From contig NZ_MQWB01000001.1 of the NCBI RefSeq assembly GCF_002257665.1, forward strand, positions 1,551,870 to 1,615,869: DNA of 64,000 nucleotides. Reading direction: 5' to 3'. The stretch's first letter is position 1. The number at the start of each line of letters is the position of its first letter. The DNA comes from Rubricoccus marinus (GTDB lineage: Bacteria; Bacteroidota; Rhodothermia; Rhodothermales; Rubricoccaceae). The notes under the pieces were generated by a model that saw nothing but the letters and a program-made list of their open reading frames with translations, had not been told where the DNA came from and did no database searches. Positions 1 to 64,000 of this stretch are shown here, piece by piece. The position numbers and the translations under genes are program-made.

Positions 1-123
1 GAGGCGGAGACGGGGCCTCTGGCATAGCGCGCGTCGCTCGGTAGCGAGGTCCCAACTGGCCTCTGACGCCTGTGGCCTGACCGCTTTCATCCCGAACCCG
101 GATCTAGGCGCCAGAGGCGTCGG

Positions 124-131
124 TAGCTTGC
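124..131 (+). promoter_or_regulatory. Putative -7 promoter box of cysS
   Basis: TAGCTTGC matches the recurring TA(G/T)(C/T)TT(G/C) box seen before several genes here, related to the Bacteroidota -7 element TAnnTTTG. It ends 17 nt before the chosen ATG. It contains the TTG at 128 that could be taken for an upstream start, so that start is unlikely. No convincing -33 TTG is visible. Confidence 0.5.
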
Positions 132-148
132 GGCACAACGCCACGCCC

Positions 149-1717
149 ATGCCTGAGACCCCCGAATTCCGCCTCCACAACACGCTCACGCGCCAGACCG
201 AAGCGCTGATGCCGACCGAGACGGCCGCCTCTGGCGCGCCGCTGCTCCGGTTCTACAGCTGCGGGCCGACGGTCTACAGCTTCGCGCACGTGGGCAACTT
301 CCGGACGTTCCTCACCGCCGACCTCGTGGTGCGGACCGCGAAGGCGCTCGGCTGGGAGGTACGTTACGTCAGCAACGTCACCGATGTGGGCCACCTCACC
401 GATGACGACGTGGCCGACGCGGGAGGCGAGGACAAGCTGGCCAAGGCGCTCGCGAGCAAGGAAGGCGAGCGGTTCGCGAACGTGTGGGACCTAGCGCGGC
501 ACTACACCGGCGGGCTCGTCGCGGACTGGAACCGCCTGAACCTCGTGGAGCCCGACGTGCGCCCCCGCGCGACCGAGCACGTGACGGAGCAGATTGATGC
601 CGTCTGTGCGCTGATGGAGGGCGGCCACGCGTACGAGACCGAGGACGGCGTGTACTTCCACGTCCCCAGCTTTGAGGGCTACGGCAAGCTGAGCGGCAAC
701 GAGGCTGCCGACGCGCTCCGCGATGGCTTGCGCGAGCTGGTCCAGGACAGCGGCAAGCGCGACCCGCGCGACTTCGCGCTCTGGAAAAAGGACCCCGGCC
801 ACCTCATGCAGTGGCACGCGCCGTTCGGCAAAGGCTTCCCCGGCTGGCACCTGGAGTGCTCCGTGATGGCCCAGAAGTACCTCGGCACGACGATCGACCT
901 CCACGGCGGCGGCGAGGACCTCCGATTCCCGCACCACGAGTGCGAGATCGCGCAGGCCGAGGCATTGACGGGCGAGCCGTTCTCGCGCATGTGGATCCAC
1001 ACCCGCTTTCTGCAGGTGGAGGGCGAGAAGATGTCCAAGAGCAAGGGCAACTTCCTCACCGTGCGTGATCTCACCGTTGCACCCGAGTTCGGCGGTCGCG
1101 AGGACTGGGGCGCGCCCGTTGATCCTCTGGCGCTGCGCCTGCTGCTCATCTCCGGCCAGTACGGCAAGCCGTTCAACCTCACGCGCAAAGCGCTGGAGGA
1201 CGCGGCTAAGAACCGCCAGCGCTACGTCGACGCGCTCGATGCAGCACAAAACGCCTCTGGCGCTGACGTTGACCGCGATCTCGCCGCAGGGCTGGGCGAG
1301 GAACTCGACGAGGCCTACGCCGACGCGCTCGACGGCATGACGGACGACCTCAACACGCCGGTTGCTCTCGCCGCCGCGCTCCGCGGCGCCAACGCGATCC
1401 TCGCTCTCGCCAGAGGCCCGGGCTTGGACGCCGGAATGGCGGGCTCGGCGATGGGCTACCTCCAGAGCATCGACTCCCTGCTCGGCATCGTCGGCATCGA
1501 CGCGCCAGACGTCCCGGCCGATGGAGCCTCTGGCGGTGCAGGCTCGAGCGCCGCCGACGCAGCGCTGGGCGCCGAGGTCGACGCGTTGCTTCGCGAGCGC
1601 GAGGCCGCCCGCGCCAACAAGGACTGGGCCCGCGCCGACGCGCTCCGCGACGAGATCGACGCGCTGGGCGTCATCGTGATGGACACGCCCTCCGGCCCGA
1701 CCTGGAAGCGCGCCTAG
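149..1717 (+). CDS. cysS: Cysteinyl-tRNA synthetase
   Basis: Charges tRNA-Cys with cysteine in the cytoplasm (class Ia aminoacyl-tRNA synthetase). Visible landmarks are the zinc/active-site Cys in CGPTVY (about residue 38), the HIGH-type signature HVGN (47-50), the zinc ligands in HHEC (about 261-264) and KMSKS (about 294). At 522 aa it is longer than typical bacterial CysRS (about 460); extra length lies near the N-terminus and in Ala/Gly-rich C-terminal linkers carrying dispersed-repeat copies (Ala-Ser-Gly, Ala-Arg-Gly). The ATG at 149 is preferred over TTG 128, which sits in a promoter-like box. The TAG stop runs directly into a CCTCTGGCG copy at 1718. The identification is secure. Confidence 0.97.
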
Positions 1718-1921
1718 CCTCTGGCGAAGCGGACCGGTCGCCGTTTGCGGCATCCCGCACCAACCTCTGCCGCCAGAGGTGAGCGGATGCCTCCTACGTC
1801 GCAAGACCGACCGACGGAGGCTCGCGAGGCGCCGCACGCACCACGCAGTACGCCTCAATCCTAGCGATCGCCAGAGGCCCGCATCGCCGTCGATCTTACC
1901 GTACACCGTACCCCCAGACGC

Positions 1922-2419
1922 ATGGACGCATCCGACTACTCCGAACTCGAAGGCGGCCTCGTCCGCATGCTGGACCGGCTCAAAAACGAGGGCACCGCGA
2001 CCAAGGACCCTGAGGCCGACCAGTTCTTGCGCGACAACGCCAACGCAGTACTTCTCGGGCTGCTCTACGACCAGCGCGTGCTCGCCGAGACCGCGTTCTG
2101 CGGGCCGCTCAAGCTCCGCCAGAGGCTCGGGCACCTGGACATGCGTCAGATCGCGGACATGGACCGCGATGCCTTCGAAGCCGTCTTCGTGGAGACACCG
2201 GCCGTCCACCGGTTCACGAACAAGATGGTCGACACGACGCAAACCGTCGCGCGGGCCATCGCGGACGAGTACGACGGGGACGCCAGCGGCCTCTGGCGCG
2301 AGGGCACCAACGCCGAGGTGGAGAAGCGCGTCAAGAAGCTGCCCGGCTTTGGGCCGCAGAAGGCGGCAAAGCTGAAGTATTGCCTGTATTACTTCGGCCA
2401 CCGGGACCTCTCAGACTGA
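1922..2419 (+). CDS. HhH-GPD-type base excision repair protein
   Basis: A 165-aa protein resembling the short HhH-GPD family annotated as base-excision DNA repair proteins. The N-terminal half has the helical pattern ADQFL...LLGLLYDQRV and GPLKLRQRLG; a helix-hairpin-helix LPGFGPQKA lies near residue 147. These proteins belong to the DNA glycosylase superfamily, but the short form lacks the Fe-S loop of endonuclease III, and I cannot identify the catalytic Asp with confidence, so the substrate is unknown. It starts 204 nt after cysS, and its stop is followed within 20 nt by the terC start, so it may be cotranscribed with that gene. Confidence 0.8.
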   Translation: MDASDYSELEGGLVRMLDRLKNEGTATKDPEADQFLRDNANAVLLGLLYDQRVLAETAFCGPLKLRQRLGHLDMRQIADMDRDAFEAVFVETPAVHRFTNKMVDTTQTVARAIADEYDGDASGLWREGTNAEVEKRVKKLPGFGPQKAAKLKYCLYYFGHRDLSD

Positions 2420-2438
2420 GAGTCGGTAGGAGGGCGCT

Positions 2439-3488
2439 ATGACGGACCCGCTCCACCTCGACGTTCCTACTTGGGCCTGGATCGCGCTCAACGGGTACGT
2501 CGTCGCTCTCCTGCTCCTGGACCTGCTGGTCTTCAACAAGAAGGCCCACAAAATTGAGTGGCGCGAGGCGGCCCGGCTGTCGGCCTTTTTTGTCGCGGCG
2601 GCGCTGGCGGTCAATGCTGTCATCTGGTGGCAGTTCGGCCCGACGCCGGGCCTGACGTTCCTGACGGGGTATCTGGTAGAGCTCTCGCTCTCTGTCGACA
2701 ACCTGTTTGTCATCGCCGTCTTGTTCGGCTACTTCGGGGTCCCGGCGCAGTACCAGCACCGCGTGCTGTTCTGGGGCATCTTCGGCGCCATTCTCATGCG
2801 CGCGGCGATGATCCTTCTCGGCGTGGCGCTCATCGAGCGGTTCGAGTGGGTGCTGTACGTCTTCGGCGCGTTCCTCATCCTGACCGGCGCTCGGATGTTC
2901 TTCGAGAGCGAGGGGGGAGATGACGTGTCGGGCAACCCCATCCTGAAGGTGCTGCGGCGCGTGCTCCCAGTCACGAAGTCCTACCACGAGGAGCACTTCT
3001 TCGTCCGCCACGCGGGCAAGCTGTTCGTCACGCCGCTCTTCCTCGTGTTGGTGATGATCGAACTCACCGACGTGGTGTTCGCAGTCGACTCTATCCCGGC
3101 GATTCTGGGCGTGACGACGGACCCCTTCCTGGCCTATGGCTCCAACATTCTGGCCGTCACGGGGCTCCGAGCGCTGTATTTCCTGCTGGCCGGTGTTATT
3201 GAGCGGGTGCGGTACCTGCACTACGGGCTGGGCGCCGTGCTCGTGTTTATCGGGCTTAAGATGCTCTCTGCGGAGTGGCTCCACGGCTACGGGTTGGAGG
3301 TCCCCGAGTGGTTGTCGCTGAGCGTCATCGTCGTCTGTATCGGCAGTGCGTCGCTGTTCTCGTGGCTTGCGGACCGTCGCGAGCGCGCTCTTCTGCCCCC
3401 ACCTGGAGCGCCGGAGCCGGGAGGCGACCACGCGCCGACGGCCGGTCGCGAGGCGCCAGCGTCGATCTCCGGCAACGTAAAGGCGTAG
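2439..3488 (+). CDS. TerC/Alx-family integral membrane protein
   Basis: A 349-aa polytopic membrane protein of the TerC family, closest in layout to E. coli Alx, which is linked to manganese export and alkaline response. Hallmarks include the paired acidic motifs ELSLSVDNLFVIAV (about residue 75) and ELTDVVFAVDSIPAILG (about 208), with conserved Asp residues inside membrane helices. Roughly eight to nine hydrophobic segments precede a hydrophilic C-terminal tail. A clear Shine-Dalgarno (AGGAGG, 2430-2435) lies before the ATG, unusual for this window. The gene contains no copy of the dispersed repeat. Metal specificity is inferred from the family only. Confidence 0.9.
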   Translation: MTDPLHLDVPTWAWIALNGYVVALLLLDLLVFNKKAHKIEWREAARLSAFFVAAALAVNAVIWWQFGPTPGLTFLTGYLVELSLSVDNLFVIAVLFGYFGVPAQYQHRVLFWGIFGAILMRAAMILLGVALIERFEWVLYVFGAFLILTGARMFFESEGGDDVSGNPILKVLRRVLPVTKSYHEEHFFVRHAGKLFVTPLFLVLVMIELTDVVFAVDSIPAILGVTTDPFLAYGSNILAVTGLRALYFLLAGVIERVRYLHYGLGAVLVFIGLKMLSAEWLHGYGLEVPEWLSLSVIVVCIGSASLFSWLADRRERALLPPPGAPEPGGDHAPTAGREAPASISGNVKA

Positions 3489-3531
3489 CGCCTCCGTCGC
3501 CGACTCCCCGCCGCCCAGACGGCCGTCACAA

Positions 3532-3553
3532 CGGCCTCTGGCGCCAGAGGCCG
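3532..3553. terminator. Inverted-repeat pair after terC
   Basis: Perfect 22-nt palindrome with the core GCCTCTGGCGCCAGAGGC, formed by two head-on repeat copies. It lies 43 nt after the terC stop and before the patatin promoter. It can fold as a stem with a GCGC loop but lacks a following T run. The terminator role is inference. Confidence 0.45.
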
Positions 3554-3591
3554 CGCGGCTGTGATACGGGATCGCCGCGCTGCGGCGTTCG

Positions 3592-3599
3592 TATCCTGC
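3592..3599 (+). promoter_or_regulatory. Putative -7 box of the patatin gene
   Basis: TATCCTGC, a variant of the TA(G/T)(C/T)TT(G/C) box, ends 21 nt before the ATG at 3621, the spacing seen for other boxed genes in the window. Confidence 0.35.
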
Positions 3600-3620
3600 A
3601 GCACTGAAAGCGCTACCACC

Positions 3621-4868
3621 ATGCAGGTCGTCTCCTCGCCGTCCCATCCTACCGGTCGTTTCGGCCTCGCACTCGCGGGCGGCGGTCCCGAGGGCGCCAT
3701 CTACGAAATCGGCGTTCTCCGCGCGCTGGATGATGCGCTGGAAGGAGTGGATTTCAACGATGTGCCTATCACGGTCGGCGTTTCGGCGGGCGCGCTGGTC
3801 GGCGCGTGCCTCGCCAACGGGATCACGACCGCGCAGATGGCCCGCTCCGTGATGCACGAGGAGCCCGGCGAGCAGCCGTTCCGCCCCGAGCTGTTTCTCC
3901 GCCCGGCCGCAGGCGAGATCGCGCGCCGTCTCGCGTCCATCCCCGGGCTCGTGGCCGGCGCGCTCGCGGACACGGTTCGGAAGCCCCGGACGTACGGCCT
4001 CGTCGCGACGATGATCGAGCGGCTCAGCCGCGCCGTGCCGGTCGGCGTGTTCGACAACAAGCCGCTGCGGACGTACCTGGAGCGGCTGTTCGCGCCAGAG
4101 GGCCGCACGGACGACTTCCGGACGCTCAAGAACGAATTGATCGTCGTCGCCGCCGACCTCGACGCTGGGGAAACCGTGCGGTTCGGCGACGGGCCTCTGG
4201 CGGGCGTGCCCATTTCCCTCGCCATCCAGGCGTCAACAGCGCTTCCGGGCCTGTACCCGCCGGTCGAGATCGATGGGCGGCACTACGTGGACGGCGTACT
4301 GCATAAGACGGTCCATGCGTCCGTCGCACTGGACCGGGGCGCCGAGCTCGTGCTTTGTATCAACCCCATCGTGCCGGTGGACACGGTGAACAGCGTCGAG
4401 AAGGGCGTCATGGAACGCGGCAAGCTTGTCGACCGCGGCCTGCCGACGGTTATGAGCCAGACGCTCCGTACGCTCATCCACAGCCGCCTCGGGACCGGCC
4501 TCGCGGCCTACCGCGAGCGCTACGACGCGGCCGATGTGGTGCTGATCGAGCCGACTCGTGACGACTACACCATGTTCTTCGTCAACGTGTTCTCGTTCGC
4601 AGAGCGCAAGATGGTCATGGAGCACGCGTATTCCAGCACGCTGCGCCAGCTCGCCACGCGCCGCGAGGAAATCGGACCCATCTTCGCCCGTCACGGCATC
4701 ACGCTCCGCGAGGACGTGCTGGATCGCCCGGTGCACGACCTCTGGGAAAGCGTTGCGCTCGGCACGCGCAAGCGGCGCCGGAACGGTGGCCGTGCCCTGA
4801 TGCCGTCTACCGTCGCCACGCGCGACCTGCGCGACACCCTCGGTGATCTCGAAAGCTTGCTGAGCTAG
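3621..4868 (+). CDS. Patatin-like phospholipase
   Basis: A 415-aa patatin-family lipid acyl hydrolase with a Ser-Asp dyad. The oxyanion-hole motif GGGPEG is at residues 20-25, the nucleophile elbow GVSAG has Ser55, and the catalytic Asp is probably Asp224 in VDGV. No signal peptide is seen, so it is probably cytoplasmic or peripheral to the membrane. The C-terminal third is long and variable. The ATG at 3621 is preferred over GTG 3561 because it immediately precedes the patatin domain and follows a promoter-like box. Its TAG stop overlaps the stop of the convergent gene (CTAG, 4865-4868). The lipid substrate is unknown. Confidence 0.9.
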   Translation: MQVVSSPSHPTGRFGLALAGGGPEGAIYEIGVLRALDDALEGVDFNDVPITVGVSAGALVGACLANGITTAQMARSVMHEEPGEQPFRPELFLRPAAGEIARRLASIPGLVAGALADTVRKPRTYGLVATMIERLSRAVPVGVFDNKPLRTYLERLFAPEGRTDDFRTLKNELIVVAADLDAGETVRFGDGPLAGVPISLAIQASTALPGLYPPVEIDGRHYVDGVLHKTVHASVALDRGAELVLCINPIVPVDTVNSVEKGVMERGKLVDRGLPTVMSQTLRTLIHSRLGTGLAAYRERYDAADVVLIEPTRDDYTMFFVNVFSFAERKMVMEHAYSSTLRQLATRREEIGPIFARHGITLREDVLDRPVHDLWESVALGTRKRRRNGGRALMPSTVATRDLRDTLGDLESLLS

Positions 4869-5575
4869 CCTCTGGCGCCAGAGGCCTCGGGCTTCGGCTC
4901 GGATATAAGGGCGCCGGTAGTCTGGTCGACCGGATCGTAGCCCCATTCGTAGAGCGTGTAGCCCGGGTGCTCGGGCGCAGGCCGCGTGTGGAGCCGGAGA
5001 GAGGGGGAGTGCGGCAGGCCGCGGCAAAAGGCTTGGTCGTCTTCGTTCGCGATAAACGGGGCCATGCAGTAGAAGTAGTCGTCGCAGGGGATGGGCAACT
5101 CGCGATCGCCAATCCGTCCCTGCTGGCGCCGGACGAGCACGTCTCGCGGGACGCGCATGATGATCTTGTTGTAGTCGGAGCCCTCGATCTCGGCGAGGCC
5201 TCCACCCACGTCTCGGAACAGGAACACGTCTCCCCAGCACCACACGCGGTCGGTGACGACGAGCCGGGTCGAGCGCTTGGCTTTAACGCGGAGCCCCGCG
5301 GCTTCGAACGCGGCGATGATCGCGTCCCGGTCCTCTTCGAGCGCCAGCATGTCCACGTCTTTGTGAGGCCGCGTGATGCGCCCGCGTTTCGCGTCGTACG
5401 CGTAGCCTCCGGCGATCACGCACGGGATCGCGTCGGTGCGGATCAACCGCTCAATGCGCCTGAAGAACCGCCTCCGCGACGGCATGTGAAGCGCGATCCC
5501 AGCATTGATAAGCGCGGTGCGGGCCTCTGGCGACAAGAGCTTGCCGACACGAGAAATGATGGAGCGGCCCCACAT
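4865..5575 (-). CDS. Nucleotidyltransferase-fold protein
   Basis: A 236-aa protein whose central segment AGGYAYDAKRGRITRPHKDVD (written in part) matches the pattern of aminoglycoside-nucleotidyltransferase-like folds: a Gly-Gly helix start, an R/H-containing loop, and an Asp-x-Asp pair (DVD, about residue 75) that would bind metal. Later segments (VWCWGDVFLFRDVGGG, DDYFYCMAPF) are not ones I can assign. The substrate is unknown; an antibiotic-modifying role should not be assumed. The C-terminal ASGARG is encoded by a repeat palindrome, so the tail is probably not functional sequence. The ATG at 5575 is the only good start. Monocistronic or first of a short minus-strand unit. Confidence 0.6.
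   Translation of the reverse strand: MWGRSIISRVGKLLSPEARTALINAGIALHMPSRRRFFRRIERLIRTDAIPCVIAGGYAYDAKRGRITRPHKDVDMLALEEDRDAIIAAFEAAGLRVKAKRSTRLVVTDRVWCWGDVFLFRDVGGGLAEIEGSDYNKIIMRVPRDVLVRRQQGRIGDRELPIPCDDYFYCMAPFIANEDDQAFCRGLPHSPSLRLHTRPAPEHPGYTLYEWGYDPVDQTTGALISEPKPEASGARG
4868..4885. terminator. Repeat palindrome at convergent gene ends
   Basis: GCCTCTGGCGCCAGAGGC begins on the last base of the patatin TAG stop and encodes the last residues (ASGARG) of the opposite-strand gene. A 7-bp stem with a GCGC loop is possible. Bidirectional termination is inferred from its position. Confidence 0.5.
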
Positions 5576-5681
5576 AGGGTAGACGTGTGCGTGTTTGCGC
5601 GAGGATAGCGACGCGCGAGGCCTGATTCGCAGCGAACCGCCTGGGGCTTAGGGTGATCGCGCTCGCCTCTTGCGCCGCAGG

Positions 5682-6380
5682 CTACAGGCCTGTGCGGTTC
5701 TCCGCCTGCCACCGATGGGTCATCACACGCCCCCGGGCGTGTAGTGCCAGTGCGGCGACAACGCACGCCACAACGGCAGCCCACCACAGGACGTGTCGGT
5801 CCTGGGTAAACGTGAAGGACAACAGCGCGAGAAACCAGAGCACTCCGGCGCCGAGGTGCGTCAACAAAGCGTGGGCGCTTTCGGCTGGCGCAAGAGGCGG
5901 CGCCTCGTGGTCCTCGTCGAAGACTTCAAGCCCGTCGAGGTCCTCCAGAAGGTCCTCAGTTAGAGGGCGAAGCGGGAGGGCTTGCGCCATGCTCACCACG
6001 GCCTCTGGCGTGCGATCCCCATCGTCCCCTACAACGCCACCGATTCGGAAGGCCTCTGGCGCTCGCGCTTCCTCGACGAGAAAGGAGATCAGCCGCTCAG
6101 AGATCAGAACAGACTCTTTGCGCTCGAACGGAATCCCGGCCCTCTGAAGGCAGGCGGCCACGAACTGCGCGTGGGGCGGGTCGGTGGTTTCGAAGACCAT
6201 ACACATCTCTGCCTCTGGCGCCAGAGGCCCCGCGTCCGCGGCCGGGTCGAAAAGCGCGATGTGGCAGTCCGAGCACGTGTCGACGTGAGCGAGGTACTCG
6301 ACGCCGCATCGCGGGCAGAGGCGGACGGGCGTGAAGCGGTCGGCGCGGCGCCTCTCGCGACGGGAGTGCGTTTTCGCCAT
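5682..6380 (-). CDS. Zinc-ribbon, DUF2007-like membrane protein
   Basis: Hypothetical 232-aa protein. A treble-clef style zinc ribbon near the N-terminus has two CxxC pairs (CPRC and CSDC, residues about 19-35). Next comes a segment like the DUF2007 putative signalling domain (MVFETTDPPHAQFVAACLQRAG), then an acidic stretch. Two hydrophobic helices near the C-terminus (GVLWFLALLSF and VLWWAAVVACVVAALAL) suggest membrane anchoring with the ribbon in the cytoplasm. The ATG at 6380 is chosen because the ORF upstream of it overlaps the next gene and is out of character. Function unknown. Confidence 0.7.
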   Translation of the reverse strand: MAKTHSRRERRRADRFTPVRLCPRCGVEYLAHVDTCSDCHIALFDPAADAGPLAPEAEMCMVFETTDPPHAQFVAACLQRAGIPFERKESVLISERLISFLVEEARAPEAFRIGGVVGDDGDRTPEAVVSMAQALPLRPLTEDLLEDLDGLEVFDEDHEAPPLAPAESAHALLTHLGAGVLWFLALLSFTFTQDRHVLWWAAVVACVVAALALHARGRVMTHRWQAENRTGL

Positions 6381-6424
6381 CGTAGGACTGAGATGGGGCC
6401 CACGATATACGCCCACGTCTGGCG

Positions 6425-7081
6425 CTAAGCCAGGGGCTGCAGCAGCGCGCGGACCGCGTCCAACTCGTCGCGGTTGACGACGTGGCCCATGTTCTTGTAG
6501 ATCCGCTCGTCCACGCTCGCGCCGAGGTCTTCGAACACGAGGGCGCTGCGCCGGACGCGCGAGAGCGGGATGTGCGGGTCCACGTCGGAGCAGCCGAGAA
6601 ACACGGGCGTTCCCGCGAGGTCCGCGTCGTAGTCGAAGCGCTTGTCCGCCGGCGGCTTCCCGTCCGAGTCCTCGCCGGTGCCGATCAGGCCGCCCGATAG
6701 GGCGGCGATGGCGCCCCACCGGCCTCCAAGTCGGGCCGCGGCCTCTAGCGAGAGGCAGGCGCCCTGGCTAAACCCCGCCAGCGCGATCCGCTCGCGCGGC
6801 ACGCCAGAGGCCTCGGCCAGCGCCACCGCGCGTTCGACCGTCGCCAGCGCGCCGTCCAAGTATGGCTGGTTCGACGCCAGAGGCGCCAGGAACGAGTGGG
6901 GGTACCACGTCGCGCCGTCGGCGTCGGGCGCGAGGAGCGCCAGCGCGTCGGGCGCGACCTCTCGGCCGAGGGCGAGGATGTCTGCGGCACCGGCCCCGCG
7001 TCCGTGGAGGAGGATCACGGCGCCTCTGGCGTCCGCGAGATCGGCGCCGGCGGTACGGATGGGGGCGTGTTCGTGCGGCAT
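6425..7081 (-). CDS. Carboxylesterase/phospholipase (MhqD-like)
   Basis: A 218-aa alpha/beta hydrolase of the phospholipase/carboxylesterase family. Motifs: LLHGRG near the N-terminus (oxyanion loop), GFSQG with Ser105, CSDVDPHIP with the probable catalytic Asp168, and MGHVV with His200, a complete triad. It is the last gene of a three-gene operon; its ATG shares the A of the upstream lipoprotein's TGA (TGATG), implying translational coupling. B. subtilis MhqD, a hydrolase of this family, is coregulated with dioxygenases like the first gene here, which supports a role in clearing quinone or electrophile adducts. No signal peptide. Confidence 0.88.
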   Translation of the reverse strand: MPHEHAPIRTAGADLADARGAVILLHGRGAGAADILALGREVAPDALALLAPDADGATWYPHSFLAPLASNQPYLDGALATVERAVALAEASGVPRERIALAGFSQGACLSLEAAARLGGRWGAIAALSGGLIGTGEDSDGKPPADKRFDYDADLAGTPVFLGCSDVDPHIPLSRVRRSALVFEDLGASVDERIYKNMGHVVNRDELDAVRALLQPLA

Positions 7082-7473
7082 CAGTCGGTGGAGTCTGGGG
7101 GCGTGGCGCCAGCGGCAAGCACGAGCGTAGTGGAGTCGGGCAGGGTCTCGAAACCGCTGGCGATGACGCGGTTGCCGTCGTAGTCCAGCCGGAATGAGAC
7201 CTTGTCTCCCACTTCCAAGGCCTCGACGGCCTCTGGCGAGGCGAGGAGGAAGTCCATGCGCATCGCGTCCATAAAGTCCGGGATGGCTTCGTGCTCGATC
7301 GTCGCGGCCTGGCCTTCGAAGCGCGAGCCGAGGAACACGCCGCGGGCGGTCCACGACTCGCCAGAGGCATCGGCTACGGTCGCCTCTGGCGCGGTGGAGC
7401 CAGAGGCGGCATCGTCCGCACAGGCCGCGACAAAGACGCCAGAGGCGAGGAGCAGGAAGAGGTGGAGGCGCAT
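7081..7473 (-). CDS. CusF-like copper-binding lipoprotein
   Basis: A 130-aa lipoprotein: hydrophobic leader with a lipobox-like VAAC (Cys18), an Ala/Ser/Thr-rich linker, then a small beta-barrel-like domain. The segment EHEAIPDFMDAMRMDF carries the His and Met residues typical of the CusF/SenC-associated copper-binding fold (pattern H..IP..M..M.M.F), followed by LEVGDKVSFRLDY. It probably binds Cu(I) in the cell envelope, though this is inferred from the motif. It lies between a ring-cleaving dioxygenase and a carboxylesterase with one-base TGATG overlaps on both sides. Two repeat copies fall in the linker. Confidence 0.72.
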   Translation of the reverse strand: MRLHLFLLLASGVFVAACADDAASGSTAPEATVADASGESWTARGVFLGSRFEGQAATIEHEAIPDFMDAMRMDFLLASPEAVEALEVGDKVSFRLDYDGNRVIASGFETLPDSTTLVLAAGATPPDSTD

Positions 7474-8423
7474 CAGGAGGGGACGTGGAGAGGGGGGAGG
7501 CGGGCCTCGATGGCCTCGCGTTGCGGCTCGTACTGCGGCGGCAGCATAAGGCGCTGGCCCAGCGCGTCGGCGGGCTCGTCAGTTGCGAAGCCGGGCGGGT
7601 CGGTCGCGATCTCGAAGAGGACGCCGCCGGGTTCGCGGCAGTACACCGAATGGAAGTACTGCCGGTCGATGGGCGGCGTGGGCTGCAGGCCGAGTTGGAG
7701 CAGGAGCTCCCGTGCTTCGAGCTCGGCGTCGTCGTCCGGAACGCGGAACGCGATGTGGTGGACGGTCCCGGCGCCCATGCGGCCGGCCTCGCCGGGCTGG
7801 CGCATCACGTCGATACACCGCGCGCGGTCAGCCTGCGGGTTGACGAGCCGCACGCGGCCTTCCTCCTCGCCGTGGGCCTCGTAGCCCAGCGCGTCGGTCA
7901 GCACGCGCATGGTGGCCTCGGGGCGCGCGGTGCGGAGCGTGACCGAGTGGAAGGCGCCGAGCGCGGCCTCTGGCGGGATGCGCCCGGCCTCCCAGCCGCC
8001 AGAGGCGTCGGCTGCCTCGATGATCTCGACGGCGAGGCCGTCTGGGGCGCGGAGCGTGAGGACCGTCTCTCCAAAGCGCTCCTCGGGCGCGTCGAAGTCC
8101 ACGCCCGCCAGAGGCCCGTGGCTCGCGAGGCGGTCCAGCCACATCTCCGACGCGCCGATGGGCGCGGCGTAGGCGGTCGCGACGGCCTGAGGCGCGCCGA
8201 TGCGGCCGGGCATCGCGCCCTCGCCCCAGGGAAAAAACGTCAGGAACGAGCCCGGCCGCGCTTCGCCGTCGGCGTAATACAGGTGGTAGGTGCCGGGGTC
8301 GTCGAAGTTGACGGTCCGCTTGACGAGGCGCAGGCCGAGAAGGCCGGCGTACACGTCCACGTTCTGCTGCGCGGGGCCGGAGATGGCCGTGACGTGGTGG
8401 AGGCCGGTAACAGGAGAGGACAT
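7473..8423 (-). CDS. Ring-cleaving dioxygenase, VOC/glyoxalase family (MhqO-like)
   Basis: A 316-aa protein with two vicinal-oxygen-chelate modules. It opens with GLHHVTAISG and has YYADGEARPGSFLTFFPWG, features of the MhqO/MhqE-type (YkcA/YdfO) hydroquinone dioxygenases; the second half has TVHHIAFRVPDDDAE and SVYCREPGGVLFEIATDPPGF with the metal-binding His and Glu. The likely role is oxidative opening of hydroquinone rings. It heads a TGATG-linked operon with a CusF-like lipoprotein and an MhqD-like hydrolase. The ATG at 8423 is chosen because homologues start close to this point; the upstream extension is unlike the family. No MhqR-type regulator is visible nearby. Confidence 0.88.
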   Translation of the reverse strand: MSSPVTGLHHVTAISGPAQQNVDVYAGLLGLRLVKRTVNFDDPGTYHLYYADGEARPGSFLTFFPWGEGAMPGRIGAPQAVATAYAAPIGASEMWLDRLASHGPLAGVDFDAPEERFGETVLTLRAPDGLAVEIIEAADASGGWEAGRIPPEAALGAFHSVTLRTARPEATMRVLTDALGYEAHGEEEGRVRLVNPQADRARCIDVMRQPGEAGRMGAGTVHHIAFRVPDDDAELEARELLLQLGLQPTPPIDRQYFHSVYCREPGGVLFEIATDPPGFATDEPADALGQRLMLPPQYEPQREAIEARLPPLHVPS

Positions 8424-8530
8424 AGGTGGCGTGCGTTTCGCGCTTGGACCGAGACGCACTGGCCACGTTCCAAATGCGAGCGCAAAGGCCTCCTGGCGGA
8501 CTTCGAAACTGGATCGTGGGCGACGTTCGT

Positions 8531-8554
8531 GAAGCCTCTGGCGCCAGAGGCTTC
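8531..8554. repeat. 24-nt perfect palindrome containing a repeat pair
   Basis: GAAGCCTCTGGC followed by its exact complement GCCAGAGGCTTC. It lies between divergent genes, 108 nt upstream of both the MhqO-like start and, on the other side, the VCBS gene start, so a terminator role is less obvious here than at gene ends. Confidence 0.8.
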
Positions 8555-8631
8555 ATGCAGCTGCCATCTCGTACTAGGCAGTTGTTCCTTACGCAGTTGA
8601 TCCGCGTGTGAGGTCGCTCGATTTGCCGCGA

Positions 8632-8639
8632 TATCTTGC
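8632..8639 (+). promoter_or_regulatory. Putative -7 box of the VCBS gene
   Basis: TATCTTGC, one of the TA(G/T)(C/T)TT(G/C) boxes, ends 22 nt before the ATG at 8662. Confidence 0.45.
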
Positions 8640-8661
8640 AAGGCACGTATACGCACTACAC

Positions 8662-11568
8662 ATGACCTCCCGGATCCGTCTGGCCGCCACTCTCCTGCTC
8701 GCACTCGCTACGGGTGCAGCCAATGCTCAGCCCGCACTGCCTGAGGTGTTGCCATCAGAGACGCTCCGCCTCGCCAGCGGCGACCTGCCTCCAGGATTTG
8801 ATCTCATCCGCTTTTATCCGACCGGAACGCGTCTGGCGGCCGGGGACATTAACGGTGATGGTCGGGCGGACGTGGTCTACACTGCCACAGACGTACCCGA
8901 CGCAAGCACGGCTGATCTAAGCGACCGCATTGATCAAACGGTGGTCTACTTCGGGCCTGCTGCGGATTACACACCAGGTCAGGTTGTCTCAGTACGCCTC
9001 CAGCCCGTCGGCGACGTGACGGGAGATGGTTTCTCCGACGCGTTCTCAGTGCCTCAAAGAGGGGAGCCGTCAAGGATATACCGAGGGTCGCCGGATGGAT
9101 ACGTTGAGGGCCGATTGCTCACGGACAACGGAAAGCCGGTTGTCCTTGACGCGCTTACGAGTTCCGTGCGGACGGCAGGGTTCGGAGACATGGACGGCGA
9201 CGGACTTGCTGACCTCGCGACCGTCCAGTTCGGTTCTAGAGACACACTGACTGTCGTTCTAGGTGTCGGCAACGTAAAAAAGGTGCCACTCGGTGGTGAG
9301 GGCAGGTACGATCGCAGAAGTGTATCGCTGGCAGACATCGACGGCGATGACCGTGATGATGTCATCTTCTATGAGCGGCGCCTCTCACCTGTAACAGCAC
9401 AAGACCCTCTTGTGGTGCGAGCCGCCTCGCTCGGCCCAGATGGTGTTGCAACGGTACGTACTCTTCTAGAGGTGCCGCGCCCGATCTTCACCAATTACCT
9501 CGTCTTCCCTACGGACGCTGACGCTGACGGCGATATCGATTTGCTAGTCGTTAGAGATTTCAGCCCCGGTCTCTATCAGCCGGCCTTGTATCTCCAGGAG
9601 AGCGGCAGCTTCGATCCCCTGCCTTACGAAGCTCCGGGCTATTACCCGGCGGGAGACGTTGACGGTGATGGAGTGGAAGACGGTGCAATTGAAAATGGAG
9701 GCGGTGCTGACATTTCCGCGATCGGCTTCGGTCCGCTTCGTTTCGACGTCGAAAACAGGTCGGCTCGCTTTGCGTCGGTAGATCCTGTGTTTCCTCCCGG
9801 TGTCCCTGAGCCGTACGTGGTTCGGTCGTACCTCCAGTCGTTCTCTACACCCGTGGGGGACGTAGACGGTGATGGGAGAGACGATATCGTACTCGATGCT
9901 GAACTACGTAGGGAGGAGAGTCTGGCGGGCTTTGGACGCGTGACCATAAGCTCGGACGGATCGTCTCTCTCCTCATCGATCGCGTATCTCGAGGGTGACG
10001 GTATACCAGCCTCCGACGTCCGGTACGCTGCAGGCTTAGGAGACGTCAACGGCGACGGAGTTGACGATTTCGCCGTCGTGCACCGTGCGACATCGTACAG
10101 GACAGATCCCCGCGTGGAGGTGTTCATGGGCGGGAATCCGTTCCCAAGCACTGCTACGACGACGTTGCGCCTGGACTCACGGTTTTCGACGGATGGACCC
10201 GCTGCTGTGCCACTGGAACCCGAGCGAGTCGTTGCCGGAGACGTCGATGGGGACGGCGAGCGTGACATCGCCGTGGCTTACCCTCACGCCTTTCGGGATC
10301 AGCAATACTTGGGGGGGATTGCCATCTGGCTTGGCGGTGCATCGCTCGGCAGCGAGCCGGATTGGAGCTATCTCTGTACGTCTCTCGAGCAACCCACGTG
10401 CGAAGGCCAGGGGAGGGGGGCAGGGATCGTCACAGCGGCAGTCGGTGACGCGAACGGAGACGGTGTCGATGATCTGTTCTTCGGAGGCAGTGGCAAGCTG
10501 ATGGTGCTCCTGGGGGGAGAGGCGCTGCCGAGCTCGGACACCCCCTTGCCGGAAGATCGGACGGATGTGTTCGAGCTTTCTCCCTCAGCGATCCCGTTCC
10601 GACTTGACGTTCCCGGCGACGTAGACCAAGATGGCTTCGCCGACGCTGTCGTGTGTCAGCTTCAAAATGAGAGATGCAACGTCGTCTTTGGGGCCGTAGG
10701 CGGATTCGCAGACGAGCGGTCAGTTCTTCGGCTTACCCCTGCTCCCGGCTTCAATCCAGGAATTAGCCTGAGTCATGCGGATGTGAATGGAGACGGCGCC
10801 TCCGACATCATAACAGCCAATGCGCTTGGGTCTGGCTCATCTCCAACCCTAGACGTGTACTATGGGGGCCCAAGTTTTGATGCAGAGTTAGACGTGAGGT
10901 CCGATGTGTTGGGCGAGGTCGGAATCGTTGGCGCAAATGGAAGCTCCTTCCTTTTCTACGGTGAGATTACCGCTCTGCCTGACTTGGACAACGACGGCGA
11001 CGCTGAGATTCTGATAGGAGGAGGCGATGGGCGCGCCTACAGCGAACAGCGTGATGCTTTCGTCGTGCTGGGTGGAACGTTCGAGCCTTCCGCGCGGCTT
11101 GTGGGTCCCAACCCTTCACGCTCGCTAGGCGTCAACAACAACAACACGACCTCCGCGCAGCACTCGGCGGTTGGCGACTTCAACGGCGACGGCATCATGG
11201 ACGCGATTCTGGTGCAGGGCGACGATGACAACGACGCCCCGGAGTCTGACCGTCTGTACTTCTACAGCCTAGAAGACGTCGTCGTGTCCAACGAATCGGC
11301 TGCTCTTGGGAACGGTTTGGATCTGCGCGTTGGACCAAACCCGGTCGGCTCTGAGGCATCGGTTCAGATCGTGCTCACCGCGCCAGAGGCCGTGACGGTG
11401 GAGGTTTTCGACGCGCTAGGCCGACGCCTCCTCGCGTCAACTCAAGAACTCGCAGCGGGAACGCACCGCTTGCCGCTTGATGCCCGCACGCTCGCTTCTG
11501 GCGTCCATGTGGTGCGCGTTCAGGCAGGTGAAGAGAGAGCGTCGCAACGCATTACGGTTGTGCGTTGA
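8662..11568 (+). CDS. Secreted FG-GAP/VCBS repeat protein with T9SS sorting domain
   Basis: A 968-aa exported protein. Signal peptide residues 1-22 end in ANA-QP. The body holds many calcium-binding-type repeats of the form GDxNGDGxxD (GDINGDGRADV, GDVNGDGVDDF, GDANGDGVDDL and others), typical of FG-GAP/VCBS beta-propellers. The last 80 residues (RVGPNPVG...LDARTLASGVHVVRVQ...ITVVR) are a type A T9SS sorting domain, so it is probably exported across the outer membrane and surface-attached. Codon choice is less GC-biased than its neighbours, and it holds only one repeat copy, in the sorting domain. The ATG at 8662 fits the signal peptide. Ligand unknown. Confidence 0.88.
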   Translation: MTSRIRLAATLLLALATGAANAQPALPEVLPSETLRLASGDLPPGFDLIRFYPTGTRLAAGDINGDGRADVVYTATDVPDASTADLSDRIDQTVVYFGPAADYTPGQVVSVRLQPVGDVTGDGFSDAFSVPQRGEPSRIYRGSPDGYVEGRLLTDNGKPVVLDALTSSVRTAGFGDMDGDGLADLATVQFGSRDTLTVVLGVGNVKKVPLGGEGRYDRRSVSLADIDGDDRDDVIFYERRLSPVTAQDPLVVRAASLGPDGVATVRTLLEVPRPIFTNYLVFPTDADADGDIDLLVVRDFSPGLYQPALYLQESGSFDPLPYEAPGYYPAGDVDGDGVEDGAIENGGGADISAIGFGPLRFDVENRSARFASVDPVFPPGVPEPYVVRSYLQSFSTPVGDVDGDGRDDIVLDAELRREESLAGFGRVTISSDGSSLSSSIAYLEGDGIPASDVRYAAGLGDVNGDGVDDFAVVHRATSYRTDPRVEVFMGGNPFPSTATTTLRLDSRFSTDGPAAVPLEPERVVAGDVDGDGERDIAVAYPHAFRDQQYLGGIAIWLGGASLGSEPDWSYLCTSLEQPTCEGQGRGAGIVTAAVGDANGDGVDDLFFGGSGKLMVLLGGEALPSSDTPLPEDRTDVFELSPSAIPFRLDVPGDVDQDGFADAVVCQLQNERCNVVFGAVGGFADERSVLRLTPAPGFNPGISLSHADVNGDGASDIITANALGSGSSPTLDVYYGGPSFDAELDVRSDVLGEVGIVGANGSSFLFYGEITALPDLDNDGDAEILIGGGDGRAYSEQRDAFVVLGGTFEPSARLVGPNPSRSLGVNNNNTTSAQHSAVGDFNGDGIMDAILVQGDDDNDAPESDRLYFYSLEDVVVSNESAALGNGLDLRVGPNPVGSEASVQIVLTAPEAVTVEVFDALGRRLLASTQELAAGTHRLPLDARTLASGVHVVRVQAGEERASQRITVVR

Positions 11569-11589
11569 GCCTCTGCCGCCAGAGGCTCA
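11566..11589. terminator. Hairpin spanning two convergent stop codons
   Basis: TGAGCCTCTG and CAGAGGCTCA form a perfect 10-bp stem around a CCGC loop. The arms include the TGA of the plus-strand VCBS gene (11566-11568) and the TGA of zapE on the minus strand (11587-11589). It is a repeat-pair palindrome whose loop differs from the usual GCGC. Confidence 0.6.
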
Positions 11590-12633
11590 ACTGACTCTCT
11601 CTACCTCTGCGAGTCCCGTCATTCGCGAGACCGTGCGGTGGAATTTCTCCGCGATGCCTCTGGCGAGGCCCGCATGCTCGCGCGGGTCGAACCACGAGGC
11701 CGGCTCGGTCTGACTCGTGAAGTACAGCGTCGGCGGGTCCGGGCGTCCGTAGAGGTCGTCCATGACGCGCAGGAGGCGGAGCGCGTCGTCCGTGCTGGAG
11801 ATCGCCACGCCGTCCAAAAAGAGCGCGTCGCCAGAGGCGAGATCGTCGGCGAGCCTCTGGCGCTCGGTGCTCGCCGTGAGCGCGAGGAGGTCTGGGAAAG
11901 CGAGCCAGCGCTTGGGCTCCGACGCCGCCTCAAACGCCTCGCGCATGGCACGCTGCGCCGCCGCCAGAGGCCCCACCCAGGCGCGGCCGGGCTTGGCGAG
12001 CCGCTGGCGGAAGTCCTCGCCGGGGACGAGGACGACGTGGTACTGGCGCTCGAACTCCTCGCGGATGAACCGCGCGAGGCGCTCGTTGCCGAACTGCGCG
12101 CCCTCAATCAGTGCGTCTGGGTCGGCGTTGGAAGTCGCGGCGAGGGTCACGCGCCGTTCGCGGAGCGCTCGGAGCACGCCGATCAGGCGGACCTCCTGCG
12201 CGGGATCGTCCAACTCGATCTCGTCCACGCAGAGCACTTTCGCGCCAGACGCGACGCGCTCGGCGTAGGCCTCTGGCGTGAGCGTGGAGCGGAAGAGGTC
12301 GGAGGAGTGCGTAAACGCGCACGCGATGGGCTCGGCGCCGGGCGTTTCGGGCGTGGTGAGCGCGTGGTAGATCGACGCCAAGAGATGCGTCTTGCCCGTC
12401 CCCACCGGACCGACGAGGTAGAGCCCGCCGCGGAGGCCGGTCTTCCGCTTGGGGGCGAGCCCAAACCAGCCGGGTCGGGCGTAGCGGATACGTGCGAGTC
12501 GCACGAACGTGCGCGCTTTCTCAAGCGCGTCGGCCTGCTTCTCGGTCTGCGGCCGGTACAGCCGAAAGCGCGCCTCGTCAAAGCGGGCCGGTGGCGCGAG
12601 GTCCGCGCTCTGGGTATCGGGTGGCAGGTTCAT
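11587..12633 (-). CDS. zapE: AFG1/ZapE-family ATPase
   Basis: A 348-aa P-loop ATPase of the AFG1/ZapE family. Walker A GPVGTGKT is at 75-82 and Walker B VLCVDEIEL at about 133-141; sensor-1-like LAATSNADPDALIEGAQ follows, as in ZapE. E. coli ZapE associates with the division ring, and AFG1 homologues act in mitochondrial protein quality control, so the division role here is family inference. The start overlaps the EamA stop by 4 nt (ATGA), making this the last gene of a PIG-L-EamA-ZapE operon. The C-terminus ends in a hairpin shared with the convergent gene. Confidence 0.85.
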   Translation of the reverse strand: MNLPPDTQSADLAPPARFDEARFRLYRPQTEKQADALEKARTFVRLARIRYARPGWFGLAPKRKTGLRGGLYLVGPVGTGKTHLLASIYHALTTPETPGAEPIACAFTHSSDLFRSTLTPEAYAERVASGAKVLCVDEIELDDPAQEVRLIGVLRALRERRVTLAATSNADPDALIEGAQFGNERLARFIREEFERQYHVVLVPGEDFRQRLAKPGRAWVGPLAAAQRAMREAFEAASEPKRWLAFPDLLALTASTERQRLADDLASGDALFLDGVAISSTDDALRLLRVMDDLYGRPDPPTLYFTSQTEPASWFDPREHAGLARGIAEKFHRTVSRMTGLAEVERVS

Positions 12634-13586
12634 TTGCGGAGCGGACGCACGTCAAGAGCGGTTAGAGGCACGGCGGACGCGATGTCGGGAGTCGCGACCG
12701 CGCCAGAGGTGTCGGCGCGGGAGGCCAGGACGGCGGCGGCGATCAGTAGCGCGCCGCCGAGAGAGGCCAGAGGCCCGAGCGTTTCGCCGAGTAATGTCAC
12801 CCCGAGCAGTGCGCCCACGGCGGGCTCGATGTTGGACAGCACGCCCGCGCGGGCCGCTTGGACCCGGAGCACGCCCCAGTTGAACAACCAGAAGGTCAGC
12901 GCCGTGCAGGCCGTCCCGAGCACGAGGACGGCGCCCCAGGCCTCTGGCGAGACCGGGACCGCCGCGCCCCCGCGCCAGAGGCCGAGCCCGACGAGCAGGG
13001 GCACGCCGACGGTGAACTGGAGCGCCGTGGCGGCTAATGCGCCGATGCGCCGCGCGAGCCGGCGCGAGAGCAGCGTCCACGCGACCGCTCCGACCATCGA
13101 GGACAGGCACAGCGCGTCGCCCAGGAGCGTCCGGCCAGGACCGGAGCGGCCCACGAGAAGCAACACGCCCACGACTGAGAGGCCGATCGCGACCCACGTT
13201 GTCCGGCTCGGGATCTCCCGGTCCACGACCAGCGCCGCGATCGCGAGCAGCGGCGGGAGCACGGCCACCAGAAGAGCCGCGCTGCTCGCCGTCGTCCGCG
13301 CGAGGCCCTCGAACTGGAGCAGGAACACCACGAGCGCCGCGATGGCGCCGCCGGCGAGCGTCATGAGGATTTCCTCGCGTCCGAGCCGCACCCGGCGCCA
13401 CCGCACAAACGGTAGCAGCGCGCCCGCGCCGAGCGCGAACCGCCAGGCGATCAGCCAGGTCGGCGTGATCTCCTCCAGCGCGACCTTGCCCAGTACGAAC
13501 GTGCCGCCCCACAGCACAGCGGCCAGGGCGACGGCGAACAGCGCCCGTCTCGACTCACCCGGGGCCTCTGGCGACCTAGCGCCCAT
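12630..13586 (-). CDS. EamA/DMT-family transporter
   Basis: A 318-aa membrane protein with about ten hydrophobic helices arranged as two EamA halves: AVLWGGTFVLGKVALEEI...WRFALGAGALLP in the first, and AWTLLSRRLARRIGA...FWLFNWGVLRVQAARAGVLSNIEPAVGALLG in the second. The drug/metabolite transporter superfamily exports varied small molecules; the substrate is unknown. It overlaps the upstream PIG-L gene by 11 nt and the downstream zapE by 4 nt, so the three are almost certainly cotranscribed. Repeat copies encode the N-terminal PEAPGE region. Confidence 0.88.
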   Translation of the reverse strand: MGARSPEAPGESRRALFAVALAAVLWGGTFVLGKVALEEITPTWLIAWRFALGAGALLPFVRWRRVRLGREEILMTLAGGAIAALVVFLLQFEGLARTTASSAALLVAVLPPLLAIAALVVDREIPSRTTWVAIGLSVVGVLLLVGRSGPGRTLLGDALCLSSMVGAVAWTLLSRRLARRIGALAATALQFTVGVPLLVGLGLWRGGAAVPVSPEAWGAVLVLGTACTALTFWLFNWGVLRVQAARAGVLSNIEPAVGALLGVTLLGETLGPLASLGGALLIAAAVLASRADTSGAVATPDIASAVPLTALDVRPLRK

Positions 13587-16035
13587 CCGTGAGCGGGAGC
13601 GAGACGAGGTTGGCGAAAAGCCGCCACGCGCCTGGGTTCAGCGCCGCGAGCTGGCGGTACCACACGAGCGGGGAGTAGAGGTACGTGCCCTCGCCCACGT
13701 TCGCGAGCAAGATGCCCGTCGTGAGCGGGGCCTCGCCCGCGTCCGCCATCGCCAGAGGCCGCACGTAGCGTTCGTCCGCATCGTCGGTGGGGAAGTAGAG
13801 GCCGCGCTCCTGCACCCAGCCCTCCCAGTCCGTGGCCGTGATCGCGTGTGGCGCGGTGAACAGCGGGTGCTCGGGCATCGTGACGGTCACGGGCACGTTC
13901 TCCATCGTGATGCGCTCGCGGCCGAGTTCCAGCGGGAAGGGCGCGAAGTCCGGGTTGGTCTCGTCGGCCTGAAGCGGGTGCGTGCGGCCGCTATTCCACT
14001 CGAACAGCTTCTGGTAGCCGACGACGAGGTGCCCGCCTCTGGCGACCCACGCCAGGAGCTTGTCGTTGTGCTGGCGCAGGTCCTCGCGCTCCAAGTACGC
14101 CCGGATGTCGATCACGATCGTGTCGAGGCCTTCGAAGTCACCTCTGGCGAGGGCGAGCGAGTCCAGGTCGGTGACGCTGGCGCCCATCGTGGTCATTGCT
14201 GTGCCCATCGTGCCGTCGTAGGAGCGCACGAAGCCGACGCGGAGGCCGGGGGCGACCGACACGTCGGGCAGGATGGCGGCCGGCATGCCGTCCACGAACG
14301 GGAGCGGGCTGAGGCTGCCGGGGTCGGTCTGCGCCAGAAGCTCGATCTCGTAGGGGCCCGGGGGCTGGTCCTCCATCTCGAAGCTCAGCGCGGCCACTGG
14401 CGTGGACGCCGGGACGGTCTGGTCGTCGCCAGCGGCGGCCGTCGCCATGGGCAGGCGGATGCGGCCGTCCCACCATACGCGGGCGTCCAGCGTCACGCTC
14501 GTCGCAGTCGGGTCGTAGACGGTGAGGGAGAGCGGGACGCGGTTCTCGCCGTCGCGGAGGGCCACCGGCTCGGCCGGTAGCTCCGCGACGACGGGCGGCG
14601 CGACCGCCAGAGGCAGGAGGTTCGCCGTCACCACTTTGTTGCTGTCCAGGATGGCCGCCACGAGGGGGTACACGTGGAAGCTCTCGCGGTACATCCCGCG
14701 ATGCACCGGGATGGTGAGCGGGGCGGCATCCGGGACGGTGAACGTCACGCGTCCGTCCCTCATGTTGGCCGTCGCGATGGGAACGTCGTCGAGGAAAAAC
14801 GCCATCGGGTTGTCCGCCCGCGAGTCCCACGTGATCGTGACCTCCTGCCCGGGGACGACGGTGTCGTCGGAAAGCGCGTACGGGATGCGCTCCACCCGAC
14901 CGCTTTCTGCGAGGTGCCGGATGGCTTCGCCGCTGGGCGGGAAGATCTCCGGCATCGGTGCAATGGGGCCGGAGAGTTCTCCCGGTTCGTCGAGCACGGG
15001 CGCGGCCTCCGCGAGGTAGCGGAGAACGGAGCCCTCGGGTGCGTTCGCCTCCGTCAGCTGCGGGCGGACGAGCTCCGCGGCGAGGTCCGTCGCGCCAGAG
15101 GCGAGCGCCGGGGCCTCTGGCGCCGAGCGCAGGAGTTGGAAATACGTCGTGTCGCGGTAGAAGCGGGGCGCGAACACGTCGAAGCCCTGCGAGACGTGCA
15201 GCGAGGCGCCCGCCACGGCGCGCTCGGCGCAGGACTCCTCCGGCCGGTAGGCCGTCGGCTCGCACGTGCTGGAGACCGGCACGGCCACGTCGTAGGCCTC
15301 TGGCGCGCCAGAGGCGAACCCACCGCGACGGAGGAAGAGGCGCTTGGGTTGCCAGAGGTCCACGCCGGGTTCGTCGAGTTGCTCCGGGTGATAGCTCGGG
15401 TCGGCGGCAAGCGCGAAGGCGTCGTACCCCGAGATGCCGACGGCCTGGTGCTGCCCGTGCTGGCGGTCGTCGCCAACGGTAACCGTGTCGTGGTTGGTAA
15501 AGACGACGTCGGGCTTGAGTAGGCGGTATAGGCGGACGAGGCCTGCCGTCACACTGTCTCGTCCGGCGTCGGAGCTGAGATCGTCCGGGCGCTTGTCCCA
15601 GAAGCTCGTCCGAGGCACACTCCACTCTGCGAACGACTCGCGAGCGTGCTTGGAGTAGCCGAAGTCGTAGTGGTTGAGGAAGTACACCTGCGTGCCCAGC
15701 ACGCGCGCTGCGGCCTCGGTCTCCCGCGTGCGGATCGCGCCCAAGCGTTCGTAAAGCTCAGGCCCCGCTTCGTTCTGCCCGCCCTCACCCCGCGTGTAGA
15801 TCACCGAGTACACCATGGCGTCGCGGTGACCACGGTAGTACGCCATCGTGAGGCCGTCCTCGTCGTCGGGGTGTGCCGCGAGGTTCATCACCACGAGCGG
15901 TCGCCCGGCTGGGGCCTCGGGCTCAGGAGGGCCGGTCTGGAGCGTGGGGCGCGGCGCCGTCACGCTGGGGGAAGCGGAGCAGGCGGCGAGGATGAGGCCG
16001 CTGGCGAGCGCCAGAGGCAGGACGAGTCGGATCAC
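13576..16035 (-). CDS. PIG-L family deacetylase, large lipoprotein form
   Basis: An 819-aa protein starting at GTG 16035: a short hydrophobic leader with lipobox LAAC (Cys19) is followed by a PIG-L/LmbE domain. Zinc and catalytic residues are in AHPDDE (55-59) and HGQHQ (193-197). PIG-L enzymes de-N-acetylate sugar conjugates; this long variant adds roughly 550 residues, including beta-sandwich-like regions (about residues 390-600) and a glutamine-amidotransferase-like C-terminal region (LDTIVIDIRAYLEREDL...GGHLVVGYQKLFEWNSG). Long versions occur in Bacteroidota and allied phyla, but their substrate is not one I can name. No Shine-Dalgarno is seen. First gene of an operon with EamA and ZapE. 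Confidence 0.85.
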   Translation of the reverse strand: MIRLVLPLALASGLILAACSASPSVTAPRPTLQTGPPEPEAPAGRPLVVMNLAAHPDDEDGLTMAYYRGHRDAMVYSVIYTRGEGGQNEAGPELYERLGAIRTRETEAAARVLGTQVYFLNHYDFGYSKHARESFAEWSVPRTSFWDKRPDDLSSDAGRDSVTAGLVRLYRLLKPDVVFTNHDTVTVGDDRQHGQHQAVGISGYDAFALAADPSYHPEQLDEPGVDLWQPKRLFLRRGGFASGAPEAYDVAVPVSSTCEPTAYRPEESCAERAVAGASLHVSQGFDVFAPRFYRDTTYFQLLRSAPEAPALASGATDLAAELVRPQLTEANAPEGSVLRYLAEAAPVLDEPGELSGPIAPMPEIFPPSGEAIRHLAESGRVERIPYALSDDTVVPGQEVTITWDSRADNPMAFFLDDVPIATANMRDGRVTFTVPDAAPLTIPVHRGMYRESFHVYPLVAAILDSNKVVTANLLPLAVAPPVVAELPAEPVALRDGENRVPLSLTVYDPTATSVTLDARVWWDGRIRLPMATAAAGDDQTVPASTPVAALSFEMEDQPPGPYEIELLAQTDPGSLSPLPFVDGMPAAILPDVSVAPGLRVGFVRSYDGTMGTAMTTMGASVTDLDSLALARGDFEGLDTIVIDIRAYLEREDLRQHNDKLLAWVARGGHLVVGYQKLFEWNSGRTHPLQADETNPDFAPFPLELGRERITMENVPVTVTMPEHPLFTAPHAITATDWEGWVQERGLYFPTDDADERYVRPLAMADAGEAPLTTGILLANVGEGTYLYSPLVWYRQLAALNPGAWRLFANLVSLPLTDGR

Positions 16036-16171
16036 GTGGGGAGGAGGTGTTTCTGAAAGGTACCCGGACCGGCGCGCGGCGGTCCCGCTGGCGAGCGGTC
16101 CGGGTGGGGGCGAACCGCGCGGCCTCTGGCGCCGTCTTCGCTTGCCCCCGCCAGAGGCTCGGGGCACCTTT

Positions 16172-16206
16172 CCGCACTCCGCACTCCGCACTCCGCACTC
16201 CGCACG
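16172..16206 (+). repeat. Tandem heptamer CCGCACT x5
   Basis: Four perfect copies of CCGCACT and a fifth ending CCGCACG lie just 5 nt before the M42 peptidase ATG, where a ribosome-binding site would be. A change in copy number would alter the leader of this gene by 7 nt per unit. Confidence 0.9.
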
Positions 16207-16211
16207 TCAGC

Positions 16212-17291
16212 ATGACCGACGCCGACCGCCAGTTTCTCTTCGATCTCCTCAGCACGCCCAGCCCGACGGGGTGGGAGGCCCCCGGCCAGCGCCTCTGGGC
16301 CGCCCGCGCCTCTGGCGACGCCGACCGCGTGGAAAGCGACGCCTACGGGAGCGCGTGGGCCGTGCGCGACGGCAAAAGCAAAAAGGCTCCAACGCTCCTC
16401 CTCGAAGCACACGCCGACGAGATCGGCTTCGCGGTGAAGTACATCACCGAGGACGGCTTTCTCCGCGTCGACCGAATCGGCGGTAGCGATCAGGCCATCG
16501 CCAGAGGCCGCCGGCTGATGGTTCTGGGCGAGAACGGTCCTGTCCCAGCCATTATCGGCAACACGGCGATCCACCTCCGCGACCGGAAGGACGACGAGAA
16601 GGCGCCCAAGCTGGAGGAACTGTTCGTGGACGTGGGCGCAAAGGACCGCGAGGGCGTGGCCGCACTAGGCATCCGCGTGGGACACCCGGCCGTCTACCCC
16701 GATGGCCCGTCCATGCTCGGCGACGACCTCATCATGGGTCGCGCGCTGGACAACCGGCTGGGCGGCTACGTACTCACACAAGTGCTGGACGCGCTCGCCT
16801 CTGGCGCGAAGCACAGCGCGACGGTTGTGGCGCTGAACGCGGTGCAAGAGGAGATCGGCGGCAACGGGGCCAAGATGGCAGCCTACCGCATCGACCCCGA
16901 TATGGCCGTCGTGCTAGATGTGACGCACGCGACAGACTCGCCCGGCATCGAGAAGGCAAAGCACGGCGAGGTCAAGCTGGGCGGTGGGCCGACCGTGACG
17001 CACGGGACGGTGAACCACCCGGAAGTCGTCGCGCGGCTGATGGAGGTCGCGGAGCAAGAAGGCATCCCGCTGCAGCACGAGTCGTCCTCACGCTACTCCG
17101 GGACGGACACAGACGTGATTTTTACTTCGCGTCGCGGCGTGCCCAGCGCGCTCGTCTCCATCCCGATGCGCTACATGCACTCCACCGTCGAGACCGTCGC
17201 GGTTTCGGACGTGGAGCACACCGTTCGCCTGCTCACCGCTTTCGCGCAGAGCATCCGTACCTCGGACACGTTCCGCACCGAGATCCTCTGA
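16212..17291 (+). CDS. M42-family metallopeptidase (glutamyl aminopeptidase/endoglucanase-like)
   Basis: A 359-aa cytosolic dinuclear-metal aminopeptidase of family M42. Metal ligands and catalytic residues appear in order: EAHADEIG (His67, Asp69), GRALDNR (bridging Asp), QEEIG (catalytic and ligand Glu), LDVTHATD, and MRYMHS (C-terminal His). Length matches the family (about 350). M42 enzymes form tetrahedral dodecamers that trim peptides released by the proteasome or other proteases. The ATG at 16212 is preferred because the ORF upstream of it only translates a tandem heptamer. It is followed at 17311 by an imperfect repeat pair (CCTCTGGCGCTAGAGG). Confidence 0.93.
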   Translation: MTDADRQFLFDLLSTPSPTGWEAPGQRLWAARASGDADRVESDAYGSAWAVRDGKSKKAPTLLLEAHADEIGFAVKYITEDGFLRVDRIGGSDQAIARGRRLMVLGENGPVPAIIGNTAIHLRDRKDDEKAPKLEELFVDVGAKDREGVAALGIRVGHPAVYPDGPSMLGDDLIMGRALDNRLGGYVLTQVLDALASGAKHSATVVALNAVQEEIGGNGAKMAAYRIDPDMAVVLDVTHATDSPGIEKAKHGEVKLGGGPTVTHGTVNHPEVVARLMEVAEQEGIPLQHESSSRYSGTDTDVIFTSRRGVPSALVSIPMRYMHSTVETVAVSDVEHTVRLLTAFAQSIRTSDTFRTEIL

Positions 17292-17342
17292 CCACCCGCG
17301 GCCCCGTCCGCCTCTGGCGCTAGAGGCCCCGTCCCCACATCG

Positions 17343-17618
17343 ATGCCTGAAACAGACCCTTCCATCACGCCCGTCTGCCGCGCGTGCGGCGCCGATGCGA
17401 TGATCCCCAACGCGTTTCTCATCGCGAAGGGCTACGGCGGCATCGGCGTGCAGGTCGGCGTGAACCGGAACCCGGAGGCGAAGCTGATGAAGCGCCCCGT
17501 GACCGTGGACGCCGAGGTGTCGGTTTGCGGTGAGTGCGGCGCGGTGCAGATGAGCGCCACCGAGCCGCACAAGCTCTGGGAGGCGTACGCCGAGAGCCTC
17601 TCGCGCGGCTGGGAGTAG
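17343..17618 (+). CDS. Small zinc-ribbon protein
   Basis: Hypothetical 91-aa protein with two CxxC knuckles, CRAC (about residues 12-15) and CGEC (about 61-64), separated by a Gly/Val-rich beta segment (KGYGGIGVQVGVN). This is the layout of a single zinc ribbon. No signal or membrane segment. It starts 51 nt after the M42 peptidase and could be cotranscribed with it. Function unknown. Confidence 0.7.
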   Translation: MPETDPSITPVCRACGADAMIPNAFLIAKGYGGIGVQVGVNRNPEAKLMKRPVTVDAEVSVCGECGAVQMSATEPHKLWEAYAESLSRGWE

Positions 17619-17682
17619 TCGCACGGCTAGGCGCCAGAGGCCTCCTAGGCGAACCTCCGCCTGGGCGCATCGTAGGCCGCCC

Positions 17683-18261
17683 ATGCACCGTCCCGTTCTC
17701 CTCGTTCCCGGCTTTCTCGACGGCCCGGCCAGCTTTCACCGCATGGCGCGGCACCTCCGCGACGCAGGCTTCGAGACGCACTCGATCCGTCTCACGCCGC
17801 GCCTGGCAACGTGCTCGCTGCACGATTTCGCGCAGCACCTCGCGCGAGAGGTCGACCGGCACGCCGGGGCCTCTGGCGAGGTGGACCTCGTCGGTTTCTC
17901 GATGGGGGGACTGGTCTCGCGCCTGTACGTGCAGCGTCACGGTGGCGCAGACCACGTGCGGCGGCTGATCACGCTCGCGTCTCCGCACGCGGGCAGCCAC
18001 CTCGCGCGCATGATGCCGCAAGAGGCCACGCGCCAGATGCGCCCCGGAAGCGAGCTGCTGACGGACTTAGAAGAGGACGTCGAGGTCCTTGAGCACGTGG
18101 ACCCCGTCTCGCTCTGGACGCCGTTCGACCTGACGGTCGTGCCGGGCGCCTCGGGCGCGCTGCCCGTCGGGACGAGCGAGTCGATTCCGGTCAAGGCGCA
18201 CCGCCTGATGCTTTACGATCAGCGCGTGCTGGACCGCGTCACAGAACTACTCCGCGAGTAG
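17683..18261 (+). CDS. Alpha/beta hydrolase, lipase-like
   Basis: A 192-aa alpha/beta hydrolase resembling short triacylglycerol lipase/PGAP1-type esterases. It begins with the oxyanion strand VLLVPGFLDG (residues 5-14), has the nucleophile elbow VGFSMGG (Ser about 72), an ITLASPHAGSHLA motif after it, and a late DLTVVPGASGALPVG segment with KAHRLML supplying a likely catalytic His. No signal peptide. It is small for the fold but the motifs are intact. The stop is followed after 2 nt by a repeat palindrome. Confidence 0.82.
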   Translation: MHRPVLLVPGFLDGPASFHRMARHLRDAGFETHSIRLTPRLATCSLHDFAQHLAREVDRHAGASGEVDLVGFSMGGLVSRLYVQRHGGADHVRRLITLASPHAGSHLARMMPQEATRQMRPGSELLTDLEEDVEVLEHVDPVSLWTPFDLTVVPGASGALPVGTSESIPVKAHRLMLYDQRVLDRVTELLRE

Positions 18262-18263
18262 CG

Positions 18264-18281
18264 GCCTCTGGCGCCAGAGGC
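18264..18281. terminator. Repeat palindrome between convergent genes
   Basis: GCCTCTGGCGCCAGAGGC starts 3 nt after the hydrolase stop and lies 52 nt past the end of the convergent M32 gene. Likely a bidirectional hairpin. Confidence 0.5.
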
Positions 18282-18333
18282 GGGGCCCATGATGGGGGGC
18301 ATGCACACGCCTCACTGTGAGAAAGCCGAACGT

Positions 18334-19887
18334 CTAGCCGTCCATCGCGTCTAGCGAGGAGGCCCAGCTGTCCCCATCGACGCCGTAGACGGCGTGGACC
18401 TTTTTCCGGGCGTAGTCCAGCCACGGGCCGGGGTCGAGGTCGGAGCCCGTGGCGTCGCGGAGGATCTGTGCGCCGGAGCGGGCGCGCCCAAAGCGGTGCA
18501 CGTGCTCGCGCAGCCAGCCGAGGATGGCGCCGTACTCGCCAGAGGCGATGATGGCCTCCATATCGCCGAGGTCCTGCGCCATCGCGTCCCAGAGCTGGGC
18601 GCTGATCAGCGTGCCGAGGGTGTAGGTCGGGAAGTAGCCGATCGCGCCGAGCGACCAGTGGATGTCCTGAAGGCAGCCGTCGCCCGCGGTTTCCGGCGTC
18701 ACGCCGAGCAGCGACTGCATGCCCGTGTTCCACGCTTCCGGCACGTCGGCCACGTCGAGGCGCCCCGCGATCATCTCGCGCTCCAACGTGAACCTCAAGA
18801 GGACGTGCAGGTGGTAGGTGATCTCGTCGGCCTCGACGCGGATCAGGCTGGGTTGCACGCGGTTGGTGGCGCGCCAAAGGTCGTCCGCCGTGAGGTCCAT
18901 CCACGTGCCGATGCGGTCCTGGAAGTCCGCGAAGTGGCGGCGCCAGAACGGACGGCTGCGGCCCACCTGGTTTTCCCACAGCCGGCTTTGGCTCTCGTGG
19001 ATGCCCAACGAGGTGCCGTCCGCCAGAGGCGTCCGCGCGAGCGCGGGGTCGATGCCCTGCTCGTAGAGCGCGTGTCCGGCCTCGTGGAGCGTACCGTAGA
19101 GCGCCGTGGGAAAGAAGTTGGGATCGACGCGCGTCGTGATGCGCACGTCGTCGATGCCGAACGAGGTCGTGAAAGGGTGCGCGGAGAGGTCCTGGCGGCC
19201 TCTGGCGAAATCGTAGCCGAACTGCTGCGCGACTTCGAGGCCGAGCTCCCACTGCACGCCTTCGGGGACGTAGCGGTACAGTGGCTCGTCATGGACGGGC
19301 GGCCGCGAGGCGGCGTGCTCCACAAGGGGCACGAGTTCGGCGCGCAGCGCTCGGAAGACCTCGGCGACGTCGGCGGTCGAGGCGCCGTGCTCGTACTCGT
19401 CTAAGAGGGCGTCGTAGCGGGCGTCGGCAGGTTCAGGCGTGTAGTCCGGGCCGCGTTCCTCTTGGAGGACGGGGCGCAAGAGGTCCGCCTTCTGGATGCT
19501 GAGGTCCAGGATGCGCTGGAGGTGGGGCGCGAAGTGGCTCCAGTCGCTCTGGACGCGCGCCTCGGCCCAAACGCCTTTGGCTCGGCTCGTGGCCTCGGCC
19601 ATCTCGGCCACGAGGTCCGCGGGCAGGCGCGTGGCGCGTGCCAAGTCGCGGCGCGTCACGAGGATGAGTGCTTCGTCCAACTCACCGCGGGCGTTGGCGG
19701 AATCCAATAGCTGCGCAGTCTCGCCAGAGGCGAACAGCTCGTGCGCGAGGCGCCGGACGGTCGAGATCTGGTGCGTGCGGCCCTCGGCGCTGCCTTCGGG
19801 CATGTGCGTTTCCTGATCCCACTCCAGCACGGCGGCGGTGTGGCGGAGGTCCTGGATGGTGGCGAGGTGGGAGCGGAGGGCGTCCAT
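18334..19887 (-). CDS. M32 carboxypeptidase (Taq type)
   Basis: A 517-aa zinc carboxypeptidase of family M32, close to the usual length of about 500. The zinc motif HEAGH (in LHEAGHALYEQG) is near residue 267, with a downstream Glu in GIHESQSRLWENQVGRS. The N-terminal start MDALRSHLATIQDLRHTAAVLEWDQETHMP is typical for the family, so the ATG at 19887 is chosen. It removes C-terminal residues from peptides, with broad specificity in characterised members. A cytosolic housekeeping peptidase; the gene appears to be monocistronic. Confidence 0.95.
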   Translation of the reverse strand: MDALRSHLATIQDLRHTAAVLEWDQETHMPEGSAEGRTHQISTVRRLAHELFASGETAQLLDSANARGELDEALILVTRRDLARATRLPADLVAEMAEATSRAKGVWAEARVQSDWSHFAPHLQRILDLSIQKADLLRPVLQEERGPDYTPEPADARYDALLDEYEHGASTADVAEVFRALRAELVPLVEHAASRPPVHDEPLYRYVPEGVQWELGLEVAQQFGYDFARGRQDLSAHPFTTSFGIDDVRITTRVDPNFFPTALYGTLHEAGHALYEQGIDPALARTPLADGTSLGIHESQSRLWENQVGRSRPFWRRHFADFQDRIGTWMDLTADDLWRATNRVQPSLIRVEADEITYHLHVLLRFTLEREMIAGRLDVADVPEAWNTGMQSLLGVTPETAGDGCLQDIHWSLGAIGYFPTYTLGTLISAQLWDAMAQDLGDMEAIIASGEYGAILGWLREHVHRFGRARSGAQILRDATGSDLDPGPWLDYARKKVHAVYGVDGDSWASSLDAMDG

Positions 19888-19995
19888 GCGCGGTGGGCTG
19901 TGGTCAAGAGAGCGGAACGTACCGCCAGTGTCCAAGCCTCTGGCGGCACTCCGGCCTCGCCAGAGGCGAAGACGGTGTGGAGGGCCGCGCACGTC

Positions 19996-20027
19996 TTGAT
20001 GGAGGCTCGCCGTGCGCCGTAGTTTGG
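19996..20027 (+). promoter_or_regulatory. Promoter of tRNA-Thr
   Basis: TTG at 19996-19998, 21 nt, then TAGTTTGG at 20020-20027, ending 21 nt before the mature tRNA. This is the spacing of the Bacteroidota TTG-N(17-23)-TAnnTTTG promoter. The best two-part promoter on the plus strand. Confidence 0.65.
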
Positions 20028-20048
20028 CGGACCCTCCCCGGAGGACGC

Positions 20049-20121
20049 GCCATTGTAGCTCAGTTGGTAGAGCAGCTCATTCGTAATGAGCAGGTCACCG
20101 GTTCAAGTCCGGTCAATGGCT
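20049..20121 (+). tRNA. tRNA-Thr (anticodon CGU)
   Basis: Complete cloverleaf: acceptor GCCATTG/CAATGGC, D stem GCTC/GAGC, anticodon stem GCTCA/TGAGC with loop TTCGTAA (anticodon CGT at 20082-20084), T stem ACCGG/CCGGT with loop TTCAAGT, discriminator T. The CCA end is not encoded. It reads ACG codons. A two-part promoter precedes it and an intrinsic terminator follows, so it is a single-gene unit. Confidence 0.97.
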
Positions 20122-20124
20122 CCC

Positions 20125-20157
20125 ACGCCCCTCGTGTTTTCGCGAGGGGCGTTTTTT
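20125..20157 (+). terminator. Rho-independent terminator of tRNA-Thr
   Basis: A perfect 10-bp stem (ACGCCCCTCG with CGAGGGGCGT), an 8-nt loop, and a T6 tract. The clearest classical terminator in the window, and not built from the dispersed repeat. Confidence 0.95.
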
Positions 20158-20279
20158 GTGCGGTCGCGAGGTTGAACCCCGGGCCTCTTGCGCCGGGGCT
20201 CTTCGATATTCGTTCGCCACGGCGACTGATTCAGGGAGGCGCTTCGGGCGATTAGAGCGAACGCGCGCCGTTTACGGAG

Positions 20280-20753
20280 CTAGTTCCGCTTGCGGCCTCG
20301 GCGTTGCTCGCGGCGCCCGTTGTTGCCAGAGGCCCGGCCGGTGAGCACGCGGTACTCGCGGACCTGACTGCGACTCAGGACGCGCTCAATCCGCTTGTCA
20401 GCGTCGCGCCAGAAGCGCTCCACGGTGCGGTCCGCGTACCGGTCGGTGCGCATGCGGCGGGGGAACGGGTACGTGTTGCGACGGTCGCGGCGGAGGCGAT
20501 CGCCGCGCTCTTCGAGGATGCGCCGGATCTGGCGCTCGTCGTTGTCGCTGAGGCGGAGTTGCCGGTCGAGGAGTTGAGCGTAGGCGCGGGCGTCGCGGTC
20601 GAGCCGGTTCCAGGCGCGGTTGTCGGAGCGGCGCTCCACCTTGCGGTTCTGGGCGCGGCGGGTGTCCGGGAGGCGCTGAGAAAGGATGTCGCTGCAGCCG
20701 CTAAGCGCGACGAGGGCAGCGAGGCCGAATGGGAGGAGGGCAGAGCGGGTCAT
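20280..20753 (-). CDS. Spy/CpxP-like basic lipoprotein
   Basis: A 157-aa lipoprotein with leader MTRSALLPFGLAALVALSGC and probable lipidation at Cys20. The mature part is very Arg-rich and helical. The pattern LLDRQLRLSDNDERQIRRILEERGDRL followed by DADKRIERVLSRSQVREYRVL recalls LTxxQ/Spy-type periplasmic chaperones (two helices ending in an SxxQ...Y motif), but the match is loose. A repeat copy encodes Ala-Ser-Gly near the C-terminus. Function is not established; a role in envelope stress or metal response is a guess from the fold. Confidence 0.65.
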   Translation of the reverse strand: MTRSALLPFGLAALVALSGCSDILSQRLPDTRRAQNRKVERRSDNRAWNRLDRDARAYAQLLDRQLRLSDNDERQIRRILEERGDRLRRDRRNTYPFPRRMRTDRYADRTVERFWRDADKRIERVLSRSQVREYRVLTGRASGNNGRREQRRGRKRN

Positions 20754-20971
20754 AGGAGTAGAATGTGCGGGCCGGGGAAGGCACGGTCCTGAGACGCGCG
20801 AGAGCCGCTCCGAGTCACACGCCTCTGGCGCGATCCCTTTCCAAGAGACTCTTGCGCCAGAGGCCGTCCCCCGCGTGGGTCCCTAACGATTGCGGCCGCC
20901 CCGGGACGAATCCCGGCGGCGGCCGCGTGCCTCTGGGGGCGTTTCGTCAACGCCCGTTTGGAACCGAGGTT

Positions 20972-23380
20972 CTACCTCACCACGGTCAGGCGTTGGGTCA
21001 GGCGCTGCGCACCTGTCTGCATCACAATGATGTACGAGCCCGCTGGCACGCTCCGGGCGTCGAACGCGACGTCATGCTCGCCGGCCTCGGTCTGGCCGTC
21101 GTGCAGGACGGCGACCTCGCGGCCGAGCACGTCGTACAGCGCCACGCGCGCCTCGCCGGCCTCCTCTAGAGAGAAGACGACGCTGCTCGCGCCAGAGGCG
21201 GGGTTCGGACGAGGGACTTCCAGGCCGGTTACCAGCGCGGCCTTCGCGCTGACGCCGGTGATCACGTCCGAGGCCAGACCCTGAGGCGCTTCCGCCATCG
21301 GGATGCCTTCCTCACCGTCCGCCACGAGAAGCGGCCGATCCGCGAAGTACGCGAAGCGCGTCACCCGCCAGCCGTAACCCGTCACGGAGTAGTCCGAGAC
21401 GAAGTTGATCTTCAACTCGGAGTCGTCCACGATGGCCCAGAACGCAGACTTGGTGCCCGTGTAGGTCGCCGTGGTCTGGTTGGAGCCGTTCTTCATGTAC
21501 ACGAAGTCGTAGTTGTTCTCCAGCTCGAAGCGCTCGAAGTACGCCGCCACGCGGCTCGCGCCAGGCTTGGAGTACACGTTGGTCGTGTTGGTGTTGTTGG
21601 CGTAGTTGTGCGCGCTCTCGACGGTGATCGTCTCGTAGCGCCACTCCGGCGTGCCCCCGCTGGGAGGCGTGCCGCCGCCGCCAGAGGCGCCGGAACCGAT
21701 ACCGACAGCCGCCCACGCGTTCTGCACAGCCGCGTACTCCGCGCCGCCGGACCCGTAGAGGTCGGCCGTAGCGGAAAGCGTGCCCTGACGGGCGCCCGCG
21801 AGGTTGGTGGAGGACGTGAAGTACTGCGTGAGGGCGCGGTACCAGATCTTCTCCGTCTTGGCGCGGCCGATGCTCGCAACGGTGACGCCGCGGAACGTGC
21901 CGCCAGCGGCCATGAGGTAAGCGGCCTTGTTCGGGATCCCGGAGTTGATGTGCACACCTCCGTTGTCCTGGCTGCCGGTGTAGCGGTCCGCGTAGTTGTC
22001 GGGCTGGTTGCCCTCTGGCGGGTTGGCGAGGTTGCGGAGTGCGTCTCCGGAGACGCCCGGCGTGTAGCTCAGCTCACCCAAGCGCCAATCGTCGCGGTCC
22101 ACCATGACGGCCATGATGTCGGAAACGGCCTCGTTGAGGGCACCGCTCTCGTTCTGGTAGATGAGGCCGGCGGTCGCGCCCGTGACGGCGTGCGTGAGTT
22201 CGTGAGCCACGATGTCCAGGTCGACGAGCGCCTGGAACTGCGAGCCGTCCCCGTCACCGTACACCATCTGCTGACCGTTCCAGAACGCGTTGTTGTAGTT
22301 CACGCGGTGGTGGACCGTGCTCGTGATGTTGGCCCCGGCTCCGTTGTAGGAGTTGCGGCCGTGCGTGTTCTGGTAGTAGTCGTAGACGGTAACGGCACCG
22401 TAGTGGGCATCAACGCCCGCACGGGCAGCCGTGTCGGTGAAGTTGTTGTCCGTGTCCGTGATGTACGAGCCCGGGAGGCTGGTCCCGTTGTTGCCCGTCA
22501 TCGTGCGGATGTAAGACGGGCCGCGCGTGGTGTCGTAGAGGTAGTAGGTGCCTCCAGACGAGTACGTCGGGATCGTCCGGCTTCCGCCGAAGGTGCTGGT
22601 CCCCGATCCGACCTCTGGCGCGACAGATGCGAACACCATCGGTGCTGCGGGCGCGTCGAAGGTGTGGATGGTGTTGTAGCGGTCGATCACCTGGCCGGTC
22701 TGGGCGTCCACGAAGACGTTCCAGTTGGCAGGCGTCGGGGCGTCCACGAAGAGCTGCACGCGGTAGGCGAGCAGGTAAGTGCCATCGTGGGGGTACACGA
22801 CGAGGTCGGCCTTGGGCGTCCAGTCCATCGGCTCGTGGCCGAACTCGTCGGCGCCAGAGGCCGATTTCCGCTCGGTCACTGGGCCGAGCACGGCACGGGC
22901 GCTCGCAAGCGCGCCGCTGGCGCCGAGGGCAGGCCGCGTCGCGACGAGGTCCGCGTCGGGGTGGAGCGTGCCGCCGTAAGCGTAGACCTCGCCGCCTCGC
23001 GAGAGGTGCAGGGCCGCGTCGCCGCCGAAGACGGGCACGCCGTCCACGGTCTGCTGCACGCGGACGTGCGTCAGGCCGAGGTCGTCGGTCTCGACCGAGG
23101 TGGTCACGATGTCGTCGGGCTCGACGCGGAACAGGCCTTCATTAGCGGCGAAAAAAGAAGCGGGGGCGTTGGTTTTGGCTGTCACCGTGCCGAGGCGGCC
23201 GGCGAGGTAGGTGGGGACGCCAGAGGCGTCGCTCCATTCGATCCGCTCGACGTCCGAGCGGCTGAAGGCGGCGCCTTCGAGGGGGGCTTTGTCCTGGGCG
23301 AAGGAGGGAGACGCGAGCAGACCGAGGGCGGCGCCATAAAAGGCGCGGCGGGTCCAGCGTCCGACATGCTCAATGGGCAT
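20972..23380 (-). CDS. M4 (thermolysin-type) secreted metalloprotease with T9SS tail
   Basis: An 802-aa exported zinc endopeptidase. Order: signal peptide (cleavage near SFA-QD, about residue 29), FTP/PepSY propeptide (about 40-210), M4 catalytic domain with HELTH near residue 390 and the downstream ligand in NEAVSDIMAV, a beta-rich region, then a T9SS type A sorting domain (PRPNPASGASSVVFSLEEAG...FDARSVPAGSYIIVMQ...LTVVR). Probably autoprocessed, secreted through the outer membrane, and used to digest external protein. The leader contains TRRAFYG, which resembles a twin-arginine motif, unusual for M4 enzymes. It opens with ATG 23380; the upstream gap has several inverted repeats. Confidence 0.95.
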   Translation of the reverse strand: MPIEHVGRWTRRAFYGAALGLLASPSFAQDKAPLEGAAFSRSDVERIEWSDASGVPTYLAGRLGTVTAKTNAPASFFAANEGLFRVEPDDIVTTSVETDDLGLTHVRVQQTVDGVPVFGGDAALHLSRGGEVYAYGGTLHPDADLVATRPALGASGALASARAVLGPVTERKSASGADEFGHEPMDWTPKADLVVYPHDGTYLLAYRVQLFVDAPTPANWNVFVDAQTGQVIDRYNTIHTFDAPAAPMVFASVAPEVGSGTSTFGGSRTIPTYSSGGTYYLYDTTRGPSYIRTMTGNNGTSLPGSYITDTDNNFTDTAARAGVDAHYGAVTVYDYYQNTHGRNSYNGAGANITSTVHHRVNYNNAFWNGQQMVYGDGDGSQFQALVDLDIVAHELTHAVTGATAGLIYQNESGALNEAVSDIMAVMVDRDDWRLGELSYTPGVSGDALRNLANPPEGNQPDNYADRYTGSQDNGGVHINSGIPNKAAYLMAAGGTFRGVTVASIGRAKTEKIWYRALTQYFTSSTNLAGARQGTLSATADLYGSGGAEYAAVQNAWAAVGIGSGASGGGGTPPSGGTPEWRYETITVESAHNYANNTNTTNVYSKPGASRVAAYFERFELENNYDFVYMKNGSNQTTATYTGTKSAFWAIVDDSELKINFVSDYSVTGYGWRVTRFAYFADRPLLVADGEEGIPMAEAPQGLASDVITGVSAKAALVTGLEVPRPNPASGASSVVFSLEEAGEARVALYDVLGREVAVLHDGQTEAGEHDVAFDARSVPAGSYIIVMQTGAQRLTQRLTVVR

Positions 23381-23774
23381 GGAGGGGGGAGCTGATGGTG
23401 GTGGTCAGGGGCCGCTCGCGGATGGCGCCTGTGGGACGGCGCCGTCCAAGCTCCCACGCTCGGCGAGTGGCTGTCCTGATTTACCCTTCGATGTTCCTCC
23501 CTGCAACCTGCATGATGGATTCACAGACCGGGGCACCGCCCGTTGCCCTCCCTCATGTTTCCATCATGTGACCTCTGGCGTCCCTAATGGCCGATGGAAA
23601 CGCTTGCACATGCTATTGTGCAGAGATGGTGAAGCGTGAAAATAAATCCCGAGCCGTCGGTCCGTGTAGGAGTAAACCGGACATATCCGGCTTCTAAACG
23701 GCAGGATTCAGAAGCAAGACGGCCCGTGATTCCACCGCGCCGGACGTGCGCAAGAGGCCTCTGGCGAGTCGGAG
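23381..23774. other. Intergenic region with inverted repeats
   Basis: 394 nt without a convincing gene between the M4 protease start and the DUF58 gene end. It is locally richer in A/T (AAAATAAAT at about 23639). Inverted repeats seen: TTGCACA-N6-TGTGCA at about 23604-23623, CCGGA-CATA-TCCGG at 23677-23690, and the arms CATGATGGA / TCCATCATG about 50 nt apart near 23510-23570. These could be operators for the protease or parts of its leader. No good -7 box for the protease was found. Confidence 0.4.
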
Positions 23775-25315
23775 TCAGAACGACCCGCGGGCCTTGAGCG
23801 CGATGTACCGGTTCACGGCGTCCACGGTCAGGTGCTCGGGCGAGGTCAGGATGGAGCCGATGCCGCGGCGCTCCAGGGTCCGGGCGATTTCTCGCTTCTC
23901 CATCGCGAGCGTTTCCGCCGTGGTCTTGACGTACACGTCCTCCAGTCGCTCGGCGGGCGTCTCCAGTAGTTCGCGGATGCCGCTGTTCTCGAAGAGCACG
24001 ACGACGAGCCGGTGCTTTCTCGCGATGCGGGCCAAGTACGGCAACTGCCGCTCCAGTCCGGCCCGCGTATCGAAGTTGGTGAACAGCAAGATGAGCGACC
24101 GCCGCTTCAGCCGGCTGCGGACGGCGGCGTAGAACGCCTCGTAGGAAGGGTCCCGGTAGGACGGCCTCTGGCGGTAGAGCGACTCCAGCACGCGCGAGAG
24201 CTGCCCACGCCCGCGGTCGGGCGCGACAACGGTGCGGACCTCGTGATCGAACGTGACGAGCCCGGCCTTGTCAGCTTTGATAAGGGCCGTATTGAGCAGC
24301 ACGAGGCTCGTGTTGACAGCGTGATCCAGAAGCGTGATGCCTTCAAAGGGCGAGCGCATAGCGCGGCCCATGTCGAGCGCGGCGACGACGGGCTGCGCCC
24401 GCTCCTCCTCGTACTGGTTAACGAGAAGCGATGGGCCTCCGCCAGAGGCCATCCCGCGCCGGGCGGTGGCTTTCCAGTTGATCGTGCGGCGGTCATCGCC
24501 CGGAACGTAGGTGCGCACTTGGTCGAACTCCATCGTCTGGCCCAGGCGCCGGACGCGCTTCAAGCCCGCCTCTTCCAGCCGGTTGCTCTCGGCCAGGAAG
24601 GCATACTTCCGCATCTGGATGATGGACGGGTACACCTTGACTTCCTGGGGCGGAACGGCCCGGAAGCGGCGGTTGATGAGCCCGATGGGCGTGGCCGCGA
24701 ACAGGTTGAGGTGGCCGAACCCGTAGACGCCGCGCTCGGTCGGGCGGAGGGAGTACGTGCGCCTCTGGCGAGCGCCTTCAGCGCCGCGCGCCGCCAGAGG
24801 CAGGAGGTCTCCGGTGTCCCGCTTCTGAAACTGAACGGGCGCCTCGTCAATGATGCGGGCTGAAATGGGTGTGCCGTAGCGGTTTTCCACATTGAGGGCG
24901 ACCTCGTTCTCGTCGCCCATCGAAAGCTTGTCTTCGACCGCACGCGTGGCGACGAGTCCGCCTTTGCGCGTACCCCAAAGCAAAAGCGCGTCCGCGAGGA
25001 GCAACACGGCCAGCGCGAACGCCATCGCTTTCGCAGCCCACAGCAGAGGCGGCCAGAAAAACGCGACCACGAACACGACGACGAGCGCCGTCCCGACCTG
25101 GAAAAATCGAGCGGGTAGAAACAGGTCGCGGAACGGCCCCAAGGGGAACGGCTTGCGAGGGGCGCGCGGCGTAGGTGTAGGCCTGGCGGATCTCGCTCTC
25201 GCGCCAGAGGCGGGGCGTGGGCCGCCGTCCGGCCTCGGGCGCGGTTCCCGTTGGCGCGAGGGCCTCTGGCGAGGATTCGGCTGGTTGCGCGCGCGTCGGC
25301 GCCGGTCGTAGCCGC

Positions 25316-25319
<4 letters not shown>
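23775..25319 (-). CDS. DUF58 domain-containing protein
   Basis: A 514-aa membrane-anchored protein. An Arg/Pro-rich tail of about 65 residues precedes two transmembrane helices (ALVVVFVVAFFWPPLLWAAKAMAFALAVLLLADALLLW). A beta-rich region follows, then DUF58 with EFDQVRTYVPGDDRRTINWKATAR (about residues 265-288) and a vWA-like C-terminal half (PVVAALDMGRAM, LILLFTNFDT). DUF58 proteins are regularly paired with MoxR ATPases. The start overlaps the MoxR stop by 4 nt, confirming an operon. Repeat copies fall in the disordered N-terminus. Role, probably in envelope or respiratory complex assembly, is inferred from context only. Confidence 0.92.
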
Positions 25320-26380
<1,061 letters not shown>

Positions 26381-26406
26381 GAAGTCGGAGGGGAAGGGGT
26401 GGGAAG

Positions 26407-27732
26407 CTAGCGGGCCTCTGGCGCGAGAGCGGGCGCGGCGGCCCCGTCACCCGAAGGCTCGCGCGTGTCTTCGCCAGAGGCGGACGTTCGCGCGGGCGCG
26501 TCGAGGTGGCGGAAAAAGCGGTCGAGCCGTGCGTCGAGGTCGACGAGGTCGGCGCCGTGGGGCGCGCTCTGCTTGCCAAGGCGGCGGAGCACGGCAAACA
26601 GCGCCAGGCCTTCCTCTTCGGGCACACCAGCGCGGCGGGACGCTCGGCGAGCCGCGTCGGCGGAGAGGTCCGGGGCGGACATTCGCAAGCGGGTGCGGAG
26701 CCGGTCGAGAAAGACGCGCCTCTTGCGCTTGAACAGCGCGCGAGAATCGCCGTGCGTGAAGTGCAGCCGCCCGACGGTCCGGGCAAACTCGCGCTGCGCG
26801 TTGGGCGGCGGCTTCACGGTCGGGATGGCGCGCTGCCAGCGCCGGCCTCTGAAGAGGATGAGCAGAATGATGAGCAGTAGGCCCAGCCAGTAGGCCCACG
26901 CGAGCGCGGGTGTTTGCAGCACGAACCGCAGCGGCGTCTGCGCCTGCGCGCGGTACGGCTTGGTGTAGTCGTCCCAGAACACCGGCTGCGACGGGAGCGC
27001 CGCCAGAAGCCCCGCGATGTACGCCTCGCCATCGCCCTCGCCGGTAAGGGCGGCGTTGGTCAGCGCCAGCGGCGCCGAGTGTACGAGCACGGTTCCACGG
27101 CCGTGCCGGATGCGGACGTAGTTGGGGTCTTCCTCGATGTTGTCGCTGTCGTGCTGCGTCCCCAGGAGTTCCGTGCGCGAGGAGTCCAGGCCGTAGAGCG
27201 TCGCGCGGTTGACGGTGAACGGGAAGCCATAGGTGCCGTCCACGCCAGAGGCCCAGAGGTCCAGGCTGTCGTCGACCGAGAGGTCGTTGCGCTGCAACCA
27301 GGGGAGGTCGTCCTCCCACTCGGTGCGGACCCCGCGCAGCTCGCCGCGCGAAGAGTCCGCGGTGCCGAGCGAGTCGAACATCGCGCCGCCGAGCACGTGC
27401 GCCGAGACGAAGACGGTGTTGCCTCTGGCGACGTACGCCAGAAGCCGCGAGGCCTCGTCCGGGTCGGGCGCGAAGGCACGCGAGACGAACATGTATGTCG
27501 TGCCCGCCCGCGTGGTGTCGGCGAGGAACTCGAAAGGAGGCTCGTCTACGGGCGTGACGGTCGTGCCCAGCCATTCCGGCAGCGAGGCGTAAAACACCTC
27601 GGCGTCGAACGGGGCGCTGCCCTCGCGCTCCAGGCGGATGCGCGTGTCTAGTTGGGTCGGCGCCGTGAGGATGACGAGGGCGAGGAGCCCGCCGCCGCAG
27701 AGGACCAGCCAGAGAAGTGCGCGTCCCTTCAT
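26407..27732 (-). CDS. DUF4350 domain-containing membrane protein
   Basis: A 441-aa protein with an N-terminal signal anchor (ALLWLVLCGGGLLALVILTAP), an extracytoplasmic DUF4350 region (SLPEWLGTTVTPVDEPPFEF...YMFVSRAFAPDPDEASRLLAYVARGNTVFVSA), a second helix (AWAYWLGLLLIILLILF, about residue 275), and a basic cytoplasmic tail rich in Arg. It fits its place between DUF4129 and MoxR in this conserved cluster. Start ATG 27732 overlaps the DUF4129 stop by 4 nt. Its last residues (LAPEAR) are encoded by a repeat copy. Biochemical role unknown. Confidence 0.85.
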   Translation of the reverse strand: MKGRALLWLVLCGGGLLALVILTAPTQLDTRIRLEREGSAPFDAEVFYASLPEWLGTTVTPVDEPPFEFLADTTRAGTTYMFVSRAFAPDPDEASRLLAYVARGNTVFVSAHVLGGAMFDSLGTADSSRGELRGVRTEWEDDLPWLQRNDLSVDDSLDLWASGVDGTYGFPFTVNRATLYGLDSSRTELLGTQHDSDNIEEDPNYVRIRHGRGTVLVHSAPLALTNAALTGEGDGEAYIAGLLAALPSQPVFWDDYTKPYRAQAQTPLRFVLQTPALAWAYWLGLLLIILLILFRGRRWQRAIPTVKPPPNAQREFARTVGRLHFTHGDSRALFKRKRRVFLDRLRTRLRMSAPDLSADAARRASRRAGVPEEEGLALFAVLRRLGKQSAPHGADLVDLDARLDRFFRHLDAPARTSASGEDTREPSGDGAAAPALAPEAR

Positions 27733-28658
27733 ACCGCTTCGGGGGCTGGCCTCTGGCGGGGCGCGCGCGCCGCGCGATCCACGCGCTCGAAGAGCGGCTC
27801 CAGGGTGTTGTAGCGCGCGCGGTTGACCGGGCGTTCGCCGTACCAGACGTAATCGAAGGCGCGTGTGGCGTCTGCGAACGGACCGGCGAGCGCGGCGCCG
27901 CCCGCCTCTCGCGCTTGCTGCACGTACTCGCGGTTGGTGGTGTCGCGCCGCCACGAGATGGCGCCCGTCTCGGCGAGCGACTGCAGCGCGAGGACGTAGC
28001 GGAAGCGGACGGCCTCACGCAGATCGCCTCTGGCGAGGGCATCGGCGAGTAGCGAGGAGACGTTCACCTCGAGGATGTCGTCCACGTCCATGAGCGGCCC
28101 GGCTTCGGCGCCAGAGGCGTCGAGGTCCTTGCGTCCGAACAGCGGCCCCACGTCGGCCCGCAAGAGGCGCGTCACCACCCACGCGAGCCCGAGAATGGCG
28201 GCCAAGAGCAGCAGGGTCGAGCCGCCTCTGCTCGTCGCCCCTTGGAGAATGGGAGCCAAGACGTTTTCGCCGAACCAGCGTTTCAGGCGGTCCCACAGCG
28301 ATGGGCCCTCGGCCTCTGGCGAGTCGTACTGAAACGCCGGGTCGTTTCGGTAGCGCGCGAGCACATCGGACGGCGCCTCTCTCGGGGCCAACGAGTCCGT
28401 CGGGACCAGGATCTCCGGTTCGTCCCCGCTCTGGTAGTCGGGGGCGTCGTAGATCGGGAGGTCTTCGTAGACGGCCCCAGGAGGAGGGGGAGGCGGTGCG
28501 GGTGGAGGCGGCGGTGCGTCCTCCTGCGCGAGAGCCCCGGGTGACGCCAGAAGTGCGCACACCACCACGCTCGCCCGCCAGAGGCCTCTGGCGGAGATCC
28601 CGCCCGGACCGCGCCAGAGGCGAGCGGCCGGGAGCCGAGGGACGCGCGCTGGGGTCAC
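27729..28658 (-). CDS. DUF4129 domain-containing protein
   Basis: A 309-aa protein: signal peptide ending near ALA-QED (residue 45), a proline-rich stretch (PPPPPAPPPPPPG), a transmembrane helix (TLLLLAAILGLAWVVTRLL, about 150-168), and a C-terminal cytoplasmic DUF4129 helical domain (RFRYVLALQSLAETGAISWRRDTTNREYV). Overlaps the genes on both sides by 4 nt (ATGA). The N-terminal leader contains two repeat-encoded LWR segments, an unusual start for a signal peptide, so a later start is possible. Part of the DUF58/MoxR cluster. Confidence 0.82.
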   Translation of the reverse strand: MTPARVPRLPAARLWRGPGGISARGLWRASVVVCALLASPGALAQEDAPPPPPAPPPPPPGAVYEDLPIYDAPDYQSGDEPEILVPTDSLAPREAPSDVLARYRNDPAFQYDSPEAEGPSLWDRLKRWFGENVLAPILQGATSRGGSTLLLLAAILGLAWVVTRLLRADVGPLFGRKDLDASGAEAGPLMDVDDILEVNVSSLLADALARGDLREAVRFRYVLALQSLAETGAISWRRDTTNREYVQQAREAGGAALAGPFADATRAFDYVWYGERPVNRARYNTLEPLFERVDRAARAPRQRPAPEAV

Positions 28659-29722
28659 GAGCCGAACCGCCCGCCGCGGAAGCCGCCGGTGTTGCCGTCG
28701 TCGGGAGGGAGCGTCTCGTCCGGATCGACAATCGTCTCGTCGCCGGAAGGGGCGTCAGGTGCGCCCCTGCCGGGCTCGGGGCGGTTCCACGAGGAGTTCG
28801 GTGCGGCTTCGATGCCCGCATCAAAAATGTCCAGTTCGTCCTCAAGGCCAGCGCCGTCGACCTCCTCGACCAACCGGCCGTGCACGAAAAACGCCGCCAA
28901 TGCGGGGATGATGTAGGCCACCATGCTGACGATCTGGATCGGCACGTTGGTGTAGGCCGCAGCGTATAGCGCCGCGGTTGGGTCCGCGGACGCGCTGACG
29001 CTGTTGGTGAAGACCAACGAGAGGATCACCGAGACCGGGATGGCGATCGCCATGATGGCGACAGCGGTGAGAACCCAGGAGAGGAACAGCGAGCCGAACG
29101 CGAATCCCCACGAGCCTTTGACGAGATAGCGGGCGCGCTGATACGCCTCTACGATGCTGGACGACTCCGTCATGCGGGACGCGAACACCACGTGGGCGTA
29201 CGGCATGGACCAGACCAGGAACCCGAACCAAACCAGCGCGCCCAGGCACGGGATGATCGCGACGATTCCGCTTAAGAGCGCGATGAGCATGTACAGCACG
29301 TACATCCCAATCACGGGCAGGATCAGCCCTTTGGACTCGTCCCAGAGGTACGAGACGGAGATGTTGCCGACTTCACCCTCACGGTACAGCCGGACGTAGG
29401 CGGAGACCGCCGCCTGCCCGACCCCGAACGCGAGGACACTTCCCAGGAGGAGCACGAAGTACGACGGCCCGAACAGGTCAAGAACCAGGAGCGGGTCGTT
29501 CTCCAGGGCCGTGGGGTCCGATATGAGCGCCCCGAACCGGCGGAAGTACAGCGCCGTCGCGATTCCGGCGATGATGGCGAACGGTGCCACCAGCGCGATG
29601 TAGCCGACGAACAACTCGCGCGCGTTCTGGCGGAGAAACACGACGGTCGCGTTGATGACGCTGCCCGCGTCCCGAAGCTTGTTGAAGCGGATGGGACCGC
29701 GGTCAGGAAACATCTCAAGCAT
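28655..29722 (-). CDS. Multi-pass membrane protein of the DUF58/MoxR cluster
   Basis: A 355-aa protein with about six to seven transmembrane helices (ELFVGYIALVAPFAIIAGIATALYF, SYFVLLLGSVLAFGVGQAAVSAYV, VLYMLIALLSGIVAIIPCLGALVWFGFLVW, GSLFLSWVLTAVAIMAIAIPVSVIL and IVSMVAYIIPALAAFFVHG) and an acidic Gly/Pro-rich tail. It resembles DUF4013 or glycerophosphodiester phosphodiesterase membrane-domain proteins, which often accompany SpoIIM and RDD genes. Start ATG 29722 overlaps the SpoIIM stop by 8 nt; the end overlaps DUF4129 by 4 nt. No repeat copies inside. Function unknown. Confidence 0.8.
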   Translation of the reverse strand: MLEMFPDRGPIRFNKLRDAGSVINATVVFLRQNARELFVGYIALVAPFAIIAGIATALYFRRFGALISDPTALENDPLLVLDLFGPSYFVLLLGSVLAFGVGQAAVSAYVRLYREGEVGNISVSYLWDESKGLILPVIGMYVLYMLIALLSGIVAIIPCLGALVWFGFLVWSMPYAHVVFASRMTESSSIVEAYQRARYLVKGSWGFAFGSLFLSWVLTAVAIMAIAIPVSVILSLVFTNSVSASADPTAALYAAAYTNVPIQIVSMVAYIIPALAAFFVHGRLVEEVDGAGLEDELDIFDAGIEAAPNSSWNRPEPGRGAPDAPSGDETIVDPDETLPPDDGNTGGFRGGRFGS

Positions 29723-30698
29723 GATCAGAAACGGCGCGGCCCACGCGCCAAGGGAGGAGGACGAAGTACCACAGCATCGCGGCGCCAGAGGCCCCGATGA
29801 TGAGCCAGCTCAGCACGGCCGGCATGTCGGTCAAACGCGTCACGAAGCCTTCGAGCAGGCCCGCGTAGAGAAACACGGGGACGAGCGCGAGGATGATTTT
29901 GAGGCCTCGCCGCGCGCCTCTGGCGAAGGCTTCCAGGCGCGGATACGTACCGGGGAAGAGGAGTGCGTTCCACATCGTGAGCCCCGCGCCGCCCGCGATC
30001 GCGATGGCCGAGAGCTCCGGCAGGCCGTGGATGAACACGACGCGGAAGAACTCCAGCGAGAGCCCGTTGCTCGCGAACAGGTGGTAGAAGGCGCCCACCA
30101 TGATCCCGTTGCCAATCATCGCCCACGCCGACCCCAGCGACCCCGCGGGGATTCCGAACATCGGCATAAAGCCGACGAAGGCGAGGAACGACACGAGGAT
30201 GTTGTTCTGCACGATGTATGCCGACATGTTGTCCTGCCGCATGTCTTTGTAGACCGCGAAAGGATCGCCGCTCTCGATGTTGGCCTCCGTCATGTTGACG
30301 TAGCCGTCGCCCATGATGAGCCGCGCGAACTCGCCGTCGCCAGAGGCGGAGATGAACCCGACGGCGCACGCGCCCAGGAACAGCAGGAGCGCCACGGTCA
30401 TCGCGCGGCGAGCCTGGTACATCGCCAGCGGCACCTCGCGCGCCCAGAAGTGCTTGAACCGGCCACGTTCCTCGCGGCGGTTGCGGTACACCCGCGCGTG
30501 GATGTCGGCCGAGAGGTCGTTGAGGTACGCCGCGGTCGGAGAGCCCGGGTAGAACGTCTTGGCAAACGCGAGGTCGTCGCCGACGCGGATGTAGGCGTCG
30601 GTCAGCGCGTCGGGGTCGGGCGCGGCGCCAGAGGCCAGGCCGTCCTCGAACCGTTTCCAGTCGTCGGCGTGTCGTCGGACGAAGACGGCTTCTCTCAC
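29715..30698 (-). CDS. Stage II sporulation protein M family protein
   Basis: A 327-aa SpoIIM-like membrane protein. The N-terminus (REAVFVRRHADDWKRFEDGL) is typical of the family, followed by a helical cytoplasmic region and about five membrane helices (VALLLFLGACAVGFI, ILVSFLAFVGFMPMFGIPAGSLGSAW, FIHGLPELSAIAIAGGAGLTMW, ILALVPVFLYAGLLEGFVT). GTG 30698 is chosen because it gives the family N-terminus; upstream sequence does not fit. Non-sporulating bacteria keep this protein next to RDD and DUF58/MoxR genes, as here; its role is not known. First gene of the minus-strand operon, divergent from RDD. Confidence 0.87.
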   Translation of the reverse strand: MREAVFVRRHADDWKRFEDGLASGAAPDPDALTDAYIRVGDDLAFAKTFYPGSPTAAYLNDLSADIHARVYRNRREERGRFKHFWAREVPLAMYQARRAMTVALLLFLGACAVGFISASGDGEFARLIMGDGYVNMTEANIESGDPFAVYKDMRQDNMSAYIVQNNILVSFLAFVGFMPMFGIPAGSLGSAWAMIGNGIMVGAFYHLFASNGLSLEFFRVVFIHGLPELSAIAIAGGAGLTMWNALLFPGTYPRLEAFARGARRGLKIILALVPVFLYAGLLEGFVTRLTDMPAVLSWLIIGASGAAMLWYFVLLPWRVGRAVSDHA

Positions 30699-30748
30699 GA
30701 TTCGTAGGTGACATCGGGGGCGGATTGCGCGCAAGATCGCACGGGGAC

Positions 30749-31540
30749 ATGCCGCGTGCAGAACCGGTATCATCGGTCTTCGCCACTCCCGATCCTGCCG
30801 TGGACCTGTCGTTCGAGATCCGCACTGCCCAGAACGTGCCTCTGGCGCTGGAGCCCGCCAGCGTGGGGCAGCGCATCATGGCGACGGTTATCGACATCGT
30901 GATCGGGATCGCGTGGATGCTGATGACGCTGTGGATGCTGGGCAACATGGGCGCCGACTCGTTCGCGCTCCTGCTACTCGTGGTGTGGCTGCCGCCGTTC
31001 CTGTACCACCTCGTCATGGAGGTCCTCTTCGAGGGCCGCACGGTCGGCAAAATGGTGATGAGCACGCGCGTCGCGCGACTGGACGGCGCACAGCCGACGC
31101 TCGCGCAATACCTCTTGCGGTGGCTTCTTCGCTTGGTAGATGTCACCGTGACGAGCGGCGTGGTCGCTGTTGTCAGCGTGGCCCTGACCAAGCGCTCGCA
31201 GCGTCTTGGGGACCTCGCCGCGGGCACGACCGTCGTGCGCCAGAGGCGCCGTCTGGAGTGGATCAACGTGCTCTACCCGATGGTGCCGGACGACTACGAG
31301 CCGGTCTTCCCCGAGGCTGAAAACCTGAGCGACGCCGAGATCCGAACCGTTCGCGCGGTGATCGCGCGGCTGCAGATCTCCAAAGGGGACCGCCGCGCGC
31401 AGGCCCTAGCAGAGCGCGCGCAGCGCGCCGTAGAGCGGCGCCTGGACCTGGAGCCGACACGGCTCGCGCCTGAGGCGTTTTTGCGCACGATTGTCCGCGA
31501 CCACGTGGCGCGCCTGGACCGCTTCGGGCAACACGCCTGA
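30749..31540 (+). CDS. RDD family membrane protein
   Basis: A 263-aa protein with an RDD domain in the first 160 residues (GQRIMATVIDIVIGIAWMLMTLWML...FEGRTVGKMVMSTRVARLDGAQPTLAQYLLRWLLRLVD...RLGDLAAGTTVV), having three membrane helices, then a soluble helical tail of about 100 residues. Divergent from the SpoIIM operon with 50 nt between starts, a conserved arrangement. ATG 30749 is preferred over TTG 30725. RDD proteins are suggested ion transporters in some cases, unproven here. The stop runs into a repeat copy (TGAGCCTCTGGCG). Confidence 0.88.
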   Translation: MPRAEPVSSVFATPDPAVDLSFEIRTAQNVPLALEPASVGQRIMATVIDIVIGIAWMLMTLWMLGNMGADSFALLLLVVWLPPFLYHLVMEVLFEGRTVGKMVMSTRVARLDGAQPTLAQYLLRWLLRLVDVTVTSGVVAVVSVALTKRSQRLGDLAAGTTVVRQRRRLEWINVLYPMVPDDYEPVFPEAENLSDAEIRTVRAVIARLQISKGDRRAQALAERAQRAVERRLDLEPTRLAPEAFLRTIVRDHVARLDRFGQHA

Positions 31541-31781
31541 GCCTCTGGCGACGACCGCGGTACGGCCCTGTTTTTTCTTGCGGAGCCGAGGGTCTCGTTC
31601 TATCGCCTGGAGCCTCTGGCGTGCACGGGCTCGCGGTCCGTTCGCGGCGCTCTCCGCCCATTGAGGCGCCCGAGGGTTCGGTCCATCCGTTTGGCCCCGA
31701 CAGGGCGCTCGGTCGTGCCCTACTCTGACGCTGTCCGCTTCTGTCGCCAGAGGCCATTTCCGAGTGATTCTCCTTGCCACA

Positions 31782-34166
31782 ATGAGACGGTTGTTTCTCC
31801 TCGCGCTGATGTGCGCGCTCGCGCCTCTGGCGCACGCTCAGAGTTCGTCGGTCGCTGACCTCGTGCAGCGCGGGATGGCCGCGTTCCAGGACGGCCGCGT
31901 GGCGGAGGCCATCCGCTTGCTGGAGCAGGCCACGGACTCGCCAGAGGCTGACGCGGAGGCGTACTACCGGCTGGGCCTCGCGCTCCGCGCCAGGTCGCCA
32001 GAGCAGGACATCAAGCGCTCGCGCCGGGCAGTCGCCCGCGCGGTCTCGCTCGCACCTGGCAACCCGGAGTACCTCACCGCCGAGCTCGAAGCGCTCCGGG
32101 ATGAGTCCGGGGGCTTCTTTATCGAGCTCCTGCGAGCGCGCGAGAGACGGCAGATCGCGGAGCGCTTGCTGGAAATGGACTCCACAAACGCTTTTGCGCA
32201 TGAGGAGCTCGCCACGCTCCACATCGCGGAGTACTACCGGTACAGGAACGCCATCTGGACAAGCGGGGCCGGCTTCGATCCCGTGGGCGCGTTTACGAGC
32301 GCCGAGGACGAGAGGTTGGCGGACAAGCCCGAGTTAGACGGAGACACTGGGGCTGGCGGACTGGGAGATGCCGAGTTCGACGATCCCGCGTTTGCCGAAA
32401 TGGACGTCATGGACGGCACCAACCTCGCCACCCGCGAGGCGGCAGCCGGCGACTTCGCCGCCGCACGCGGCAATCAGTTCAACCTGGGCCTGATCCGCAA
32501 CCTCGGCTCCGGCAGCTATACCGAACGCGCCGATCAGGCGCGTGAACTCGCCCTCGTCCACATCCGCGCGTCGCTCAAAAGCGACCCCCGCCGTCGCTCG
32601 CTCTACGACGACGTGATGCGCCTCGCGGCGCTCTCCGGCGACTGGACGCTTGCCGGGGCGCCTCTGGCGGAGATGTTCGTCCACTTCCCGGACGACCCCA
32701 ACATGTGGCTCTACCTCGGGCTCATGAACCACCGTGTCGGGGAGTGGGAGGCCGCTGCGGCGTCGTTCAAGAACGCGCTGGAAAAGATGAGCGCCGAGGA
32801 GCGCGCCGTGTTCGAGGATCTCACGTACGTGCTCTCGCCGGACCAGGAAAAGGAATACCGCGCCTCGCCAGAGGTCTACGCCGCCCGGTTCTGGAGCTCT
32901 CGCGATCCGCGCTTCCTGAACCCCTTTAACGAGCGCCGGCTGGAGCACTACGCGCGCCTGACCACCGCGGACCTGCTGTACCGTTCCAACGACCTCAACC
33001 TCCCGGGCTGGCAAACCGAGCGCGGGCAGATCCACGTCCGCTACGGCGTTCCGAAAGAGGACCTGATCGTCGAGGGCGACATCGGCGTCGTGCTGGAGCG
33101 GTACGCCGATCGCAACGAGTCCTTCAACGCGCCGGAGATGTTCGGCCTCGCCAACCGCTTCAACATCTGGGACTACGGCGATCAGCAGTTCGTCTTCGAG
33201 GACCCCAACCGCAACGGTGAGTACGCGCTCTACTCGCCGCCCGCCGACCTGTTCGGGCTCAACGTTCGCGGCATTGACCGGATGGACTACGTGCTCCGAG
33301 CCCGCAGCGCGTTCCGCACGAACCCCGAGCGCTACGACTTCGAGGTGCCGGGCCGCGAGGTCTACATCCCCGCCCTCGTCAGCGCCTTCCGCTCCAGCGG
33401 ACGCGAGGCCGAGGTGTACGTCCACTTCGGCGTGCCTCTGGCGCCAGAGGCCACGGGCCGCGACGGCACCATTCCGGCGACGATCAAGACGGGCGCCTTC
33501 CTCGTGGGGACGGACAACGTGCTTCTGGCCGAGCGCCGCAAAACGCTCTATGGGCTTCGGACGGATCAGGTGGTGCCGTACAAAGAGGTCCGCCTCTGGG
33601 TGGGGAGCGAGCAGGTCACGGCGCCCCCCGGCGACTACGAGGTCTCGGTCGAGTTCGAAACCGCCAACGGGACCGTCGCCGGTGTGCACCGCGAGGCCGT
33701 GGAGGTCCCGGACTTCACCGGCACCGATCTGATGCTCTCCAGTCTGCTCCTCGCCATTCAGGTGGAGGAGGGGGCGACGGCGGGGCCTGGCCGCGTCCAG
33801 CGCGGGGACTTCGCCATCCAGCCCGCGCCATGGGGCGTGTACACCGTTGGCGATCCCATCGCGGTGTATTTCGAGGTCTACGGCCTGGGGTTGGACAACG
33901 GCCAGAGCGGCTACGACGTGGAGGCGCAGCTTATCCCGAAGGACCGGTCGCGCGGGCTCGCACGCCTCGCGAAGCGGATCTTTGGCGGTCGCGCCAGAGG
34001 CGTTTCCACCTCGTTCCCGGCGCAGGGGACGAGCGAGGAGGCCCGGCAATACGTCTTGCTCGACGCGACGGGTCAGGATCCGGGCGTTTACACGCTCACG
34101 CTCCGCATCGAAGACCGCGTCTCCGGGCAGCGCACCGAGCGCGAGGTGGACCTCCTGCTGGAGTAG
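31782..34166 (+). CDS. GWxTD domain-containing TPR protein
   Basis: A 794-aa exported protein. Signal peptide MRRLFLLALMCALAPLAHA-Q (residues 1-19), TPR-like helices (VADLVQRGMAAFQDGRVAEAIRLLEQA and ADAEAYYRLGLALRA), then the GWxTD domain near residue 409 (GWQTERGQIHVRYGVP) and beta-rich C-terminal repeats ending in an extracytoplasmic-looking domain. GWxTD proteins are common in Bacteroidota, Acidobacteriota and relatives but have no known function. ATG 31782 fits the signal peptide better than GTG 31764. Ten or so repeat copies are scattered in it. A repeat palindrome fills the gap to the convergent channel gene. Confidence 0.88.
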   Translation: MRRLFLLALMCALAPLAHAQSSSVADLVQRGMAAFQDGRVAEAIRLLEQATDSPEADAEAYYRLGLALRARSPEQDIKRSRRAVARAVSLAPGNPEYLTAELEALRDESGGFFIELLRARERRQIAERLLEMDSTNAFAHEELATLHIAEYYRYRNAIWTSGAGFDPVGAFTSAEDERLADKPELDGDTGAGGLGDAEFDDPAFAEMDVMDGTNLATREAAAGDFAAARGNQFNLGLIRNLGSGSYTERADQARELALVHIRASLKSDPRRRSLYDDVMRLAALSGDWTLAGAPLAEMFVHFPDDPNMWLYLGLMNHRVGEWEAAAASFKNALEKMSAEERAVFEDLTYVLSPDQEKEYRASPEVYAARFWSSRDPRFLNPFNERRLEHYARLTTADLLYRSNDLNLPGWQTERGQIHVRYGVPKEDLIVEGDIGVVLERYADRNESFNAPEMFGLANRFNIWDYGDQQFVFEDPNRNGEYALYSPPADLFGLNVRGIDRMDYVLRARSAFRTNPERYDFEVPGREVYIPALVSAFRSSGREAEVYVHFGVPLAPEATGRDGTIPATIKTGAFLVGTDNVLLAERRKTLYGLRTDQVVPYKEVRLWVGSEQVTAPPGDYEVSVEFETANGTVAGVHREAVEVPDFTGTDLMLSSLLLAIQVEEGATAGPGRVQRGDFAIQPAPWGVYTVGDPIAVYFEVYGLGLDNGQSGYDVEAQLIPKDRSRGLARLAKRIFGGRARGVSTSFPAQGTSEEARQYVLLDATGQDPGVYTLTLRIEDRVSGQRTEREVDLLLE

Positions 34167-34167
34167 C

Positions 34168-34185
34168 GCCTCTGGCGCCAGAGGC
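34168..34185. terminator. Repeat palindrome filling a convergent junction
   Basis: GCCTCTGGCGCCAGAGGC sits between the TAG of the GWxTD gene (34164-34166) and the TAG of the channel gene (complement of 34185-34187); it is virtually the whole intergenic sequence. Confidence 0.6.
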
Positions 34186-35090
34186 TAGGCCGAGGAGGGC
34201 GCGGCAACTCTTGCGCCCGACTCCGGCGCGGTCTCGCCAGAGGCCTCTGGCGTCGCGCGCATGATGCTCGTGCCGCACCGCTTGCAGAAGCGGGCGTCGG
34301 CGTCGTGCTCGCCCAGGCCACACCGGGGGCACTCCTCGTGGCGTCTCGCGGCCTCTTCGTGCTCGCGCTCCCGGTTGAGTTCTACGGTGACGATGCCGGT
34401 CGGGACGGCGATGATGCCGTAGCCCATCATGATGATGACCGACGCCAGCGCCTTCCCGAGCGGCGTCACCGGGTAGATGTCGCCGAAGCCGACGGTAGAA
34501 AGCGTGACGACGGCCCAGTACACGCTTTGCGGGATGGACGTAAACCCGTTCTCGCCACCCTCGATGACGTACATCATCGATCCCATGACCGTGACGATGG
34601 TCAGGACGACAAAGATGAACACGAGGATCTTCCGCTTGCTCGCGGCGAGGGCGCGCCCCAGCGATTCCGCCTCGTTGACGTAGTGCGCCAGCTTGAGCAC
34701 TCGGAAGATGCGGAGCACGCGCAGGATCCGTACCACGAGCAACGCCTGAGCGCCCGCGACGAACAGACTGATGTATGTGGGCAGGACCGATAGGAGGTCC
34801 ACGATGCCGAAAAAGCTGAGCGCGTAGTCCCGCTTGCGCTCGACCAGCCGGAGGCGGAGGAGGTACTCGATCGTGAACAGGATCGTGAACACCCATTCCG
34901 CGATGCGGAGGCCCCCAGCAATCCGTGCCTGGACCGACGCGACGCTTTCCAGCATCACCACCACCACGCTCGCCACGATGGCGAAAATCAGCGCCACGTC
35001 GAACGCCTTGCCCAAGGGGTCGTCCGCGTGGAAGACGATGGAATACAGCCGCGCGCGCAGGCGGCCTGAAGCAGGAGCGGGATCAGCCAT
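34185..35090 (-). CDS. Voltage-gated-type potassium channel with zinc-ribbon tail
   Basis: A 301-aa six-helix channel of the Kv/KvAP type. The S4 segment VVRILRVLRIFRVLKL (about 119-134) has Arg every third residue; the selectivity filter TVGFGD is at 199-204. A short helical C-terminus then carries CPRCG (254-258) and CKRCG (269-273), a zinc ribbon, followed by an Ala/Pro-rich tail encoded partly by a paired repeat. K+ selectivity is well supported by the filter. The zinc ribbon on a Kv tail is uncommon; regulation by metal or redox is speculation. Confidence 0.92.
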   Translation of the reverse strand: MADPAPASGRLRARLYSIVFHADDPLGKAFDVALIFAIVASVVVVMLESVASVQARIAGGLRIAEWVFTILFTIEYLLRLRLVERKRDYALSFFGIVDLLSVLPTYISLFVAGAQALLVVRILRVLRIFRVLKLAHYVNEAESLGRALAASKRKILVFIFVVLTIVTVMGSMMYVIEGGENGFTSIPQSVYWAVVTLSTVGFGDIYPVTPLGKALASVIIMMGYGIIAVPTGIVTVELNREREHEEAARRHEECPRCGLGEHDADARFCKRCGTSIMRATPEASGETAPESGARVAAPSSA

Positions 35091-35138
35091 GCCCGAACCT
35101 ACCGCCTCTGGCGGGCCGGCTCACGTCGGCGCCAGAGG

Positions 35139-35441
35139 CTACTCCGTGGTGACGACGCGGTAGACTGTTTCGCCGGGGCGCCGCATGCCGTACTGCTCGC
35201 GCGCCACCTTTTCGACCGTCGCGTCGTCCAGGTCCGCGTCGATGGCGGCTTGGAGTTCGGCGTTCTCCTGCCGCAGCGACTCGTTCTCTGCCTCGATGCG
35301 TCCGAGGTCGCGCGCGTAGAGCGCGCGACGAACCAGACTGTGGCTGTCGAGAAACGCGACCCACAGACCCAGCGCGATCGCGCCTACGAGGAGGACACGG
35401 CGGCGAGTCGTGGTGCCGGTCAGGCGTTCGCGGATGGACAT
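35139..35441 (-). CDS. FtsB/DivIC-family septum formation initiator
   Basis: A 100-aa bitopic protein: short basic N-terminus, one transmembrane helix (VLLVGAIALGLWVAFL, about residues 15-30), then a leucine-zipper-like coiled coil (LGRIEAENESLRQENAELQAAIDA) and a short C-terminal domain (KVAREQYGMRRPGETVYRV). This is the FtsB/DivIC layout; the YGMxxPGE signature is typical. It acts with FtsL and FtsQ in the divisome. ATG 35441 is chosen to give a short cytoplasmic tail. It lies apart from other cell-division genes. Confidence 0.9.
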   Translation of the reverse strand: MSIRERLTGTTTRRRVLLVGAIALGLWVAFLDSHSLVRRALYARDLGRIEAENESLRQENAELQAAIDADLDDATVEKVAREQYGMRRPGETVYRVVTTE

Positions 35442-35532
35442 GGACGGGGAGGCGGAACGCCGCAAGGTGCACCACAATCACCGCGAAAGGCAACCCCTGG
35501 CCTCTGGCGCCGCGAGGGGCGCCGCTGCAGGG

Positions 35533-35961
35533 CTAGGCTGCGGCCTCGCGAATCTGGCGCACCATCGCGTCCAAACCGTTTGCGCGGTTGGGAGACAAGT
35601 GTTCCGCCAAGCCGGTCTCTTTCAGGAACCACAGATCGGCGTCGGAGACGACATCCGGCGGGAGCCCGTCCAGGGCTCGGACGAGAAGCGACGCGAGGCC
35701 GCGAACGATCTGCGCCTCGGAGTCGGCCTCGACGCGGAAACGCGTTTCGCCAGAGGCGTCCTCCTGCCACGTGTGGAGCCACACCTTGGACTGGCAACCC
35801 CGCACGAGGCGGTCGTCCGTCCGGGCCTCTGGCGCCAGCGGCGGCATCGTCTTGGCGTGCTCGATGAGGTGCTCGTAGCGCAGCATCCAATCGGTGAGGA
35901 ACGCGAACTCCTCAGCGATGGCGCGTTGGCGGCTGTCGAGCGTGTCTGCGGGGGAAGTCAT
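35533..35961 (-). CDS. sufE: SufE cysteine desulfurase activator
   Basis: A 142-aa SufE protein. It accepts the persulfide sulfur from SufS on a conserved Cys, here Cys56 in RGCQSKVWL, and passes it to Fe-S assembly. Typical C-terminal pattern RANGLDAMVRQIRE. Starts 11 nt after sufS, clearly cotranscribed. The rest of the suf operon (sufBCD) is not in this window. Confidence 0.95.
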   Translation of the reverse strand: MTSPADTLDSRQRAIAEEFAFLTDWMLRYEHLIEHAKTMPPLAPEARTDDRLVRGCQSKVWLHTWQEDASGETRFRVEADSEAQIVRGLASLLVRALDGLPPDVVSDADLWFLKETGLAEHLSPNRANGLDAMVRQIREAAA

Positions 35962-35972
35962 AACGCCAGAGG

Positions 35973-37211
35973 CTAGCCGAACAGAGTGCGGACGCGCGAG
36001 AGGCCGTCGATCAGCACGTCGACCTCGGCGCGGGTGTTGTACAGGCCGAACGAGGCGCGGACGGTCCCGGGCACGCCCAGGCGGTCCATGACCGGCTGCG
36101 CGCAATGCTGCCCGGTGCGAACGGCGATGCCGAGCCGGTCCAGAACGGTCCCAGCATCGTACGGGTGGATGCCGTCGAGCAGGAAGGAGATGGCGCTGGC
36201 ACGCGCCTCTGGCGTGCCCACGAACGTGAGACCTTCCACGGCGCCGAGCTGCGCCTCGGCGTAAGAGACGAGGTCGGCTTCATGCGCAGCGACGTTCTCC
36301 ATCCCGAGGTCCATCAGGTACTCCACGGCGGCGCCCAGGCCAATGCCCCCCGCCACGTGCGGCGTCCCGGCTTCGAACTTGCCCGGCAACCCTGTATAGG
36401 TCGTCTTCTCGAACGTGACGTTCTCGATCATGTCGCCGCCGCCCTGGTAGGGGGGCAGCTTGTCCAGCCACGCCTCGCGGCCCCAAAGCACGCCGATCCC
36501 AGTCGGGCCGTAGGTCTTGTGGCTGGAGAACACGAAGAAGTCGGCGCCGAGTGCTTGCACGTCTACCGCCGCGTGGGGCGTGGCCTGCGCGCCGTCTACG
36601 AGCACGGGCACATCCATCGCGCGTGCTGCGGCGATGATCTTCGCCAGAGGCGTGACCGTCCCGAGCGCGTTGGAGGTGTGCGTAACGGCCACGATGCGCG
36701 TCCGCTCGTTGATCAGGCTGTCGAGGTCCGTGAGGTCCAGATCGCCCCGGTCGGTCATCGGAATCACGCGGAGCGTCGCGCCGGTCACCTCGGCGGCCAT
36801 CTGCCACGGGACCACGTTCGCATGGTGCTCCAGGGCGGAGACCAGAATCTCGTCGCCAGAGGCCAGGAATCCGCCTCTGGCGAACCCGTGGGCCACGAGG
36901 TTGATGCTCTCGGTCGTGCCGCGCGTGAACACGACCTCGCGCGCATGCTCGGCGCCGACAAAGCGTTGCACAGAGCGGCGGGCCTCTTCGTAGTGCTCGG
37001 TTCCGTCGGCGCTCAGAAAGTGGACGCCGCGGTGGACGTTGGCGTTTTCGTGGCTGTAGTAGCGCGCGAGGCGGTCCAAGACAGCCCGGGGCTTCTGGGT
37101 GGTCGCGGCGTTGTCGAGGTAGACGAGGGGCTTGCCGTGGACCTCTCGGGTCAGGATCGGGAAGTCGGCGCGGACGCGATCGACGTCGAAGGGTGCTGTG
37201 TGTGCGGTCAT
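35973..37211 (-). CDS. sufS: Cysteine desulfurase SufS
   Basis: A 412-aa PLP enzyme of the SufS class (group II). PLP Lys232 in SSHKTYGPTG; catalytic Cys370 in RTGQHCAQP; cofactor-binding His and Asp in ALEHHANVVPW and LVDGAQ. It removes sulfur from cysteine and hands it to SufE, encoded next. ATG 37211 gives the family N-terminus FDVDRVRADFPIL. It lies 86 nt downstream of egtD on the same strand, so sulfur mobilisation and ergothioneine synthesis may be cotranscribed. Confidence 0.96.
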   Translation of the reverse strand: MTAHTAPFDVDRVRADFPILTREVHGKPLVYLDNAATTQKPRAVLDRLARYYSHENANVHRGVHFLSADGTEHYEEARRSVQRFVGAEHAREVVFTRGTTESINLVAHGFARGGFLASGDEILVSALEHHANVVPWQMAAEVTGATLRVIPMTDRGDLDLTDLDSLINERTRIVAVTHTSNALGTVTPLAKIIAAARAMDVPVLVDGAQATPHAAVDVQALGADFFVFSSHKTYGPTGIGVLWGREAWLDKLPPYQGGGDMIENVTFEKTTYTGLPGKFEAGTPHVAGGIGLGAAVEYLMDLGMENVAAHEADLVSYAEAQLGAVEGLTFVGTPEARASAISFLLDGIHPYDAGTVLDRLGIAVRTGQHCAQPVMDRLGVPGTVRASFGLYNTRAEVDVLIDGLSRVRTLFG

Positions 37212-37297
37212 GCCCCAAGTACGCACCTCCGCGCGCGGCGATTCTCGCCAGAGGCCCGGGGCGACGGCGAAATCCAGGCGTAGATCCAGGCGGGTGC

Positions 37298-38269
37298 TCA
37301 GCCCAGCGTGTAGCGCTCGACCGCGAACCAAGAGCGGGCGTCGGTCCACCGGTCCTGCCGCGTCCAGCCCGCGTCGGCGGCGAGGTCGGCAAGGCCCTCA
37401 GGACCGTATTTGGTGGAGATCTCGGTGTGGATCGTCTCGCCAGAGGCGAATGCGAAGGCCTCGCCCGCAACCGTCGCGCGCTGATCGGCTTGGCTTACGA
37501 GGTGCATCTCGATCCGGCTCTCGTTCTCGTTCCAGCGTGCCTCGTGGCGCCAGAGGCCAAGGTCGAAGTCAGCGTCTAGCTCGCGGTTGATGCGCGTGAG
37601 GAGGTTGAGGTTGAACGCGGCGGTGACGCCCTCAGGGTCGTCGTATGCGGGGATCAGCACGTCGAGCGGCTTGCGCTGATCGGCGCCGATCAGGAGCCCT
37701 CCAGTGCCTCGGCCAGAGCCCGCGACGCGCGCCGCTTGCGCGAAAAACGCTCGTGCCTCGTCGGCCTCGAAGTTACCGATCGTGGAGCCGGGAAAGAACA
37801 CCACGATGTGGTCGTGCGGGGGCAACTCCGGCAACGCCAGAGGCCTCGTGTAGTCCGCCGCGACCGGCAGCACCTCCATCGCGGGATACCTCTGGCGCAA
37901 ACGCTCCGCCGCGTCGCCTAACGCAGAAGGTGAGATGTCGATCGGCACGTACGCCGCGATCTCGTGCTGGAGCTCTTCCAGCAAAATCCGCGTTTTGTCG
38001 CTCGACCCACTCCCGTACTCCACCACGATCGGTCGATCCCCGATGGCGGCCGCGATCTCACCGATGTGCTCGCGCAGGATCGCACGCTCGGTCTCGGTCG
38101 GGTAGTACACGTCCAGCCGGGTAATCTGGTCGAAGAGTTCTGAGCCTCTGGCGTCGTAGAGGTACTTGCTAGGGAGCGTTTTCTGGCTCTTTCGCAGGCC
38201 GGAGAGGACGTCGCGACGGAAGGCGTCTGCCGCGGTTGTGGCGCCAGAGGCGAGGGCGGAATCGGGCAT
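37298..38269 (-). CDS. egtD: L-histidine N-alpha-methyltransferase (EgtD)
   Basis: A 323-aa SAM-dependent methyltransferase that makes hercynine from histidine, the first step of ergothioneine synthesis. Features: LPSKYLYDARGSELFDQI at the N-terminus, SAM motif VVEYGSGSSDKTR (about 81-93), FFPGSTIGNF and the histidine-pocket region near TAAFNLNLLTRINRELDADF. The start is 3 nt after egtB, so the two are one transcriptional unit. Repeat copies encode Ala-Ser-Gly at the N-terminus. Confidence 0.95.
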   Translation of the reverse strand: MPDSALASGATTAADAFRRDVLSGLRKSQKTLPSKYLYDARGSELFDQITRLDVYYPTETERAILREHIGEIAAAIGDRPIVVEYGSGSSDKTRILLEELQHEIAAYVPIDISPSALGDAAERLRQRYPAMEVLPVAADYTRPLALPELPPHDHIVVFFPGSTIGNFEADEARAFFAQAARVAGSGRGTGGLLIGADQRKPLDVLIPAYDDPEGVTAAFNLNLLTRINRELDADFDLGLWRHEARWNENESRIEMHLVSQADQRATVAGEAFAFASGETIHTEISTKYGPEGLADLAADAGWTRQDRWTDARSWFAVERYTLG

Positions 38270-38272
38270 CGG

Positions 38273-39664
38273 TTACAGGCTCTTCGCCAGCCGGATGCCG
38301 GTGAACTGCCACGTGGCGTCAAGGGGGAAGAAGTTGCGGTATGTGGGCCGGATGTGGGACTGAGGCGTGGCGACGCTGCCGCCGCGGAGCACCATCTTGT
38401 TGGACATGAACTTGCCGTTGTACTCGCCAAGCGCACCGGGGGCGGCACGGTAGCCTGGGAAGGGGCGGTAGGCGCTCTCGGTCCACTGCCACACCTCACC
38501 GAACATCTGGCGGAGCGCGGGCGCCGCCGGCGCTCCGTCGCCGCCAGCCACCCACCCGGCTTCTGGCGCGGGAGCGGGGTGGAGGCGGCCCCTGTCTACG
38601 TACGAGCCGGGCGCCGTGCCGTCGGCCGTGGTGCCGTTCCAGACGGTCCGCGACGCCGCTTCCCACTCGGCCTCGCTCGCGAGGCGCGCGCCAGAGGCGA
38701 ACCCGCTGAGATCGGCCCAGCGCGCGAACGCGTCGGCTTCGTAAAAGGAGACGTGGGTGACCGGCTCGTGCGGGTCGATGGGGCGCATCCCGGCGAGCGT
38801 GAAATGCTCCCACGTCCCGCTGTTGACGCCAGGCGGCTCCCAGTAGAACGGGCAGGTCCAGCCTTCTTCCTGCGCCGTTGCCCAGCCCTCGCTCAGCCAG
38901 AACTCGGGGCGCGCGTAGCCGCCGTCCTCGACGAAGTACATCATCTCGCCTGCGGTCACCAGCCGGTCTGCAAGGGCAAAGGGCTCCAAGTAGACACGGT
39001 GGCGCGGCGCCTCGTTGTCGAAGTGGAACCGCTCGCGCGTCGTCTCCGCCTCTGGCGCCTCGAAGCCGATGGGCGTCACGCCCGGGGCTTGCTCCACCCA
39101 CGCCAGAGGCCCGGGGTCTGCTGACTCCTCCGGTGGACGGGAGCGGTAGACGGGACGGAGTGGGTTGACCGAGAACACGTACTTGAGGTCGGTCAGCATC
39201 AGCTCCTGGTGTTGCTGCTCGTGGTGCAGACCGATCTCGATCACGTCGGCGACGTCCGGCCTCTGGCGTTCGTCGAAGCCCGCGAGGAAGTCCTGCATCG
39301 CTTCCGTCACCGCGTGGCGGTAGGCGAACACCTCCTGGACGGTCGGGCGCGAGAGGTAGCCACGCTGGGCGCGGCAGTGGCGCTCGCCGGCCTGCACGTA
39401 GTAGGAGTTGAAGAGGAACGGGTAGCGCGCGTCGTGCAACTCATATCCCTCGGCGTACTCCGCGAGCACGAAGGTCTCCCAGAACCACGTCGTGTGCGCC
39501 AAGTGCCACTTCGTCGGCGAGACGTCCTCCATCGCCTGCACCACGTAGTCCTCCGTTGCCAGAGGATCGCAGAGGTGCTCGGTCTGGGCGCGGACAGCGG
39601 CAAAGCGTGCCGAGAGGGAGGAGCAGACGACAGCCTCTGGCGTCTCGAGAAGGGTGGCAGGCAT
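38273..39664 (-). CDS. egtB: Ergothioneine biosynthesis sulfoxide synthase EgtB
   Basis: A 463-aa two-domain enzyme: N-terminal DinB-like domain with iron ligands (KWHLAHTTWFWE around residue 54, HHEQQHQE at 147-154) and C-terminal FGE-sulfatase domain (about 200-463) ending MVLRGGSVATPQSHIRPTYRNFF...GIRLAKSL. It joins hercynine with a thiol (gamma-Glu-Cys or Cys, depending on type) to give a sulfoxide; which thiol is used cannot be read here. Adjacent to egtD. No egtC or egtE in the window; a PLP lyase for the last step would have to be elsewhere, and the downstream SufS is a desulfurase, not an obvious EgtE. Confidence 0.95.
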   Translation of the reverse strand: MPATLLETPEAVVCSSLSARFAAVRAQTEHLCDPLATEDYVVQAMEDVSPTKWHLAHTTWFWETFVLAEYAEGYELHDARYPFLFNSYYVQAGERHCRAQRGYLSRPTVQEVFAYRHAVTEAMQDFLAGFDERQRPDVADVIEIGLHHEQQHQELMLTDLKYVFSVNPLRPVYRSRPPEESADPGPLAWVEQAPGVTPIGFEAPEAETTRERFHFDNEAPRHRVYLEPFALADRLVTAGEMMYFVEDGGYARPEFWLSEGWATAQEEGWTCPFYWEPPGVNSGTWEHFTLAGMRPIDPHEPVTHVSFYEADAFARWADLSGFASGARLASEAEWEAASRTVWNGTTADGTAPGSYVDRGRLHPAPAPEAGWVAGGDGAPAAPALRQMFGEVWQWTESAYRPFPGYRAAPGALGEYNGKFMSNKMVLRGGSVATPQSHIRPTYRNFFPLDATWQFTGIRLAKSL

Positions 39665-39726
39665 AGGGGACGAAGGGAGGGGCGTGCGGATTACGCGCGC
39701 CTCCCGCGCGTGATTCCACCCTGTGC

Positions 39727-40968
39727 CTAGGGCGTTTCCCCAATGGTGACGACGTCGATCTCGCTTTCGAGCGTCCGGTGCACCGGGCAGCGGTCGGCAA
39801 TTTCCAGCAGCCTCTGGCGCTGGGCGCCCGTGAGATCGCCATGGATGGTGATGGTTCGCGTGAGGCGGTCCAGCTTGACGCCAGAGGCCTCGCAGTTGGC
39901 GCAGTCCTCGGCGTGGACCTTCGCGTGCGTCACGGTCACGTCCACCGAGTCCATCGGCAGCCCCTTGCGCCCGGCGTACATGCGCAGCGTCATCGCGGTG
40001 CAGGCGGCGAGCGCGGCGCCGAGGTAGTCGTAGGGTGTCGGCGCGGTCTCGGTCCCGCCGATGCTTGTGGGCTCGTCGGCGGCGAATTTGAAGCCTCTGG
40101 CTCTCATCACGGTGCGGAAGCCGCTGGCGCCGAGGTGCGCGCGCACGGTGGGATCGGCGTACGCTCTAGGCGGCTGATCAAGCGTTGGGCGCTCGCCAGA
40201 GGCGATCCCGAGGTACCGCGCGGCCCACGCCGCGAGCACGTCGGCGACGAACGCAGCGTCCTCGCGCCGGGTGAGGAGGTGGTCGGCGCCGTCGAGCGCG
40301 ACAAAGCTTTTGGGATGCCGAGCCGCTCCAAAGATGTGCCGCGCCTGCTCGATGCCGACGGTTTGATCCATCGGGCTGTGGAGCACGAGGAGGGGGCGGC
40401 CTAACGCGGCGATCCTCTCGCGCATGGTCTGGTGACTCGCGAGGTCGTCCAGGAACTGCTGTCGGATGCAGAAGGGGCGCCCGCCGATGGAGACCTCCGC
40501 CTCGCCTCTGGCGGCGATGTCGGCCTCGCGGTCTACGAACAGGTGCCGGATGTGCCCGGGGTCGCACGGCGCGCCGATCGTCGCGACGGCCCGGACCTTG
40601 GGAAGCGCGCCAGCGGCGGCCAGGACGGCGGCCCCGCCCAGCGAGTGGCCCACGAGCAGCGACGGCGGCAGGCCTCTGGCGCCGAGGTGGCGCGCCGCGT
40701 GCACGAGGTCCGCAACGGTGGAGGAGAACGACGTGTCTGCGAAGTCCCCCTCGCTCTCTCCCAGTCCGGTAAAGTCGAACGAGAGGACGGCGTAGCCGTG
40801 CGCGGTCAGGCCCTGGGAGACGCGCCGGACGGCGTGGAGGTCTTTGGAGCACGTAAAGCAGTGCGCGAACAGCGCCGTGGCTCGCACCTCGCCGTCGGGG
40901 AGCAGGAGGCGCGCCGCGAGGGCGTGGCCGTCGGCGTTCTCAATCTCGAAGCGTTCCTGGCGGGGCAT
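39727..40968 (-). CDS. Alpha/beta hydrolase-OsmC fusion
   Basis: A 413-aa fused protein. Residues 1-255 are an alpha/beta hydrolase (AHCFTCSKDLHAVRRVSQGL, nucleophile Ser109 in VGHSLGGA, and Asp and His in HSPMDQTVGIEQA and LDGADHLL). Residues about 275-413 form an OsmC/Ohr-like domain (FAADEPTSIGGTETAPTPYDYLGAALAACTAMTLRMYA...DRCPVHRTL) with a candidate peroxidatic Cys in LAACTAMT. Proteins of this fused form are known and thought to act in thiol-based or acyl detoxification. An additional CANC motif lies between them. Downstream of it, ergothioneine genes also handle oxidants; 62 nt separate it from egtB. Confidence 0.9.
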   Translation of the reverse strand: MPRQERFEIENADGHALAARLLLPDGEVRATALFAHCFTCSKDLHAVRRVSQGLTAHGYAVLSFDFTGLGESEGDFADTSFSSTVADLVHAARHLGARGLPPSLLVGHSLGGAAVLAAAGALPKVRAVATIGAPCDPGHIRHLFVDREADIAARGEAEVSIGGRPFCIRQQFLDDLASHQTMRERIAALGRPLLVLHSPMDQTVGIEQARHIFGAARHPKSFVALDGADHLLTRREDAAFVADVLAAWAARYLGIASGERPTLDQPPRAYADPTVRAHLGASGFRTVMRARGFKFAADEPTSIGGTETAPTPYDYLGAALAACTAMTLRMYAGRKGLPMDSVDVTVTHAKVHAEDCANCEASGVKLDRLTRTITIHGDLTGAQRQRLLEIADRCPVHRTLESEIDVVTIGETP

Positions 40969-41027
40969 TGTCGTGTGGGGCGTGCGGTCGTTCTAGAAGA
41001 CGGGCGAGCCCGCGATGCGTTCGCGCG

Positions 41028-41045
41028 GCCTCTGGCGCCAGAGGC
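41028..41045. repeat. Repeat palindrome in a divergent gap
   Basis: GCCTCTGGCGCCAGAGGC in the gap between the divergent hydrolase-OsmC and M16 genes, upstream of the M16 promoter box. It cannot be a shared 3' terminator here. Confidence 0.85.
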
Positions 41046-41080
41046 GCGTTTCCCTCGCGAAGGCGCGCGCGATGCCGCGC

Positions 41081-41088
41081 TAGTTTCG
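41081..41088 (+). promoter_or_regulatory. Putative -7 box of the M16 peptidase gene
   Basis: TAGTTTCG, very similar to the tRNA-Thr box, ends 40 nt before the ATG at 41129. Confidence 0.45.
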
Positions 41089-41128
41089 CGCGCCCGGCGT
41101 TCCTGTCCTTCCCGATCCGTCCCTCTCG

Positions 41129-44100
41129 ATGCTCCACCGCCTCGCCGTTTTTGCCACCGCCCTCACCCTCGCCGCGTGCAGCGGAGGCTCCCACACCGCC
41201 GGCGGACCCGAAGGGGCTCCGCCAGAGGCGAACGCGCCGGTGGAACGCCCTGCCGAGGCCTCTGGCGCCGACATCTACCCGTTCGAGGCGGCCGTTCGGG
41301 ACTTCCCCAACGGCCTGCGCGCCGTCGTTGTCCCGACCGGGCTGCCCGATATCGTCTCCGTTCAGATCGTGATGGGGACGGGCTCGCGAGACGAAGTGGA
41401 GCCCGGCCGCTCCGGCTTCGCGCACTTTTTCGAGCACATGATGTTCAGGGGCACGGAGACGATGAGCGCCGACGCGTACCAGACGGCGCTCAAGCAGATG
41501 GGCGGTGATCAGAACGCGTACACGTCCGACGACCGCACGGTCTACCACACGACGCTCCTGGCCGAGGATTTAGACCAGATGCTCGCGATGGAGGCCGACC
41601 GCTTCCAAAACCTCTCGTACTCCGAAGCTGACTTCCGGACCGAGGCGCTGGCGGTCTTGGGGGAGTACAACAAGAACGTCGCCAACCCCATCCAGAAGCT
41701 GTTCGAGGTGCAGCGCAAGGCGGCGTACCGGGACCACACGTACCGCCACACCACGATGGGCTTCCTCGAAGACATCGAGGCGATGCCTGAGGCCTACGAC
41801 TACGCGCAGTCCTTTTTCGACCGCTTCTACCGCCCCGAGAACGCCGTCGTGCTCATCGCCGGTGACGTAGCGCCAGAGGCCACGTTTGCGCTGATCGAGA
41901 AGCATTTCGGCGCCTGGGAGCGCGGCTACACGCCGCCCAACGTGCCGACGGAGCGGCCTCTGGCGGGACCGCTCTACGAGCACGTGGACTGGGCCGGCCC
42001 GACGCCGCCGTGGGTGACGGTCGCCTTCCGCGGCCCGGCCGCCTACCCGACGGACGACAACGCGGCCTCTGGCGACATGCAGGCGCTCGATGTGATCTCC
42101 AGCCTCGGCTTCGGCCCGAGCAGCCCGCTCTACCAGCGCCTCGTGGTGGAGGAACAAGTGGCCGACGTGCTCGCCGCCTCGTTCCCGGATTCCCGCGATC
42201 CCGGCCTGCTCACGGTTCTCGCCCGCGTGACCGATCCCGCCGACGCCGCCTACGTGCGCGACGAGATCCAGAAGGAACTCGCGCGCCTCACGGTCCAGCC
42301 GCCAGAGGCTGCGAAGCTCGCGGACCTCAAGAGCGCTCTTACCTACGGCTTCGCCGCGGGGCTGGACAACACCAAGGCCATCGCAGACGCCATCGTGCCG
42401 GTCCTCTCGGTCACGCGCGATCCGCAGACGCTCAACGAGATCTACCGCACCTACGCCTCTATCACGCCAGAGGCCGTCCGCGAGGTGGCCGCCCGCACGT
42501 TTACCGACCGCAACATGGTCGTCGTCACGCTCGCGCAGGGCGCGCTCTCGCCCCAGGCGATGGCGGCGGGCAGCGTGGACACGCACGTGGCCGAGGCACG
42601 ACGGGCGTACGAGGGCACGCAGCGCGGCAACCGGCCGCCGATGGCGAGCGACATGAGTGGGGACAGCCCGCGGGTGCCTCTGGCGCCCGGCGACCCCGAG
42701 GCCGTCCGCGTGCTGCCCCAGCCGAGCCCCAGTCCGCTCGTCTCGCTCCGCCTCCAGTTCGCCTCTGGCGCCGCGGACGATCCCGAGGGGAAGGAAGGGC
42801 TTGCCGCGATTACCGCGCAGATGATCACCGACGCCGGGAGCCGTACGCGGTACTATTCCGAGATCCAGCAAGCCCTGTTTCCGCTCGCAGCTGGGATCGG
42901 CGCACAGGTGGATAAGGAGGTGACGACGCTCGCCGGGACGGTCCACCGCGACAACCTGGAGGCGTACTGGGACGTGGTCGGCCGTATGATTCTGGAGCCG
43001 GGCTTCCGCCAGGAGGACTTCTCGCGCGTCAAGACGCAGACACTCAACGCGATCCGCACCGGCCTCCGCGCCGGGAACGACGAGGAACTGGGCAAAGAGG
43101 TGCTCTACGAACGTCTCTACGCCGGGCACCCCTACGGTCACCTCAACGCGGGCCACGCCGAAGCCGTCGACGCGCTCACCCTGGATGACGTGCGCCGCTT
43201 CTACCGCGAGCACTACACGTTGGACCGCCTCACGCTCGGCGTGGCGGGCGACATCTCGGACGCGGACCTCTCACAGATCCGCGCGAACCTCGCCATGCTT
43301 CCCGCCTCTGGCGCCGCGAGGGCGGCCGTACCCGACGCGCCAGAGGCCTCTGGCGGCCTCGCCGTGACGCTCGTCGAGAAGCCCGACGCGCGCGCCGTTG
43401 CGATCTCGATGGGCCACCCCATTGGAGTGACGCGCGAGCATCCTGACTTTGTCGCGCTGGACCTTGTGCGGTCGTGGCTGGGCGAGCACCGGAACTCCTC
43501 GGCGCACCTGTTTCAGCGCATCCGCGAGGTCCGAGGGATGAACTACGGGGACTACGCCTACATCGAGTACTACCCCGGTGGCATGTTCTCCACGATGCCG
43601 CCTGCTGGCCTCGCGCGAAGCTCACAGATCTTCCAGGTCTGGATCCGCCCCGTCCCGCCGGAGCAGGCGCACTTCGCGCTCCGCATCGCGAAGTACGAAC
43701 TCGACAAGCTGGTGGCGGACGGCCTGAGCCAAGAGGACTTCGAGAACACCCGAGCCTTCCTGTCCAAGTACGTCGCGCTCCTCGTGAGCACGCAAGGCCG
43801 CCGTCTGGGGTACACGCAGGACCAGACCTACTACGGGTTGATGGACTACGTGACGTGGTACCGTTCCGAACTCGCGGCGCTCACGCTGGCCGACGTGAAT
43901 CGCGCCATCCGCGAGCACATCACGCCGGACCGGATGGATGTGGTCATGATCGCGCCCAACGCGGGCCGGCTCCATGACGAACTCATTCTCGGCACGCCGA
44001 GCCCGATGACGTACGCTTCGGAAAAATCGCCCGAGGTGCTGGCCGAGGACGCCATCATCGAGGTGTACGATCTCGACCTCGCGCCGGGCGACGTGACCGT

Positions 44101-44143
44101 AATCCCGGTCGAGAACGTGTTCGAGCGGCCGGTCTTCGAGTAA
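41129..44143 (+). CDS. M16 (pitrilysin-type) peptidase lipoprotein
   Basis: A 1004-aa fused two-half M16 metallopeptidase. Lipobox LAACSG (Cys17) indicates an outer- or inner-membrane lipoprotein. The zinc motif HFFEH (HxxEH, 99-103) is in the first half, with the downstream Glu in LGEYNK; the second half (from about residue 510) lacks HxxEH, as usual for the paired inactive half, but contains the R/Y-type region HLFQRIREVRGMNYGDYAY. Such proteins degrade peptides in the periplasm. Repeat copies mark Ala/Pro-rich linkers, including the mature N-terminus. The stop is followed by a repeat palindrome 29 nt later. Confidence 0.93.
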   Translation: MLHRLAVFATALTLAACSGGSHTAGGPEGAPPEANAPVERPAEASGADIYPFEAAVRDFPNGLRAVVVPTGLPDIVSVQIVMGTGSRDEVEPGRSGFAHFFEHMMFRGTETMSADAYQTALKQMGGDQNAYTSDDRTVYHTTLLAEDLDQMLAMEADRFQNLSYSEADFRTEALAVLGEYNKNVANPIQKLFEVQRKAAYRDHTYRHTTMGFLEDIEAMPEAYDYAQSFFDRFYRPENAVVLIAGDVAPEATFALIEKHFGAWERGYTPPNVPTERPLAGPLYEHVDWAGPTPPWVTVAFRGPAAYPTDDNAASGDMQALDVISSLGFGPSSPLYQRLVVEEQVADVLAASFPDSRDPGLLTVLARVTDPADAAYVRDEIQKELARLTVQPPEAAKLADLKSALTYGFAAGLDNTKAIADAIVPVLSVTRDPQTLNEIYRTYASITPEAVREVAARTFTDRNMVVVTLAQGALSPQAMAAGSVDTHVAEARRAYEGTQRGNRPPMASDMSGDSPRVPLAPGDPEAVRVLPQPSPSPLVSLRLQFASGAADDPEGKEGLAAITAQMITDAGSRTRYYSEIQQALFPLAAGIGAQVDKEVTTLAGTVHRDNLEAYWDVVGRMILEPGFRQEDFSRVKTQTLNAIRTGLRAGNDEELGKEVLYERLYAGHPYGHLNAGHAEAVDALTLDDVRRFYREHYTLDRLTLGVAGDISDADLSQIRANLAMLPASGAARAAVPDAPEASGGLAVTLVEKPDARAVAISMGHPIGVTREHPDFVALDLVRSWLGEHRNSSAHLFQRIREVRGMNYGDYAYIEYYPGGMFSTMPPAGLARSSQIFQVWIRPVPPEQAHFALRIAKYELDKLVADGLSQEDFENTRAFLSKYVALLVSTQGRRLGYTQDQTYYGLMDYVTWYRSELAALTLADVNRAIREHITPDRMDVVMIAPNAGRLHDELILGTPSPMTYASEKSPEVLAEDAIIEVYDLDLAPGDVTVIPVENVFERPVFE

Positions 44144-44171
44144 GGCAACGCGCCCACGCATGGACGCCCTG

Positions 44172-44189
44172 GCCTCTGGCGCCAGAGGC
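44172..44189. terminator. Repeat palindrome between convergent genes
   Basis: GCCTCTGGCGCCAGAGGC, 28 nt after the M16 stop and 17 nt from the stop of the convergent small acidic protein gene. Confidence 0.5.
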
Positions 44190-44206
44190 GTCCTCTTTGC
44201 CCGGCG

Positions 44207-44359
44207 CTACTCCGGCAGGTCCGTGTCGCCGTCATCGTCGCGCACGTCCGTATCGTCGTCGGCGCGGCCGTGGATGGTGGGCGGGGTTTCCTGATCGACC
44301 TCGGTGACGGGTTGGTCGGCGGAGGCGTCCTGAGGGGAAGGGAGGTCGTAGTCGGGCAT
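44207..44359 (-). CDS. Small acidic protein
   Basis: A 50-aa, strongly acidic, Asp/Pro-rich peptide (MPDYDLPSPQDASADQ... ending DDDGDTDLPE). It starts 24 nt after the SDR gene's stop on the same strand and ends just before a convergent-gene palindrome, so its boundaries look natural. No hydrophobic segment; probably disordered. Function unknown, and a chance ORF cannot be excluded. Confidence 0.5.
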   Translation of the reverse strand: MPDYDLPSPQDASADQPVTEVDQETPPTIHGRADDDTDVRDDDGDTDLPE

Positions 44360-44382
44360 CGGAGTGGGAAAAGGGGAGGGGC

Positions 44383-45087
44383 TTACGCGTTGCTGGCGCT
44401 TTGCAGTTCCGTCGCGCGTGCGCGGATCTCCACGGGCTCCACGATTTCGACGCCAGAGGCCGTAGCCGACGCAAGAGTCGCGGTGAGCACCACGGCTACG
44501 TCCTCGGCGGGCGTGGGGCGAAGCGGGCGCAACGGGCCAATCAGAACGGGGTTGAAGACCCTCAGCAACGCCTCGCCGATCTTCTCGCCGGTCCGGTCTT
44601 CGTCGCGGTCGCCGGTGAGCAGGGACGGCCGCATCAGAACGACGTGCTCGAAGCCAACCGCGCGGACCGCGTCCTCGGCCTCGCCCTTGGTGCGGTTGTA
44701 GAAGATCCGCGAGTCGGCATCGGCGCCGTACGCGCTCACGAGCCCATAGGCGCGGGCGCCTCTGGTGTGCGCGAGCCGCGCCGCCGCCAGAGGCAGGTCG
44801 TAGTCCACGAACCGAAAGGCCTCTTGCGAGCCCGCCGTCTTGATCGTCGTGCCGAGGCAGCACGCGACGGCGTCGCAGCCGAAGAGGTCGGCGTGCGCGT
44901 CCAGATCGCGGAAGTCCACGACGTGGTGCTCGTGCGTCCCGGACGCCAGAGGCATCGGGCGCCGGCCCAGCGTGACGACGCGGCCCCACGCCGGGTCGTG
45001 CGCCGCGTGGCGGAGCACGTGGCCGCCGACGAGGCCGCTGGCGCCGAGGAGCAGGAGAGAGCGGCCGGAGGCGGTGCGGTCGGGCAT
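44383..45087 (-). CDS. NAD(P)-binding Rossmann protein (HTATIP2-like SDR)
   Basis: A 234-aa atypical short-chain dehydrogenase. The nucleotide-binding motif LLLGASGLVGGHVL (TGxxGxxG type) is at residues about 11-24; a Tyr/Lys pair appears in YNRTKGEAED. It resembles the HTATIP2/NAD(P)H-binding oxidoreductase family, whose bacterial substrates are unclear. ATG 45087 is only 13 nt from the ATG of the divergent MOSC gene, so promoters must overlap the opposite coding region or a shared transcript unit is absent. Confidence 0.85.
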   Translation of the reverse strand: MPDRTASGRSLLLLGASGLVGGHVLRHAAHDPAWGRVVTLGRRPMPLASGTHEHHVVDFRDLDAHADLFGCDAVACCLGTTIKTAGSQEAFRFVDYDLPLAAARLAHTRGARAYGLVSAYGADADSRIFYNRTKGEAEDAVRAVGFEHVVLMRPSLLTGDRDEDRTGEKIGEALLRVFNPVLIGPLRPLRPTPAEDVAVVLTATLASATASGVEIVEPVEIRARATELQSASNA

Positions 45088-45100
45088 GCTAAACTGGGGA

Positions 45101-45595
45101 ATGAGCGGGCACGTCAGATCCATCTACATCGCGCCAGAGGCCGGGGCTCCCGTGCGCCGCGTTGAGCGTGTGCGCGCCGTCGCGGGCCGAGGGCTGGAGG
45201 GCGACCGCTACTGGGCGGGCGTCGGTTCGTTTAGCCGGTGGCCGGGGCCAGTCCGCGAGGTGACCCTTATCGCGCAAGAGGCGCTGGACGAGGCCGCTGG
45301 CGCGTTCGGCGTGGCCGTCGGGGAAGGCGAGCATCGGCGCAACCTCGTGACCGAGGGCATAGACCTGGGTTCTCTGCTCAAACAACGGTTCAGCGTCGGG
45401 CCGGTGCAGATGGAGGGGCTGAGGATCTGCGCCCCGTGCAAGTACCTCATCCGCGTGACGGGGCAGGACCGCATCTTCGACGCCCTCGTGCGGCGCGGCG
45501 GTCTGCGCGCGCGCGTTCTCAGCAGCGGAGAGATCCGCGAGGGCGACACGGTGGTGCCTCTGGCGCCAGAGGCCGAGCGGTTCGCGCTGCCTTAG
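45101..45595 (+). CDS. MOSC domain-containing protein
   Basis: A 164-aa single-domain MOSC protein. Typical features: IYIAPEAGAPVRRVERVRAVAGRGLEGDRY at the start, RRNLVTEGIDLGSLL in the middle and RICAPCKYL with Cys110 and Cys113. MOSC domains bind sulfurated molybdenum cofactor or related thiol groups and can move sulfur; this stand-alone form has no assigned substrate. Its C-terminal PLAPEAERFALP is encoded across a repeat palindrome (45556-45573). The stop overlaps that of the convergent Nfu-like gene by 4 nt. Confidence 0.88.
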   Translation: MSGHVRSIYIAPEAGAPVRRVERVRAVAGRGLEGDRYWAGVGSFSRWPGPVREVTLIAQEALDEAAGAFGVAVGEGEHRRNLVTEGIDLGSLLKQRFSVGPVQMEGLRICAPCKYLIRVTGQDRIFDALVRRGGLRARVLSSGEIREGDTVVPLAPEAERFALP

Positions 45596-45858
45596 CCCAG
45601 GTGCTCCTTGAGTACCTGTTCCACACCCTCAGAGAGCAGGTCCCAATCGGCGGCGGCCTGTTTGGTCACCGTAACCCATTGCGGCGTGATCAACAGACTT
45701 TCGACGCCGCGGAGGGCGAACAGGAGGTGCCCCAACTCGTCGCTCGCGGCCTCACGCAACGAGTGAAAGGCGAGTTGACGCTCCTCGGTAAGGGTGGCAC
45801 CACTGACCTCGAACTTGAGGCTGTTAGGGTTCGGCGTCGGGCGTGCGTTGATCGTCAT
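45592..45858 (-). CDS. Scaffold protein Nfu/NifU N-terminal-domain protein
   Basis: An 88-aa protein matching the stand-alone Nfu N-terminal domain: TPNPNSLKFEVSG near the start, then FHSLREAASDELGHLLFALRGVESLLI and PQWVTVTK, ending DWDLLSEGVEQVLKEHL. It lacks the CxxC scaffold domain, so it is not an Fe-S scaffold itself; a partner role in Fe-S delivery is inferred. ATG 45858 preferred over TTG 45867. Tail-to-tail with the MOSC gene. Confidence 0.87.
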   Translation of the reverse strand: MTINARPTPNPNSLKFEVSGATLTEERQLAFHSLREAASDELGHLLFALRGVESLLITPQWVTVTKQAAADWDLLSEGVEQVLKEHLG

Positions 45859-45975
45859 GGGGCGCAATGAGAGAGGAAGGTGGTGTAGGACTCCGCGATT
45901 CCCGAAGTTCCGCGAACCCGACGGCCTGTGCGCCGTTGGTGTCCGTCCCCTCTCTGCACGCTCCCCTCACCGCTA

Positions 45976-46527
45976 ATGCCGACCGCTCCGCCTCGCGGCC
46001 GCAACCTCCCCGCCCGCCGCACGATTCCGCCCGTCCTGGATCCTGCGGCTACGCCCGTCCCGGAGTCGCACCAACTCGCACCGCACCAGACCAAGATTGA
46101 GCGCATCGGCGACCACGTTGCGGCGCTTTCGGCAGACCTGCGCGAGTACGTAGAGCTCCGGATCGCCCTCGTGCAGCGCAAGGTCGAAGGCGTGATCGGC
46201 ATCGTCGAGCGGCTTCAGCATTACGCCGACGCCGCGAAGTTCTTCGTGCCCGCGGTCGTGCTCGCGCTTGTCGGGGCTCTGTTCGTGCTCCTCACAATTG
46301 CGTTTGGAATCGGCGCCCTTCTCGACAGCGTTTGGCTCGGCTTCCTCATCACGACCCTTGTGCTCCTCGCGGTTGCGGGTGTACTGGCATGGATGGGAAT
46401 GCGGAAGGTGAAAGAGGCGCAGGCAAAGGTGGTTGAAGCCAAGCGCAAGCAGCAGGACGAGCGCAACATCACTCGCGAACAGGTACAGGACACCGAGCGC
46501 CTCAAGGCTCGTCAGTCCGTCGTCTAA
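45976..46527 (+). CDS. Phage holin-superfamily-like membrane protein
   Basis: A 183-aa protein with an amphipathic cytoplasmic helix (IERIGDHVAALSADLREYVELRIALVQRKVEGVIG), two adjacent transmembrane helices (FVPAVVLALVGALFVLLTIAFGIGALL and VWLGFLITTLVLLAVAGVLAWMGM), and a charged coiled-coil tail. This is the layout of the 'phage holin family/Holin-X' proteins, chromosomal membrane proteins of unknown role that are usually next to YqjD/DUF3618 genes, as here. Stop and next start overlap (TAATG). Confidence 0.8.
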   Translation: MPTAPPRGRNLPARRTIPPVLDPAATPVPESHQLAPHQTKIERIGDHVAALSADLREYVELRIALVQRKVEGVIGIVERLQHYADAAKFFVPAVVLALVGALFVLLTIAFGIGALLDSVWLGFLITTLVLLAVAGVLAWMGMRKVKEAQAKVVEAKRKQQDERNITREQVQDTERLKARQSVV

Positions 46528-47198
46528 TGGCAGATCTCCAGAACACGTCCGGTCCAAGCCCCGGACCCGCAATCCCCACCTCCGAAGAACTCCTGCCGCT
46601 GCCTTCGGCGCACGTCGAACTCGGCGACGGTGTGGACCTCTCCTCGCTCAGCGCCGAGGACATCCGAGCGCGGCTGAACGCCACGCAGCGGGACATGAAG
46701 TTCCGCATCCAGGCCATCAAACACGAGGTCGCCCACGTGGCGGACGACGTGAACATCGATGGGCGCCCGCTCAGCGACCGCTTCCGCGAGAGGCCCCTGG
46801 CGGCGCTCGCCCTCGCGATCGCCTCTGGCGCTACGTTGGGTCTCCTATGGGGGCTCCGCCGTCGCTCCAAACGCCTGCCGAGCCGCGACGAGCGCACGGA
46901 CGTGGTGCAGTATCACGTCGCGGCCCTGTTGGACGCGGCGGCGCTTCGCGTCGCCAGAGGCGCGAGCGCGGACGAGGCGCTCCAGGCCGAGGTCCGCAAG
47001 AGGCCCGTCGTGTTCGTCCCGCGCGAGGACGAGACCACGTTGGCCGGCCAGCCGGGCGCGAAAAAGCAAGCCTTCGACGTGGCGATGAAGACCGCCGTCG
47101 GCATCGGCGTCAAAACGGGCTTGGACCTTCTTACGAAGCGGTTTACGAACCACGAGGAGGTATTCGAAGCGCTCGCCGATGAGGCGTCCGACGGCTAG
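46527..47198 (+). CDS. DUF3618/YqjD-like membrane protein
   Basis: A 223-aa protein. The region SAEDIRARLNATQRDMKFRIQAIKHEVAHV (about 42-71) resembles DUF3618; a single hydrophobic helix PLAALALAIASGATLGLLWGLRRRSKR (about 90-115) is like the YqjD/ElaB C-terminal anchor, which binds ribosomes to the membrane in E. coli. The remaining C-terminal 100 residues are not recognised. It overlaps the holin-like gene (TAATG) and so is cotranscribed with it. The stop is immediately followed by a repeat copy (TAGCCTCTGGC). Confidence 0.72.
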   Translation: MADLQNTSGPSPGPAIPTSEELLPLPSAHVELGDGVDLSSLSAEDIRARLNATQRDMKFRIQAIKHEVAHVADDVNIDGRPLSDRFRERPLAALALAIASGATLGLLWGLRRRSKRLPSRDERTDVVQYHVAALLDAAALRVARGASADEALQAEVRKRPVVFVPREDETTLAGQPGAKKQAFDVAMKTAVGIGVKTGLDLLTKRFTNHEEVFEALADEASDG

Positions 47199-47238
47199 CC
47201 TCTGGCCCCGGGCTCTTCGCCAAAGGTACCAAACACAT

Positions 47239-47272
47239 CGCGCGGCCTGCCGGGAGTCCGACAGGCCGCGCG
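47239..47272 (-). terminator. GC-rich hairpin, possible terminator
   Basis: CGCGCGGCCTG and CAGGCCGCGCG form a perfect 11-bp stem with a 12-nt loop. On the minus strand it is followed by ATGTGTTTGG, a weakly T-rich tail, which fits the end of the tiny minus-strand transcript; it could also end the plus-strand DUF3618-like operon. Confidence 0.55.
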
Positions 47273-47309
47273 AAGCAAGCTTGAGAAGAGGGCAGGCCCT
47301 CACTCTGAC

Positions 47310-47387
47310 TTAGATCTGAAAGACTGCGAAAACGCCGAGGCCAACGAGGGCCGCAGCGGCCGCCATAACGGGAATGAGACGATGCAT
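47310..47387 (-). CDS. Possible 25-aa single-span membrane peptide
   Basis: An ORF of 25 codons, starting MHRLIPVM, continuing with Ala, Val, Leu and Gly, and ending FAVFQI. The composition is that of one membrane helix with a basic N-terminus. It lies about 60 nt downstream of a good Bacteroidota-type promoter on the minus strand and upstream of a hairpin, making a unit of roughly 200 nt. It may be a small membrane protein, or the unit may encode an sRNA and the ORF be accidental. Confidence 0.4.
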   Translation of the reverse strand: MHRLIPVMAAAAALVGLGVFAVFQI

Positions 47388-47450
47388 GATCTCGCGGGTG
47401 GTGGGCCCGAGGTCGAGTGTGAAAAATCCCTTGTGGTGGGAACCGTGCCC

Positions 47451-47481
47451 AGAAGGTACCTAAAGCGGTCTATAAGGGCAA
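47451..47481 (-). promoter_or_regulatory. Bacteroidota-type promoter in the 47.4 kb gap
   Basis: On the minus strand: TTG (47481-47479), 20 nt, TACCTTCT (47458-47451). Consensus is TTG-N(17-23)-TAnnTTTG. It points toward the 25-aa ORF, with a transcription start near 47445. Confidence 0.5.
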
Positions 47482-47763
47482 GACGGCATGCCCTGTGACA
47501 CGGATATTGTCAGTCTTCATCAAGTCGGGGCCTTTGCACTGGTGCCGCACCGGTTGGCTATGCCTCCCGTCTGGGTTTCTGCTAGACCGTGCGCCTCTGG
47601 CGCCACACGAGGACTCGACGCCAGAGGCACAGGCGATTGCTCGACACGCCTGCAGCTCGCGACTGGTGCGTTGAGGACCGTGTAAGAAGTCCTCCCACGT
47701 TGCCGCAACGACCTCGCCAGAGGCCTCTGGCGGTAGCCTAGCGGAAGGAGGAATCATCAGGAC

Positions 47764-47779
47764 CCTCTGGCGCCAGAGG
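47764..47779. repeat. Head-on repeat pair
   Basis: CCTCTGGCGCCAGAGG in the long intergenic region, 50 nt after a tail-to-tail pair (CGCCAGAGGCCTCTGGCG near 47714). Neither is next to a known gene end. Confidence 0.85.
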
Positions 47780-47844
47780 CTCGGCTGAACCGTCGTAGAT
47801 CGGCGCTAGATGCCGCCGTTTCCCATCGCGAGAGCGCGCCCGTA

Positions 47845-47852
47845 GCTTGGCG
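47845..47852 (+). promoter_or_regulatory. Putative -7 box of the DUF4398/OmpA pair
   Basis: TAGCTTGG, ending 21 nt before the ATG at 47874; the following GCGG is also shared with the tRNA-Thr promoter. Confidence 0.5.
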
Positions 47853-47873
47853 GCCCACTCGCTCTCCACCTCT

Positions 47874-48260
47874 ATGCCCTTCCTCCGTCGCGCGGCCGTC
47901 CTCGGGATCGCCGTGCTTCTCTCCGGTTGCGGCGGCTCCGACCGCGCAACCGTCCGCACCCAAGACGCCGAAGCCGGGCTGCGTACCGCGCGCGAGTCCG
48001 TCCGAGATGCTGAGCGCAACGGCGCCGACCAGTTCGCCAAGGACCCTCTGGACGTGGCACGGACCCGGTTGGATCGCGCTGAGTCCGCCCTGACAGCCGG
48101 CAACACCGAGCTGTCCCTGCGCCTCGCGCGAGAGGCCGACGTGACCGCCGAACTCGCCGAGGTCTCGGCTCAGACCACCAAGGCAAAGGCCGCTGCGACT
48201 GAGCTCCGAGCCACGATCCAACTCCTCCGCGAAGAAATCCGCCGCCTCCAGGCCGAGTAG
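47874..48260 (+). CDS. DUF4398-like lipoprotein
   Basis: A 128-aa lipoprotein: leader MPFLRRAAVLGIAVLLSGCG with lipid Cys near residue 19, then a long alpha-helical region (AGLRTARESVRDAERNGADQFAKDPLDVARTRLDRAESALTAGNTELSLRLAREADVTAELAEV) of the DUF4398 type, ending in a coiled coil. ATG 47874 fits the leader and promoter box. It lies 12 nt before an OmpA-type gene containing the same kind of helical region, so the two probably form an envelope-associated pair, one with and one without the peptidoglycan-binding domain. No dispersed-repeat copies inside. Confidence 0.82.
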   Translation: MPFLRRAAVLGIAVLLSGCGGSDRATVRTQDAEAGLRTARESVRDAERNGADQFAKDPLDVARTRLDRAESALTAGNTELSLRLAREADVTAELAEVSAQTTKAKAAATELRATIQLLREEIRRLQAE

Positions 48261-48272
48261 CCCACCCCACAC

Positions 48273-49283
48273 ATGACTCGACTCTCCCTACTGGCTCTGG
48301 CGCTGGCGCTTGCGGCCTGCTCCGGGCCGCCGCCCGCCAACCCTGCGCTCGATGAGGCGCGGGACATGTACGCCGCCGCCGCCGCGCAGCCGGCCGTGAC
48401 CGCCGCCGCTGCGGATTACCTCGACGAGGCCGAAGCGCAGATCTCCACCGCCGAAGCGCTCCGGCTCGACAAAGAGGAGCCCGCGCTTGTGGACCACCAC
48501 GCCTTTCTCGCGAGCCAACTCGTAAAAACGGCCGTTCTCCAAACCGAGCGCGTGGCTGCCGAAGCGGAGATCGCTGCCGCCGAGGCTGAGCGCCGTACGG
48601 TGCAGCTGGAGGTCCGCACCGCTGAGGCCGACGCGGCACGTCGGCGTGCCGAGGCCGCGCAGCGGGAGGCAGCCACGGAACGCGCCGCCGCCGAAGCCGA
48701 GCGCCGCCGTGCCGAGGAGGCGCAGCGCCAAGCGGCCGAGCAGCGTTCTGCTGCCGAGGACGCAAATCGCAGGGCTGCTGAGGAGCGCGCCGCCGCCGAA
48801 GCCGCGCAGCGCGATGCCGAGCGCGCACGCCAGGAGGCTGCCGCGGCTCTCGCGCGGGCTCAGGAGCTCGCCTCGCGGATCTCCGAGCTTGAAGCCGCCC
48901 AGACCGAGCGCGGCCTCGTGCTCACACTCGGTGACGTGCTCTTCGACGTGGGCAAAGCCGAGCTCAAGCCCGGCAGCTACCGCGCCGTCGAACAGCTCGT
49001 GCAGTTTCTCAACGAGTACCCGCAGCGCCGCGTCCTGATCGAAGGCTTCACGGACAGCTCCGGCAGCGACGACACGAACCTCGCGCTCTCGCAGCGCCGC
49101 GCCGACGCGGTCCAGCGGGCGCTCGTGGAGCGCGGCATCGCTGCCAACCGCGTCGCCACGCGTGGGTACGGCGAAGCGTTCCCCCGGGCCACCAACGACA
49201 ACCCGGCTGGGCGTCAGCTCAACCGGCGCGTCGAGGTGATCATCTCGGGCGACGACGGACGCATCCCCGAGCGCACGCAGTAG
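48273..49283 (+). CDS. OmpA-family peptidoglycan-binding lipoprotein
   Basis: A 336-aa protein: lipobox LAACS (Cys16), DUF4398-type helix (ALDEARDMYAAAAAQPAVTAAAADYLDEAEAQI), a very long Ala/Glu/Arg coiled coil (about 85-215), then an OmpA domain (from about 220: LGDVLFDVGKAELKPGSY...IEGFTDSSGS...NLALSQRRADAVQRALVERGI...TRGYGEAFPRATNDNPAGRQLNRRVEV). The OmpA domain binds diaminopimelate in peptidoglycan; the coiled coil would span the periplasm. Cotranscribed with the preceding lipoprotein. The TAG stop is followed at once by a repeat copy; the gene body has none. Confidence 0.93.
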   Translation: MTRLSLLALALALAACSGPPPANPALDEARDMYAAAAAQPAVTAAAADYLDEAEAQISTAEALRLDKEEPALVDHHAFLASQLVKTAVLQTERVAAEAEIAAAEAERRTVQLEVRTAEADAARRRAEAAQREAATERAAAEAERRRAEEAQRQAAEQRSAAEDANRRAAEERAAAEAAQRDAERARQEAAAALARAQELASRISELEAAQTERGLVLTLGDVLFDVGKAELKPGSYRAVEQLVQFLNEYPQRRVLIEGFTDSSGSDDTNLALSQRRADAVQRALVERGIAANRVATRGYGEAFPRATNDNPAGRQLNRRVEVIISGDDGRIPERTQ

Positions 49284-49302
49284 CCTCTGGCGCCGTCCCT
49301 CT

Positions 49303-49326
49303 CCGGCCTCTCGCGCGAGAGGCCGG
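49303..49326. repeat. 24-nt palindrome of the variant repeat
   Basis: Perfect palindrome whose halves are CCGGCCTCTCGC and GCGAGAGGCCGG. The sixth base of the repeat is C instead of G on one arm and the matching base is changed on the other, so pairing is kept. Confidence 0.85.
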
Positions 49327-49383
49327 GCCCTGTTAGACGTCGCGCGCCAGAGGCCTCACAAGCCTCTGGCGTAGCGGAACCCG

Positions 49384-49418
49384 AACGGGCCGTGGATCTA
49401 CACCACGGCCCGTTTCTC
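49384..49418 (+). terminator. Intrinsic-type terminator after the OmpA gene
   Basis: AACGGGCCGTGG and CCACGGCCCGTT form a perfect 12-bp stem with a 7-nt loop, followed by TTCT. It lies 100 nt after the OmpA stop and 18 nt before the HAD gene. Confidence 0.7.
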
Positions 49419-49435
49419 GTACCGCACCTCTCTCC

Positions 49436-50221
49436 ATGGCCCTGGATCTCACGCGCGTCCGCGCCCTCGTGTTCGACGTCGACGGCACGCTTGCCGATAC
49501 CGACGATCACCTCGTGCAGCAGCTTGCTCAGGCGTTGGACGCGGTCCCGGGCGTCTCCGGCCGCCGGGCGGAACAACTCGCGCGCCGCGTCGTCATGAGC
49601 GCCGAGACGCCGGTCAACACGGCGTATGGACTGCTAGACAAACTGGGCTTGGACGACGAGTTCTCGCGGATCAAGGGCGCCGTCGCGGACGCAAAAAGCC
49701 GACTGCGGGACATCCGCCGCCAGAGGGAGAGCGCGAGCACGAGCCGCAACGCGGAGGCTGCCGACCACGTCCCGCACAGCATGGTGCCGGGCGTGAAGGA
49801 GATGCTCCACACCCTGGCGACGCACTACCCAATGTGCACGGTCTCTACCGGCCATCAGGAGCGCGTGGACTTCTTTCTGGAGCACTACGAGGTGCGCCGC
49901 CTGTTTCGGGCCGTCGTAACTGCCCAAACCACGCCGCGCATGAAGCCATACCCAGACCCGATCCTGTACGCGGCCGAGGCGATGGTCGTCCCGCCAGAGG
50001 ACGTACTCGTCATCGGGGACACGACGGTCGACATGGAGGCTGCGACCGCCGCCGGCGCGCAGGCGATCGGCGTTCTCTGCGGCTTCGGCACGGAAGCCGA
50101 ACTCAGGGCCTCTGGCGCATCGCTGATCTGCGAGACGACCTCGGACGTGCTAAGCGTGCTGTTGCCTGCGGACGACCCTCTGGAGGGCGAGTCCGCCGTG
50201 CCGCACAAGGACGGCAGCTAG
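49436..50221 (+). CDS. HAD-superfamily hydrolase (phosphatase)
   Basis: A 261-aa HAD-IA phosphatase. Motif I VFDVDGTL (Asp14, Asp16), motif II CTVSTGHQ, motif III Lys in MKPYPDPILY, motif IV VIGDTTVDMEAATAAG. The phosphoglycolate phosphatase/PGMB-type layout is complete, so it is probably active; the substrate is unknown. ATG 49436 places motif I at residue 12. A short C-terminal tail (DPLEGESAVPHKDGS) is acidic. A terminator just upstream isolates it from the OmpA operon. Confidence 0.92.
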   Translation: MALDLTRVRALVFDVDGTLADTDDHLVQQLAQALDAVPGVSGRRAEQLARRVVMSAETPVNTAYGLLDKLGLDDEFSRIKGAVADAKSRLRDIRRQRESASTSRNAEAADHVPHSMVPGVKEMLHTLATHYPMCTVSTGHQERVDFFLEHYEVRRLFRAVVTAQTTPRMKPYPDPILYAAEAMVVPPEDVLVIGDTTVDMEAATAAGAQAIGVLCGFGTEAELRASGASLICETTSDVLSVLLPADDPLEGESAVPHKDGS

Positions 50222-50254
50222 ACGGCGCGCGATCCCGTCGCCAGAGGCTCTAGG

Positions 50255-50277
50255 CGCCTCGCCCTGTTCGCGAGGCG
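50255..50277. terminator. Hairpin between convergent HAD and lipoprotein genes
   Basis: CGCCTCGC and GCGAGGCG, an 8-bp stem with a 7-nt loop, no T run. Bidirectional terminator function is possible. Confidence 0.35.
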
Positions 50278-50328
50278 TACGCCGGTGATTCCGAGACCTC
50301 TCCCGTAGCGCGTCCCTTGCAGGCGCGT

Positions 50329-50862
50329 CTATGCGTTGTCGCAGGAGAGGGCTGTAGGGACCACGTCGAATGCCGCCGTGGCGTCCATGTCGAACCCGTT
50401 GGCCCCGCCGGACACTTGGATCGCGCCAAAGGACCGGCTGGACGTCGACTCAATCAGCGAGAGCACGCCGCGGGACACGTTGAAGCGGAAGCCGTTGGCC
50501 GTCTCGGTCGTCCCTGGAAGCGGGCCGGTAAAGGTCACCTCGCTTTCGAGATCCTCGCTGGCGATGTCGGTCGTGAACGGCACTTCGAGCGCGCCGTCCG
50601 TGTCCACCGTCGCTTCCAGACGCAGCGCCTGTCCCTCCGCATTCCGCCCCACGAAGGTCAAGACCGTGGCGCCGCCACAAGCCTCGGGGAAAACGCCGAC
50701 CGTTGCAACTGTTTCGCTGCGAGTAAAGCGCTGCTCAAGGCGATCCACGCCGGGGTTGTTGATGCGAATCTGGAGCGCGGTCCGATCGAGTTCAGGCGCC
50801 TCCGTCGTTGAGTCGCACGCGGCGAGGAACAGGAGGGGGAGGCAGAGGAAGAGGGCGCGCAT
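50329..50862 (-). CDS. Hypothetical lipoprotein
   Basis: A 177-aa protein with leader MRALFLCLPLLFLAACDS and probable lipid Cys16. The mature region is beta-rich (TALQIRINNPGVDRLEQRFTR, ATVLTFVGRNAEGQALRLEATVDTDGALEVPFTT), with an internal Cys near residue 62 and another near the C-terminus (LSCDNA) that could form a disulfide. I do not recognise a family. It lies 69 nt downstream of purF on the same strand; cotranscription is possible. Confidence 0.75.
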   Translation of the reverse strand: MRALFLCLPLLFLAACDSTTEAPELDRTALQIRINNPGVDRLEQRFTRSETVATVGVFPEACGGATVLTFVGRNAEGQALRLEATVDTDGALEVPFTTDIASEDLESEVTFTGPLPGTTETANGFRFNVSRGVLSLIESTSSRSFGAIQVSGGANGFDMDATAAFDVVPTALSCDNA

Positions 50863-50931
50863 GGAGAGGGCGAGGGGAGAGGAAACCGAGCGGGAGCGGG
50901 GGTGTGAACGCCACGCCAGAGGCCTCTGGCG

Positions 50932-52464
50932 CTACCAATCGTTCTCTTCTTTGACAACGCCCGTTTCCACGGGGACGGGGTATTCGCCAGAGAAGCAGGC
51001 GTGGCAGTAGCGGTCTCGGCTCTCGTGCGCGGTTTCCACAGCATCCATCATGCCGTCCACGGTGAGGTAGCCCAGCGAATCCACGCCGAGCCACTCCGCG
51101 ATCTCCTCGACTGAGCCGTGCGCGTTGACAGCCAACTCCTCCCGGCTCGGGAAGTCCATCCCGTAAAAGCACGGGTTGGCGACCGGCGGGCTGGACACCC
51201 GAAAGTGGACCTCCTTCGCGCCCGCCTCCCGGACCATTTTGACGAGCTGCCGCGCCGTCGTCCCACGCACGACCGAATCGTCCACCATGACGACGATGCG
51301 GTCTTTCAGCACGCCGCGGACGGTGTTGAACTTGGTCCGGACCTTCTGCTCGCGGCTGCTCTGGCCCGGCGCGATAAAGGTGCGCCCGACGTAGTGATTG
51401 CGGATCAGGCCGATGTCCAGCTTGCACCGGCGTCCCATCTTGTTGGACTCCGAGACGTAGCCGATCGCCGCCGTGTTGGAGGAGTCCGGAACGGCCATCA
51501 CGAGAGGCCGCTTGCCCTCGCCTTTTTTGACGAGCGGGACCGGGGCGTCGTGCGCCAGCCGCTTGCCCAGCCGGCGCCTCACCTTGTCCACCATGGCGCC
51601 GAAAACGAGCGAGTCCGGACGCGAGAAGTACACGTACTCGAACACGCACTGGCTCACGCCGTGACGCCGCGGCATGCACACGCCGCCAAACCCCGCGACG
51701 GCCTCTGGCGTCTTGCCTTCGCCCACGCGCTCCACGCCCGGCCGATCGATGACGAGGATCTCGCCGGGCTCGATGTCCCGCACGTACTCCGCGCCGACGA
51801 TGTCGAACGCGCAGGTCTCGCTCGCCACGATCCAGCCCGGGTGCTCGCGGCCCGGTGCAGCCGGGAGCCGGCCAAGCGCCAGAGGCCGGAAGCCGTTGGG
51901 GTCGCGCACAGCGATCAGCGTCTCGTCGGTCAGGATGACGAGCGAGAAGGCGCCCTCGCACTGGTGCAGGGCGTCGATGATGCGTGGCACGACGCCGCTT
52001 TCCTCGCTCTGCGCCGCGAGGTGGAGGATCAACTCCGAGTCCGAGGACGAGGTGTAGAGCGTGCCTCTGGCGGTGAGCGCCTCGCGGAGCGCGCGGGCGT
52101 TGCTCAGGTTTCCGTTGTGCGCCAGCGCGAGGTGGCCCTCCTGAAAGTGCGTCACAAAGGGCTGCACGTTGGCAGGGTTCGTCGAACTCCCCGACGTGGA
52201 GTACCGCGTGTGCCCGATGGCGGAGTCGCCAACGAGCGTGTCCTCGAACAGGCTTTTGTCGTCGAACACGTCCAGGACGAGTCCGAAGTCCTTGTGCACC
52301 GGCATCACACGCCGGCGCTTGGCCTCGTCGTACACGCTTGTTACGATCCCCGCGGACTCCTGCCCACGGTGCTGCAACGCGTGCAGGGCGAAGTAGGAGA
52401 GCCGAGCGGCGTCCGGGTGGTTGAACACTCCGACGACTCCGCAATAGTCACGCGCCTTATCCAC
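50932..52464 (-). CDS. purF: Amidophosphoribosyltransferase
   Basis: A 510-aa enzyme for the first committed step of purine synthesis (PRPP plus glutamine to phosphoribosylamine). The N-terminal nucleophile is Cys8 after a short propeptide (MDKARDY), as in the Fe-S type of B. subtilis. Glutaminase residues are in RYSTSGSSTNPANVQPF and HNGNLSNA; the PRPP loop is VVMVDDSVVRGTTARQLVKM. Four cysteines suited to a [4Fe-4S] cluster appear in SQCVFEYVYF, NPCFYGMD and CHACFSGEYP. ATG 52464. A strong -7 box is 21 nt upstream. The last residues end in KEENDW, with a tail-to-tail repeat pair just after the stop. Confidence 0.97.
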   Translation of the reverse strand: MDKARDYCGVVGVFNHPDAARLSYFALHALQHRGQESAGIVTSVYDEAKRRRVMPVHKDFGLVLDVFDDKSLFEDTLVGDSAIGHTRYSTSGSSTNPANVQPFVTHFQEGHLALAHNGNLSNARALREALTARGTLYTSSSDSELILHLAAQSEESGVVPRIIDALHQCEGAFSLVILTDETLIAVRDPNGFRPLALGRLPAAPGREHPGWIVASETCAFDIVGAEYVRDIEPGEILVIDRPGVERVGEGKTPEAVAGFGGVCMPRRHGVSQCVFEYVYFSRPDSLVFGAMVDKVRRRLGKRLAHDAPVPLVKKGEGKRPLVMAVPDSSNTAAIGYVSESNKMGRRCKLDIGLIRNHYVGRTFIAPGQSSREQKVRTKFNTVRGVLKDRIVVMVDDSVVRGTTARQLVKMVREAGAKEVHFRVSSPPVANPCFYGMDFPSREELAVNAHGSVEEIAEWLGVDSLGYLTVDGMMDAVETAHESRDRYCHACFSGEYPVPVETGVVKEENDW

Positions 52465-52485
52465 TGTGCCTCAGGTGGTGGGCTG

Positions 52486-52493
52486 CAAAGGTA
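52486..52493 (-). promoter_or_regulatory. -7 promoter box of purF
   Basis: On the minus strand TACCTTTG, an exact match to the Bacteroidota TAnnTTTG consensus, 21 nt before the purF ATG. The spacing equals that of the plus-strand boxes. Confidence 0.65.
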
Positions 52494-52598
52494 CAGCGCG
52501 GCGCCGGGAGCGGGGCGCGTTTCACAACGCCAGAGGCCTCTGGCGCGAGGCTTCACGCGAGGGCGCCGCTGAGGGCGGGAGGCGCCGATAAGGGCGCG

Positions 52599-52865
52599 TC
52601 AGTTGACAGGCAACTCGCGCGCGATGTCCTCATGCAACGCCGCGCGGACGTAGGCAATCAGGGCTCGGCGTCCAGGCCCGTAGCGGAAGAGGCGCTCGGT
52701 ATCCGTCCGCATCCGCACGCGGCAAACGGGGAGACCCGGGATAACGACGACGCCCTCGACGGCAGCGCGGCCTTCATCGTCACCGGTGGTGACCATCAGG
52801 AACTCCGGCGTCGGGTTGGAGAAGCCGAACTTCTCGAAGTCGAGGGGGAAGGGTGCTGAATCCAT
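52599..52865 (-). CDS. Small hypothetical protein
   Basis: An 88-aa soluble protein (MDSAPFPLDFEKFGFSNPTPEFLMV...) with a mixed alpha/beta composition and one Cys. It has no recognised motif. It is upstream of and in the same direction as purF. A plus-strand ORF covers the same bases, but the minus-strand reading has the more protein-like composition. A real gene is likely but not certain. Confidence 0.55.
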   Translation of the reverse strand: MDSAPFPLDFEKFGFSNPTPEFLMVTTGDDEGRAAVEGVVVIPGLPVCRVRMRTDTERLFRYGPGRRALIAYVRAALHEDIARELPVN

Positions 52866-52959
52866 CGAGGGGGCGTGAATCGTGGGGCGGCTCCCGGTAT
52901 CGGCGCCCTCTCGGTTGGCTTAATTAGCCTCTGGCGTGGGAACGATCTTGTCGCCAGGG

Positions 52960-54696
52960 TTATGCGTCCAGACCGGAGATCCAGCGGGTAACGAACCCGA
53001 GCACTTCGTCGTCGATGGTGGTCTCGATACGCCCGTACTCTTCCACGCGGCCCGTCTCCGAAGGCTGGAAGAGGTGGTTCACCCCCGCAAACGTCACAAC
53101 GGCGTGCGTCGGGCTCTGCGATGCGGCCAGCGCTTGCTCCATCGGCCCCGCGCTTTGGGATGGAGGGACCTGCATGTCTTTGCCGCCGAACACCGCGAGC
53201 GCCGGGACGCGAAGCGCCCGCAAGTCCTCGGCAGGGTCGAACGCGAGGAACGAGCCGATTCCGGGCGTGGAGACGAAGTCCAACAGCGCCGTAAAAGTCG
53301 CGGTTGGGTCCTGTCCCTGTAGAAGGGCAAGGCGGGTGGCCTCTGGCGCCTCGGCAAGCCGCGCCCTTGCCGCCGCCTCGCCGCGGGCGCGGCGGTCCGC
53401 CAGAGGCGTCGCGTCGTCGGCGCGCGTAAACGGTTCGATAAGCGTTCGGACTACGTCGGCGTAGAGCGACGCGACCTCCGAAGGCGTGCCCTGGGACTCG
53501 GCGATGATCCGCTGCTGCTCTACGTACACGTCGCGCCCGTGCACGCCGGGACCGGCCAAGAGCACGACGAACTCGGTCTCGGGCACCAGCGAGGCCACGC
53601 GCGGCGCCACATACCCGCCTTCGCTGTGGCCCATCACGCCCACGCTCGCGATGTCCTCTCGCGCGATCAGTGCGCGAACGGCGGCTGCGGTGTCGGCCGA
53701 GAAGTCCGCGATCGTGGCGCGATCCCACTCGCCTGTGCTTTCGGCCGTGCCGCGGTCATCGTAGCGGTACGTCGCCACGCCCTCGCGCGCGAGGCGGTCG
53801 GCCCAGAGAGCGAAGGCCTTGTGCCCCAGAATCGTCTCGTCGCGGTCCTGCGGCCCGGAGCCGCTGACGAGCACGACGGCGCGGAACGGACCGCTTCCCT
53901 CGGGAATCGTGAGCGTCCCCGCAAGCGTGACCTCTGGCGTGGAGACCACGCTCAGGCTCTCCTCGCGGTAGGGGAACGGGCCTACGGGCGTCTGCGGGCG
54001 GTTCGGCGCGCGCACCTCGGAGCGGTCGCCAGAGGCCCGCGTCAGCGTGAGCGGCTGCGCGAAGCCCTGGTCCCACGTGCCGACGAGCGAGTCGCCGCGG
54101 ATCTCGGCGGTGTAGCCACCGGAGATGACAGGGATGCTGACCTGCAGCCGCCCGCTCTCGATCCACGCGCCGGCTGTGGGAATGCCGAAGGCCTCTTGCG
54201 AGGGGCTGTCCAGAGTGGCGAGGAGCGTGTCGGGCGAGGTGCCGGGCGAGAGCGTGAGGACGAGCGGCAGCGCGCCACCCAGCACACCGTTCCACTCTCC
54301 GACAAGCGGCGCGAGCGTGGCAGAAGGATCCACCACGGCGGCCTCTGGCGCGTCGCCACGCGTAAGCGTTAGCGGGAACGATCCGCCTCCTTGTGAGAAG
54401 GTGCCGGTCATCGTGTCGCCAGAGGCCGTGGCGACGTAGCGCGCACCCACGGCGCCAACCGTAACGGTCAAAGTGTCGCCCGTGGCCGTGGCCGTAGCCC
54501 CCAGACCGCGAACACCCTGGTCCGGACTGTCAACGGCGGCGGTGTAGCCGCCAGAGGCCTCTGGCGTGAGGTGAAGGACGAGGGTGAGGGTCCCGCCAGG
54601 TGTGACGAGCGGACCCCTCCAACTCCCGGAGAGGTCTTGGGCAGCGGCAGCGGAGGCAAAGAACAGGCAAACGAGAAGGAGAAAACGGTTCAGCAC
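52960..54696 (-). CDS. Secreted alpha/beta hydrolase with duplicated N-terminal domain
   Basis: A 578-aa exported hydrolase. Signal peptide ends at about AAA-QD (residue 20). Two tandem beta-rich repeats follow (GSWRGPLVTPGGTLTLVLHLTPEASGGYTAAVDSPDQG and GEWNGVLGGALPLVLTLSPG...LLATLDSPSQEAFG), then a prolyl-oligopeptidase/dienelactone-type hydrolase with VSGSGPQDRDE (oxyanion), Ser about 358 in MGHSEGG, Asp in FGGKDMQV and His in GVNHLF. The reading frame begins at TTG 54711; GTG 54696 gives the better signal peptide. Probably an extracytoplasmic esterase or peptidase; substrate unknown. Confidence 0.85.
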   Translation of the reverse strand: MLNRFLLLVCLFFASAAAAQDLSGSWRGPLVTPGGTLTLVLHLTPEASGGYTAAVDSPDQGVRGLGATATATGDTLTVTVGAVGARYVATASGDTMTGTFSQGGGSFPLTLTRGDAPEAAVVDPSATLAPLVGEWNGVLGGALPLVLTLSPGTSPDTLLATLDSPSQEAFGIPTAGAWIESGRLQVSIPVISGGYTAEIRGDSLVGTWDQGFAQPLTLTRASGDRSEVRAPNRPQTPVGPFPYREESLSVVSTPEVTLAGTLTIPEGSGPFRAVVLVSGSGPQDRDETILGHKAFALWADRLAREGVATYRYDDRGTAESTGEWDRATIADFSADTAAAVRALIAREDIASVGVMGHSEGGYVAPRVASLVPETEFVVLLAGPGVHGRDVYVEQQRIIAESQGTPSEVASLYADVVRTLIEPFTRADDATPLADRRARGEAAARARLAEAPEATRLALLQGQDPTATFTALLDFVSTPGIGSFLAFDPAEDLRALRVPALAVFGGKDMQVPPSQSAGPMEQALAASQSPTHAVVTFAGVNHLFQPSETGRVEEYGRIETTIDDEVLGFVTRWISGLDA

Positions 54697-54823
54697 TAGA
54701 GGCTCAAGCAATGGTTAGGTGGTCCGAGATACGGCGCGGACCCCGAACGGTCCCCCAGGGAGATCAGATTCAGGCCTTCGCGTAGCCGGCCGATACTCGT
54801 GGTGCCTACTGCCGGTTCGCCCG

Positions 54824-55393
54824 ATGATCCGACTCGTTTCCACGCGCCGAGCCGATACCGTAACCGACGCCACTGGATGCCTGCGCCTTTTCGGCGGGGT
54901 GTTTCTGCTCAGCGGGACGGTTGCGCTCAGCTTCGCGTTTCTGGGTGCCATGGAGGGGGGGTCCTGGGTCGCCAGAGGCGTCGTCGCGGTCATCGGGCTC
55001 TCGCACCTCGCCGGGGGCTACGCGGTCGGGTGGGGGCGGTGGAACAGGTGCACGGTCACGCGCGCCGGGATCGTTCTCGTGCATCACAAGACGTGGCGGC
55101 GGCCGGTCCGCCGTCATATCGCGCCGAGTCAGGTCCGCGAGGTGATGGTCCGCGTGGAGACCGATAGTGATGGCGACGAGGCGTATGGCGTGGACCTGCA
55201 ACTCGTAGATGGAGAGTCCCTGCACCTCACGCGCTACACCGTTCCCGTACGCCTTCGCGCCGAGGAGATCCGGGACGCGATCCGCGCGCGCCTCGGATTC
55301 CCCGCGCTCGCCTCTGGCACTCCCGGCTCGCGCCAGAGGCCAAAGCCGCTGGCGGTCAGCCGTCGTCCACGCCGAGCATCTCTTCAGCGGTGA
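54824..55393 (+). CDS. Small membrane protein with PH-like domain
   Basis: Hypothetical 189-aa protein. Two hydrophobic helices (CLRLFGGVFLLSGTVALSFAFLGAM and VARGVVAVIGLSHLAGGYAVGWG) are followed by a beta-rich domain (CTVTRAGIVLVHHKTWRRPVRRHIAPSQVREVMVRVETDSDGDEAYGVDLQLVDGESLHLTRY) similar in pattern to bacterial PH domains. ATG 54824 is chosen for fit to the first helix; the frame extends upstream. Its last 38 nt overlap the 3' end of the convergent PBP1A gene, and the C-terminal tail is repeat-encoded (SRQRPKPLAVSRR), so the real end of useful protein may be earlier. Confidence 0.62.
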   Translation: MIRLVSTRRADTVTDATGCLRLFGGVFLLSGTVALSFAFLGAMEGGSWVARGVVAVIGLSHLAGGYAVGWGRWNRCTVTRAGIVLVHHKTWRRPVRRHIAPSQVREVMVRVETDSDGDEAYGVDLQLVDGESLHLTRYTVPVRLRAEEIRDAIRARLGFPALASGTPGSRQRPKPLAVSRRPRRASLQR

Positions 55394-57896
55394 GCCCACC
55401 CTTGTTGTTCGGGTTGCTCTCGGTGGGCGGTGCGGGCGGCGGGACCTGGGGGCGCGTGCCGGCCCTTTCGCGACGCTCCTGGGCCTCTCGCGCGTTGCGC
55501 TGCACGTCGTCCACGGCGTTCGTGCGCGAAATGCGGCGCGGCTGCGGGTCCACGGACGGCCGCGGCGTGTCCGGCCGCTCGATCTCGGGCGCCTCGCGCT
55601 CGCGCGGGCTGGACGGGTCCTCGCCATAGCCTTCCAAGTACGCATCCCAGTCGAACTCCGCCATCGTGGGATCGTCGATCCGGCCGAACAGGCTGTCGGG
55701 GTTCTCGGCAGTCATCTCCTCGCCGAATCCCGGAGCGGTCGGGAAGGCGGCCGGAGGCAGGCCGTCCTGGACGCGCGCGAAAAAGCTCGCGACGACGGGC
55801 AACGCGGTCCGGCCGCCATAGCCGGAACTGCCTTGGTTGAAGGTCACGCGCTGATCGTTGTAGCCCACCCAGGCGCCCGTCACCAGGCGCGGGTGCATGA
55901 GCATAAACCACCCGTCCATGTTGCGTTGCGTGGTGCCGGTCTTGCCCGCGAGGGCGCCAGAGGCGCCGTACTCCCGGGCGCGGGCGCCGGTGCCCCGGGC
56001 GATGACCTCCTGCATCATGCCGGTCAGCACGCGGGCGTCGCGGCGGGTAAGCACCTGCCGGCCGGTCCCGCCGCGCTCCTCGATCACCCGGCCGCTGGCG
56101 CTCTCGATGCGCCGGATCAGGATGGGCGCGCGGCGCACGCCGTCGTTGGCGATGGTGCCGTACGCGCCGACCATTTCAAGGACGGTCACCGGGCTCGTGC
56201 CCAGTGCGAGCGAGGGCACGATGTCCATCTCGCTCTCGATACCCATCGCGCGGGCGAGCATGGCGAGGCGCGGCGCGCCGATCTCCAAGCCCAACTGCGC
56301 CGCAACGGTGTTTTTCGAGTACGCCAGCGCGTCCACCAGGCGAACGGACCCGCCAGAGGCCCCGCCGCCGGCGTTTGTCGGGCGCCACGTTTTGCCGTTG
56401 CCCATGTTGACCTCTGGCGCCTCGTCCACGACGCGGTCCTCGGGCGAGTAGCCGCGCTGGAGCGCTGCGGCGTAGACGAAGGCCTTGAACGTGCTCCCCG
56501 GCTGCCGCCTCGCCACGCCCGCGTGGTCAAACGGGTCGGTCAGGTAGTCCCGGCTGCCGACGTAGGCTTTGACGTAGCCCGTCTGCGGGTCCATCGCGAC
56601 AAGGCCCACCTGAAGGCGCGTGAGGATCTGCCTGACCGAGTCTACCACGGCGCGGTCCTGGCGCACGGCGCGGAGAGCGGCCTCTGGCGACTCGCCCCCT
56701 GCAAGGGCGCGTGCGTAGAGCGGCGTGCGGCGGAGGTGCACGTCGAGCGTGGCGCCGGTGTAGCGCGCGCCAGCGGCCCGGGCGACCTGCGGGACGCGCT
56801 CGGCCACGGCGGCCTCGGCCTGGCGCTGCATGCCGAGGTCCAGCGTGGTACGGATCACCAGACCGTCGCGCTCCACGTCGTAGCCACGATCTCGCGCCCA
56901 CGCGTTGAGCTGCTGGCGGACCATCTCGGTAAAGTGCGGCGCGAGGGACTGCTCACCCGGCTGCGGGCGGAGCTCCACACCAAGCGGCTCGGCCTGCGCC
57001 TCGCGGACGGCCTCTGGCGAAAGGTCGCCGTTGGTGCCCATGAGCGAGATCACGAGATCGCGGCGGGCCAGGGCGCGCTCCGGGTACCGGACCGGGTTGT
57101 ACCGGTTGGGACCTTTAAGCATCGCGACGAACATGGCGGACTGAGCCACGCTGAGCTCGCGCGCCGGCACGCCGAAGTAGGTGCGCGCGGCCAACTCGAT
57201 GCCGTGCGCGTTGTAGAGAAACGGCGTCGTGTTGACATACGCCTCTAGGATCTCGCGCTTCGTGTTGGCCTTCTCAATCTGCCGCGCCGCCATGGCCTCT
57301 TTCAGCTTGCGGTCCACGATGCCAACGTTGCCGATGGCTTCGGGGAAGAGGTTGCGCGTGAGCTGCTGCGTGATCGTGGAGCCGCCTTGGCGGTCGCCTC
57401 TGGCGGAGTAGTACATCGCGCCCACGAGCCGCCTCAGGTCCACGCCGCCATGCTCGTAAAAGCGGCGGTCCTCGGTCGCGATGAGGGCGTGCGTGAAGTG
57501 GACCGGAACGGAGTCCAGCGGCACCCACTCACGGAAGCGCGGCTCAAACTGCGTCAGCTTCTCGCCAGAGGCCGCGTACACCAGCGTCGGCTGGGCGCGC
57601 GTCGCGGCCATCAACTGGTACGTGTCCGGCATCGACGCCCGAAGGGACATCGCGTATACCACGAGCACGACGGCTCCGGTCAGCGCAAGCGCCGTCCCGA
57701 GCGCGGCGAACGCTCCGAGAACCGTCAGTGCGCGGCGCCACAGCGGGCGCTCGCGATCGGTCACGCGCCACCAGAACCGACGCCAGAGGCCTCTCGGCGG
57801 TGGCGGGTCGGCTCGCGGGATCGGCGAAACGCGCGGACGCAGCGGGTGCGGACGCGTTTCGGGGCGAATGAGGAGGGGCGGGAGCTTGTCGGGCAT
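55356..57896 (-). CDS. Penicillin-binding protein 1A (class A)
   Basis: An 846-aa bifunctional peptidoglycan synthase. A basic cytoplasmic tail, one transmembrane helix (ALTVLGAFAALGTALALTGAVVLVVY, about 56-81), a glycosyltransferase domain (Glu142 in TEDRRFYEHGG; GGSTITQQLTRNLF; KLKEAMAARQIEK), and a transpeptidase domain with SxxK (Ser about 468 in PGSTFKAF), YSKNT, and KTGT (about 651). The C-terminal 130 residues are a charged, Pro-rich tail. The length and motifs are those of PBP1A. It is a single gene on the minus strand; its C-terminus overlaps a convergent gene. Confidence 0.96.
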   Translation of the reverse strand: MPDKLPPLLIRPETRPHPLRPRVSPIPRADPPPPRGLWRRFWWRVTDRERPLWRRALTVLGAFAALGTALALTGAVVLVVYAMSLRASMPDTYQLMAATRAQPTLVYAASGEKLTQFEPRFREWVPLDSVPVHFTHALIATEDRRFYEHGGVDLRRLVGAMYYSARGDRQGGSTITQQLTRNLFPEAIGNVGIVDRKLKEAMAARQIEKANTKREILEAYVNTTPFLYNAHGIELAARTYFGVPARELSVAQSAMFVAMLKGPNRYNPVRYPERALARRDLVISLMGTNGDLSPEAVREAQAEPLGVELRPQPGEQSLAPHFTEMVRQQLNAWARDRGYDVERDGLVIRTTLDLGMQRQAEAAVAERVPQVARAAGARYTGATLDVHLRRTPLYARALAGGESPEAALRAVRQDRAVVDSVRQILTRLQVGLVAMDPQTGYVKAYVGSRDYLTDPFDHAGVARRQPGSTFKAFVYAAALQRGYSPEDRVVDEAPEVNMGNGKTWRPTNAGGGASGGSVRLVDALAYSKNTVAAQLGLEIGAPRLAMLARAMGIESEMDIVPSLALGTSPVTVLEMVGAYGTIANDGVRRAPILIRRIESASGRVIEERGGTGRQVLTRRDARVLTGMMQEVIARGTGARAREYGASGALAGKTGTTQRNMDGWFMLMHPRLVTGAWVGYNDQRVTFNQGSSGYGGRTALPVVASFFARVQDGLPPAAFPTAPGFGEEMTAENPDSLFGRIDDPTMAEFDWDAYLEGYGEDPSSPREREAPEIERPDTPRPSVDPQPRRISRTNAVDDVQRNAREAQERRERAGTRPQVPPPAPPTESNPNNKGGLTAEEMLGVDDG

Positions 57897-58051
57897 GTGG
57901 CGGGCGAGAGGGAGGGGCCCGATGCGTCAGTATCGGCACCCAACGCGTGATCCCCAAGCGACGTGCCCGTACGCCTGTGGCAATCAAATCACGCGGCGAA
58001 ACAGGCCTCTGGCGAGACGATTCCCGCCAGAGGCCAGTGGACCCTGAACGG

Positions 58052-59701
58052 TCAGTCCGGTACGGCTCGCGCCTGCGCCTCGCGGCCCGAGGTGGCGGCG
58101 AGCGCGCGGGCGGTCTCCAAGAGGCGCACGAACTCGGCGCGGTCGCCGTGCGGGTCCTGGCCTCGGGCGGTCCGCGCGAGGTCCAGCGCATGGTCGTAGC
58201 TCGCGCCCGGCGCGTACGCCGTTTGGCGGAGCACCATCGCGCCCTCGGTCACGGCCGTGGCCCAGCGCATCGCCTCGCTGGAGACGCGCACGTCCTGAGC
58301 CTCGTCGGCTCGGACAACGCGGTCCAACCGAATGCTCTCGTCGGAGAACGTGCCGGGCCCGGTAGCGGGCTTGTACCGGAACTTGACGGTCATCAACTCG
58401 CCCGCGCCTCTGGCGCCAGAGGCGGGCACGCTCTGCTGGTAGCGCGGCGCGTCCACGCCCGCGCCACTGGGCACAGGCTGACCTGCGGGAATCACTTCGT
58501 AAATCGCGGTAACGGTATGCCCGGCACCGAGTTCTCCCGCGTCGCGCGTGTCATCGTTGAACTCCTCGTCGCGCAGACGGCGGTTCTCGTAGCCGATCAG
58601 GCGGTAGGCCGCCACGTGCGCGGGGTTGAACTCGACCTGCACCTTGACGTCTTTCGCGAGGGCGACAAGCGTGCCGCCCATCTCGCGCACGAGCACTTTC
58701 TCGGCCTCGCGGATGGAGTCGATGTAGGCGTAGTTGCCGTTGCCGTGGTCGGCTAGGGCCTCCATCTTGGAGTCTTGCAGGTTACCGCGTCCGAAGCCGA
58801 GGACGCTCAGCATCACGCCAGAGGCCCGTTCCCTCTCGACGAGCCGCTGCATTTCGGCGTCGGAGGACACGCCCACGTTGAAGTCGCCGTCGGTCGCGAG
58901 GATGACGCGGTTGGTGGCGTTGGGGTCGAAGCGCTCGCGGGCGGTGGCGTACGCGAGGCGCAAACCCTCGCCGCCAGCGGTCGAGCCTCCGGCGTGGAGC
59001 CAGTCCAGCGCGTCCAGGATTTCGCCGCGGTCCGACGTGGACGGCAGCACGAGTCCGGCCGACCCGGCGTAGGCCACGATCGCCACGCGGTCCTGAGGGC
59101 GCATCGCGTGGGTGAGAAGCTTCAGGCCCTGCTTGAGAAGTCCCAGCTTGTCGGCGGAGTTCATCGAGCCCGACGTATCGAGCAGAAACACCAAGTTGAG
59201 CGGCGGGAGGTCTTCTGTATCCATCCGCCGCGCCTGCATCGCGACACGAACCAGGTGGTGCGAGGGGGCCCACGGCGCCCGCGCAATTTCGGTCTCGATT
59301 GCGAACGGGTGCCGAGAGCCAGCCTCTGGCGCTACGAGGTCGTACTCGAACGCGTTGACGAACTCCTCGACGCGAACAGCGTCGGCGGGAGGGAGGCGGC
59401 CCTCGCCCAGAATGCGCCGGACGTTGGCGTAGCTCGCGCGGTCCACGTCGATAGAGAAGGTGGAGAACGGCGCGGCCTCTGGCGTGACGAAGCCGGTCTC
59501 GTCCAGCGCCGCGTAGGCTTCGCGGTCCGTCGGGGGCGGAGCCTCCGCCAGAGGCGCCTGGGCCACTGAAGGCGCATACGCCGCGTCGCCGAAGACCTCG
59601 TTCGCGCCCGAGTGGGAGGCGTCGGTGCTGCCGCATGCGGCGAGGAATAGGAGCAGGCCGGCGACGAGCGACGCGCGAGCCAGGGGGGGTGGGGTATACA
59701 T
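58052..59701 (-). CDS. vWA-domain lipoprotein (YfbK-like)
   Basis: A 549-aa protein. Lipobox LAAC (Cys23); an N-terminal vWF-associated region (FSTFSIDVDRASYANVRRILGEGRLPPADAVRVEEFVNAFEYD, about 79-121); the vWA domain with an intact MIDAS DTSGS (175-179) and a later ATDGDFNVG; and a DUF3520-like C-terminal region. It matches E. coli YfbK family layout. MIDAS residues suggest Mg2+-dependent protein binding at the cell surface or in the periplasm; partner unknown. ATG 59701 fits the lipoprotein leader; the frame above it contains a 39-bp tandem duplication translated as a repeated 13-aa unit and is rejected. Confidence 0.92.
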   Translation of the reverse strand: MYTPPPLARASLVAGLLLFLAACGSTDASHSGANEVFGDAAYAPSVAQAPLAEAPPPTDREAYAALDETGFVTPEAAPFSTFSIDVDRASYANVRRILGEGRLPPADAVRVEEFVNAFEYDLVAPEAGSRHPFAIETEIARAPWAPSHHLVRVAMQARRMDTEDLPPLNLVFLLDTSGSMNSADKLGLLKQGLKLLTHAMRPQDRVAIVAYAGSAGLVLPSTSDRGEILDALDWLHAGGSTAGGEGLRLAYATARERFDPNATNRVILATDGDFNVGVSSDAEMQRLVERERASGVMLSVLGFGRGNLQDSKMEALADHGNGNYAYIDSIREAEKVLVREMGGTLVALAKDVKVQVEFNPAHVAAYRLIGYENRRLRDEEFNDDTRDAGELGAGHTVTAIYEVIPAGQPVPSGAGVDAPRYQQSVPASGARGAGELMTVKFRYKPATGPGTFSDESIRLDRVVRADEAQDVRVSSEAMRWATAVTEGAMVLRQTAYAPGASYDHALDLARTARGQDPHGDRAEFVRLLETARALAATSGREAQARAVPD

Positions 59702-59735
59702 AAAAATGGGGGGCGGGTGATCTGCGCGGACGTGT

Positions 59736-59812
59736 GACACCGTCCGTCGCTTCACCGGAACGCCACAATGTCTCGACACCGTCCGTCGCTTCACCGGAAC
59801 GCCACAATGTCT
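59736..59812. repeat. 39-bp tandem duplication
   Basis: Two identical 38-nt segments (59736-59773 and 59775-59812), period 39, each containing GTCCGTCGCTTCACCGGAAC. It lies between the divergent vWA and CNNM genes and would sit in the leader or promoter of the vWA gene. Confidence 0.95.
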
Positions 59813-59882
59813 CTGGTTGGTGCGCGTCTGTGGATCCTCAGCGCCAGAGGCATCGGACGCAGGGGGCGAACCTGTAGGCGCG

Positions 59883-59890
59883 TATCTTCG
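59883..59890 (+). promoter_or_regulatory. Putative -7 box of the CNNM-type gene
   Basis: TATCTTCG, one of the recurring boxes, ends 38 nt before GTG 59929. It immediately precedes TTG 59893, making that TTG an unlikely start. Confidence 0.45.
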
Positions 59891-59928
59891 TCTTGTCGCC
59901 CGTCCTCGCTGTAACGGCGGAGGCGTTT

Positions 59929-61344
59929 GTGTCGCCAGGTCCTCCCGCATTGGACCCCTTCTCTATTTCGCCGGGCACCCCGGCCACCTCTCTCGTTGCG
60001 CTGCCTCTGGCGCTGCTCCAGACCGCGCCCGGCGTCACCGGGCTCGTGGTCCAAGGGGTGATCTTTGTGGTGCTCCTCGGGCTTTCCGCGCTGTTCTCGG
60101 GTGCCGAGGTGGCGCTGTTCTCGCTCGCGGCGGGGGACGTGGAAGAGATGCGCGAACGGGGCGACCCCGCCAGCGGCCGCGTGGTTCGGCTGCTGGACCG
60201 CCCCAGGCGGCTTCTCGTGGCCATCCTGTTGCTCAACACGCTCGTCAACGTGGGCGCGGCAATCCTATCGGCGCAGATGACGCTGGCGCTCGCTACCGCG
60301 ATGGGGTGGAGCGAGATCGTGGTGCTCATCGTGCAGGTAGTGGCCCTGACGTTCATCCTCCTCGTCACGAGCGAGATCGCGCCGAAGCTCATCGCGAGCC
60401 GGCGGCCCGAATGGTTTGCGACCAACGTCAGCGGCTTTCTCTTGCCCCTGGTTCGGGTGCTCTCGCCCGTTGCGGACCTGCTGGCGTCGCTGGCCTCTCT
60501 GTTGCAAGCGCGCTTCCGCGGACAGGCGGACCCGCTTTCCTCCGAGGACATCAAGAGCATGGCCGACGTGGGGGAGCAGCAGGGAAGCCTGGAGGAGGAC
60601 GAGCGGGCGCTGATCCACTCCATCGTCGAGTTCGGGGAGACGACGGTCCGCGAGGTCATGGTCAGCCGCGTAGATGTCCACGCGCTCCCCGAAACGGCCA
60701 CGCTCGAAGAGGCGCTCGATGAGATCCGGGCGACGGGCCACTCCCGCTTCCCTCTCTACCGGGAGCACCTGGACCAGATCCTGGGCGTGATCTACGCCAA
60801 GGACCTGCTGCCCTACCTCGGGGCCTCTGGCGCCGAGCCGCCCGATTGGGCGACCATCGCGCGCCAACCGCGGTTCGTGCCCGCAAGCAAGCCGCTGGAC
60901 GACATGCTGGCCGACTTCCAGACCACCAGCACGCATATGGCCGTCGTTGTGGATGAATACGGCGGGACGGCGGGTCTCGTCACGCTGGAAGACCTGCTCG
61001 AAGAGGTCGTCGGCGAAATCCGCGACGAGCTGGACGACGCCAACGACGAGACCTTTGTGCGTCCGCTTCCCGGCGCGGGACCCCACGTGTGGGCCGCCGA
61101 CGCCCGCGTGGACCTCGATGACCTCGCGGACGCCATTGGACTCGACCTGGGCGCCGACGGCTACGACTTCGAAACGCTCGGCGGCCTCATCCTCCACGCG
61201 ACCGGCGAAGTCCCCACGCCCGGCGACGAACTCGACATCGACCGCCTCCGCCTCCGCGTCGAAGGCGTGGAAGAAAACCGCATCCGCGAGGTCCGCGTGG
61301 AGGTTCTCCCACCGCCCTTGCCCGAGGAGGACGAGGACCTCTAG
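59929..61344 (+). CDS. CNNM/CorC-type hemolysin-family membrane protein
   Basis: A 471-aa protein of the HlyC/CorC family (also like gliding-motility GldE). Three to four transmembrane helices form a CNNM domain (LVVQGVIFVVLLGLSALFSGAEVALFSL, ILLLNTLVNVGAAILS and VVLIVQVVALTFILLVTSEIAPKL); a linker with EQQGSLEEDERALIHSIVEFGETTVREVMVSR leads to a CBS pair (TLEEALDEIRATGHSRFPLY; MAVVVDEYGGTAGLVTLEDLLEEVVGEI), then a CorC_HlyC domain. Family members transport divalent cations, Mg2+ or Co2+. Start GTG 59929 is chosen on promoter grounds and is not certain. The TAG stop is the first base of a repeat palindrome. Confidence 0.9.
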   Translation: MSPGPPALDPFSISPGTPATSLVALPLALLQTAPGVTGLVVQGVIFVVLLGLSALFSGAEVALFSLAAGDVEEMRERGDPASGRVVRLLDRPRRLLVAILLLNTLVNVGAAILSAQMTLALATAMGWSEIVVLIVQVVALTFILLVTSEIAPKLIASRRPEWFATNVSGFLLPLVRVLSPVADLLASLASLLQARFRGQADPLSSEDIKSMADVGEQQGSLEEDERALIHSIVEFGETTVREVMVSRVDVHALPETATLEEALDEIRATGHSRFPLYREHLDQILGVIYAKDLLPYLGASGAEPPDWATIARQPRFVPASKPLDDMLADFQTTSTHMAVVVDEYGGTAGLVTLEDLLEEVVGEIRDELDDANDETFVRPLPGAGPHVWAADARVDLDDLADAIGLDLGADGYDFETLGGLILHATGEVPTPGDELDIDRLRLRVEGVEENRIREVRVEVLPPPLPEEDEDL

Positions 61345-61361
61345 CCTCTGGCGCCAGAGGC
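61344..61361. terminator. Repeat palindrome after the CNNM-type gene
   Basis: GCCTCTGGCGCCAGAGGC begins on the G of the TAG stop and ends 18 nt before the beta-lactamase ATG. If it terminates transcription, the beta-lactamase must have its own promoter downstream or depend on read-through. Confidence 0.45.
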
Positions 61362-61379
61362 GAATCGCTCGATTCTGTC

Positions 61380-62237
61380 ATGTTCCTACGCCTCTGGCTC
61401 CTGCTCGCCCTCGCCGCCGGCTGCAACGCGTCCCCGGAGGTCACAGACCCGCCGCCAGAGGCTATGGGCGAGGCGGAAGCGGCACCCGCCGATACGATCC
61501 GCGCCGACTGGGGCGCCCACTTCGAGGCCGCTGGCGCCAGAGGCACGTTTGTGCTCCTCGACACGGAGACGGGGCAGGTGTCGCGGTTTGACCCCGGGCG
61601 CGCGGCTGAGCGCTTCTCGCCTGCGTCCACCTCGAAAGTCTTCAACGCGCTGGTTTTCCTAGACCGGGGCGTGGTGACGGACCCGGACTCCATGCTCGCG
61701 TGGGACGGCATTGACCGCCGCATGGACGCCTGGAACCGGGATCACTCGCTGCGCACCGGCGTGGAGTTCTCCGCTGTCTGGTTGTTCCAGCGTCTCGCGC
61801 GCGAAGTCGGACAGTCCGGCTACGATGAGGTCTTCGCCCGACAGCCATATGGCAACTCTACGATGGGAGAGCCGCTTGACATGGCGTGGCTCAACGGCAC
61901 GCTCCGCATCTCCGCCGACGAGCAAGTGCGCTTCCTGGATGGCCTCCGCTGCGGCACGCTCGGCTTCTCGCCAGATGCGCAGGCCACGACGCGCGAGATT
62001 CTGCCCGAACTCGCCTCTGGCGACGGCTGGGTGCTCAGGGCCAAGACGGGGTGGGGCATTCCAGACGGCGAGCCCTCTATCGGCTGGCTCGTCGGCTGGG
62101 TGGAGCGCGAGGAGGGCGATCTGGTTTTCGCCATGAACGCGACGGAGGCATCGGCGGGATCGTTCGACATCGGGCCCGGTCGCTTGCAGATCGTCCGCGC
62201 TGTCCTTGGCGGTGAGGGCTTTCTTTCGGGCGACTGA
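61380..62237 (+). CDS. Class D (OXA-type) beta-lactamase
   Basis: A 285-aa serine beta-lactamase. Lipobox LAAGC (Cys15) predicts a lipoprotein. All class D motifs are present: S-T-S-K (Ser83 to Lys86, the Lys normally carboxylated), S-A-V (131-133), Y-G-N (157-159) and K-T-G (222-224), with AWLNGTLRISADEQ (about 169-182) like the OXA region. It should hydrolyse penicillins, unless it is a relaxed paralogue; spectrum cannot be read. No mobile element flanks it and it carries four or five repeat copies, including one broken in MFLRLWLLLA, so it looks resident rather than recently acquired. Next to a CNNM-type gene. Confidence 0.93.
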   Translation: MFLRLWLLLALAAGCNASPEVTDPPPEAMGEAEAAPADTIRADWGAHFEAAGARGTFVLLDTETGQVSRFDPGRAAERFSPASTSKVFNALVFLDRGVVTDPDSMLAWDGIDRRMDAWNRDHSLRTGVEFSAVWLFQRLAREVGQSGYDEVFARQPYGNSTMGEPLDMAWLNGTLRISADEQVRFLDGLRCGTLGFSPDAQATTREILPELASGDGWVLRAKTGWGIPDGEPSIGWLVGWVEREEGDLVFAMNATEASAGSFDIGPGRLQIVRAVLGGEGFLSGD

Positions 62238-62315
62238 CGCGAGCGAGTACCCATCAGTATCACGCCAGAGGTCGCTCTCTCCAGACGGACCTCTCGCGAG
62301 AACGCTCACGCGTGG

Positions 62316-62323
62316 TAGCTTCA
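62316..62323 (+). promoter_or_regulatory. Putative -7 box of the NSS transporter gene
   Basis: TAGCTTCA, ending 25 nt before GTG 62349. Confidence 0.4.
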
Positions 62324-62348
62324 CAGTCCGCTCACCCCCCGCTTCTCC

Positions 62349-63950
62349 GTGGCAGACCCCACCCCTGACGCCAACCGCGGCGCCTGGAACTCGAAACTCG
62401 GCTTCATCCTCGCGGCCAGCGGCTCGGCCATCGGGCTGGGCAACATCGTGTTCTTCGCGTCCAACGCCTACCAGTATGGCGGCGGCGCGTTTTACCTGCC
62501 GTACTTCATCGCGCTCTTCGTGATGGGCATTCCCATCATGATCCTGGAGTTCACCGTCGGGACCATGACCGGGCGGAGCATCCCGCTGGCGCTGGGCAAG
62601 CTGGCGGGCAAGAAGGGGGAGTTCGTGGGCTGGTGGAGCCTTGCGAGCGCGCTCACGATCACGATGTACTACATCACGATCCTCGGGTGGGCGCTCGCCA
62701 TGCTCGTCGGCTCGTTCGGGAGCCTGTTCGAGCCGGGCGCGACAGCCCCTTTTGAGCCGTTTCTGGAACCGTCTGAGGGCGTCAACTCCCAGGTGTGGTT
62801 CTTCAACATGATCGCGACGTGGTGGCCGCTCGTGGCCGTCTCGGTGATCTGGGCGCTTACGGCAATCCTTCTCTGGAAGGGGACCGAGACCATCGAGAAG
62901 GGCGTCCGCGTGTTCGTTCCGCTGATGTGGGTGTTCATGATCGGGCTCGTCATCCACGGCCTCACGCTTCCCGGCGGGACGGACGGCGTGGCGTACCTCT
63001 TCACGCCCAACCTGGACGGCATCACCGATATCCAGGTGTGGCAGGGCGCCTTTGCGCAGATGTTCTTCTCGCTCTCGCTCGGGCTCGGCACAATGGTCGC
63101 CTACGCGAGCTACCTGCCCAGAGACGCGGACAACGTCAACAACTCGCTGCTGGTGAGCTTCCTCAACTGCGGCTTCGAGTACATCGCCGGCATCGCCATC
63201 TTCGCGATCCTCTTCGTGTACGCGCTCAACCCGGCCGGCGGCACGCTCTCGCTCTCGTTCTTCGTCATCCCTCAAGGGATCGCGGGCTTCTCCGAGCTTC
63301 CGCTCCTCGTCAAGAGCTTCGGCGTCTTCTTCTTTTTCCTGCTCGTGATTGCCGGCCTGACGAGTGCGGTCTCGCTCGTCGAAGGCATGGCGAGCGCGCT
63401 GATCGACAAGCTGGGCATCAGCCGTGCACGCGCCCTCGCGCTCGTGATGACACCGGGCGTAGCTGGCTCGCTCACGTTCGCGCTCCCGTTCATCGTGGAC
63501 CCTGCGCTTTCTGGCGACGGCACCCTCGGCTTTACGCTGTTCGACCTGGTGGACCACTGGGCCTTCCGGTACAGCCTCATCACGGTCGGTCTGCTGGAAT
63601 GCCTTCTCCTCGGATGGGTCCTAGGTGCCGAGAAGATCCGCGCTGCGGTGAACGAGCACAGCAAGTTCAAGCTGCCCGCCTTTTTCGACTGGATGATCAA
63701 GCTCATCATCCCGGCCATCCTGGGCTTCGTGCTCATCGGGACGTTGTATGAGGACATCACGCAGGAAGGCGGCGTGTACGGATTCCAGTGGGGCGTAGAG
63801 GCCATCGGGATCTTGCCCGTCGTCGTGCCCATCGTGTGGCTCGCCTTTACCGTCGGCCTCGCGGCGTACCTGACCACGCGCCGCACCCATTCCACGCCTC
63901 CGCACCACGCGGGCGATCCGACCCTCACCGCCGTCGACACCCAGGCCTGA
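62349..63950 (+). CDS. Sodium-dependent transporter, NSS/SNF family
   Basis: A 533-aa membrane transporter with about twelve helices in the LeuT-like fold. Helix 1 has SKLGFILAASGSAIGLGNIVFF, the conserved unwound Gly region; later helices (FFNMIATWWPLVAVSVIWALT, MFFSLSLGLGTMVAYASYLP) follow the NSS pattern. NSS proteins take up amino acids or related solutes with Na+; the substrate is unknown. GTG start, with a promoter box at the right distance. No repeat copies in the gene. The stop overlaps the next ATG (TGATG), so a short operon follows. Confidence 0.94.
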   Translation: MADPTPDANRGAWNSKLGFILAASGSAIGLGNIVFFASNAYQYGGGAFYLPYFIALFVMGIPIMILEFTVGTMTGRSIPLALGKLAGKKGEFVGWWSLASALTITMYYITILGWALAMLVGSFGSLFEPGATAPFEPFLEPSEGVNSQVWFFNMIATWWPLVAVSVIWALTAILLWKGTETIEKGVRVFVPLMWVFMIGLVIHGLTLPGGTDGVAYLFTPNLDGITDIQVWQGAFAQMFFSLSLGLGTMVAYASYLPRDADNVNNSLLVSFLNCGFEYIAGIAIFAILFVYALNPAGGTLSLSFFVIPQGIAGFSELPLLVKSFGVFFFFLLVIAGLTSAVSLVEGMASALIDKLGISRARALALVMTPGVAGSLTFALPFIVDPALSGDGTLGFTLFDLVDHWAFRYSLITVGLLECLLLGWVLGAEKIRAAVNEHSKFKLPAFFDWMIKLIIPAILGFVLIGTLYEDITQEGGVYGFQWGVEAIGILPVVVPIVWLAFTVGLAAYLTTRRTHSTPPHHAGDPTLTAVDTQA

Positions 63951-64000
63951 TGCGCTGCTTTCTCCTCCTGATCGCCCTCGCGCTCGCCTCTGGCGCCCAG
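63950..64000 (+). CDS. Partial gene, N-terminus of an exported protein
   Basis: The first 17 codons only: MRCFLLLIALALASGAQ. It starts on the A of the transporter's TGA (TGATG coupling). The sequence is a signal peptide, probably cleaved near the window end, and its ASGA is encoded by a repeat copy. Product unknown. Confidence 0.7.
   Translation, partial: MRCFLLLIALALASGAQ

What the first reader, a model, noticed from the sequence alone, without database searches (positions are those of the whole stretch)
47231..47481. Compact minus-strand unit: promoter, 25-aa membrane peptide or sRNA, hairpin
Within a 675-nt gap lie a TTG-N20-TACCTTCT promoter, a 25-codon ORF with a single-helix composition, and an 11-bp hairpin, all in the right order. 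Such a unit is too short for standard gene calling. It could be a small membrane protein, a toxin of a type I system, or an sRNA.
Basis: partly seen in the sequence, partly recalled or inferred. Interest (0 to 1): 0.58.

Follow-up and report, generated by a model that had tools for sequence, protein, structure and literature searches.

The report
Conserved 25-residue membrane microprotein in Rhodothermales
A gene of only 25 codons, far too small for normal gene finders, encodes a one-helix membrane protein that is conserved across most of a bacterial order; its partner is still unknown.

Summary
Window 47387..47310 (minus) encodes MHRLIPVMAAAAALVGLGVFAVFQI. A Bacteroidota-type promoter (TTG-N20-TACCTTCT) lies 63 nt upstream and a 16-bp terminator-like hairpin follows. 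The ORF belongs to a 25-30 aa single-helix family found in 78 of 114 genomes of its order, Rhodothermales (74 at E <= 3.1e-10), against 1 of 130 in the rest of the class. All 27 hits in 394 genomes of the phylum lie in this order. In the window's family (Rubricoccaceae) DNA conservation starts at the ATG; pN/pS is 0.13-0.41 within families. The locus is typically near purF and a GroES-like gene. No Pfam, NCBIfam, PDB, PHROG or PADLOC family matches convincingly. It is therefore not an sRNA, and probably not a type I toxin. Conservation follows one helical face (p = 0.005). The likeliest role is an accessory subunit or regulator docking onto a larger membrane protein. Four candidate partner families did not track it. 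Function is inferred, not shown.

The parts
47451..47481 (-). promoter-like element TTG-N20-TACCTTCT (Bacteroidota-type)
   Evidence: Read; a TTG-N20/21-TANNTT motif lies 63-88 nt upstream of the ATG in 7 of 7 Rubricoccaceae loci (pattern with spacers 18-22, 200 nt searched), against 1 of 1739 control 90-nt windows of the same loci with spacers 19-21.
47388..47450 (-). 5' leader, about 60 nt, no Shine-Dalgarno-like sequence seen
   Evidence: not alignable between genera in the family.
47310..47387 (-). small gene: 25-codon ORF MHRLIPVMAAAAALVGLGVFAVFQI plus TAA
   Evidence: homologues in 78 of 114 order genomes; pN/pS pooled within Rubricoccaceae 0.26.
47238..47273 (-). intrinsic terminator-like hairpin, 16 pairs, loop 4
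   Evidence: hairpins of score >= 25 lie within 130 nt after the stop at 23 of 40 loci against 6 of 400 control stretches; 6 of 7 in the family by the scores.

Best explanation
It is a self-standing gene, with its own promoter and terminator, for a 25-residue single-pass inner-membrane protein of a previously unnamed, order-restricted family (25-30 aa, consensus MRNPVDRAIRAMTxGAGVVGLIVxxVFQLL). The short N-terminal part carries the charge and should stay in the cytoplasm. The last ~18 residues form a transmembrane helix that ends at the C-terminus. Invariant and near-invariant residues (I9, M12, A16, V19, G20, V23, F27 in alignment columns) fall mainly on one side of the helix, with small residues A/G at 15-17 and 20. 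The protein most likely works by packing this face against a transmembrane helix of a larger, chromosomally unlinked membrane protein, as an accessory subunit or regulator. Shown here: coding conservation, distribution, locus, helix prediction. Inferred: transcription, translation, orientation, the partner and its function.
For: Homologues at E <= 0.01 in 78 of 114 Rhodothermales genomes, 74 of them at E <= 3.1e-10; 1 of 130 in the rest of the class, inside a 469-aa frame; 27 hits in the phylum sample, all in this order. pN/pS by family 0.26, 0.13, 0.18, 0.15, 0.19, 0.41. DNA conservation among Rubricoccaceae begins at the ATG. Of 40 loci, purF lies upstream on the same strand in 23 and the GroES-like gene downstream in 19. 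AlphaFold2 on a 30-aa relative: one helix, residues 4-29, mean pLDDT 94.4. Hydropathy max 18-mer mean 1.87-2.76 in 35 of 35 rows, no charge in the last 18 residues in 32 of 35. Conservation moment at 100 degrees per residue, p = 0.0047 by shuffling, highest of the 13 angles tried. Hairpin and promoter statistics.
Against: No transcript, peptide or phenotype data were available. The one-sided conservation could also reflect self-oligomerisation or other constraints. The N-terminal net charge is 0 in the Salinibacter-type rows, so orientation is unsure there. 36 of 114 order genomes have no hit at E <= 0.01, including all genomes of families f14 and f15, so it is not universally needed. G026, 99% complete with purF and the GroES-like gene in place, lacks a hit between them. 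Four candidate partner families do not track it.
Confidence: 0.6

Rival explanations
1. Type I toxin or other membrane-depolarising peptide kept silent by an antisense RNA.
For: Size and single-helix composition resemble TisB/Hok-like toxins (recalled). Second copies exist in some genomes.
Against: Order-wide vertical-looking distribution at a conserved site, no phage or plasmid match, an antisense promoter-like motif at 1 of 40 loci, strong purifying selection on the residues, no PADLOC match.
Confidence: 0.07
2. Self-assembling membrane peptide (homo-oligomer) that senses or alters the membrane itself, without a protein partner.
For: Small residues A/G at columns 15, 16, 17 and 20 could give helix-helix packing; one conserved face.
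Against: Invariant bulky I9, V19 and F27 along the same side suggest a specific surface, but that does not exclude a homo-oligomer.
Confidence: 0.2
3. Subunit of a respiratory oxidase, in the manner of CydX, CcoM or subunit IIa of ba3 oxidases.
For: Many known bacterial proteins of this size are oxidase subunits (recalled; subunit IIa passages read in PMC3128077). COX4_pro, a subunit IV of oxidases, is in 55 of 55 genomes tested, so an oxidase is always there.
Against: FixO (cbb3) is missing in 13 of 39 peptide-bearing genomes; CydA is present in only 7 of 39; COX4_pro is universal and so does not explain the losses. I recognised no oxidase gene among the conserved neighbours. The subunit IIa hallmarks (Trp, PX1-3GT/A) are absent from the alignment.
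Confidence: 0.13
4. Non-coding sRNA or leader RNA, with the ORF incidental.
For: Self-contained promoter and terminator.
Against: Amino acids are conserved while synonymous sites and the leader diverge; no Rfam match at this place.
Confidence: 0.02

Closest known systems
Small single-helix subunits and regulators of bacterial membrane complexes (CydX, CcoM, KdpF, AcrZ, MgtS; recalled as a class)
   Same: 25-50 aa, one transmembrane helix, missed by gene callers, conserved within a lineage, conserved residues on the helix
   Different: No sequence match in Pfam or NCBIfam above a cut-off; not next to a recognisable partner; order-restricted
Subunit IIa (CoxIIa/CbaD) of B-type ba3 oxidases (PMC3128077, passages read)
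   Same: Tiny single-helix protein, unannotated in Salinibacter ruber according to that paper's Table 1
   Different: That subunit is encoded directly upstream of subunit II, has conserved Gly and Trp (Tyr in Salinibacter) and a PX1-3GT/A motif, and in Salinibacter has 7196 Da; the present family has no such motif and another locus
Type I toxins such as Hok, TisB, Ldr (recalled)
   Same: Short hydrophobic single-helix peptide with own transcription unit
   Different: No antisense partner seen, not mobile, mostly single-copy, under purifying selection order-wide

Membership tests
Small single-pass membrane proteins (general kind) | ORF under 50 codons with protein-level conservation | tested here: met
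   78 of 114 order genomes; pN/pS 0.13-0.41; translation itself not testable here
Small single-pass membrane proteins (general kind) | One transmembrane helix | tested here: met
   Hydropathy, 35 of 35 rows with max 18-mer mean 1.87 or more; AlphaFold2 single helix 4-29, pLDDT 94.4, on a 30-aa relative
Type I toxin | Overlapping or nearby antisense RNA antitoxin | tested here: inconclusive
   Promoter-like motif on the antisense strand at 1 of 40 loci; no RNA data
Type I toxin | Toxic on overexpression | not testable with these tools
   needs an expression assay
Type I toxin | Carried by mobile elements or as many scattered copies | tested here: not met
   No match in 72,556 plasmid and 50,697 phage records (one 30-aa relative each); mostly one copy per genome
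ba3 oxidase subunit IIa | Gene directly upstream of subunit II, conserved Trp and PX1-3GT/A motif | tested here: not met
   Motif absent from the 35-row alignment; no oxidase gene recognised among the conserved neighbours; features from PMC3128077
CydX (cytochrome bd subunit) | Occurs with cydAB | tested here: not met
   CydA family in only 7 of 39 peptide-bearing genomes
cbb3 oxidase small subunit (CcoM/CcoS-like) | Occurs with ccoNO | tested here: not met
   FixO missing in 13 of 39 peptide-bearing genomes
Non-coding sRNA | RNA-level rather than codon-level conservation | tested here: not met
   no Rfam match except one tRNA in the window

The most novel reading that the evidence does not exclude
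The peptide is an ancestral component of Rhodothermales: an unrecognised subunit or regulator of a core membrane complex (respiratory, secretory or transport). It was gained at the base of the order, kept near purF and the GroES-like gene, and lost or replaced in two families (f14, f15) whose complex has changed. Its conserved helix face marks the docking site, and the losses give a natural experiment for finding the partner.
Probability: 0.4. Interest if true: 0.72.

Novelty: new member of a known kind. Interest (0 to 1): 0.55.

Why it matters
It turns one tool-less guess into a defined gene family across an order that includes Salinibacter-like genomes, Roseithermus and Rubricoccaceae, including cultured organisms where it can be deleted or tagged. 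A 25-codon gene with its own promoter and terminator, kept over such distances and absent from the annotation libraries searched, shows what gene callers miss. The pattern of presence and loss and the one-sided conservation make the partner directly searchable.

Tried and rejected
sRNA and type I toxin: rejected or downgraded as above. Unassigned transmembrane helix in the Rhodothermus marinus alternative complex III structure: the passages read in PMC5928083 report two additional densities, one assigned to ActH and one unidentified in the periplasm, and no density for ActG, so no orphan membrane helix is offered there. PMC8552683 passages added nothing. Partner by phylogenetic profile, 55 genomes each (39 with the peptide or a divergent form, 16 without): FixO 26 of 39 against 2 of 16; CydA 7 of 39 against 13 of 16, an inverse trend that may only reflect lineage; COX4_pro 55 of 55; NQR2/RnfD 9 of 39 against 1 of 16. 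None tracks the peptide. The 16 without belong to few lineages and are not 16 independent losses.

Divergent forms: f10 (G017, G029, G039) is accepted because the divergent ggt upstream and, in G017 and G039, a symporter downstream match the other loci. f4 (G011, G025, G036: MLQYARSIKLMLVCTAIVSLLVLLVYNFAL) has weak scores and other neighbours and is left open. Weak hits (L018, L020, L021, L023, L028) lie in other frames or long ORFs and were dropped by eye; L019 was not followed up, and L027 was read from the wrong start (its genome G087 has a true copy). Of the five genomes, the G023 match lay inside another gene; that genome has its own copy elsewhere. Syntenic places in f14, f15 and G026 were searched with the profile (15 stretches of 9 genomes) and gave no hit with E below 1. 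PurF tree: the row G039 was in a wrong reading frame and must be ignored; the placing of the outgroups, from one gene, suggests presence at the base of the order.

Literature: searches (listings only, apart from passages of the three papers named) showed no paper on this family. This covers only the open PMC library. Mass catalogues of small ORFs (for example PMC11364881, listing and abstract start only) may already hold members without a name.

Full report
The observation. On the minus strand of a 675-nt gap lie, in order, TTG (47481-47479), a 20-nt spacer, TACCTTCT (47458-47451), an ORF of 25 codons (47387-47310) and a hairpin (47273-47238). The ORF reads MHRLIPVMAAAAALVGLGVFAVFQI. The hairpin has 16 pairs and folds at -38.2 kcal/mol, z = -6.75. 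In 2000 first-order Markov resamplings of the gap, 0.2% had a 20-40 aa ATG ORF with a hydropathy peak of 2.0 or more.

The test that decides. A DNA search in 60 relatives with the 301-nt region gave 5 genomes (own included), and in G007, another genus of the same family, the match was just the ORF; one of the five, G023, matched inside another gene. A tblastn search of the 114 genomes of the order and the translations showed short ORFs with one common pattern. A 14-row profile, then a 35-row profile, found homologues in 78 of 114 order genomes at E <= 0.01, 74 of them at E <= 3.1e-10, against 1 of 130 genomes in the rest of the class. In a sample of 394 genomes of the phylum, 27 matched at E <= 0.001, all in this order. 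Seven of 9 genomes of the window's own family have it; the two without (G003, G008) are fragmented drafts of 88% and 81% completeness.

What is conserved. Of the 40 fetched loci, all but one (G018) have an ATG at or near the start of the profile match. In the alignment of seven Rubricoccaceae loci the ATG is invariant and the leader before it is poorly alignable. The substitution pattern is that of a protein: pN/pS pooled within families is 0.26 (Rubricoccaceae), 0.13, 0.18, 0.15, 0.19 and 0.41 (uncorrected proportions). In the window's family the first four residues seen elsewhere are missing and the protein starts at alignment column 5. The names come from records: Rubricoccaceae and Rubrivirga relatives, Roseithermus sacchariphilus, Salinibacter and Salinivenus. 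A PurF-guided set of 80 public contigs had the peptide in 20, on the strand of purF in all 20. Many of the other contigs are Chlorobi or end before the place, so this is no rate. In Salinibacter-like genomes (f13) the gene stands before the GroES-like gene, away from purF.

The unit. A TTG-N20/21-TANNTT motif lies 63-88 nt upstream in 7 of 7 Rubricoccaceae loci, against 1 of 1739 control 90-nt windows with slightly narrower spacing. Over all 40 loci the stretch -110 to -20 holds it in 15, against 46 of 9643 control windows. Outside the window's family many loci lack this exact consensus. Hairpins scoring 25 or more follow the stop within 130 nt in 23 of 40 loci against 6 of 400 control stretches. 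Neighbours vary, while the gene mostly keeps its own hairpin: of 40 loci, purF is upstream on the same strand in 23 and the GroES-like gene downstream in 19. Elsewhere a divergent gamma-glutamyltranspeptidase gene, a symporter or a glycosyltransferase is next to it. PurF-type, Cpn10, HolB-type and GGT domains are confirmed by Pfam; the other neighbour names are my reading of the sequence. In the window the old neighbourhood is rearranged: purF lies at 50932-52464, minus strand, 3.5 kb upstream, with a HAD-family gene and OmpA/DUF4398 genes of the other strand in between.

Ancestry. A PurF tree of 44 rows puts the outgroups between Rubricoccaceae plus f10 and the rest. Both sides carry the peptide, so it was probably present at the base of the order. 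The families without it (f14, f15) sit among peptide-bearing ones. One row (G039) was wrong and the tree is of one gene. f10 has a divergent copy at the matching place. The forms in f4 are uncertain. G026 has purF and the GroES-like gene together and no peptide between, which looks like a real loss.

How it may work. The peptide is predicted as one helix (calculated on a 30-aa relative because 25 residues are too few for the tool). The last 18 residues have no charge in 32 of 35 rows, and the first 12 have net charge 0 to +2. The conservation along the helix peaks at 100 degrees per residue, p = 0.0047 by shuffling of columns. I9, M12, A16, V19, G20, V23 and F27 lie within 60 degrees of the conserved side; L21 and V26, also well conserved, do not. 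A helix with one conserved face, no soluble domain and strong purifying selection most plausibly docks onto another membrane helix. The partner is unknown. cbb3 oxidase, cytochrome bd, oxidase subunit IV and NQR/Rnf families do not track presence and absence, and the R. marinus alternative complex III structure paper reports no orphan membrane helix in the passages read.

Comparison with the known. No Pfam or NCBIfam family reached its curated cut-off where one was shown, and the best E-values were 0.017 and 0.011 (14 members each). The only PDB match had E = 8. PHROGs gave only weak matches (best E 0.018) and PADLOC none (35 members each). Plasmid and phage records gave no match. Of the type I toxin features, mobility was tested and not met, the antisense partner was inconclusive, and toxicity could not be tested. 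The literature searches showed nothing on this family in the open library.

Verdict. Real, conserved as a protein, and apparently unnamed: a new family of a known kind (small single-helix membrane proteins). The coding claim is near certain; the docking model is the best inference and remains to be tested.

Noticed in passing
whole window, e.g. 47593-47628, 47715-47732, 47771-47780; G000 genome-wide: The 10-mer GCCTCTGGCG occurs 211 times in 64 kb (expected 0.56 by shuffles), in genes and gaps alike (read in frame as ARGLWR and similar). Its 16-mer palindrome GCCAGAGGCCTCTGGC occurs 529 times in this genome but 3 or fewer times in each of 11 relatives searched, congener included. This looks like a HIP1-like (recalled) dispersed palindrome that has expanded in this one species.
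   Followed up: partly
L092 (G020, f13) near base 5980; also G031:C1:5661 and G082:C3:5451: A second, more divergent copy of the peptide (MENSVDTAIRFLTVAAGGVGFLVLLLIQLL in G020) lies in another locus, between genes that read like hisF and metG (my reading).
   Followed up: partly
L076 (G019) and L078 (G030): Family f12 has a paralogue (MRNPVERAIRTMTVGAGIVSMIVFTVFTLL and a relative) near a divergent gene reading like 6-phosphofructokinase (my reading).
   Followed up: partly
G094:C91 99734 and 133748: Two peptide copies with equal scores in opposite orientation 34 kb apart in one contig; a matching public contig shows two purF copies with the same peptide (L154, L155). A duplicated segment or an assembly artefact.
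   Followed up: no
window 45928-47198, + strand: A Holin-X (Phage_holin_3_6) membrane protein and a 223-aa protein without Pfam match converge on the small gene; a similar arrangement is kept in the congener G001.
   Followed up: no
G034, G009, G015, G019, G026, f14 and f15 genomes: CydA-family matches are of two kinds: full-length (E about 1e-140 to 1e-161) and half-length matches inside frames of about 600-690 aa (E about 1e-25), the latter in f14, f15 and a few others.
   Followed up: no
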